From: Bacteroidales bacterium
Lineage (GTDB): Bacteria > Bacteroidota > Bacteroidia > Bacteroidales > UBA12077
Reading direction: 5' to 3'
Length of the DNA: 39,006 nt
Assembly (NCBI GenBank): GCA_030611105.1
Contig: JAUWQL010000018.1
Location: 1-39,006, forward strand
A model generated the notes under the pieces. It was not told the origin of the DNA. It was given only the letters and a program-made list of their open reading frames with translations, and searched no databases. Shown in pieces: positions 1-39,006 of this stretch. Position 1 is the stretch's first letter; each line of letters opens with the position of its first letter. Position numbers and translations under genes: made by a program.

Positions 1-2607
1 AGCAGCAATCATTTCTTTGTTATCAATAATTTCCAACCAGTAGAAATCACCACTTACAATATCCTTAGGCCTAAAGAAAATAAATGTATCGTCAAAAGGT
101 ATTTCGGGTGGTAAAACTGCTGTTTGAATTCGTTTAGCATAACGAATACTGTCCGTAATATCCTTGTTTTTCTTCTCCAGTTCAATGCTTTTCTGCACTA
201 CCTCGGCTGTTCGTTCCTCAACTTTTTCTTCAAGAATTTTCTTTTCTATTATTAAGTTTCTTTCACGAACCTTTATGTAAGAGATTATACTTATAATACC
301 AACAGCAATAGCCGATAAAATAAACCACCATGTTTTGTAAAACGGAGGTTTGATAGTGAATGTATAAGTAACAGGTTCTGAGTTCCAAACACCTGCGCTA
401 TTTTTTGCTTTTACTTTAAAAGTGTATTTTCCGGGAGCTAATGATGAGTATGTTTCAACAGTACGTTCAGTTACAGGACGCCAGTCTTTATCTGCCGGTT
501 CGAGCATAATTTGATATTTAACTGCATCAGGATTATTTAAACAAATACTATTGTAATCAAATGTAAAATCGTTTTCTAAATAACTAAATATTTGATCCGG
601 AATCATTACCCTGTTTTTGCGATTTACCTGCATTCCGGCTATATGTGTTAATGGTTCCGGCTGAAAACAAATATCAAGTATCGGTTGATATTTAGTTACT
701 CCCTTTACAGTTCCAAACCAAAGATTTCCTTCATTGTCTTTATATGTTGCATTTTCCTTTGCTTCGATACCCGTAAAACCACTTTTTTCGGTATAAGTAC
801 GGATATTCCCCTTTGTATCAATCTTATTAAGCCCCCTGCTTGTTCCAACATATATATCATTGTTATCATCAACATTAAGCTGATTAATTAAGTTTGAAAG
901 CAAGCCATCATTTTCCGTAATTGTTTTAATAAGTTTATTCCCATCATAAACTAAAATGCCTTTAGTCTGTGTTCCAATCCATATATTACCTTCTTTGTCT
1001 TCAACCATACATTTCGATGTAACCAATCCGTCTAATTCAATTTTTCCAATACTATCACCGAGTATAATGTTTAATCCTTTCCCATTATTAATTCCAACCC
1101 AAATACGATCTTTTGAATCTGCATAAATTGCAGAGATATCTTTTCCATTTAATCCCTGAAGCTGCGACAATAACTTACTCTTATTTTCATTAATATCATA
1201 ATAAATCAATCCGTCCATTGTCCCTACCCACAGCTGATTTTTCTTATCAACATCTAGTGCAGTAACAACATAATTGGTACTAAAATATCTGTTAATTATA
1301 GGATTATATTCGAACCGTCCTGTTTTATAATTATACATCGTAACACCAACATCAGCAGTCCCAATCCAGATATTTCCATTATTATCATTTTTTAAATATC
1401 TGATTTGATCGCCAATTCCACTAGACTCCTGGTTATAATGAGCAAACTTTATTCCTTTATCTCCGGCATTTGGATTATACACCGAAATTCCTTTATTAGT
1501 ACCAACCCAATACTTTTCTCCTTTATCCTGCACAATAGCCCAAACGTTTTGGTCAATTAACCCATCATCAGTACTATAAGCAATAAATTTCTCTCCTTTA
1601 AATATAGCCAAACCATGCTCATGTGTTCCTATTAAAATATTCCCTTCTGCATCTTCCAGAATATTCCGAATTTTTAAATCCGACAAACCATTTGAATTAT
1701 CAAAAGTTTTATGACCATCATCCGAAAATTTGGTTATTCCTCCTCCCCATGTTCCTACCCATATATTTCCTTTGCTATCTTCGGTAATAGTGCTTATCCA
1801 ATTATCTGCCAAACCATCACGGGCATCGTAGATTTTAAATTCATTCTTTTCTTTGAAATACCTGAATAAACCACCATGAAAAGTTCCAAACCAAATATCT
1901 CCTTTTTCATCTTCGTGCATTGTCGTAATTGCAAAATACCTGGTTAACCCTTTTGGACTAAATATTTCAAAAGAATTTTCAGATTTATTATATTTTTTTA
2001 TTCCTGCATCAGTAATAAAAAAGAGTGTATCTCCTTTCGCAATTGTACCGGAAATTACTATATCACTTAATCTTCCTCCCTTATATTGTTCAAACTTCAT
2101 TTTCCCAAAATCCATTTCAAAAGGATTATCCAAGCGAACTAATCCGTCTCCATATGTAGTAATCCATAAGATGTTTTCATTATCCATTAAAAATGAAGTA
2201 ATTTCAACACTTATTAACTCACTTACAGGATGTATTTTAATTTCTTTACCATTATAAAAAGAGACATTTCCTGATTTGTGCCCCATCCAAATATTACCGT
2301 CATTATCTTTTAATAAAGCCTTTATTCCACCTTCTGCTAATCCATTCTCAGCTGTATAGTTTGTAAATTTTACTCCATCGAACTTTGAAATTCCACTTTC
2401 AGTTGCCAACCATAAATATCCAAGGTCATCTTGTATAACATCATATACCTTTGATTGCGGGAGCCCCTCCTTTACACCATAATAATCGAAATAATAAGTT
2501 TGAGCAGAAATAGTAGATATACTTAGCAGTATTACTGCATAAAAAAAAGTTATTCGCTGTAATAAGCGAATAACTTTTTTAGTTTTCGAATTATGTAAAA
2601 AAACCAT
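1..2607 (-). CDS. Two-component-regulator-type beta-propeller sensor with Y_Y_Y-like region, TM helix, coiled coil and N-terminal part of a SpoIIE/PP2C-type phosphatase domain (3' end outside window)
   Basis: Open reverse frame from ATG at 2607 (MVFLHNSKTKKVIRLLQRITFFYAVILLSISTISAQTYYFDYYGVKEGLPQSKVYDVIQDDLGYLWLATESGISKFDG...), repeated propeller motifs, then ...VRERNLIIEKKILEEKVEERTAEVVQKSIELEKKNKDITDSIRYAKRIQTAVLPPEIPFDDTFIFFRPKDIVSGDFYWLEIIDNKEMIAA, typical of Bacteroidetes SpoIIE phosphatases. Missing from the ORF track because it has no stop in the window. Confidence 0.85.
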   Translation of the reverse strand, partial: MVFLHNSKTKKVIRLLQRITFFYAVILLSISTISAQTYYFDYYGVKEGLPQSKVYDVIQDDLGYLWLATESGISKFDGVKFTNYTAENGLAEGGIKALLKDNDGNIWMGHKSGNVSFYNGKEIKIHPVSELISVEITSFLMDNENILWITTYGDGLVRLDNPFEMDFGKMKFEQYKGGRLSDIVISGTIAKGDTLFFITDAGIKKYNKSENSFEIFSPKGLTRYFAITTMHEDEKGDIWFGTFHGGLFRYFKEKNEFKIYDARDGLADNWISTITEDSKGNIWVGTWGGGITKFSDDGHKTFDNSNGLSDLKIRNILEDAEGNILIGTHEHGLAIFKGEKFIAYSTDDGLIDQNVWAIVQDKGEKYWVGTNKGISVYNPNAGDKGIKFAHYNQESSGIGDQIRYLKNDNNGNIWIGTADVGVTMYNYKTGRFEYNPIINRYFSTNYVVTALDVDKKNQLWVGTMDGLIYYDINENKSKLLSQLQGLNGKDISAIYADSKDRIWVGINNGKGLNIILGDSIGKIELDGLVTSKCMVEDKEGNIWIGTQTKGILVYDGNKLIKTITENDGLLSNLINQLNVDDNNDIYVGTSRGLNKIDTKGNIRTYTEKSGFTGIEAKENATYKDNEGNLWFGTVKGVTKYQPILDICFQPEPLTHIAGMQVNRKNRVMIPDQIFSYLENDFTFDYNSICLNNPDAVKYQIMLEPADKDWRPVTERTVETYSSLAPGKYTFKVKAKNSAGVWNSEPVTYTFTIKPPFYKTWWFILSAIAVGIISIISYIKVRERNLIIEKKILEEKVEERTAEVVQKSIELEKKNKDITDSIRYAKRIQTAVLPPEIPFDDTFIFFRPKDIVSGDFYWLEIIDNKEMIAA
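2543..2580. terminator. Perfect 16-bp inverted repeat with A/T-tracts (terminator/attenuator-like), inside the 5' end of the propeller gene
   Basis: aaaaaagttattcgct (2543-2558) - gtaata - agcgaataactttttt (2565-2580). Confidence 0.6.
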
Positions 2608-2622
2608 ATTTTATTTTATTTG

Positions 2623-4980
2623 TTATCTATCTTTTGCAATAAAGAAAAATGTTCCTCCTTCATCTTCTAATCCATCTATCTTACCAAATTGCGGTTTTTG
2701 CATTCCGCCTTTAGCCACAGCTACAGTTACTTTTGAAACAATATTCTCGATTGGCAAACATGCATTTGGGTTATTCCTAAGGCTGTTAGCAAAAGTCCTG
2801 GTAAATTGTGAATGATCAACAGCTAATTCATAACCAGCAGAAGAAAATACCTGTGATGATTTAAATTTTGTTGCTTCCCAATCGCCACAATCTCTTTCTT
2901 TCAATCCTGAGCGCATTGCCTGATAAAATGTAGGACCGGACTCACATGCATCTGATATTACTAAAGTATGAGTAACAAATGTTGCATAGGATTGTAAGGC
3001 TGCTTTTAATGTGCTAATATTGAAATATGTAAACTCGTCATCACGTGTAGCATCAATTGGCACCCAATATCCAATGTCATTAATAAACTTACCGTGTCCG
3101 GCATACCAAACGAGTAGCGAATTAACCTGGTTACTTCTAACAAGATCGCGTAATTCAATTGCAAAAAATCTTTCCATCTCAGCTTTGGTCATATTTTGTT
3201 TATGAAGAATATTATGAATTTTATAATTTGCCAACGCAGCCTTCATCATACTAACATCTTTAATGGGTCCTTCCAAACTGGCAAAAGTTTCATAATCTGA
3301 ATTCTCAACGAAAATAACCCATGTTTTACCCATTGGGTTTTCCTGAGATATTTCAAGTGCTTCACGATTAATCCTAAACTCCATTTCACCAACATTGCCA
3401 TAAATATCTACAGCCTTAACCACAAATTTATTTTTATTTGCAATATCAATTGTAGCATAGAATTCAGGATTGCTGGCATCAACAGAATAGCTTGCTGTCA
3501 TGTTATCAACAATAATGCTTTTAATCTTATTTTCGTCGGTAATTTTACCCTCTACGTAAAGTTTTCGATTTTCAACATCCATATAAATTTCACCCGTTGA
3601 TGAAGCATAAGGAGCAATTAACTTAATCTGAGGAGGGTTAATCTCTGTTCTGGTTAATTTGTATGTTGATGCTAACACATTATTATATACATCAGCTATT
3701 GCAACAGAAATAGTTTCTTTTCCTGAGACATTAACCGTAACGGAGAATTCATTATTTTCACTATTTTCATTAAATGTAACATCAATACCGTCTATTTTTA
3801 CATATTGTATATCGCTTTGATCAATTATTTGTCCTTTCAAAGTAACTTCAACCGCATCCTCAACAATATTTAAGGTATTACCTTCTCTTTCCAAAGGTTC
3901 AATAAAAGTAAGATTTGGTTTATTGCTTTCTCTGTTTAACTCATATAAACGATTTTTCACAATTTCCAAACGTTTTTTTGCATCTGCATCTTCCTTATCA
4001 GACAGATCAGCATAAATTTGATAATCGGAAATGGCCTTTGCATACTGGGTAATTTCTTCGTTAGATTTTGCACGGTGGAAATAAGCCAAAGCATTTTTCG
4101 AATCCATTGAAATTACCTTACTAAAATCGTTAATAGCGCTTTGGTGCTGGTTAAATTCCTGATAGTATATTCCACGAGCAAAAAATGCATCTATATCATC
4201 AGGTGAAAAGATAATCATTTTTGAAAGGTCATTAATTGCATTTGGATAGTCAATCTTTTCTTTATAAATTTTACTTCTTATCCATAATGCTTCTTTAGAT
4301 TTAGAGTCAATTCTTAATGCCTGGTTACATGCAACCAACGACTGATCATATTTTTGGGCTTTGAAAAGAACATCACCAAGAGCTACGTATGTATCTAATA
4401 CATTAGAGGCTTTTTCTATAGATTTTCGATAATCTGTTTCAGCCTGATTGTAGTTTTCAAGTTTGTCGTTTATAAAACCTTGTCGAGAGTAATTTTTTGC
4501 AGTTTCATTTAATTTAATTAACTCATTACTTTCTTTCAATGCTTTATCGTACTTCTCTAATGCAATATAAGATTCCATTTTAAACTTATAAGCATTAATA
4601 TGTTTTTTGTCTAAAGCGGTAACTCTTTCAAGCATAGGAATCGCTTCTTCATATTGCTCTAACTCATAATATAATCTTCCGGCATTATAATAGATCGATT
4701 CATCTTTATCTTTGAAAGCAGTAGCTCTTTTATAATCACTTGCAGCTTCAGCTTTGTTGTCGGTTTTTTCATAGGCATCAGCCCTGGCAAGATAAGCCTC
4801 AGTATATTCAGGGTTTTCCTCGATCAGTTTTGTAAACTGAACAATAGCATCCTCGTAATTCCCTGATGCTACAAAATCTTTACCTGTACTGTATAGCTTT
4901 GGACTGCATTCAATAAATGAAATCAGAACAAGCAACATTGGGGTAAAGAACAACGAACGTTTAAATTTAAATTTTCCCAT
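2623..4980 (-). CDS. TPR-repeat protein with two Ig-like domains and C-terminal caspase (peptidase C14) domain
   Basis: N-terminal signal/lipoprotein-like segment, multiple TPR units, then WVIFVENSDYETFASLEGPIKDVSMMKAAL...LLVWYAGHG (His) ...VISDACESG (Cys) caspase motifs. Confidence 0.85.
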   Translation of the reverse strand: MGKFKFKRSLFFTPMLLVLISFIECSPKLYSTGKDFVASGNYEDAIVQFTKLIEENPEYTEAYLARADAYEKTDNKAEAASDYKRATAFKDKDESIYYNAGRLYYELEQYEEAIPMLERVTALDKKHINAYKFKMESYIALEKYDKALKESNELIKLNETAKNYSRQGFINDKLENYNQAETDYRKSIEKASNVLDTYVALGDVLFKAQKYDQSLVACNQALRIDSKSKEALWIRSKIYKEKIDYPNAINDLSKMIIFSPDDIDAFFARGIYYQEFNQHQSAINDFSKVISMDSKNALAYFHRAKSNEEITQYAKAISDYQIYADLSDKEDADAKKRLEIVKNRLYELNRESNKPNLTFIEPLEREGNTLNIVEDAVEVTLKGQIIDQSDIQYVKIDGIDVTFNENSENNEFSVTVNVSGKETISVAIADVYNNVLASTYKLTRTEINPPQIKLIAPYASSTGEIYMDVENRKLYVEGKITDENKIKSIIVDNMTASYSVDASNPEFYATIDIANKNKFVVKAVDIYGNVGEMEFRINREALEISQENPMGKTWVIFVENSDYETFASLEGPIKDVSMMKAALANYKIHNILHKQNMTKAEMERFFAIELRDLVRSNQVNSLLVWYAGHGKFINDIGYWVPIDATRDDEFTYFNISTLKAALQSYATFVTHTLVISDACESGPTFYQAMRSGLKERDCGDWEATKFKSSQVFSSAGYELAVDHSQFTRTFANSLRNNPNACLPIENIVSKVTVAVAKGGMQKPQFGKIDGLEDEGGTFFFIAKDR

Positions 4981-5085
4981 ATCGATTAAAGTTTAATATT
5001 TCAAATGTTTAAATTAATTATATAATCTTATCAAATTTACAAAAGCTTTTAATCATTTTGAAATTTTATGATCAATCAGTTCAAT

Positions 5086-6171
5086 TTATTGACTAAATAT
5101 ACTCTGTTTTTTGATAAACGTTAATTTACTATTGCCTAAATAATCATTATGCAAATTATCAATTTCTATACTGGGTGCTTTTATCCCGTTTTTAAATTCT
5201 TTTTCTCCATAAAATATTCTGGACTCATCCCATAAATCATTTTCAATAAAAGACTTTAGCACCTTTGCTCCTCCTTCAATTATAATTGACTGAATATCTT
5301 TTTTAATTAAAATTTGGAAGAGTTGAGTATATAAATCATTTTCATAATCAACAAATTTGATACCAACATTTGAATTTAAAGTTTTTGTGTTCTGTGTTTT
5401 AGCAATATTGTCAGCAATGATAAGTGTTTCAGCTTCAGTGTTAAAAATATTAAGACTTTGGGGCAGTTTTAAATTACGATCAAAAATAATTCTAACAGGA
5501 TTCTTTCCTTTCCAATTTCTGCATGTCAGGCTTGGGTTATCAGTTAAAGCAGTGTTGGTACCAATAAGAATTGATTGTTCCTCGGAACGCCACTTATGTA
5601 CCAGCGTTTTAGCATATTCGTTTGTAATCCATGTTGGTTCAACAGGATTGTCTTTATTTCTTTTAACATCAATAAAGCCATCTTTTGTCTGCGCCCACTT
5701 CAGAATAATGTATGGACGTTGTTTTTCATGAAAAGTAAAGAATCTTTTATTAAGTTCTCTTGATTCTTTTTCCAAAACACCGGTAATAACATTGCATCCC
5801 GCCTCTTTCAGGATTTGAATTCCTTTTCCCGAAACATGAGCAGCAGTATCAATTGAACCAATAATAACGTTAGGAATACCTAAACCAGTAATTAAATTTG
5901 CACAAGGCGGAGTTTTTCCATAATGAGAACATGGTTCAAGATTTACATATAAAGTAGCTTTCTTTAGTAAACTTTTATCTTTAACAGAATTAACAGCATT
6001 TACTTCGGCATGGTATTCACCGTATTTTCTGTGAAATCCTTCACCAATTATTTTACCATTATAAACAATTACAGAACCCACCATAGGGTTTGGAGCAGTA
6101 TTTCCACTTCCCAACCTGGCTAAATCAATGCATCGTTGCATAAATTTTTCGTGAACTGTTTTATTGATCAT
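5086..6171 (-). CDS. ribD: Bifunctional diaminohydroxyphosphoribosylaminopyrimidine deaminase / 5-amino-6-(5-phosphoribosylamino)uracil reductase RibD
   Basis: MQRCIDLARLGSGNTAPNPMVGSVIV..HAEVNAV..EPCSHYGKTPPC deaminase motif plus C-terminal reductase domain. Confidence 0.95.
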   Translation of the reverse strand: MINKTVHEKFMQRCIDLARLGSGNTAPNPMVGSVIVYNGKIIGEGFHRKYGEYHAEVNAVNSVKDKSLLKKATLYVNLEPCSHYGKTPPCANLITGLGIPNVIIGSIDTAAHVSGKGIQILKEAGCNVITGVLEKESRELNKRFFTFHEKQRPYIILKWAQTKDGFIDVKRNKDNPVEPTWITNEYAKTLVHKWRSEEQSILIGTNTALTDNPSLTCRNWKGKNPVRIIFDRNLKLPQSLNIFNTEAETLIIADNIAKTQNTKTLNSNVGIKFVDYENDLYTQLFQILIKKDIQSIIIEGGAKVLKSFIENDLWDESRIFYGEKEFKNGIKAPSIEIDNLHNDYLGNSKLTFIKKQSIFSQ

Positions 6172-6181
6172 ACAAATTATT

Positions 6182-6189
6182 TAAATTTG
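6182..6189 (+). promoter_or_regulatory. Candidate Bacteroidetes -7 element (TAnnTTTG) for prmC
   Basis: TAAATTTG ends 4 nt before the prmC ATG at 6194; no clear -33 TTTG at the usual spacing. Confidence 0.4.
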
Positions 6190-6193
6190 AACA

Positions 6194-7054
6194 ATGGCTT
6201 CAAATATTAACATAAAGAAAGTGATTTCATTCATAAAATCCGAATTAAAAGAATTTTATCCAATGAGTGAAATTGATAGTTTCGTTTACTTAATTTTTGA
6301 ACAATTATTTAATTACTCAAGAACAAAACTCCTGATTTCGCAAGATGTTGAAATACGGGAAGATTTATATCAAAACATTCTTAATATAATTCGTAATTTA
6401 AAATTATATAAACCTATACAGTATATATTAGGGAAAACCATATTTTATAATTTAACTTTTAATATAACTCCCGGTGTATTAATCCCACGCCCGGAAACAG
6501 AAGAACTAGTCGATTGGATTATAAAAGAAAATCCTGATAAATACAAAAGAATCTTAGATATTGGTACAGGAAGTGGATGCATTGCTATATCTCTTGCGAA
6601 AAATCTTCCAAAATCGGTTGTGTATGCTTCCGACATATCAAGTGAAGCGTTAACAGTTACAAAGACCAACAGCAAATTAAATAATGTCGATATCCAAATC
6701 ATACAACTTGACATTTTGAATTCTGATAATCAGCTAAATGAAAAATTCGATATTATTGTTAGCAATCCTCCGTATGTAACAGAAAAGGAAAAAAAACTAA
6801 TGCATAAAAACGTTCTTAATTTTGAACCTCAACTGGCACTGTTTGTTCCTGACAATAACCCCTTACTTTTCTATAGGGCTATAATTGGTTTTGGAATGAA
6901 TCATTTAAATCCGGGAGGGAAAATTTATTTCGAAATAAATGAGTCGTTTGGTAAAGAAACGGCTTTGTTGCTTGAAGGAAGAGGTTTTCAGGACATCTCA
7001 CTTAAAAAAGATATAAATGAAAAAGATCGAATGTTAAAGGGTGTTTTAAACTAA
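6194..7054 (+). CDS. prmC: Peptide chain release factor N5-glutamine methyltransferase PrmC (HemK)
   Basis: ILDIGTGSGCIAISLA SAM motif and NPPYV catalytic motif. Confidence 0.95.
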   Translation: MASNINIKKVISFIKSELKEFYPMSEIDSFVYLIFEQLFNYSRTKLLISQDVEIREDLYQNILNIIRNLKLYKPIQYILGKTIFYNLTFNITPGVLIPRPETEELVDWIIKENPDKYKRILDIGTGSGCIAISLAKNLPKSVVYASDISSEALTVTKTNSKLNNVDIQIIQLDILNSDNQLNEKFDIIVSNPPYVTEKEKKLMHKNVLNFEPQLALFVPDNNPLLFYRAIIGFGMNHLNPGGKIYFEINESFGKETALLLEGRGFQDISLKKDINEKDRMLKGVLN

Positions 7055-7060
7055 AAGATT

Positions 7061-7549
7061 GTGATAAACTCAAAAAAACCAATATCGATAAAAGAAGCAA
7101 TAATAAAGGCACAAAACCTATGTGCGGGACAGGAAAAGTGCGTATTTGATATTCGAAAAAAGCTTTTCGATTGGAAACTCCCAACTAAAGATCATGATGC
7201 AGTAATTGAACTATTAATTAAAGACAAGTTTATTAACGAACAAAGATATACTCTGTTTTTTGCAAAAGATAAATTTCGCTTTAACAAATGGGGCAAAATA
7301 AAAATTGAATATACCCTAAAACAAAAAAATATCCCTTACGAATATATTAAATATGCCCTAGATGAAATTCCCGAAATGGAATATGATAAGCTTTTAGAAA
7401 ACGAGCTAATAAAAAAGTTTAAAGCAATAAAAGACAAGGATGAATATACCATAAAATCTAAGCTTGTGCGATTTGCAACATCACGAGGATTTGAAAATGG
7501 CAAGGTATTTGATATGGTTTCAACAATTATTGAAAAATACAAACAGTAA
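7061..7549 (+). CDS. recX: Regulatory protein RecX
   Basis: RecX-like helical repeats (KLFDWKLP..VIELLIKDKFINEQRYTLFFAKDKFRFNKWGKIKIEYTLKQKNI); GTG start 6 bp after prmC. Confidence 0.85.
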   Translation: MINSKKPISIKEAIIKAQNLCAGQEKCVFDIRKKLFDWKLPTKDHDAVIELLIKDKFINEQRYTLFFAKDKFRFNKWGKIKIEYTLKQKNIPYEYIKYALDEIPEMEYDKLLENELIKKFKAIKDKDEYTIKSKLVRFATSRGFENGKVFDMVSTIIEKYKQ

Positions 7550-7597
7550 ACAATTTTTAATAAAAGTTCATTAATTTTACAATTAGATTATAACAAA

Positions 7598-8998
7598 ATG
7601 ATTCATAAGTTTAAAATATTATTTATCCTTTTTATCTCCATTATTTTCTTTGTGAATTTAGGAGAATCAAAAGCCGGATCGAAACGAAAACCCAAATGGA
7701 TAACCAATCGTCCGGTAGATAATAACTATTATATTGGAATCGGGAAATCAAGCAAAATTGAATCCAATGCAGATTATATTCAAATAGCCAAAAACAATGC
7801 ATTGGCAGATATTATCTCTGAAATATCAGTTAAAATATCAAGCAATTCCATTCTAAGCCAATTTGAAGATAATTCAGGATATAAAGAAACTTATGAGGCC
7901 CAAATAAAAATGGCGGCAAAAGATGATATCGAAGGATATGAGATAGTTGATTCGTGGGAAGATAAAGAAGAATATTGGGTTTATTATCAATTATCAAAAA
8001 CTGATTATCAAAGAAAAAAACGGGAAAAATTAGATAGAGCAAAAAATCTATCAAAGAACTTTTACGAAAAAGCACAGGAAGCTGAAAAAGAATACGATAT
8101 TAATAATGCATTAATTTATTATGTAAAAGCTTTTGATGCAATTAAAAAACATATCGGCAAAGATTTATCGGTATTCACTTTTGATGGCAAAATCTACCTG
8201 GATAATGCAGTTTATCAATCTATTCAGGACATTTTTAGCAGAATACGTATTGTTCCTGAAAAAGAGGTTTACACATTACAAGCGTTATCTTCCAACAACG
8301 AACCTGTTTATGTTAAAGTTAAACTAAAGACTAATTTGGAAACGCAAAATATTTCTAACTTACCTATTACATTTTCGTTTCCTGATTTAAAAATAAACGA
8401 TACAGAAAATGTTATTTCCATGAATAATGGAAAAGCTGAATGCACTATAGCAAATATGGCTCCCAAAGGACGAACCCAAATTGTTAAAGCAGAGTTGAAT
8501 ACGGATGTTTATTTTGGGGGAGATGCTCCGGATAATCTGTTAAAGAACCTATTTAATGAAAGAGGTAATAAACCTTATGGTAATTTAAATATTGTAGTTA
8601 AAGAAATATTTGCTTATCTTGAGTCGCAAGAAATATTTCTTGGCAAAATCAACTCAAATCAACCAATAACAAAATTATTTAAAGAGGAATTATCGGAAAA
8701 CTTTTTCTCGTTTACAAATGATAAAGAAAATGCTGATGTTTTAATCACAATAAATTCTGAAGTAGTTAAAGGAACAAAACTTGACAAGCATAATTTACAC
8801 ACAGCATTTTTGAATTGTAATATTTCTATCACCAATGCAAATTCTGAAATGGAAATTTATAATGACGTGATAAACAATGTGAAAGGAATAAAATCGGGAA
8901 GTTTTGAAATAGCAGCCCAGGATGCAATTTCAAAGGCAGAATTAAAAATTAAAAATGAGGTAATACCAAATATCAGAAAAATAAATTTAGAAGATTAA
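7598..8998 (+). CDS. LPP20-like family protein with signal peptide
   Basis: KPKWITNRPVDNNYYIGIGKSSKIESNADYIQIAKNNALADIISEISVKISS pattern typical of LPP20-like domains. Confidence 0.7.
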   Translation: MIHKFKILFILFISIIFFVNLGESKAGSKRKPKWITNRPVDNNYYIGIGKSSKIESNADYIQIAKNNALADIISEISVKISSNSILSQFEDNSGYKETYEAQIKMAAKDDIEGYEIVDSWEDKEEYWVYYQLSKTDYQRKKREKLDRAKNLSKNFYEKAQEAEKEYDINNALIYYVKAFDAIKKHIGKDLSVFTFDGKIYLDNAVYQSIQDIFSRIRIVPEKEVYTLQALSSNNEPVYVKVKLKTNLETQNISNLPITFSFPDLKINDTENVISMNNGKAECTIANMAPKGRTQIVKAELNTDVYFGGDAPDNLLKNLFNERGNKPYGNLNIVVKEIFAYLESQEIFLGKINSNQPITKLFKEELSENFFSFTNDKENADVLITINSEVVKGTKLDKHNLHTAFLNCNISITNANSEMEIYNDVINNVKGIKSGSFEIAAQDAISKAELKIKNEVIPNIRKINLED

Positions 8999-9034
8999 AT
9001 TACAATTAATTATTAAACTCAAAAATTCGAAATT

Positions 9035-9625
9035 ATGAAAACGAAAATTTACAAACCATTAGGTTTATTATTAGCAGGTGCTGTTATTTTTGGAAGCACA
9101 TTTACAAGCTGTAAATCTTCAAAAGAAGTTACAGATGTAAAAAATGAAACCCTTATTGAAGTTTACTGTTCTGGACCTGATTACAGGAGTGATAAAAGTA
9201 CTTTTAGAGCAAATGCAACAGGAGAAAGTACTGACATGGAAATTGCTCGTAAAAAAGCAAGTAGCAATAGTAAAGCTGCTTTAGCTTCTCAAATTCAAAC
9301 TACAATTAAAGGTGTAACTGACAATTATGTTAATTCAAGAGAATTTAACAATGTTGAAGAAGTTGAAGAAAGATTTGAGGTACTTAACAGAGAGGTTGTT
9401 AACCAACAACTAAACAATGTTATAACAATTTGTGAGAAAATTACTCAAACCAAATCAGGGACTTACAAGTGTTACATGGCTATTGAAATGAGTGTTGATG
9501 CTTTAGAAGAAGCTTTAAACAACAAATTGTCCAGAGATCAACGTTTAAAAATTGATTACGATTACGAAAAGTATAAAGAAACTTTCGATAAAGAAATGGA
9601 AAAACTTGAAAATAGCGGATATTAG
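9035..9625 (+). CDS. Lipoprotein, LPP20-like domain
   Basis: Lipobox FTSC; FRANATGESTDMEIARKKASSNSKAALASQIQTTIKGVTDNYVNSREF resembles LPP20-type repeats. Confidence 0.6.
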   Translation: MKTKIYKPLGLLLAGAVIFGSTFTSCKSSKEVTDVKNETLIEVYCSGPDYRSDKSTFRANATGESTDMEIARKKASSNSKAALASQIQTTIKGVTDNYVNSREFNNVEEVEERFEVLNREVVNQQLNNVITICEKITQTKSGTYKCYMAIEMSVDALEEALNNKLSRDQRLKIDYDYEKYKETFDKEMEKLENSGY

Positions 9626-9646
9626 TAAATTATCATCATAAATTAT

Positions 9647-9670
9647 AAGGGAGCTTTGCTCCCTTTTTTT
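9647..9670 (+). terminator. Rho-independent terminator
   Basis: aagggagc-ttt-gctccctt followed by T run. Confidence 0.9.
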
Positions 9671-9742
9671 ATGTTTCATGTAATATTTGAGAATCCTATC
9701 ATAATTACTAATTTTGCACCTTGATGATTAAATTTTACAACA

Positions 9743-10832
9743 ATGATAAGCAGCGAACAATTAAAAGATCTTGAAAAGCGCCAGGAAGCGCTGAGGAGGC
9801 ATCTTTGACATCGAAAATAAATTAATTCGAATAGAAGAAGAAGAAGAAAAAACCCAGGAACCGGACTTTTGGAACGATCCACAAAAAGCAGAAAAACAGT
9901 TAAAACATATTTCAAGATTAAAAGACTGGACCAATTCTTTTAAGGAAATTGAAACACAGGTTGAGGAACTTATTGTTGCTATCGATTTTTTTAAAGAAGG
10001 AGAAATTGAAGAATCTGAAGTTGAGAACCAATATGCTAAAACACTTGACTTAATCGAAAACCTGGAACTTAAAAACATGCTTCGAAACGACGAAGATAGT
10101 TTAGGAGCATATTTACAAATAAATCCAGGTGCCGGGGGAACAGAAAGTCACGATTGGGCAGAAATGCTTATGCGTATGTATATTCGCTGGGGCGAACGAA
10201 ACAATTATAAAGTTAAAGAAGTAAATTATCAAGCTGGCGATACTGCAGGAATAAAGACTGTAACTTTAGAATTTGTTGGTGAATTCGCTTATGGTTATTT
10301 AAAAAGCGAAAACGGCGTTCATCGATTGGTTCGTTTATCTCCATTTGATTCAGCCAACAGGCGACATACATCTTTTGCATCTGTTTTTGTATCTCCGGTT
10401 GTCGACGAAACCATTGAAATTAACATAAATCCTGCTGATATTACATGGGATACATTTCGTTCGAGTGGTGCCGGAGGACAGCATGTAAATAAAGTAGAAA
10501 CAGCTGTGCGACTCAGACATGCCCCTACAGGAATTGTAATTGAAAATCAGGAAACCAGATCTCAATTAAATAATAAAGAAAACGCCTTACGAATGCTTAA
10601 ATCTCAATTATATGAGTTAGAGTTAAGAAAACAAATGGATGAAAGAGCAAAAATTGAGGGCGAAAAGAAAAAAATTGAATGGGGATCTCAAATCAGAAAC
10701 TATGTATTACATCCTTACAAAATAATTAAAGATGTAAGAACAAATTTTGAAGTTGGTAACGTTCAAGATGTACTTGATGGAAATATCGATGGTTTTATAA
10801 AAGCTTATTTAATGGAATTTGGAGGAAAATAA
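9743..10832 (+). CDS. prfB: Peptide chain release factor 2 (RF2), expressed by +1 programmed ribosomal frameshift (9743..9805 joined to 9807..10832)
   Basis: MISSEQLKDLEKRQEALRRHL then in-frame TGA at 9806-9808 in AGGAGG-CAT-CTT-TGA-C; +1 frame continues DIENKLIRIEEEEEKTQEPDFWNDPQKAEK...GAGGTESHDWAEML...SSGAGGQHVNKVETAVRL. Confidence 0.96.
9794..9809 (+). promoter_or_regulatory. prfB programmed +1 frameshift signal
   Basis: AGGAGG (9794-9799), 3-nt spacer, CTT TGA C. Confidence 0.95.
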
Positions 10833-10859
10833 ATCATATTATAGTAGCCGCAATGCACA

Positions 10860-10893
10860 ATAGTAGAGCCACAATGCATTGTGGTTCTACTAT
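10860..10893. repeat. Near-perfect 34-bp palindrome (REP-like / possible bidirectional terminator) between convergent prfB and MuiA-family gene
   Basis: tagtagagccacaatg|cattgtggttctacta; a partial degenerate copy (tagtagccgcaatgcac) lies immediately upstream. Confidence 0.75.
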
Positions 10894-10902
10894 AAAATAT
10901 AT

Positions 10903-12507
10903 TTACAATTCAATTCTTTTATTTTTTGGATATTTAACAGAATATTTCATTTTGAGTTTCTTTGATTCCCGCGATTTCAAATTAAACTCCCAACTTAATT
11001 TTCCTGATGTTTCATTTAACTTAGCTCCTGATTTTTCTATTTGTTCAACCTCAATTTCTTTATTTGTTGATACAGGAAATTGATCATTAATGATAATAGA
11101 AATATCTGAATTTTTGTTATTTCGAATTTCTATTTCATAACCAAAAGTTTCTTTTTTATTTACTCCTATCACTCTCTGGCTTTCAAAATCTTTTATTTTA
11201 GTTCGTGATACAACAATTGACTCATCACGACCTAAAGAAAGATTTAAGGTATCATTTGTATTCCGGGGATTAATATTTGAATTACCGACATAGGTTCCTT
11301 CAAAAAATATACTTGCGGAGCCGGGCAATAAATTATATTGTTCCCAACCTGTAATCTGTGCTAATAAAAATACAGACTCAACCAATTTTGGAGCAGCATA
11401 GTAAGTATAATCAGCATCTAAACTAAATTTGTTAATTTGAACAGTGTAAGCTTTACCATCCGTAGGAATTGTATAAGGAATATCAATATTGAATTCTACG
11501 CTTGTTTGACTTGTTGTTGTTTCAAATACAACTTCTTCAGCCTCGGTCATAACATCTTCTTCAAAATCCATAATCTCAACCTCATTATACACAGCTTTTG
11601 CCATAGGCATAGATTTCGCACCTCTTATCATATATTGTAAGGGTTCATAAAAACTAATATACCATGGATATATCTCTGGTTTTACTCCACTAATTTGAGG
11701 ATTACCAGTTGAGATGGTTAATTTAACATCTTTCCAATCTTCACCACTCGATTGAAAAACTTTAGCTTTATAATTTAATTGTACAGGATTATTAATATCA
11801 ATTGCCCTTAAATCATATTCCGGTGTCCATCCCGCATTATAAACCACATATTTTAAATCCAATATTGCTTTTGTTTTTTCTTTTGCCAAAACTTTTACAA
11901 CTATTTCAGAAATTGGATTGTTACGTTTCGTTCGTAGTGAATTCAGTTGGTTTTGAATTCTATTTAAACTTTCGTTTATATTAACCAAGCTTTTGCTTAA
12001 CTCCAGTTCCTTTGATTTTATCTCGTTTAACTTAGAATGAAAATAATTCATAGCTTCCTTTAAGGCTGTTACACTTACTCCTGACTGATCTCCTCCTATT
12101 GATTTGTTTGCTAACAATATACCTTCTTCGGCTTTATAAATTTCTATCTTATTTTCAATATCTTTTTTCTTATATTTTAAAAAGTCTAAACTATCCTCCA
12201 GAACTTTTATTTCTTTTGATTGTTTTTGGGATCTCAAATAATTCAACCGATAGTTTACACTTAAAATGGTAAAGTTTCCAAAACCTTTTACCTGTATGCT
12301 TTGCTGATTAATATTTCTTGGTAAATCCGTAATCAAAAGATCTGTTACGCCCGTATTAATAAATACCGAACCAGATTTATAAACTTGTGCTCCTTTCTGA
12401 AATACAGTTACCTCTTTTATTTTAGAAGGAACTTTTATTTCATTTTCAGAAGAAAAAATAGTATTAAATGATAAAAATAAACTGATTAACAAGATTAGCT
12501 TTTTCAT
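10903..12507 (-). CDS. Mucoidy inhibitor MuiA family protein (DUF4140/DUF4139)
   Basis: KEVTVFQKGAQVYKSGSVFINTGVTDLLITDLP..., coiled coil, ...YNAGWTPEYDLRA.., TYVGNSNINP..LGRDESIVVSRTKIKDF. Confidence 0.85.
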   Translation of the reverse strand: MKKLILLISLFLSFNTIFSSENEIKVPSKIKEVTVFQKGAQVYKSGSVFINTGVTDLLITDLPRNINQQSIQVKGFGNFTILSVNYRLNYLRSQKQSKEIKVLEDSLDFLKYKKKDIENKIEIYKAEEGILLANKSIGGDQSGVSVTALKEAMNYFHSKLNEIKSKELELSKSLVNINESLNRIQNQLNSLRTKRNNPISEIVVKVLAKEKTKAILDLKYVVYNAGWTPEYDLRAIDINNPVQLNYKAKVFQSSGEDWKDVKLTISTGNPQISGVKPEIYPWYISFYEPLQYMIRGAKSMPMAKAVYNEVEIMDFEEDVMTEAEEVVFETTTSQTSVEFNIDIPYTIPTDGKAYTVQINKFSLDADYTYYAAPKLVESVFLLAQITGWEQYNLLPGSASIFFEGTYVGNSNINPRNTNDTLNLSLGRDESIVVSRTKIKDFESQRVIGVNKKETFGYEIEIRNNKNSDISIIINDQFPVSTNKEIEVEQIEKSGAKLNETSGKLSWEFNLKSRESKKLKMKYSVKYPKNKRIEL

Positions 12508-12646
12508 GATTATTAATTAAAGGTTTAAGAAAATAAATATACAAAATATCTGTTTATATAATTTATATATTGATGAATTATTCAGTACTTTCGAAAGCTC
12601 TTTTTAAATACGATTGATCACATCATTTTATTATAATAATACGAAA

Positions 12647-14290
12647 ATGAAAAAGCATTTCTTTATCTCATTCTTATTCATAATATCAATATTATTTTCT
12701 TCTTGCTCCGATTTCAAAAAAGCTGAATCGACCATTAATGAAGAAGATATGACTCGAATTGTAACGGAATTTGCCTCTGATGATTTCCAGGGAAGAAAAC
12801 CTTTTACTATTGGAGAAGAAAAAGCGGTTGCATTTTTGGTAAAAGAGTACAAAAAAATTGGTCTTGAACCTTCAAATAATGGAAGCTATATTCAGGAAGT
12901 ACCAATGGTTGAAGTAACAGACATTCCTGATAAAAGAATGAAAATAAGTATGTGGAATGCAACAATAGAATTAAATTATAAAGATGATTTTGTTGCTTTT
13001 TCAAAACATTTAGTTGATAAAATATCAGTAAGAAACTCGGATATGGTTTTTGCCGGATATGGAATTGTAGCTCCGGAATATAACTGGAATGATTATGAAG
13101 GAATAAATGTAAAAGGAAAAATCGTGGTTGTTTTGGTTAACGATCCAGGATTTGGAACAGATAATAAAGATTTCTTTAAAGGTAACGAAATGACTTATTA
13201 TGGTCGTTGGACATATAAATATGAAGAAGCAGCACGACAAGGTGCCAAAGGAATATTAATAATTCATGAATCAGAACCAGCAGGTTATCCATGGAGTGTT
13301 GTTCTGAATGGAGCAACAATTCCCAAATTATATTTACAAGCTGAAGATAATTATATGTCGATGTGCGCTATTGAAGGATGGCTAACTTTTAATGCTGCAA
13401 AAGAATTATTCTCTTTAGCCAGATTAGATTTAATGGAGCTAAAAGAAAAAGCTAAAAATCCAGACTTCAAAGCTTTTCGAATGAGATCACGATTGAGTTT
13501 AAATATTAAAAGCAGTCATAGATTTGCAACATCGAAAAATGTTATTGGTGTTCTACCCGGAAAAGAAAGACCGGATGAAGTAATAATTTATTCTGCTCAT
13601 TGGGATCATTTAGGAATTGGGAGGCCTTTAAATGGTGATTCAATTTATAACGGAGCTGTTGATAATGGAACATCAATAGCCTGGATGCTCGAAATTGCCG
13701 AAGCTTTTGCTAACCTTAGAAAAGGTAATGCCCGAACAATCATGTTTTTAGCTCCTACAGCAGAAGAACAAGGATTGCTGGGTTCAGATTATTATGCAAC
13801 TCATCCTCTTTATCCTTTAAATAAAACAGTTGCAAATATTAATAACGATTTAATGTTGCCTTATGGCCCTTACAAGGATATTATGATAACCGGTTACGGA
13901 CAATCGGAACTGGAAGATTATGTGGAAAAGTTTGCCAAAGATTACGATAGATATGTTCTTCCTGATCCAAATCCGCATACCGGAATGTATTACAGGGCCG
14001 ATCATTTTAGTTTTGCCAGGGTTGGTGTTCCTGCATTATTTGCCAGAGGCAATTGCGACAATAGAGAATTTGGGAAAGAATGGGCATTAAAAAAAGAAAA
14101 AGACTGGATAAACAATAATTACCATAAACCAACCGATCAATACAATCCTGACACATGGACCTTTACCGGAATTGTTGATGATGCCAAAATATCTTTCCGA
14201 ATTGGATATGAACTAAGTAATGAAATAACTTTTCCTAAGTGGAAAGAAGGATCAGAATTTAAGGAAATCAGGGAAAAACAAATGGAATAA
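12647..14290 (+). CDS. M28 family metallopeptidase with PA domain, lipoprotein (track start 12614; likely start MKKHFF at 12647)
   Basis: Lipobox LFSSC; NVIGVLPGKERPDEVIIYSAHWDHLGIG...GAVDNGTSIAWMLEIAEAF...APTAEEQGLLGSDYY. Confidence 0.9.
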   Translation: MKKHFFISFLFIISILFSSCSDFKKAESTINEEDMTRIVTEFASDDFQGRKPFTIGEEKAVAFLVKEYKKIGLEPSNNGSYIQEVPMVEVTDIPDKRMKISMWNATIELNYKDDFVAFSKHLVDKISVRNSDMVFAGYGIVAPEYNWNDYEGINVKGKIVVVLVNDPGFGTDNKDFFKGNEMTYYGRWTYKYEEAARQGAKGILIIHESEPAGYPWSVVLNGATIPKLYLQAEDNYMSMCAIEGWLTFNAAKELFSLARLDLMELKEKAKNPDFKAFRMRSRLSLNIKSSHRFATSKNVIGVLPGKERPDEVIIYSAHWDHLGIGRPLNGDSIYNGAVDNGTSIAWMLEIAEAFANLRKGNARTIMFLAPTAEEQGLLGSDYYATHPLYPLNKTVANINNDLMLPYGPYKDIMITGYGQSELEDYVEKFAKDYDRYVLPDPNPHTGMYYRADHFSFARVGVPALFARGNCDNREFGKEWALKKEKDWINNNYHKPTDQYNPDTWTFTGIVDDAKISFRIGYELSNEITFPKWKEGSEFKEIREKQME

Positions 14291-14350
14291 AAAATAAATA
14301 GCTTATTTATAAACTAAATTTCAAGAAATATTTACTAATTCTGATATTTA

Positions 14351-14476
14351 CTATCCATTAATTTCTGTCTGTTCAACCTCAACCTGTCCATAAGTTGGAC
14401 AATCCTTGCTTTTGCAAGAACTTAAAATTACAAGAACAAAAAATGATAATAAAACTGCTACAATAATCTTTTTCAT
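14351..14476 (-). CDS. Very small lipoprotein (41 aa), below the ORF-track cutoff
   Basis: MKKIIVAVLLSFFVLVILSSCKSKDCPTYGQVEVEQTEING*; signal peptide with lipobox ILSSC. Confidence 0.65.
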   Translation of the reverse strand: MKKIIVAVLLSFFVLVILSSCKSKDCPTYGQVEVEQTEING

Positions 14477-14615
14477 AATGGTTTAATTATTATTTAAATA
14501 ATGGTATAGTGTTAACTCAAATTCAAATATAGTGATCAAATCTATAAAAAGAAAATAAAAACGTTTTGTTTTATTCCAAGCATATTATTAATTAAAAATA
14601 TTTATTTTTATTATA

Positions 14616-14644
14616 TTTGACATATATTGACAAGTCAATCTTTG
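14616..14644 (+). promoter_or_regulatory. Candidate promoter with embedded operator for the XRE-methyltransferase cassette
   Basis: TTTG (14616-14619) ... AATCTTTG (14637-14644) with TTGACAAGTCAA inverted repeat at 14627-14638 and repeated TTGACA; ATG at 14649. Confidence 0.5.
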
Positions 14645-14648
14645 TACA

Positions 14649-14939
14649 ATGAATTCGTTAGGAGAAAAAATAAGGGCGCTTAGAGAATCCCAGAACTTAT
14701 TACTTAGGCAAGTTGCAGCTTACCTCGAAATCGACACAGCACTAATCAGTAAAATGGAGAGAGGAGAAAGACGGCTGACAAGAGAACAAGTAATAAAGCT
14801 TGCTATTTATTACAAGGTATCAGACGAAGAATTATTAACCTTGTGGCTTAGCGACAAAGTGCTTGACACAGTTAAAAACGACCCTTTTGCAATGCAAGGT
14901 TTAAATAAGGCAAAAAATATTTTAACAAGTTTACTATGA
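14649..14939 (+). CDS. XRE-family HTH regulator (controller-like)
   Basis: LGEKIRALRESQNLLLRQVAAYLEIDTALISKMERGERRLTREQVIKLAIYYKV. Confidence 0.9.
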   Translation: MNSLGEKIRALRESQNLLLRQVAAYLEIDTALISKMERGERRLTREQVIKLAIYYKVSDEELLTLWLSDKVLDTVKNDPFAMQGLNKAKNILTSLL

Positions 14940-14966
14940 AAAAAGAAACCTTTCAAACTGAGCAGA

Positions 14967-15887
14967 ATGGGAAATAAAATTGCAAAACCATTTTTAAAAT
15001 GGGCTGGTGGTAAAACTCAATTAATAAATAAGATTGGAAAATCACTACCAAACGAAATAACTAAATCAAAATTCACATACATCGAGCCTTTTGTGGGTAG
15101 CGGGGCAGTTTTATTTTGGATGCTAAACAAGTTTCCGAACTTAGAGAAAGCTGTTATAAACGATATAAATAAAGATTTGATCAATACTTATAACATCATT
15201 GCTTCCCAACCAAAAGAACTAATTTCAATTCTACAAATTCTACAAAATGAGTTCCACTCTTTAGAGAGCAAACAAGAAGAAAAAAAAGATTATTACTACA
15301 AAAAAAGAGAACTGTACAACGCAAGAAAAGAAGAAAAAAACAGTCAAGCCGCTTTATTTATCTTTCTAAATCGCACTTGTTTTAATGGTCTTTATCGAGT
15401 AAATAAAAGTAATAAATATAATGTACCAATGGGTAGCTATAAAAAGCCGACGATATGTGACAAGAAAAATATTATAGCAGTCAACAATGCTTTACAAAAG
15501 GTTGAGATTCTTTGCGGTGACTACGAAGCAACATTGGATAAAGCAACAACTAATTCATTCTTCTATTTCGATCCACCTTACAAACCATTAAGCGAAACAT
15601 CGAACTTTAACTCATATGCAAAAGACGAATTTAATGATGATGAACAAATTAGATTAAGAAATTTTTGTTCTAAACTTGAAAAGCAAAGACACAAATGGAT
15701 GCTAAGTAATTCCGATGTCAAAGGAAAAAATCCTAACGATAATTTCTTTGATGAAATTTATTCTGAATTTTCTATTGCCCGAGTAAAAGCTAAAAGAAGC
15801 ATAAATGCTAATCCGGAAAAAAGAGGAGAATTAAACGAACTATTAATTACAAACTACAACTATGAACAAGCCTTACAATCTACTTAA
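14967..15887 (+). CDS. D12-class (Dam/DpnM-like) DNA adenine N6-methyltransferase
   Basis: FLKWAGGKTQLINKI...YIEPFVGSGAVLFWML...FFYFDPPYKPLSETSNFNSY. Confidence 0.93.
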   Translation: MGNKIAKPFLKWAGGKTQLINKIGKSLPNEITKSKFTYIEPFVGSGAVLFWMLNKFPNLEKAVINDINKDLINTYNIIASQPKELISILQILQNEFHSLESKQEEKKDYYYKKRELYNARKEEKNSQAALFIFLNRTCFNGLYRVNKSNKYNVPMGSYKKPTICDKKNIIAVNNALQKVEILCGDYEATLDKATTNSFFYFDPPYKPLSETSNFNSYAKDEFNDDEQIRLRNFCSKLEKQRHKWMLSNSDVKGKNPNDNFFDEIYSEFSIARVKAKRSINANPEKRGELNELLITNYNYEQALQST

Positions 15888-15952
15888 TCTTAAAAATGAA
15901 AATTAACTTTTCCATAAAATATCGCAAAGCTTTAAAATATAAATAAAAAACG

Positions 15953-16441
15953 ATGGCGAGACTTATAAAAAATCTCAAAAACGACAGACAAGTAATTTTT
16001 GATACCGGAAAATTTGACGACTGGTGTGTATATGTAGTTGAAAGTAATGGAGCGAAAAAAGCACCTTTTGATGTAGAATACTTTGTTGACCTAAAGAATA
16101 TTTCAGAACATTACGAGGAAGATAAAGTCTATAATGATTTTGTTGAAATTTATAATAAAACGAGCAAAAGCATCGACCAAAATATTTTAAGTTTGATAGA
16201 CAGATTGGTTTCGATTTACAAGGAAGAACACCAAGTATTAATTGAACAATGGTTTTCAGTAATATATGCAGGAATGATTGCAGAAGAAAACAAAGCAAAT
16301 GCAATTCTTAAAAAAAGAGTAAAGCGTTTAGGTATACACCAGGTATTAATGTTAGGTATTCCTCCAACTGTTGCAGCGAATTTTAGCAAAGGAAAAAAAT
16401 GGCGTGACCTTGATGCAATAATGAAACCATACGGTTTTTAA
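15953..16441 (+). CDS. 162-aa protein of unknown function associated with Dam-type methyltransferase (recalled as a DUF7004-like family)
   Basis: MARLIKNLKNDRQVIFDTGKFDDWCVYVVESNGAKKAPFDVEYFVDLKN...; same strand, 65 bp after the methyltransferase. Family name from memory, not verified. Confidence 0.6.
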   Translation: MARLIKNLKNDRQVIFDTGKFDDWCVYVVESNGAKKAPFDVEYFVDLKNISEHYEEDKVYNDFVEIYNKTSKSIDQNILSLIDRLVSIYKEEHQVLIEQWFSVIYAGMIAEENKANAILKKRVKRLGIHQVLMLGIPPTVAANFSKGKKWRDLDAIMKPYGF

Positions 16442-16750
16442 ATAAAGCCTTTTTTAACTCAAATGATAGTATTTTATGTCCTCTTCACGGATACACTCCT
16501 CTAAATTAACTGAAAAATGAACACAAACCGACAACGTGTTCATTAATTTATAATTATTTGAACATAGCATTGGTTTTTATCAAAAAATGAAAAAAACTAC
16601 GTACAACTTCACAAAAAATATTTTAAACGATACTATGCAGGGAAACCAACTAAAAAATATAAAAAACTGAAAGTATTCCATTTAATGAAATAGAAAAATT
16701 ATACATTAAATAATGTCAAAAGACATTAAATTTAATACCTTAGCAGTATT

Positions 16751-17308
16751 ATGAGAAAAAAGAAAAAATATTTAATCGTTGCTTTGTTTATGTTTATTGG
16801 TGTTGTATCGTATTCCCAAGTTAATTTTAAATGGGATGTAATAATTGATTCATTAGCTGATAATAAAGATGATTTGTATTCAAAAACAAAGCTCTTTATT
16901 AGTGAAAATTGGAACTCTGCACAAGATGTAATTCAAAATGATGATAAAGATGCAGGTGTTATTTTAATAAAAGGAACTCTGCAAAAAGAACGGAATTACG
17001 CAACAATGACATCATGGAAACAATTTTGGACATTTTCATACACAATAAAATTCTTTATGAAAGATACTAAATGCAGGATTGTAATTGAAAGTGTTAACTG
17101 TCAGTCAGCAAGGGATGATGATTATAACAAACGTCCTATTATGCCTATTGCGGATTTTTACCCAAGTTCAAAAGGGAAAACAATAACAGGATTAACAAAA
17201 GAAAAATATTTTGAATTAATGAGATCATTAAAAAGCGACTTGCAATCAATTGTTGATTCCTATTCCATCTATGTCAAAAACCCAATTGTGGAAAATAATG
17301 AATGGTAA
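16751..17308 (+). CDS. DUF4468-like secreted protein
   Basis: Signal peptide; FISENWNSAQDVIQNDDKDAGVILIKGTLQ...FWTFSYTIKFFMKDTKCRIVIESV. Confidence 0.65.
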   Translation: MRKKKKYLIVALFMFIGVVSYSQVNFKWDVIIDSLADNKDDLYSKTKLFISENWNSAQDVIQNDDKDAGVILIKGTLQKERNYATMTSWKQFWTFSYTIKFFMKDTKCRIVIESVNCQSARDDDYNKRPIMPIADFYPSSKGKTITGLTKEKYFELMRSLKSDLQSIVDSYSIYVKNPIVENNEW

Positions 17309-17430
17309 TTTGGACTTTCCTAGTAATCAGAACAAAGAAGCATCTTATAATTGGTAATCTTTTAATTTTGTCTTAACTTGTATTAAAAGTTTTCATCTTT
17401 AAGGATTTAGGTTATTTTAAATTTTATGCT

Positions 17431-18093
17431 ATGATTTTTTTTAGAAAAAGAAGAAAGGAAAAAGCTAATGATTCAAATGACAACTATTTTGAAGAATTAG
17501 AAAAAAAGGAAAACACTTTATTTAATAAGCCAATTGATGAAGTTAGAGTTCCTGAAATTATATTAAGATACAGAAAGGAATATAATGGTCAAAAGTTGAA
17601 AGTGTTAAAGGATTTGTATTTTGATACTATAAACAAACAGAATAATACTGATCGTCTAAAAGCTACATCAGAGTACATTCAATATAGTACATTAGCTTTA
17701 AGTCTTACAGAACCGCTAATTGAACATGAAAAATTAAATCGTGGATATCGTGGGTTCAATTTATCATTACCTGCTTTGAACTTTACTCCTGATTATTTTG
17801 CTTTAAATGGAATTAAAGGACAACTAGCAAATATAAAAGACATTCTATATTTTTTTGCTGAACTTAAATCAGACAGGTGGATTATTGATAGAGCTTATGT
17901 TATTTTGGAAACAAGATCAAAAGTGTTTGAATACATTAAGAGAAATAATAGTATAACTAACAAGGAGTTTGAAGAAACTTTTAAGGAAGAATTTAAAATA
18001 ATTAGTTATTCAATTTTGTCCAGTCTTGAAGATTATGGTTTTTTAAAATCAGAAAAAAGAAAAGGAAGATTTAAATTATATGAACTAGCTTAA
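17431..18093 (+). CDS. Hypothetical 220-aa protein with winged-helix-like C-terminus
   Basis: Clean ORF; C-terminal NSITNKEFEETFKEEFKIISYSILSSLEDYGFLKSEKRKGRFKLYELA looks like a wHTH; no family recognised. Confidence 0.6.
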   Translation: MIFFRKRRKEKANDSNDNYFEELEKKENTLFNKPIDEVRVPEIILRYRKEYNGQKLKVLKDLYFDTINKQNNTDRLKATSEYIQYSTLALSLTEPLIEHEKLNRGYRGFNLSLPALNFTPDYFALNGIKGQLANIKDILYFFAELKSDRWIIDRAYVILETRSKVFEYIKRNNSITNKEFEETFKEEFKIISYSILSSLEDYGFLKSEKRKGRFKLYELA

Positions 18094-18106
18094 GATGGGA
18101 AGATGG

Positions 18107-18176
18107 TCCGCTAACGCGGATTTGCAATCCGGGCTAATGCAGTGAAAATAAAAGGCACGGAAAACATTTCCGCGCC
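18107..18176. repeat. Cluster of small palindromes (TCCGC-taac-GCGGA, GGATT-tgc-AATCC, GGCaCGGAAA-aca-TTTCCGcGCC)
   Basis: Read directly from sequence between the 220-aa CDS and tRNA-Ala. Confidence 0.7.
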
Positions 18177-18236
18177 AGCAGATGTCTTTTATAAAAAGAA
18201 AAAACTCACCTATGCCAAAGCTTCGGTGAGCGAAGG

Positions 18237-18310
18237 TGGAGCATAGCGGAATCGAACCGCTGACCTCTTGACTGCCAGTCAAACGCTCTAGCCAACTGAG
18301 CTAATGCCCC
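18237..18310 (-). tRNA. tRNA-Ala (anticodon GGC)
   Basis: GGGGCATTAGCTCAGTTGGCTAGAGCGTTTGACTGGCAGTCAAGAGGTCAGCGGTTCGATTCCGCTATGCTCCA; 7-bp acceptor stem including the G3:U70 alanine identity pair; CCA not encoded. Confidence 0.93.
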
Positions 18311-18348
18311 AAGTAAATTAAAGATCGTGAACCAGTCATTACGCTCTA

Positions 18349-18365
18349 ATCCCGAAAATTCCGGG
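18349..18365. repeat. Palindromic insertion (atCCCGaaaattcCGGG)
   Basis: 17 nt absent from the intact tRNA copy. Confidence 0.75.
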
Positions 18366-18376
18366 GCCAACTGAGC

Positions 18377-18416
18377 CCTGCCTGGCATGCCAAAGGCAGC
18401 TTAACCGGCAGGCAGG
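18377..18416. repeat. Palindromic insertion (CCTGCCTG...CAGGCAGG)
   Basis: 40 nt absent from the intact tRNA copy; related core at about 30598-30616. Confidence 0.8.
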
Positions 18417-18701
18417 TAATGCCCCAAAAATAAAATCATGTGAAAATACCTTTTTTTATTTAAAATGAAAAGTTATTTTAGCGGCCTGGAAACATTTATA
18501 TATAATAATTGATGTTTTATAGAATAAAGTAAATATTTTTATTTTAACTTTTTTTAACAATTTATTACTGATTTTAAGAAACATAACAATATTTAAAACG
18601 TAATATTAAAGCCAAAAGCAACTTTGATATTATTTTTTGCATCTAAATTTTGAAAAACATTATAATATTATCTATTTTTAGACATTCAAAAATAAACCAA
18701 C

Positions 18702-19385
18702 ATGGAAATTAAAAAAACAGATAAGGCTAATTTAGAAAAGAGCAGAGGGATTTTTCTTCAGTTAGGTTATGTTGTCGCACTGGGCATAGTTTTACTTGCT
18801 TTTGAATGGGGATCACGGCCTGCAAACCTTAATTCATTAGGAGAACTTGGAGATATGGATCTTGAGGAAGAAATTATTCCTATTACTCGTCAGCAAAACG
18901 AACCACCTCCACCACCTCCACCACCACAAACTACAGAGGTAATTAACATTGTAGAAGATGATGTGGAAATTGAAGATGAATTAATTCTTGACGATACTGA
19001 AGCAGATCAGGATACTAAAATTGAAATCGTTGAGTTTGATGAAGAAGATGAAGAAGTTAACGAGCAAGAAGTATTCTTCGTAGTAGAAGATATGCCAACA
19101 TTCCAGGGTAAAAGCAGTGATGCATTCCGTATTTACATACAGCAAAACTTAAAGTATCCTATTATTGCTCAGGAAAATGGCATTAGTGGAAGAGTATTCG
19201 TTCAGTTTGATATAAATGGTAAAGGAGATATTGCAAATGTTATTGTTGTTCGTGGTGTTGACCCATCAATAGACAAGGAAGCTATTAGAGTTGTTAAATC
19301 ATCTCCAAAATGGACTCCCGGAAAACAAAGAGGCCGACCCGTTCGAGTTAGATTTACATTCCCTATTGTATTTCAATTACAATAA
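18702..19385 (+). CDS. Energy transducer TonB-family protein
   Basis: N-terminal TM helix, PPPPPPPP stretch, C-terminal TonB domain (YPIIAQENGISGRVFVQFDINGKGDIANVIVVRGVDPSIDKEAIRVVKSSPKWTPGKQRGRPVRVRFTFPIVF). Confidence 0.92.
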   Translation: MEIKKTDKANLEKSRGIFLQLGYVVALGIVLLAFEWGSRPANLNSLGELGDMDLEEEIIPITRQQNEPPPPPPPPQTTEVINIVEDDVEIEDELILDDTEADQDTKIEIVEFDEEDEEVNEQEVFFVVEDMPTFQGKSSDAFRIYIQQNLKYPIIAQENGISGRVFVQFDINGKGDIANVIVVRGVDPSIDKEAIRVVKSSPKWTPGKQRGRPVRVRFTFPIVFQLQ

Positions 19386-19402
19386 TACAATACATAATAT
19401 AT

Positions 19403-19440
19403 AAAAAAGTAATCCCGCAATATTGCGGGATTACTTTTTT
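19403..19440. terminator. Bidirectional intrinsic terminator shared by tonB-like gene and ruvC
   Basis: Perfect palindrome aaaaaagtaatcccgcaat|attgcgggattactttttt. Confidence 0.93.
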
Positions 19441-19985
19441 ATACGTCCCGGGTTTTTATTCATAAAATCTTTCCAGCTATTAAATGTTTTAGCGGTTGTT
19501 GGAACATTTGTTTGATAAAAATGGCACATTGCTGCAGCAAGTCCATCGGTAGCATCCAAATCAGAAGGTAATTCTTTAATCTTTAAAAGATTCTTTAAAA
19601 GTATTGCAACTTGCTCCTTTGAAGCATTTCCCTGACCTGTTATCGACATTTTAATTTTTCGTGGTGCATATTCAAAAATGGGAATTGATCTTGATAAGGC
19701 AGCCGATATTGCAACCCCTTGTGCTCTGCCAAGTTTAAGCATAGATTGAACATTCTTCCCAAAAAAAGGTGCTTCAACAGCCATTTCGTCCGGATGGTAC
19801 TGGTCAATTAATGATGTAACCCGATCGAAAATGCGTTTTAGTTTGGTGTAATGATCAGTAATTTTTTTTAGTTCGATTACACCCAATACAATTAGTTTTG
19901 CTTCTTTTCCTGCAATTTTTATTAACCCATATCCCATAATGGTTGTACCGGGATCAATTCCTAATATGATTCTTTCTTTATCCAA
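19431..19985 (-). CDS. ruvC: Holliday junction resolvase RuvC
   Basis: [16 protein letters not shown]...[26 protein letters not shown]...[14 protein letters not shown]. Confidence 0.95.
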
Positions 19986-19995
19986 TGATTAAAAA

Positions 19996-21273
19996 TTATA
20001 TAGAACCTATTTCATCTTTTAAGTTACGAATCTCTTTAAACGGCTTCCTGTAAATATCATAAGATGATTTCGTGCTTGAAAAAGAACCATTTTCAATATG
20101 ATATAGTACCTCATCTAATGTAGCTTCCCCTATGCCAAAATTTGTCGAAATATCATCTTCAACATAACTGTTGGCCTCTAATCCATCGTAATATCCTCCG
20201 TAATCAAGTGCATTCACTAATTTAAAAGAAATAGGAACATAAACTAAATTGCTTACGTTACTACTAAACACATACATTCCAACGGGTTTACCATAAGTGT
20301 CATCTCCAACAATATAAACGTCAATATGTGGATCGAGTCCATTAATGATAACCTCGCTAGCCGATGCAGAGCCTTTACTTGTAATAAAGTAAACTTTATT
20401 CAATCCTAAAGAATTTAGGTCTTTCTCAAAATTCACTCCCTCATCCATATCTGACCTGTCGTTATTATGCACATACTTTACAAATAGTTCTCCATCAACA
20501 TTATCCGGTATTATTAATCCTGCAAGGTGTGTAACAACATCCATTTTCCCACCACCATTATACCTTAAATCAATTACAAGCTCATTAACTCCTTCTGTCT
20601 TGAAAGATCCAAATGCAGCATTCAATTCAGCAATAGAAGGTCCTATAAAACTTTTAAATACAAAATAACCTACCTTGTTACTTCCGTTTTCAATTACACT
20701 TGTATAACCCACGGTATTAATTGTAACAAGTTTTTTCATAAACGTTTCGGAAACATTTACTCCTGTTGGAGATTCAAACTCTATAGTATTGCTAACTCCT
20801 ATTTCATTTGCACCTAATAAATCACTTAAATTAGAATTCTCGTCAACAATATTTCCATTTATTTTTTTTATTATCCAAGCCCGTTGTACTCCGACATCAT
20901 TTAAATCAGAATCATCAAACAAAAATGTAATTCTTATATTTCCATCGGAATCCGGTGCATATCCAAAACCATATCCGACATAGGTTCCTTCCTCATAATA
21001 TTGTGAGTGCGCTTCCTGAGTAGTAATGTAACTCCATTTATCTCTGGGTTCATATCTCATTGCTTCCAGCAAATCATTCGGATTAGTATAATCATCAGGA
21101 TCAACGTCAGGAATGGAATCTTTCCAATAATACCACTGATTCATTATTGAGTACAACTCGCTAACAGTATCAGAACCCGGAGGATATATTTTATCCTTTT
21201 CGCATGAATTAATAAAAACGAGGCCAATTAATAAGGCCAAAACCAAAGACAAATTATAAATTTTGTTTTTCAT
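19996..21273 (-). CDS. S41 family (C-terminal processing-like) peptidase, lipoprotein
   Basis: Lipobox FINSC; ELVIDLRYNGGGKMDVVTHLAGLI...VYFITSKGSASASEVIINGL. Confidence 0.88.
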   Translation of the reverse strand: MKNKIYNLSLVLALLIGLVFINSCEKDKIYPPGSDTVSELYSIMNQWYYWKDSIPDVDPDDYTNPNDLLEAMRYEPRDKWSYITTQEAHSQYYEEGTYVGYGFGYAPDSDGNIRITFLFDDSDLNDVGVQRAWIIKKINGNIVDENSNLSDLLGANEIGVSNTIEFESPTGVNVSETFMKKLVTINTVGYTSVIENGSNKVGYFVFKSFIGPSIAELNAAFGSFKTEGVNELVIDLRYNGGGKMDVVTHLAGLIIPDNVDGELFVKYVHNNDRSDMDEGVNFEKDLNSLGLNKVYFITSKGSASASEVIINGLDPHIDVYIVGDDTYGKPVGMYVFSSNVSNLVYVPISFKLVNALDYGGYYDGLEANSYVEDDISTNFGIGEATLDEVLYHIENGSFSSTKSSYDIYRKPFKEIRNLKDEIGSI

Positions 21274-22159
21274 AACTATTTCTTTTCCTTTTTACTTGCT
21301 GAATTAATATTCCTGAAATGATCAAAATTAATCCAAATAATGTGGTTATAAATATTTTTTCTCCTAAAATTATGCTTATAAATATTAACGAACAAAAAGG
21401 TGTTAAATATATTAAGTTACTAATTTTATCTGTTCGTTCTACTAACTTTAATGCTTTTAACCATAACACAAATGTTATGCCCATTTCAAATAAACCAATA
21501 TAAACTCCGGCTAATAATCCTTCGATACTCACTAATTTTATTTCGGAAAATATTAAAGTTGTTATTGTTATAAACAAAAATGCAAATAAAAAGTTAAGAA
21601 ATAATTTCAATATATCATCTCGTTTATCTTTAATATTAAGTAACCAAAACAAGGCCCAAACAACTGAACTGCTTAAGGCTAAAATAACACCTAAAGGATT
21701 AGAAAATTTCATGTTCATTACGTTTCCTTCTGAAGATATTATAACAACACCTAAAAAACTTAATACTAAAGCTAATATGCTTTTTAAACTTAACTTTTGT
21801 TTTAGAAATGGAACAGATAATAAAACCAGGATTATTGGCCATACAAAATTTAATGGCTGTGCAATCTGGGCAGGGAGTAAAGTATACGCAATAAACAGTA
21901 TCGTATAATAAAAGAACGGATTTAAAAAACCTAATGCCAATGAATGTGAATAATCTTTTATTGTTAGCTGGCTAATCAGGCTAAGTTTCTTTTGGAATAA
22001 TAAAACAAAAAACAGAAATATAATTGTTGTACATGTAGCTATAAATAACAACTGGAAATAATCGACGTATCTTAATCCAATTTTAAAAGCTGAAGCTGAT
22101 GTTCCCCAAAAAAGAATTGTTAGTCCTGCATATATATATGCTTTACTCTGGTTTTTCAT
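21254..22159 (-). CDS. DMT family transporter (EamA domain)
   Basis: Ten hydrophobic segments in two EamA-like halves; overlaps the downstream S41 gene by 20 bp. Confidence 0.88.
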   Translation of the reverse strand: MKNQSKAYIYAGLTILFWGTSASAFKIGLRYVDYFQLLFIATCTTIIFLFFVLLFQKKLSLISQLTIKDYSHSLALGFLNPFFYYTILFIAYTLLPAQIAQPLNFVWPIILVLLSVPFLKQKLSLKSILALVLSFLGVVIISSEGNVMNMKFSNPLGVILALSSSVVWALFWLLNIKDKRDDILKLFLNFLFAFLFITITTLIFSEIKLVSIEGLLAGVYIGLFEMGITFVLWLKALKLVERTDKISNLIYLTPFCSLIFISIILGEKIFITTLFGLILIISGILIQQVKRKRNSYEKQNL

Positions 22160-22659
22160 TTTTGCGCAGAATCTTTAATTGAAAAGAAAAGAGTATTATA
22201 CTTTTCGTTTATCAGGTATATGTTTGAATCAACCCTTTCTTTTAAAAAATTTATCATTTCATAAACATCTTTTGTTTCCAAAATATATTCAGATTTTGAA
22301 ATCTGGTTATTTAAAAACTCATTTTTTAACGACGACAATTGATCTTTTGCAAAGTAAATTTCTCTTTGAGTTTGAAGAATAATTTCATTAAAATCACTTA
22401 TATTTTGTTCAAGATACTGGTAAAATCCAAGTGAATCGGGAAGATTTATATTCTGAGCCAAAGAATGTATTCTCAGGCTGTCATCAATAAGTAAGTAAAA
22501 GTTATCTGAGGTAAAATTATACTGATTCTGTACAATATCTAATAAACTATCCGTAACTAATAATAATTTATCAACTTTTGTAGTATCCGGGGCTTCCTTC
22601 CTTTTACAATTTGAAAATAAGATAGATGCCAGTATTAAAATAATTATTCGCAATTTCAT
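22156..22659 (-). CDS. Putative lipoprotein of unknown function (track ORF starts at 22788; likely start at 22659)
   Basis: MKLRIIILILASILFSNCKRKEAPDT: signal peptide with lipobox; 4-bp overlap with the DMT transporter start. Confidence 0.6.
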   Translation of the reverse strand: MKLRIIILILASILFSNCKRKEAPDTTKVDKLLLVTDSLLDIVQNQYNFTSDNFYLLIDDSLRIHSLAQNINLPDSLGFYQYLEQNISDFNEIILQTQREIYFAKDQLSSLKNEFLNNQISKSEYILETKDVYEMINFLKERVDSNIYLINEKYNTLFFSIKDSAQK

Positions 22660-22731
22660 AATGCTAGTTTTGAGAATAGAAATTAATAATACGAATAATT
22701 TAAATATTATAAAAACTCTATTTGATAAAAC

Positions 22732-22761
22732 AAAAAAAGAGTGCCCAAACGAACACTCTTT
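22732..22761 (-). terminator. Intrinsic terminator downstream of serS
   Basis: Minus strand AAAGAGTG-N10-CACTCTTT followed by T-tract. Confidence 0.85.
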
Positions 22762-22780
22762 AATTACTATATAAAATATT

Positions 22781-24055
22781 CTAATCAATAATATTAAATC
22801 CGGTGTATGGCCTCAGAACGTCAGGAATAACAATTCCTTTCTCTGTCTGATTATTTTCAAGCAATGCAGCCAAAATTCTCGGCAATGCCAGTGCACTTCC
22901 ATTCAAGGTATGTGCTAATTGAGGTTTATTCTCGCCTTCTTCTCTATATCTTAGTTTTAGTCTGTTTGCCTGGTACGATTCAAAATTTGATACAGAACTG
23001 ACCTCTAACCATTTTTCCTGAGCTACAGAGAATACCTCAAAATCGTATGTTAAGGCCGAAGTAAAACTAATATCACCTCCACATAACTTTAATATTCTAT
23101 ATGGAAGATTCAACGATTTAACCAATCCCTCAACATGATTTACCATTTCGTCAAGTGTATCATACGATTTTTCAGGATGTTGTACCTGAACAATTTCTAC
23201 TTTATCAAACTGATGCAAACGATTCAATCCTCGAACATCTTTCCCATACGAACCTGCTTCTCGCCTGAAACATGGAGTATAAGCAGTCATTTTTTGTGGG
23301 AAATCTTTTGAACTTAAAATCACATCTCGAAAAATATTGGTTACCGGAACTTCTGCTGTTGGAATTAAATACAAATTATCGGCAGTAACATGATACATTT
23401 GCCCTTCTTTATCAGGTAACTGACCTGTTCCAAATCCGGAATCTTCATTAACCATAAGCGGAGGCATTACTTCCAGATATTCTGCTTTCGTAGCTTCGTC
23501 AAGAAAATAGCTAATTAATGCGCGTTGTAATTTTGCTCCTTTTCCCTTGTAAACCGGAAATCCAGCACCTGTAAGTTTATTTCCTAATTCAAAATCAATA
23601 ATATCATATTTCTTCGCCAAATCCCAATGTGGCATAGCTCCTTTGTGTAATTCAGGGATTTTTCCTCCTGATTTCACTTCAATATTATCCTCTTCGCCTT
23701 TTCCAACAGGCACTGACTCATGAGGTATGTTTGGGATCTGAACTAATAAATCATTTAATTGCTTTTCAATAGCTGTTAATTCATCCCCTTGAGATTTCAC
23801 TGTCACTTTTAATTCAGTATTTTTTTCTTTTAACAGGTTTGCCTCCTCTACTTTTCCGTTTTTGAATAACATACCAATTTCTTTCGACATTTTGTTTAAT
23901 TCCGCCTGGTTGCTATCCATCTTATTTTGGTTTGAACGGCGTTTTTGATCTAAATCAAGAATTTGACTAACAATATTTTCAGCTTGAAAGTTTTTAATTT
24001 TCAATCTCTCAATTACTAAATCTTTATTTTCCTGGATGAATTTTAAGGTGAGCAT
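22781..24055 (-). CDS. serS: Seryl-tRNA synthetase
   Basis: MLTLKFIQENKDLVIERLKIKNF coiled-coil arm; YLIPTAEVPVTNIFRD; TPCFRREAGSYGKDVRGLNRLHQFDKVE; HTLNGSALALPRILAALLENNQ. Confidence 0.97.
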   Translation of the reverse strand: MLTLKFIQENKDLVIERLKIKNFQAENIVSQILDLDQKRRSNQNKMDSNQAELNKMSKEIGMLFKNGKVEEANLLKEKNTELKVTVKSQGDELTAIEKQLNDLLVQIPNIPHESVPVGKGEEDNIEVKSGGKIPELHKGAMPHWDLAKKYDIIDFELGNKLTGAGFPVYKGKGAKLQRALISYFLDEATKAEYLEVMPPLMVNEDSGFGTGQLPDKEGQMYHVTADNLYLIPTAEVPVTNIFRDVILSSKDFPQKMTAYTPCFRREAGSYGKDVRGLNRLHQFDKVEIVQVQHPEKSYDTLDEMVNHVEGLVKSLNLPYRILKLCGGDISFTSALTYDFEVFSVAQEKWLEVSSVSNFESYQANRLKLRYREEGENKPQLAHTLNGSALALPRILAALLENNQTEKGIVIPDVLRPYTGFNIID

Positions 24056-24086
24056 ATCTCTAATTGATAATATGAATTATTAATAA

Positions 24087-24265
24087 AGGTAACTTCTAAA
24101 AATAACTTTTTATTACAAATGGCTGCAAAAATGAATCACTTCGTTGTCGGACAAAATCCTTCCTCAACGTAGCTACCGCTACGCCTGCGGATTATTTCAC
24201 CCTCCGCCTTGTGATTCAATTTTTCGCTCATTTTCATTGACAAAACCTATTTTTGGAGGTTACCT
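24087..24265. mobile_element. MITE-like 179-bp element with 18-bp terminal inverted repeats
   Basis: AGGTAACTTCTAAAAATA (24087-24104) vs inverted TATTTTTGGAGGTTACCT (24248-24265), 16/18 match; internal IR aaaaatgaatcac (24127-24139) / gtgattcaattttt (24211-24224); central hairpin cgtagc-tacc-gctacg. Confidence 0.65.
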
Positions 24266-24270
24266 AAATA

Positions 24271-24317
24271 AAAAATCTCCTAAATTTTTACTATAAAATA
24301 GTAAAATCAGGAGATTC
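24271..24317 (-). terminator. Intrinsic terminator downstream of rpmA
   Basis: aatctcctaaatttttactat...atagtaaaatcaggagatt imperfect long stem with T tract on minus strand. Confidence 0.85.
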
Positions 24318-24336
24318 AAAATTACGTAAAATTCTT

Positions 24337-24597
24337 TTATGCTTCGAAAGGAATAACAGATACAAATGATTTATCCCCTTGTTTTTTTCTAAATTCGATT
24401 TCACCATCAATCAAAGCAAATAAAGTATGGTCTTTACCCATGCCTACATTTTCGCCCGGATGATGTTTTGTTCCGCGTTGACGAACAATAATGTTACCAG
24501 CTTTGGCAGCTTGGCCGCCATATAGTTTTACACCTAATCGTTTACTTTCCGATTCGCGACCGTTACGTGAACTACCAGCTCCTTTCTTATGTGCCAT
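24337..24597 (-). CDS. rpmA: 50S ribosomal protein L27
   Basis: [65 protein letters not shown]. Confidence 0.98.
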
Positions 24598-24616
24598 TTT
24601 CTAAAATATTTTAAAA

Positions 24617-24928
24617 TTAAGCAATAATTTCTTCTATTTGAATTTGGGTAAATTGTTGACGATGACCGTTTAACGTTTTATACCCTTTTCTTCTCTTTTT
24701 CTTGAAAACAAGAACTTTGTCACCTTTTTGGTGAACTAAAATCTTAGCGGAAATTTTTGCGGCCTTCACGGTAGGTTTTCCAACTTTTACCTTTCCGTCA
24801 TTATCTATCAACAGTACTTTGTCGAACTCTACAGTTGATCCTTCTTCGGCATCTAAACGATGAACAAAGATTTTCCTGTCTTTCTCAACTTTAAACTGTT
24901 GGCCTGCGATCTCTACAATTGCGTACAT
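24617..24928 (-). CDS. rplU: 50S ribosomal protein L21
   Basis: [41 protein letters not shown]...[20 protein letters not shown]. Confidence 0.98.
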
Positions 24929-24968
24929 CTATTAAATTTTTAACAGTTTTTATACTTTTTTGGGAATG

Positions 24969-24999
24969 CAAAAATATAAAAGTTTATCTGATTCGCAAA
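24969..24999 (-). promoter_or_regulatory. Bacteroidetes sigma-ABfr-type promoter for rplU-rpmA
   Basis: Minus strand TTTG-N19-TATTTTTG, matching TTTG/TAnnTTTG consensus. Confidence 0.75.
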
Positions 25000-25166
25000 G
25001 ATTTAATTATAATATTTTTAGCACAGATACATTTATATAAAATTTCGCTTGCAAATATATGATAAAAACCAACTTATAATATCTTATTTCTACACAATTA
25101 ATACATAACTAAATCGTATTAAATTATATCAATTCTATAAAATTTAATTAATGATAAAATATTGAA

Positions 25167-25174
25167 TAACTTTG
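25167..25174 (+). promoter_or_regulatory. Candidate -7 element for the 94-aa gene/mutL operon
   Basis: TAACTTTG matches TAnnTTTG; no clear -33 TTTG. Confidence 0.4.
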
Positions 25175-25195
25175 CAGCAATAAAATTTTAATAAA

Positions 25196-25480
25196 ATGGC
25201 TATAAAGTTTTTACATACTCCTAAAAATAGGCAATTTAAGTTTGCACCTAGATACTATGATGAGCAAAAGGAAGATCTGGAAAATCGCATACAAAAAATA
25301 AAAAGAGAAATAGGTGTAGAGGATCTTGAAGATTCAGATAAGCCCTACGTTCCTAATATTAAAGGGCAAATGCGCGGATACTTTACAAAAAATATAGAAC
25401 AAAAAAGAAAATCAACCATGCGATTGATTGTTATTCTTATTGTTTTGTCCGCTATTGCTTACTTTCTTCTGTATTTCTAA
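25196..25480 (+). CDS. Small single-TM tail-anchored-like protein of unknown function upstream of mutL
   Basis: 94 aa; charged N-terminus, C-terminal TM (MRLIVILIVLSAIAYFLLYF); 11 bp before mutL. Confidence 0.75.
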   Translation: MAIKFLHTPKNRQFKFAPRYYDEQKEDLENRIQKIKREIGVEDLEDSDKPYVPNIKGQMRGYFTKNIEQKRKSTMRLIVILIVLSAIAYFLLYF

Positions 25481-25491
25481 ATCGCATTTTA

Positions 25492-27333
25492 ATGTCAGAT
25501 ATTATTCAGCTTTTACCCGATTCAGTTGCAAACCAGATAGCAGCAGGAGAAGTTATTCAACGACCGGCTTCTGTTGTTAAGGAACTGGTAGAAAATGCCA
25601 TTGATGCAAAAGCTGATTCAATTACTATAAATATAAAAGATGCCGGAAAAACATTAATTCAGGTAATTGATAAGGGTATTGGAATGTCGGATACTGACGC
25701 ACGACTTTCTTTCGAGCGACACTCTACTTCAAAAATCAAAACAGCGGATGATTTATTTGCAATTTCGACCATGGGATTTAGAGGTGAAGCTTTAGCTTCT
25801 ATTGCAGCTATTGCAAAAGTTGAATTAAAAACCCGGCAAGAAAATAGTGAGATAGGAACTCAGATTACAATTGAGGGATCGAAAGTTATAAATCAGGAAT
25901 CTGTGAGTTGTGCTAAAGGATCTAATTTAGCAGTGAAAAATCTTTTCTTTAATGTTCCGGCACGAAGAAAATTTTTAAAATCGAATACTACAGAATTTGG
26001 ACATATTATTTCGGAGTTTCAAAGAATCGCATTGGCTAATCCTGAAGTTGAATTTAAACTTTATCATAACGATTCGGAAATTTATTTACTGCCTAAAGCT
26101 AACATCAGACAAAGAATAGTTGCTGTTTTCGGAAAAAGGATAAATCAAAACCTGATTACCATTGAAAGCAATACAAGCATTGTTTCTATTAAAGGATTTA
26201 TTGGTAAGCCGGAATATGCACGCAAAAAATCAGGCGAGCAATTTTTCTTTATTAATAACAGATATATGCGTAGCGCTTATTTTAATAAAGCCATTATAAA
26301 CGCTTACGACCAGATTTTACAACCAGAAACTGCTCCTTCTTATTTTTTATATTTAACAGCCGATCCATCAACTATAGATGTAAATATTCATCCAACAAAA
26401 ACAGAGATTAAATTTGAGGATCAACAGGCTATATGGCAAATTGTACACTCTGCAGTAAAACAGGCCCTTGGAAAAAATAATATTGTTCCGTCTATTGATT
26501 TCAATCAGGAACAAGGATTCAACATCCCGGTTTTATCAAAAAATACAGAAATCAGAAACCCTCAAATAGAAATTGATCCTACTTTCAATCCTTTTGAGCA
26601 TAAGAAACCCGTTAGCAAGAATCCAAAAAGCTCAGCAATTTCTCTGGAAAAAGAAAATCTGGTAAACTGGGATAAGTTATATGAAGGATTTGAAAAAGAA
26701 AATCAACAATCGGATGAATTTTCATTTATCTCTAACGAAAATTCTCAACAAACTATTACAGATCCGGATGTAAGCGAAAAGTATTTTCATTTTAAAAACA
26801 AATATATATTTACACCTGTAAAATCCGGTTTAATGATTGTTGATCAGAAAAGAGCACATGAAAGGATTCTTTTCGAGAAATTTTTAAATACTCTTTCTTT
26901 TGAATCAGCGGTTACTCAAAAATCTTTATATCCTAAAACTATTGAACTAGATGCCAAAGATCATGCTTTGTTGATGGATATAAACGATGATTTAAAAAGT
27001 TTGGGTTTTGATATTGATGATTTTGGAAGAAACTCTATTGTTATTAACGGAATGCCTGCCGATTCAAGTAATCAGGAACCGGAACAAATTATAGATAAAT
27101 TTTTAAACGAATATTCGACTGGAGAGCTTGATGCAAAAACACAAGCCAAAGAAAAAATTGCCAAATCTTTAGCAAAAGCTTCAGCAATTAGTAGTAATCA
27201 ACCATTAAACAATAAAGAAATGCACGAAATGGTTGACATGTTATTTGCCTGCCAAAATCCGAACTATTCACCTTTTGGCAAATTAATTGTAAGCATCATT
27301 AAAACAGATGAGCTCGAAAAACGTTTTAATTAA
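25492..27333 (+). CDS. mutL: DNA mismatch repair protein MutL
   Basis: IQLLPDSVANQIAAGEVIQRPASVVKELVENAIDAKADSI...GFRGEALASIAAIAKVEL; C-terminal dimerisation domain. Confidence 0.97.
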   Translation: MSDIIQLLPDSVANQIAAGEVIQRPASVVKELVENAIDAKADSITINIKDAGKTLIQVIDKGIGMSDTDARLSFERHSTSKIKTADDLFAISTMGFRGEALASIAAIAKVELKTRQENSEIGTQITIEGSKVINQESVSCAKGSNLAVKNLFFNVPARRKFLKSNTTEFGHIISEFQRIALANPEVEFKLYHNDSEIYLLPKANIRQRIVAVFGKRINQNLITIESNTSIVSIKGFIGKPEYARKKSGEQFFFINNRYMRSAYFNKAIINAYDQILQPETAPSYFLYLTADPSTIDVNIHPTKTEIKFEDQQAIWQIVHSAVKQALGKNNIVPSIDFNQEQGFNIPVLSKNTEIRNPQIEIDPTFNPFEHKKPVSKNPKSSAISLEKENLVNWDKLYEGFEKENQQSDEFSFISNENSQQTITDPDVSEKYFHFKNKYIFTPVKSGLMIVDQKRAHERILFEKFLNTLSFESAVTQKSLYPKTIELDAKDHALLMDINDDLKSLGFDIDDFGRNSIVINGMPADSSNQEPEQIIDKFLNEYSTGELDAKTQAKEKIAKSLAKASAISSNQPLNNKEMHEMVDMLFACQNPNYSPFGKLIVSIIKTDELEKRFN

Positions 27334-27355
27334 ATGACATTTTAATTTTATAAAT

Positions 27356-28171
27356 ATGATTAACATAAAATTTAGTGATATCCCCCCAGTTGTAAAAAAT
27401 CTCATTATAATAAATATAATAATGCTTTTGGCAACCTGGGTTTTGGGAAATGCCTTTGATATCCAGTTAAGCCAGGTACTTGGATTACATTATTTTAAGT
27501 CTGACTTATTTCAACCTTATCAGTTTGTTACTCACATGTTTATGCATGGAGGATTAACACACCTATTCTTTAATATGTTTGCATTATGGATGTTTGGTCG
27601 TGTTTTAGAAACTGTATGGGGGAGTAAAAGATTTTTTATTTATTTTGTTGTTACCGGACTTGGAGCAGCTGTACTACATACATTTGTAATTCATTTGCAA
27701 ATGGCAAGTATTTTAAATGATATAAAAGCTTTTTCAAATACTCCATCGCCTGAAGCATTCGCACTGCTTGTAAAAGATCATTTTCCTGAATATTATTCTC
27801 AGATTTACAGCAAACTTCTTAATGGTTGGTATTCAAATCCTGAATCTTCGAGTTACGTTGCAATGGCACAACAATATGCTAATGAGTTATTGAGTCTTAA
27901 AATGAATATTCCAACAGTTGGAGCATCGGGAGCTGTATTCGGAGTTCTTTTAGCTTTCGGAATGCTTTTCCCAAATACTAAATTGATGTTGCTGTTTCCT
28001 CCAATACCAATTAAAGCAAAATATTTTGTAATATTTTATGGGGCACTTGAACTTTGGTTAGGCTTAACTCAGCCAGGAAGTAATATTGCTCACTTTGCTC
28101 ACCTTGGTGGCATGTTATTTGGGTTTATACTTATTAAATTTTGGAATAGTAAAAGAACAAATTTCTATTAA
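27356..28171 (+). CDS. Rhomboid family intramembrane serine protease
   Basis: HMFMHGGLTHLFFNMFALWMFG; GASGAVFG (Ser); HFAHLGGMLFGF (His). Confidence 0.92.
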   Translation: MINIKFSDIPPVVKNLIIINIIMLLATWVLGNAFDIQLSQVLGLHYFKSDLFQPYQFVTHMFMHGGLTHLFFNMFALWMFGRVLETVWGSKRFFIYFVVTGLGAAVLHTFVIHLQMASILNDIKAFSNTPSPEAFALLVKDHFPEYYSQIYSKLLNGWYSNPESSSYVAMAQQYANELLSLKMNIPTVGASGAVFGVLLAFGMLFPNTKLMLLFPPIPIKAKYFVIFYGALELWLGLTQPGSNIAHFAHLGGMLFGFILIKFWNSKRTNFY

Positions 28172-28334
28172 CTATTGATGTTATTTAGAAAAAACACTCA
28201 ATAAACAACACACAATAATCAATAAAAAAGTTAAAAATTCATCATACATAAAATAACATTTAATCATTGCCACTAAAATAACAGTAGAACCAAAAATAAA
28301 AAATGGAGTAAGTAAAATTTCACAAGTTAACATC

Positions 28335-29210
28335 ATGAGTATTATCGACGAAATAAAAAAATCATTTAAAAGCGGAAGTGCTTTAATCAAGTTAATTTAT
28401 ATAAATATTGCTGTCTTTTTGGCAGTAAAACTTATTGGAACTTTTATTACCCTGTTACAATTAAATACGGGTTTTTCATTCGTAAGCTGGTTTGCGGTTC
28501 CTGCCGATTTGAATAACCTTGTATATAAACCCTGGACCATTTTTACATATATGTTTTTACATCAGGATTTTTTACACATCCTGTTTAACATGCTTTGGCT
28601 GTATTGGTTTGGGATGATCTTTTTAAGCTACTTCGATAATAAAAAACTCTTAAGTGTATATATTGTTGGTGGACTTGCAGGTGCCGTATTGTATATTTTA
28701 TCGTTTAATATATTTCCTTTATTCGATCAGGTATTACCAATGTCTTATGCGCTTGGAGCTTCGGCTTCTGTTATTGCAATTGTAATAGCAATTTCTGTTT
28801 ATGCTCCAAATCATACAATAAACTTATTATTTTTTGGACCTGTTCAATTAAAATATATTGCTGCATTTTCTATTGTGCTTGACATTTTAAGTATTGCCTC
28901 ATCAAATGCAGGAGGACATATTGCTCACCTGGGAGGCGCACTGTTTGGATACCTGTACATTTCACAATTACGTAAAGGCAAAAATATTACCAAAGGTTTT
29001 GATCGCTTTATGGATAAAATATTTTCATTATTTAAACCGCAAAATAAATTTAAAGTAACCTATAAACGCCCTGTAAGCGATTACGAATACAATAAAGATA
29101 AAGCAACTAAACAAAAAGGTATTGATGAAATTCTGGATAAAATTGCTAAATCAGGATACGACAGCCTGACAAAAAAGGAAAAAGAGATTTTATTTAAAAA
29201 CAGCAAATAA
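28335..29210 (+). CDS. Rhomboid family intramembrane serine protease, second copy, with DUF6576-like C-terminus
   Basis: YMFLHQDFLHILFNMLWLYWFG; GASASVIA (Ser); GGHIAHLGGALFGY (His); C-terminal GIDEILDKIAKSGYDSLTKKEKEILFKNS. Confidence 0.9.
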   Translation: MSIIDEIKKSFKSGSALIKLIYINIAVFLAVKLIGTFITLLQLNTGFSFVSWFAVPADLNNLVYKPWTIFTYMFLHQDFLHILFNMLWLYWFGMIFLSYFDNKKLLSVYIVGGLAGAVLYILSFNIFPLFDQVLPMSYALGASASVIAIVIAISVYAPNHTINLLFFGPVQLKYIAAFSIVLDILSIASSNAGGHIAHLGGALFGYLYISQLRKGKNITKGFDRFMDKIFSLFKPQNKFKVTYKRPVSDYEYNKDKATKQKGIDEILDKIAKSGYDSLTKKEKEILFKNSK

Positions 29211-29296
29211 AAAAATTCCGTCAAAATATTTAAGCTTCACTTGAATTTTTCAATCATTAATTCTAAATTAGATATAAATATCAAATAAAATTTGAA

Positions 29297-30400
29297 TTGA
29301 AAGCGATTATCTACACTTTATTAAGGTATTTGAATTATATTTTTGTCGGGGCGATGCTGCTTTCCTATTTGTCTATATTTATAAGCCCTGAAAAAATATG
29401 GTTGTTGGCCTTTTTTGGATTAGCTTACCCTTTTCTATTAATTGTTAATTCACTTTTTATTATATTTTGGATTTACAAAAAAAGAAAACTCTTTATTATT
29501 TCATTAATAGCCATATTGCTTGGCTGGAATTATCTGGCAACTTATATTCAAATCCCTTTAAAGAAACAAAATAAAGACACTGAGATATCCAAAAATGGAT
29601 TTAACATTTTATCATTTAATGTGAGATTATTTGATTTATATAACTGGAGCGAAACCGAAAATACACTTCCCGAAATTTTCGAATTTATAAACACCCAGGA
29701 ATTTGACTTTATGTGTTTCCAGGAATTTTTTACTCAAAACAGCGGAGAGCTTAGTGAGAATTCAATTATGAACAATATTAAGAATAAATATTTTACTCAT
29801 ATTGATTATGCTATTGAAAATATAAATTATAACTATGGGATTGCAACATTCAGTAAACACCCAATTGTTAACAGGGGTGTAATTAATTTCAGCAATTCAT
29901 CAAATTCAAGTATTTATACTGATGTTGTAATAAACAAAGACACCATCAGAATTTTCAATAATCATTTGCAATCTATTCGTTTCAATAAAAATAATTACTC
30001 ATTTATCACCAACAGTAAAGTGTTAAAAGATGAAGAAAGATTAAAAGAAATAAAAGATATTTCTTTCAGGCTTCGTGATGCATTTATTAAAAGAGCCAGT
30101 CAGGCTAACATAATATCAAAACACATTCAAAATTCGCCATACCCGGTAGTTGTGTGTGGCGATTTTAATGACGTTCCTGTATCTTATTCTTATAGAACAA
30201 TGAAAGGAAATTTAAATGATTCATTTGTAGAAGCAGGAAAAGGTATTGGAACTACATATATGGGTAAATTTCCTTCGTTCAGAATTGATTTTATATTTCA
30301 CAGTAAAGAAATAAAATGTGTGCATTTTGATATTCCTAATGTAAAGCTTTCTGACCACTTCCCGATTACCGGAGAATTTTATTTAAATAGAAAAGACTAA
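29297..30400 (+). CDS. Endonuclease/exonuclease/phosphatase family protein with N-terminal TM segments (TTG start)
   Basis: FNILSFNVRLFDLYNW...MCFQEF...NNHLQSI...PVVVCGDFNDVPVSYSYRTM...DFIFHS...LSDHFPITGEF. Confidence 0.9.
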   Translation: MKAIIYTLLRYLNYIFVGAMLLSYLSIFISPEKIWLLAFFGLAYPFLLIVNSLFIIFWIYKKRKLFIISLIAILLGWNYLATYIQIPLKKQNKDTEISKNGFNILSFNVRLFDLYNWSETENTLPEIFEFINTQEFDFMCFQEFFTQNSGELSENSIMNNIKNKYFTHIDYAIENINYNYGIATFSKHPIVNRGVINFSNSSNSSIYTDVVINKDTIRIFNNHLQSIRFNKNNYSFITNSKVLKDEERLKEIKDISFRLRDAFIKRASQANIISKHIQNSPYPVVVCGDFNDVPVSYSYRTMKGNLNDSFVEAGKGIGTTYMGKFPSFRIDFIFHSKEIKCVHFDIPNVKLSDHFPITGEFYLNRKD

Positions 30401-30406
30401 AGTTTG

Positions 30407-30508
30407 ATGTCTGATTTTCTTGTCTTCAGCCAGGAATGTTTATATCATAAACTTATTAATGAAGGCTTAAAAGTTGAGAAAGAAAAACCAATACCTATTT
30501 ATTTATAA
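30407..30508 (+). pseudogene. Remnant of a GxxExxY-type protein gene
   Basis: MSDFLVFSQECLYHKLINEGLKVEKEKPIPIYL* resembles the ESVYE.AL..EL...GLKVE.Q.PIPVYY core of GxxExxY proteins, truncated at both ends. Confidence 0.5.
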
Positions 30509-30518
30509 AAAGGAATTA

Positions 30519-30627
30519 TTACGCTGAGTTACGCAATGAAACGCCAAGTTACGCTAAGATAATCTCTGCGTAACTTTTGCGATTTCTTAGCGCGTCCCAG
30601 CCTGCGGCAGGCAGGTTCGCGTAACAA
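30519..30627. repeat. Intergenic inverted-repeat element, itself split by a CCTGC-type palindrome
   Basis: aagttacgc...gcgtaactt arms with further imperfect pairing (gaaacgcc / ttgcgattt); insertion cagcctgcggcaggcagg before ttcgcgtaac. Confidence 0.6.
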
Positions 30628-30740
30628 TATATCTAACATCTCAAGGATTATAAAAAATAATTAAATTTATAATGTAGAATGATATATCATTGTACATACT
30701 CTCCCTAATATTTAAATTGAGCCCAAAGATGCCTGATGTA

Positions 30741-31691
30741 CTAGAAAGGTAAGTTATCCAAATCAACATTCCCTCCCGAAACAATAATCCCTACTTTTTT
30801 ACCTTTAAATAAATATCTATTCTCTATCACCACCGCCAAAGGAACTGCAGCCGATGGTTCGACAATAATTTTCATTCGCTCCCAAATCATTCTCATTGCA
30901 CTTACAATGGTTTCTTCTTTAGCTGTTAGTATTCCATCCACTTTTTCACGAATTATTTGAAAAGTCAAAGGACTTAAAGAAGTTAACAAGCCATCGGCAA
31001 TTGTATTTGGACGCCCTGCAGGAATTAAAACACCTTTTTTAAAAGAACGAAAAGCGTCATCAGCATTTAAAGGCTCTGCACCATATACTTTAATTTCAGG
31101 ATTAATTGCCTTTGAAGAAACGGCTGTTCCACTCATCAATCCGCCACCACCAATAGGTGCAATTATTACATCCAGATCGTGAACATCTTCTAAAAATTCT
31201 ATGGCAGCTGTTCCTTGCCCACAAATTACATTAAAGTTATTGTATGGATGAATAAATGTAGCTCCTGTTTCTTTCTGAACCTTGCTTAATGTTTCTTCGC
31301 GAGCTTGTAAAGTTGATTCACAAAAAGTAATTTTTGCCCCATAAGCTTCAACTGCTTTCTTTTTAATTTCCGGAGCATTTTCAGGCATTACAATGAAGGC
31401 AGGGATTCCCAACTGTTTTGCTGCCAAGCTTAATGCCGCTGCATGATTGCCAGATGAATGAGTAGTTACTCCCTTTTCAGCTTCATTCTCATTTAAAAGC
31501 CTTACTGCATTGGTTGCCCCACGAAATTTAAATGCCCCAACTTTCTGAAAATTTTCACATTTAAAAGATAACTCTATATTAAAAATTTCATTAATACTTT
31601 TGGACGATAGCACAGGCGTTTTGTGAATTAAAGACTTTATTCTTTTATGCGCTTCCTGAATATCACTAAATTGTGGAGCTAAAGTTGGCAT
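30741..31691 (-). CDS. Threonine/serine dehydratase-like PLP-dependent enzyme (fold type II)
   Basis: SFKCENFQKVGAFKFRGATNAV; THSSGNHAAALSLAAK; PIGGGGLMSGTA; IIVSGGNVDLDNLPF. Confidence 0.9.
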   Translation of the reverse strand: MPTLAPQFSDIQEAHKRIKSLIHKTPVLSSKSINEIFNIELSFKCENFQKVGAFKFRGATNAVRLLNENEAEKGVTTHSSGNHAAALSLAAKQLGIPAFIVMPENAPEIKKKAVEAYGAKITFCESTLQAREETLSKVQKETGATFIHPYNNFNVICGQGTAAIEFLEDVHDLDVIIAPIGGGGLMSGTAVSSKAINPEIKVYGAEPLNADDAFRSFKKGVLIPAGRPNTIADGLLTSLSPLTFQIIREKVDGILTAKEETIVSAMRMIWERMKIIVEPSAAVPLAVVIENRYLFKGKKVGIIVSGGNVDLDNLPF

Positions 31692-31718
31692 TTTAATTGT
31701 TTTTGCTAAAATACAGAA

Positions 31719-32498
31719 TCATTCAGGTTTTTCCGAATCATCTTTACTTTTTTTAAAAGCTTCAAATTGTAATAAAATTTCTGAGTACAAATTATAATCA
31801 TCAATACTTAAAATGTATTTATCCTGAAAATCACAAAACTCCATAAACTCATACGCTTCTTCGCCACTTAATCCTGTCAGATTTCTTATAATATGCTCAT
31901 TGTATCGAGGATACACCTCTTCTTTAACTTTGTCTTCTTTGGTTAATTTTATGTATTTCTTAATTGCTTTAGCCTCCTTGCTAAACAATACGTAAATCAG
32001 TGATGCCGGGCCTGTTATAGTCGGCTCCATAACTTGGGGAGGAACTTCTACATGTTTAAATAATTTTTTAAACTCCGGATTAATTCCAATATCAGGTAAT
32101 TCTAAATTTAAAACCTTGTATTCAAAATCCTTGTATGTTCCTAAATAATAAATCGCAACTTCGGGAATCTCGTAATACCTATTTTGTAAATGAATCTGAA
32201 CTAACGAATCTTTAATAATTCCATTTACTCCATATTCCAGATAATCAAATCCTATTGCAGAAATATTTAAAATATTGCCTGGTTTTACCCAAATCTCAAA
32301 ATAACCTAAAGTATCTGCAACAACACCCCACTGTTGATCAATATTAATTATATGTACAAGAGCAACCGGATATTCCCCTTCTATACTTATCACTTGTCCT
32401 GAGAAATAATATAAGCTATCACTCTCTTGCGCGAAAAGAGATAATATTGACAGGTTTATCAAAAAAAACAAGAAGTATTTTTTTAGGGTTTCCGGCAT
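31719..32498 (-). CDS. Carboxypeptidase-like regulatory domain-containing secreted protein
   Basis: Signal peptide; YYFSGQVISIEGEYPVALVHIINIDQQWGVVADTLGYFEIWVKPGNILNISAIGF. Confidence 0.75.
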   Translation of the reverse strand: MPETLKKYFLFFLINLSILSLFAQESDSLYYFSGQVISIEGEYPVALVHIINIDQQWGVVADTLGYFEIWVKPGNILNISAIGFDYLEYGVNGIIKDSLVQIHLQNRYYEIPEVAIYYLGTYKDFEYKVLNLELPDIGINPEFKKLFKHVEVPPQVMEPTITGPASLIYVLFSKEAKAIKKYIKLTKEDKVKEEVYPRYNEHIIRNLTGLSGEEAYEFMEFCDFQDKYILSIDDYNLYSEILLQFEAFKKSKDDSEKPE

Positions 32499-32694
32499 TA
32501 ATTATATTTCCTTTTAGTACAAATATAAAATATGATCCTTTGACTCACATGAATGTTTAACAATCTTTAACTTTCTCTAATTATTTTAAACATTAAAACT
32601 ATACCGTTTCGTCTTGTGTTTAATCTTTTTTGCATCCTTTTTTTTGGTTATCTTCGCATTCTGATTACATTATAACGTAATTAATATTTTAAAA

Positions 32695-33513
32695 ATGCTT
32701 AAACAGTATAAAAATATTATTGAACAGGCCTGGAATAACAGGAACCTGTTAAAAGAAGAGTCGACTCAAAATGTTATCAGGGAGATAATTGAGTTGCTTG
32801 ATAAAGGAAAAGTCAGAGTTGCTGAACCAACAGAAAATGGTTGGCAGGTAAACGAGTGGATAAAAAAAGCTGTAATTTTATATTTCCCAATTCAGAAAAT
32901 GGAGGTAACCACGGTTGGTCCATTCGAATTTCACGATAAAATTGATTTAAAAACAGGATATGATCAACTGGGAGTACGTGTTGTTCCACACGCAATAGCT
33001 CGATACGGATCTTTTGTAGCAAAAAATGTTATAATGATGCCTTCATATATAAATATAGGAGCGTATGTTGATTCAGGAACCATGGTTGATACCTGGTCCA
33101 CTGTTGGCTCTTGTGCACAAATTGGCAAAAATGTTCATTTAAGTGGGGGTGTTGGAATCGGAGGTGTTTTGGAACCAGTACAAGCAGCTCCTGTTATTAT
33201 TGAAGATGACTGTTTTATTGGGTCAAGATGCATAATTGTTGAAGGTGTTTATATTGAAAAAGAAGCAGTGTTAGGTGCAAATGTTGTTATAACAAAATCA
33301 ACAAAAATTATTGATGTTTCGGGCTCTGAGCCTATTGAATATAAAGGCCGTGTTCCTGCAAGATCAGTGGTTATACCAGGTACACAAACTAAAAAATTTA
33401 ATGCCGGAGAATATCAGGTCCCATGTGCATTAATTATTGGAAAAAGAAAAGAATCAACAAATCTTAAAACATCACTAAATGATGCTTTAAGAGAATATAA
33501 TGTTGCGGTTTAA
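32695..33513 (+). CDS. dapD: 2,3,4,5-tetrahydropyridine-2,6-dicarboxylate N-succinyltransferase
   Basis: RVVPHAIARYGSFVAKNVIMMPSYINIGAYVDSGTMVDTWSTVGSCAQIGKNVHLSGGVGIGGVLEPVQA. Confidence 0.96.
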   Translation: MLKQYKNIIEQAWNNRNLLKEESTQNVIREIIELLDKGKVRVAEPTENGWQVNEWIKKAVILYFPIQKMEVTTVGPFEFHDKIDLKTGYDQLGVRVVPHAIARYGSFVAKNVIMMPSYINIGAYVDSGTMVDTWSTVGSCAQIGKNVHLSGGVGIGGVLEPVQAAPVIIEDDCFIGSRCIIVEGVYIEKEAVLGANVVITKSTKIIDVSGSEPIEYKGRVPARSVVIPGTQTKKFNAGEYQVPCALIIGKRKESTNLKTSLNDALREYNVAV

Positions 33514-33515
33514 AT

Positions 33516-34496
33516 ATGGTGAGGTTTTTAATTATACAAACAGCATTTATTGGTGATGTTATTTTAGCAACCCCGATTATTGAAAAACTGCATAAATTTT
33601 ATCCCGATTCGCAAATTGATTTTTTATTACGTAAAGGGAATGAAAACCTGTTAAGAAATCATCCTTTTGTTTCAAATCTTTTGATTTGGGATAAGAAAAA
33701 CGAGAAAAAAAAGAATCTGTTTCGTATTATTAAATTAATCCGAAGCAAAAAATACGACTATGTTATAAACCTTCAAAGATTTGCATCAACAGGAATAATT
33801 ACAGCATTTTCCGGCAGTAAAATAAAAGTTGGATTTAGTAAAAATCCATTTTCTTTTCTTTTTACTCGAAAAATTAAACATGAAATTGGCAATGGGAAAC
33901 ATGAGATTGAAAGAAATATAGAATTGATTTCTGAAATTACAGACAATAGTGTTTTTAAACCCAAATTATATCCTGCCGACGAAGACTTTCAAATAGTTTC
34001 TCAATATAAAATGCGACCATATATTTGTATGGCTCCTACTTCGGTTTGGTTCACAAAACAGTTTCCTGAAAATAAGTGGGCTGATTTAATTAATAAAATC
34101 GAAACAAAATATCACATTTATTTAATTGGCGGACCTGATGATGCAGATGCTTGTGATGAAATAACAGCTAAAAGTATCAGGAGTAACATAACAAATTTGT
34201 GTGGGAAATTAAGTTTTTTACAAACCTCAGCATTAATGACAAATGCTATCATGAATTATGTTAACGATTCAGCTCCAATGCACATGGCCTCGGCAATGAA
34301 TGCTCCAACAACGGCAATCTTTTGTTCAACAGTTCCCGATTTTGGATTTGGACCTTTGTCAGATCAAGCAAGAATTATTGAAACTAAAGAAAAACTTGAA
34401 TGTCGCCCCTGCGGTTTACATGGCTTTAAAAAATGTCCTGAAGGACACTTTAAATGTGCAAATACTATTAATATTGAAAATGTACTAACTAAATGA
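33516..34496 (+). CDS. Glycosyltransferase family 9 (heptosyltransferase-like)
   Basis: LIIQTAFIGDVILATPIIEKLHKFYPDSQIDFLLRKGNENLLRNHPFV...MAPTSVWFTKQFPENKWADLI...NDSAPMHMASAMNAPTTAIF. Confidence 0.9.
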   Translation: MVRFLIIQTAFIGDVILATPIIEKLHKFYPDSQIDFLLRKGNENLLRNHPFVSNLLIWDKKNEKKKNLFRIIKLIRSKKYDYVINLQRFASTGIITAFSGSKIKVGFSKNPFSFLFTRKIKHEIGNGKHEIERNIELISEITDNSVFKPKLYPADEDFQIVSQYKMRPYICMAPTSVWFTKQFPENKWADLINKIETKYHIYLIGGPDDADACDEITAKSIRSNITNLCGKLSFLQTSALMTNAIMNYVNDSAPMHMASAMNAPTTAIFCSTVPDFGFGPLSDQARIIETKEKLECRPCGLHGFKKCPEGHFKCANTINIENVLTK

Positions 34497-34583
34497 TTAA
34501 CGATATCTAATAACCTGAGCTCGAGATAAGAATTTTTTACAGCTTCATGGGGTTTTTCATAGACAAGTCATATTTTTGAAAGA

Positions 34584-36101
34584 CTATCGGGTTAATAAAT
34601 CATTAACCGTTTTTACAGGATTGAATGTTTCGATTGGTACTTCAACAAAGATAGTATTCCAATGCGCCATAGCACCATTCCAGAGCCCTGGTAGTTCCTG
34701 GGCTTTTAAATCTTTCCCGTCTTTCGATTTTGTTGAAATAAAACCGGTATTTGAGTCACGGTATTTTAGTAAATCGAACTGCTCGCCTTTATAGTCTTTT
34801 GTTGCACAAACCAAATCAACAGAATTAAAATGGGTAGACGATCTCAATATTTCCTTTTGTTGCTCATCACCTTGATTTATTTGTGACGATTCCACTATTT
34901 GCAAATCAACGTTACCATTGCTTTGCTTAACCCAAAATGGTCCGCCACCAGGTTCTCCTTCATTTTTCACCATTCCGCAAACACGAATGGGTCGGTTCAG
35001 AACTTCAAGTAAACATTTGGTGCCCGCTTTTGATTCTATCTTTTCATATTTTACACAATCGTGGCAGAGTTCCTGCTTTATAAATTGTTCAATCTCCAAT
35101 ACTGTTTCTTCTGTATAATTTTTCGATTCTAAAATATCGATATAATTAAAAATTCGTTCCTTGTAAGATAGAAGAACTCCTGCCAAAGCTTTTTTATACT
35201 CAACAGTAATGTTTTTTATTTTATCAGGAACAACATTATCAATGTTTTTAATAAAGATAATTTCCGAATCCAAATCATTCAGATTTTCAATTAAAGCACC
35301 ATGCCCTCCAGGACGGAACAATAAAGAGCCATCATTATTTCTGAACAATTCATTATTTATGTCAACGGCTACCATATCGGTTGATGGCTTTTGTTGCGAA
35401 AAGGATATTTTGAATTTCACACCAAATTGCTCTTCTAAATCCTTTTGTATTTTTGCAAAAAGTTCGTTAAATAATTTCTTATGTTCAGGCAAAATGGTAA
35501 AATGAATTCTTACTTTATTATCAGCCGACTTTGTATAATTTACGCCTTCAATTAAATGTTCTTCAAAAGCAGTTCTGATAGTGTTTTCGTACTTATGAAA
35601 TAATAAAACGCCCTTTGGTTTTTGTCCATAATTTAATCCCTTGTCGAATAAAAAGAATTTCAAAATTTCTTTGTATCTCCCCTGCCTCATTAAATCTTCA
35701 ATTTCAAGATTATTAGATTTAATTATAGATTTCAAATCATTATAAAAAGCAAATTGACTGATATTTACAAAAAACTTCTTTACATCTTCATCTTGAACCT
35801 GATCAATGTTTTCGTACCGATCCTTTGCAATTTCATAGAATTCAAAAAGAAATTTAAACATTCTTGAAGCAGCACCCGAAGCAGGAACAAACTTCAAAGT
35901 ATCAGGTTTTATATCTTCATACAATTTTACAAAAGCATTAATTTCCTCATCGCAAAGTCTGACAATTCCATCGTTTATGATTGCGGGTTTTGATATACTT
36001 AAAAATGGAAATCCCTGATAAAAATTCTGAATCTGGTTTTCAACTTCTTTCGCAGTTAAACCCTTATTTTTTATTTGTTGAATATCTTTTTTAATAAACA
36101 T
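34584..36101 (-). CDS. DUF4301 family protein
   Basis: LKFVPASGAASRMFKFLFEFYE...LFRPGGHGALIENLNDLDSEIIFIKNIDNVVP. Confidence 0.85.
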   Translation of the reverse strand: MFIKKDIQQIKNKGLTAKEVENQIQNFYQGFPFLSISKPAIINDGIVRLCDEEINAFVKLYEDIKPDTLKFVPASGAASRMFKFLFEFYEIAKDRYENIDQVQDEDVKKFFVNISQFAFYNDLKSIIKSNNLEIEDLMRQGRYKEILKFFLFDKGLNYGQKPKGVLLFHKYENTIRTAFEEHLIEGVNYTKSADNKVRIHFTILPEHKKLFNELFAKIQKDLEEQFGVKFKISFSQQKPSTDMVAVDINNELFRNNDGSLLFRPGGHGALIENLNDLDSEIIFIKNIDNVVPDKIKNITVEYKKALAGVLLSYKERIFNYIDILESKNYTEETVLEIEQFIKQELCHDCVKYEKIESKAGTKCLLEVLNRPIRVCGMVKNEGEPGGGPFWVKQSNGNVDLQIVESSQINQGDEQQKEILRSSTHFNSVDLVCATKDYKGEQFDLLKYRDSNTGFISTKSKDGKDLKAQELPGLWNGAMAHWNTIFVEVPIETFNPVKTVNDLLTR

Positions 36102-36131
36102 AATGCTATATTTTTAATGTTTATCATTGGT

Positions 36132-36240
36132 GTCCGATAAAATAATCGGGACTAAAGTCCTTTAAGTAGTTACTTCTTGTAACCCCAGCCTTAAGGCTGG
36201 GGTTAGTCATGTCTACTACAATTTTGGGCTTTAGCCCTTT
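36132..36240. repeat. Compound palindromic intergenic element
   Basis: gtccgat-aaaata-atcgggac hairpin, gggactaaagtcc, 26-bp perfect palindrome taaccccagccttaaggctggggtta (36180-36205), gggctttagccc. Confidence 0.75.
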
Positions 36241-36304
36241 ACAATTTGTTTTTATCAAACACTAATGAATGTTTATACAAATCTACAATGATTTTACGAT
36301 CAAA

Positions 36305-38764
36305 CTAAAATTTTGCAGTTAATTTAAGATTAAACCTTCGCGAAGTTAAATAATTTGGTACAGCATACTGAGAAGCATTTCCTGCCTGGTTATTCACAGT
36401 TTTAATCCAGGTATAAGAAATAGTGTTATTAATATCGAGTAAGTTAAAAATCTCGAAGCTAATCCACATGTCTTCAAAAGCATTTAGCCATTTTGCTTTT
36501 TCAAATGTTTTACCTTCACTAATAATAACTTTCGAAAAACCCAAATCAACACGTTTGTATGGCTTCATTCTAAAAACCTGATCATAACGATCTTTTTCCG
36601 GCGATGAAAATGGTAGTCGGCTTCCATAATGTAAACTCAGGTTCATTCTAAACGAAGGATTCATTGGCAGATAATCCTGGAAATACAAACTAAAATTAAC
36701 CAATTGATCTGTTGGTCGTGGATAATAGCCTGGTTCAATTCGTTCACCCTCTGAGTTATAGTAAAAATCACCATCAATATCTTCCTTTGTTTGCATTAAT
36801 GATAAACTGGCCCATGATTCAATACCCTGAACAAATTCACCATTAATTTTAAAATCAACTCCGTAAGCGTATCCTTTAGCCATATTTTCGCCCGAATATT
36901 CAAGGTGAACGTTATCAATCTTATAAGGAATTAAATCTTTTAAAATCTTATAATAAAGCTCGGTAGTTAATTTAAATGGCCGACTCCAGGCATCAAAAAC
37001 ATAATCGTTACCCAAAACAAAATGTATAGATTTTTGCGATTTAATATCAGTATTTACAATACCATCCGGATTTTTCATTTCTTTATAAAACGGCGGCTGA
37101 TAATAAAACCCCGTTGCAAACCTGAAAAGCATATTCTTTTTCCATTCGGGTTTATATGATACCAACATTCGTGGAGTAATAATAAACTCATCATTAAAAT
37201 CCCAGTAATTAGCACGTACACCAATATTAAAATAAATATCAGCATTGTTAGCTAATTTTTTATTATGAGTATTTTGTATGTATGCTGTAATTCTGTTCGA
37301 TTGAATTTTATTTATTGCCCGGACAGTTTCGTATAATTCAATGCTTTCACCATTATATGGTAAAGAAAATCCAGCAGAATCAAGCATTTTCCACTGATTA
37401 ATATGATCATCAATTTCTTCGTAATTATATTTTGCTCCCCAACGCAATTTGTTGTTAATTGTATAATATCCACCTTTAATTGAAACAGAATAAACATTAG
37501 CAGTTAAATAATTGCGGGCATGATTTAAAAAAGTTCCTACACCTATATTCATAATACTATCACCATGTGTATCTGAACCAATTACATTATCTAATTCGTT
37601 CAAATAATACTGACCCTGAATATCGTACGTTTCTTCCTCATTTGTTTGATATGCCGATATGATCAGTTTTAATACCAGATTCTCGTTAGGATAATAATTT
37701 GTAGTGAAAGCTCCAAGGTAAGTTTCAAACCTATCTACTTCCTTACCATCATAGTAAATTGTCAGGTTTAAAGCTTCATCAATAGTGCCAAAAGATGTTT
37801 TTCTGTTTTCAGGTGCAAACTGGTAACTGTTTAAAGAATAATAAGCCAGGAAATCAAAATCAAGAGATCTGTTTACTTTGTATGTTAAATAAGATTGAAA
37901 ATCATAAAAATTCGGATTGTAGTCTCCTTTTGTTTCTAAAGAATTTAAAACATATTGTGATGTTTTATACCGGAATCCTGTATTATAAGTGAACTTCCCT
38001 TTTTTGGAAATATCTTCCAGGTGAGCTGTACCACCAAGTAAACTTAAAGAAACAGATCCCGAGAATTCAACAGGCTTGTTATATCTTATATCTAAAACCG
38101 ATGACATTTTATCTCCAAATCGTGATTCAAATCCACCTGAAGAAAAGTGAATTGACGAAATCATATCTGAATTCAAAAAGCTTAATCCCTCTTGCTGTCC
38201 CGAACGAACCAACATCGGCCTGTAAATCTCAATATCGTTAACATATACCAAATTCTCATCAAAATTACCACCACGTACCGAATACTGAGAACTTAATTCG
38301 GAACTTGATGCAACACCCGGCAGTGTTTTTATTAGCGATTCAATATTTCCTGAAATATCAGGGTATAAATCAATATGCTTTGCTTCAATTTTTACCAGAT
38401 TACTCTCAGGTGACAGCTCCCCCACTACCGAAACTTCGCCAATATCGCTCACCGAAATTGCCATAATAATATTATAATTTGAGATGCTGTCAGTTTCAGA
38501 GTTTAGTGTAAAACTTTGGGCTACATATCCAATGCACGAAACCTGAATTAAAACATTTTTATCTTTTAGGATTTTCAGAGAATAAGTTCCATCTCTATCA
38601 GAAATAACTCCCGTATTATTCGACATATTACGAATATGAGCTGATTCTACGGGTTTACCATCAGGATCAAGCACTTTCCCTGTTAAGGATATTACGTTTT
38701 GTGCACTCGATGAAAATGCAAAAAATAAAATAAATATGTAAATCGCAGTTATTAACCTCATCAA
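36305..38764 (-). CDS. TonB-dependent receptor with carboxypeptidase-like N-terminal domain
   Basis: SLTGKVLDPDGKPVESAHIRNMSNNTGVISDRDGTYSL...GNIESLIKTLPGVASSSELSSQYSVRGGNFDENLVYVNDIEIYRP...; beta-barrel to C-terminal F. Confidence 0.93.
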   Translation of the reverse strand: MMRLITAIYIFILFFAFSSSAQNVISLTGKVLDPDGKPVESAHIRNMSNNTGVISDRDGTYSLKILKDKNVLIQVSCIGYVAQSFTLNSETDSISNYNIIMAISVSDIGEVSVVGELSPESNLVKIEAKHIDLYPDISGNIESLIKTLPGVASSSELSSQYSVRGGNFDENLVYVNDIEIYRPMLVRSGQQEGLSFLNSDMISSIHFSSGGFESRFGDKMSSVLDIRYNKPVEFSGSVSLSLLGGTAHLEDISKKGKFTYNTGFRYKTSQYVLNSLETKGDYNPNFYDFQSYLTYKVNRSLDFDFLAYYSLNSYQFAPENRKTSFGTIDEALNLTIYYDGKEVDRFETYLGAFTTNYYPNENLVLKLIISAYQTNEEETYDIQGQYYLNELDNVIGSDTHGDSIMNIGVGTFLNHARNYLTANVYSVSIKGGYYTINNKLRWGAKYNYEEIDDHINQWKMLDSAGFSLPYNGESIELYETVRAINKIQSNRITAYIQNTHNKKLANNADIYFNIGVRANYWDFNDEFIITPRMLVSYKPEWKKNMLFRFATGFYYQPPFYKEMKNPDGIVNTDIKSQKSIHFVLGNDYVFDAWSRPFKLTTELYYKILKDLIPYKIDNVHLEYSGENMAKGYAYGVDFKINGEFVQGIESWASLSLMQTKEDIDGDFYYNSEGERIEPGYYPRPTDQLVNFSLYFQDYLPMNPSFRMNLSLHYGSRLPFSSPEKDRYDQVFRMKPYKRVDLGFSKVIISEGKTFEKAKWLNAFEDMWISFEIFNLLDINNTISYTWIKTVNNQAGNASQYAVPNYLTSRRFNLKLTAKF

Positions 38765-39006
38765 TCAACAAATAATTACTATGCTATAAACATCAAAATC
38801 AAGAAATTATTTTGCAGTTTTTAAGAAAGTCAAAATTAATTCATTTGGTTTAAATTAAAAAAAATCGTAATTATTTAGCTGGTTTCGAAAAACAGAATAT
38901 ATTTATCGTTATTAACAATTAATGAACTGTTTTTGTGTCTCGATTGTAAAATACAAAAAAATGCGGTGTTATTAACAATTTCGTTTCATTTTTCTTTATA
39001 AAAAGA

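Follow-up and report, generated by a model that had tools for sequence, protein, structure and literature searches.

How does an intact tRNA gene come to be preceded by a broken half of itself? The window, i.e., the whole 39,006-nt stretch of DNA analyzed here, raises this question at its tRNA-Ala locus, whose features all lie on the minus strand. ARAGORN called the intact, uninterrupted tRNA-Ala(GGC) alone (18310-18235; RF00005, 66.4 bits), and a terminator-like hairpin was read directly 3' of it (18205..18230). Upstream, sequence reading and chain alignment revealed a partial 5' copy of the same gene (18332..18425), which covers tRNA positions 1 to about 36, contains two inserts, and was not called by ARAGORN. 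After the tRNA promoter and leader (18426..18480, recognized from orthologous leaders), which now precede the partial copy, there follow GGGGCATTA (18425-18417); a 40-nt palindromic insert of the CCTGCCTGCCGG family after tRNA position 9 (18377..18416; sequence, copy search, and position table); GCTCAGTTGGC (18376-18366); a 17-nt palindromic insert in the D-loop, after tRNA position 20 (18349..18365; sequence and family search); TAGAGCGtaaTGACTGG, read as the segments TAGAGCG (18348-18342) and TAATGACTGG (18341-18332); and a 21-nt spacer (18311..18331) that leads directly into the intact tRNA.

Taking out the 40 nt and 17 nt restores the intact sequence, with sharp boundaries after positions 9 and 20, as a sequence-only reading had proposed for a doubly interrupted 5' half at 18330-18428, coordinates that were off by a few bases at most. 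Both inserts are exact: 0 bases of the intact tRNA were lost or duplicated at either site. The copy had also been taken to record the pre-insertion sequence, and the intact tRNA-Ala itself serves as the empty site for this comparison. ARAGORN and Rfam found no complete cloverleaf in the partial copy, and Rfam returned no match to the Ala inserts or the partial copies beyond the intact tRNAs. The spacer resembles the leader (TTCACgATcTTtAATTTacTT versus TTCACATGATTTTATTTTT), suggesting that the duplicated unit consisted of the leader plus the 5' half. That the remnant is a duplicated tRNA copy agrees with the arrangement in G012, the closest relative found, and in G014, in which the leader abuts the intact tRNA-Ala and no copy is present. 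The sequence-only reading had suggested looking for an uninterrupted second tRNA-Ala in sister species; G012 has no copy there at all. Chance and assembly artefact were rejected, since independent genomes, among them G016 (10 contigs), show the same arrangement and it is specific to strand and locus; the source genome, G000, is 89.7% complete in 217 contigs. Further palindromic sequence (CGCGGATTTGCAATCCG, GGCACGGAAAACATTTCCGCGCC) was observed at window positions 18110-18180, between the tRNA terminator and the end of the neighboring gene.

The palindrome of the 40-mer is imperfect and encloses a hairpin, and the 17-mer is CCCGGAATTTTCGGG with one odd base (plus strand, TCCCGAAAATTCCGGGG). Both inserts are thus palindromic, as had been stated, but the palindromy of each alone is modest: the energy z-score was about -1.3 in both cases, and RNA folding of either insert alone was barely better than that of shuffled sequences. 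The CCTGCCTGCCGG...GGCAGG type occurred in the genome with 7 + 7 strand matches (14) versus 0 in the reversed control, and elements related to the 40-nt insert occupy the same position in G016 tRNA-Ala and G000 tRNA-Met. The exact 17-mer was present in 1 copy, with 1 neighbor at 2 mismatches, and the TCCCGAN6TCGGGA family was represented by 87 copies (within 1 mismatch) versus 4 in the reversed control. Judging from this likeness, the 17-mer is probably a decayed TCCCGA-N6-TCGGGA element. The two palindrome families that had been suggested at this locus can therefore be accepted for the 40-nt type, which is multicopy; the 17-mer is single-copy as written and joins a family only by resemblance.

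Multicopy number and presence/absence between species argue for tiny mobile palindromes, as had been supposed; we infer mobility from these patterns rather than from observed movement. In 50 copies of the 18-nt TCCCGAN6TCGGGA family, no flanking direct repeat of 4-9 nt was detected, and a GTAG/CGTC tag stood at one end of 2 copies (2/50), the chance level being 2.8%. With tags at chance and no target-site duplication above 3 nt, neither palindrome family could be linked to a transposase. The genome contains nine Y1_Tnp matches, including RAYT-like ones; one RAYT-like gene scored under the NCBIfam cut-off, and the RAYT-like L235 shares a contig with CCTGCC-type elements. At L232 (1423-2105), a RAYT-like transposase gene has the palindrome AGACCTAACAGGT...ACCTGTTAGGTCT on both sides, which represents a third palindrome family.

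The order of events could be read by comparing G000 with G012, which is its sister in the TonB tree (moderate support; TonB 96% identical) and has no copies at Ala, Gly, and two of the Met genes. At the ortholog of the Met gene on C42, the anticodon-arm palindrome of the nearest 5' copy is common to both species, whereas the D-loop site is unbroken in G012 (AGATG|GTTAGAG) and occupied by a 40-nt CCTGCC element in G000. This empty site bears out the earlier proposal of precise insertion, and since the G012 copy has the anticodon palindrome and an empty D-loop site, inserts can be added singly. The palindromes were therefore inserted later and one at a time at this Met locus, and the other loci are consistent with the same order. 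In the Arg(cct) copy, two CCTGCC palindromes flank the D-arm in G012, and one palindrome without a D-arm is present in G000, as expected from deletion between two palindromes; this is the one locus at which such a deletion accounts for replacement of a whole arm. At the Met gene on C106, the ancestral terminator, as seen in G012, matches the terminator that follows the outermost 3' copy of G000, and therefore new 3' parts with new terminators came in between. Downstream of orthologous tRNA-Phe genes (L050 and L240), the two sister species have unrelated terminators, and a palindrome occupies the loop of the G012 terminator, which suggests rapid turnover of tRNA terminators.

Scanning the 22 tRNAs of the source genome revealed palindrome-bearing partial copies at Ala, Val, three Met, Arg(acg), Arg(cct), Ser(gct), Asn, and Gly(gcc), each built from an end of the neighboring tRNA itself and one or two palindromes. 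Upstream of Val(tac), the copy reads GGGAGATT, insert tcccgatagatatcggga, CAGCTGGTTCAGAGCA, insert tcccgattatgatcggga; upstream of Met (C106), gggtccata, insert cctgcctgccggcaggcagg, gctcag; upstream of Arg(acg), GGATA, a 20-nt insert, GTGCACC; and upstream of Ser(gct), GGTGGGAG, an 18-nt insert, GGCTTAATCC. The upstream copy of Met (C42) has one insert in the D-loop and one replacing the anticodon arm, and upstream partial copies are also present at Met (C29) and Arg(cct). Downstream of Gly(gcc), the copy reads GAGTTCCG, a 20-nt insert, TTTCTCGC; further downstream copies belong to Asn, Met (C42), and Met (C106, twice), and that of Arg(tct) has a different T-loop insert. The 3' copies of Arg(tct), Ser(tga), and Ser(gct) (L053, L249, L264, L126, L087, L269-L278) share the motif GATGAGAACC...TTCGAAC before the T-loop insert, a motif that was detected in 6 of 19 same-genus genomes (control, 0).

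We surveyed 131 tRNAs from the same-genus genomes G000, G016, G007, and G013 and from part of G035, which belongs to another family of the order. Under a strict criterion, i.e., two colinear blocks of the tRNA's own end interrupted by an insert, 13 upstream and 12 downstream flanks were positive, whereas the flanks of other tRNAs gave 1.8% upstream and 1.0% downstream, and the opposite strand gave none; the criterion admits a few false matches, and several long "inserts" are plain flanking DNA. Flanks of other tRNAs replaced an own-flank control, which was confounded by tRNA clusters. The pattern of partial copies with palindromes arose independently beside about one-fifth to one-third of the tRNA genes checked in the genus. 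At the tRNA-Ala locus itself, G003 and G013 have an 18-nt palindrome in the D-loop, G016 has a 20-nt palindrome after position 9 and a longer insert, G007 has another insert, and G035 has a 53-nt insert; the partial tRNA-Ala copy is absent in G012, G014, G017, G008, G015, and others. A search of 394 genomes for the strict D-loop pattern returned five sites, which lie in four genomes representing four families of the order; the control gave 0. Each of the five can be read as a partial tRNA copy, and in one case a 3' copy immediately follows a GIY-YIG gene. In tRNA-Asn of G062, palindromes occupy the D-loop, the anticodon arm, and the T-arm, and in several species the partial copies have decayed (L028, L036). 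In G159 (L225, 1380-1590), there are two tandem 5' tRNA copies, the first of which has a palindrome inside a palindrome.

The inserts in partial copies are unevenly placed, with 14 in the D-loop (9.7 expected if uniform), 13 in the T-loop (5.9 expected), 3 at the 8-9 junction (1.6 expected), and 0 in the acceptor stem (3.7 expected). These counts include the false matches L120, L128, L140, L166, L245, and L266, which were discounted on visual inspection but still inflate the rows for the D stem and the anticodon stem/loop and leave the loop and arm cases listed by sequence unaffected. In five cases exactly 17 nt are replaced, and in four of them these are the exact anticodon arm (tRNA-Met, Val, and Pro), with an 18-19-nt palindrome in its place. 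A similar preference was seen in 50 copies of the TCCCGAN6TCGGGA family: 10 occupy the loop between the arms of an inverted repeat, in many cases a terminator, compared with 1.1% for random positions and 1.5/50 in a permutation, and 6 lie in partial tRNA copies by our own classification (Poisson P about 1e-8 or less for assumed target sizes). Around the palindromes outside tRNAs no local duplication was seen; many of them occupy terminator loops instead. Targeting of hairpins by the palindromes is supported as the simplest reading of these results. The loop preference could in part reflect tolerance rather than targeting, in that terminators and intergenic hairpins may simply bear inserts.

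GIY-YIG nuclease genes are a further companion of these tRNAs. The source genome has 11 matches to PF01541 above cut-off. A GIY-YIG gene stood beside the tRNA, always on the tRNA's strand, in 18 of 134 tRNA windows, several of which are shared by orthology or tRNA cluster, so that they represent about 13 distinct loci. A small GIY-YIG ORF lies between the intact and the partial copy at Arg(acg), Met, and Asn of the source genome, at Asn of G062, at Arg(acg), Val, and Leu(caa) of G013, and at Val, Leu(caa), and Gly(tcc) of G016; further GIY-YIG ORFs were found just downstream of tRNAs without a clear copy. At Gly(tcc) of G016, a unit composed of a 3' tRNA part, the same terminator, and a truncated GIY-YIG gene is repeated in tandem. 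None of the genomes inspected has a GIY-YIG gene at its tRNA-Ala locus. Phage T6 offers a parallel: its GIY-YIG endonuclease, SegB, causes a tRNA segment to be amplified in tandem, the resulting repeats contain segB truncated at its C-terminal end, and homologs of segB are overrepresented in the vicinity of phage tRNAs (PMC13096335). It is plausible that GIY-YIG cutting and repair likewise cause partial duplication at the loci with such a gene, and at Ala the same cause may be suggested by analogy with those loci. Two further arrangements were observed. At L157 (G013:C13:65910-67381), the native tRNA-Arg(CCT) was apparently displaced by a foreign one, and the native 3' half lies about 150 nt downstream, without a palindrome, followed by a decayed GIY-YIG fragment. 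At L077 of the source genome (1386-1470), a GIY-YIG gene is followed by a fragment like the 3' end of another RNA gene, with the palindrome TCCGCCAGCTGGCGGA inside it.

We consider it fairly probable that truncated tandem tRNA copies arise, driven in part by GIY-YIG nucleases, and that REP-like palindromes then land preferentially in the hairpins of the redundant copy. On this view the tRNA-Ala remnant is a redundant, truncated tandem copy of leader plus 5' half that two REP/MITE-like palindromes later entered. That the ends of tRNA genes are partially duplicated in tandem is directly seen at these loci; tRNA genes would repeatedly gain partial copies of their own ends, with 5' parts upstream and 3' parts plus terminator downstream. 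SegB-like cutting of the tRNA gene, followed by recombinational repair that regenerates one intact tRNA, may produce part of this duplication, and is the simplest account of some of it because the GIY-YIG genes mostly sit between the intact gene and the copy. REP/MITE-like palindromes, presumably moved by an enzyme, would enter hairpin-forming DNA such as terminator loops, the D-loop, the T-loop, the base of the D-arm, and other palindromes. A hit in the sole working tRNA would be lethal, so that survivors would be found in the redundant copy, and an insert would break homology with the intact gene and may thus protect the copy from being deleted again. Where two palindromes flank an arm, deletion between them would leave a palindrome in the arm's place. 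The sequence-only reading was right on the sequence and, as these comparisons support, largely right on its meaning; beyond it lie the genus-wide recurrent association, the preference for hairpin loops and arms, and the GIY-YIG genes between intact and partial copies.

Copy and palindrome might instead be made together in one coupled event, by hairpin exchange or template switching in single-stranded DNA. Nearly all partial copies carry an insert and insert-free ones are rare, which fits such an event, as do the exact replacement of the 17-nt anticodon arm in tRNA-Met, Val, and Pro, the three occupied arms and loops of tRNA-Asn in G062, and the nested palindrome within the tandem copies of G159. 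However, the Met copy of G012 has its anticodon palindrome and an empty D-loop site, the 3' copy of tRNA-Arg(cct) in G013 is without a palindrome, and palindromes are common outside tRNAs without nearby duplication; we regard a coupled event as unlikely. A bolder reading, which we consider rather unlikely, is that mobile palindromes in this order target hairpins of single-stranded DNA and can exchange one hairpin for another, so that the D-, anticodon, and T-arms of redundant tRNA copies are replaced exactly by element hairpins; together with GIY-YIG cassettes they would form a tRNA-parasitizing system that duplicates the tRNA as its own safe landing site.

Ordinary integration might also leave such remains, if integrases or phage-like elements displaced tRNA ends and palindromes merely built up in the non-coding DNA. 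The Arg(cct) locus of G013, in which a foreign tRNA is followed by the native gene's 3' half, has this appearance, and the position of the ancestral Met terminator after the most distal 3' copy in G000 implies that new 3' parts and terminators were inserted. Integrase sites normally leave 3' parts, though, whereas many copies here are 5' parts lying 13-60 nt from the intact tRNA, and chance build-up predicts far fewer palindromes in partial copies than were seen, which makes this origin quite improbable. Very improbable, in our judgment, is the idea that the partial copies are functional RNA that aids precursor processing or termination, with inserts kept as they preserve the arms. The inserts do spare the acceptor stem, arms are either retained or exchanged for other hairpins, and 5' copies located between promoter and tRNA should be transcribed. 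Against this, G012 dispenses with copies at four of these genes (Ala, Gly, and the two Met), many loci are one-sided so that an acceptor stem cannot form, copies have decayed at L028 and L036, and the Rfam matches stop at the intact tRNAs.

What these results add to the sequence-only reading is that small palindromes, partial copies of tRNAs, and genes for GIY-YIG nucleases recur together across several families within one order; no paper combining these features was found in the PubMed Central open subset. The loci offer a natural record of tiny mobile DNA attacking tRNA genes. Intact tRNA genes would rarely record failed attacks because a hit would be lethal, but in redundant copies the points of insertion, the empty sites, and, between sister species, even the sequence of events remain readable. 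Two questions thus become testable within one genus: by what rule REP-like palindromes select their targets, for which hairpin loops are candidates, and whether the bacterial GIY-YIG nucleases encoded next to tRNA genes duplicate those genes in the way SegB does in phage T6.

Several known systems are similar in part. SegB and the free-standing GIY-YIG nucleases of T-even phages appear comparable in their GIY-YIG domain, their position beside tRNA genes, and the tandem tRNA segment with a truncated nuclease gene; here, in contrast, the arrangement is chromosomal, one functional tRNA is kept, and the copies are partial and palindrome-ridden; the likeness is anatomical. MITEs are likewise non-autonomous inverted-repeat elements, and inserts of 50-110 nt at tRNA position 15 (ttccgaa...ttcggga) resemble MITEs with a double hairpin, but the 18-nt family is without a target-site duplication above 3 nt and no parent transposon was identified. 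As in REP/RAYT systems, the palindromes are short, multicopy (87 copies here), mostly extragenic, and sometimes nested, and the genome encodes RAYT-like Y1 transposases; REP dimers inside palindromes have been reported (PMC3733652). Unlike in those systems, no GTAG/CGTC tag above chance was found here, and the palindromes on either side of the one RAYT-like gene that is flanked in this way belong to another family (AGACCTAACAGGT...). No description of the insertion of REP elements into tRNA gene copies was found among PubMed Central open papers.

Rickettsia palindromic elements also lie precisely inside genes, a likeness of arrangement that extends to the in-frame 42-nt palindromes found here and carries no claim of membership. 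The host differs, and the main gene targets here are partial tRNA copies and hairpin loops. The 42-nt palindrome (CCTGCCCGCCTGTCTGCCGACAAGGCAGGTCCGGCAGGCGGG and variants) was observed in frame within several ORFs (L006, 38-80; L007, 1487-1530; L009, 1500-1542; L012, 1500-1542), and in three of them it is read in the same frame, as the peptide PARLSA..AGPAGG.
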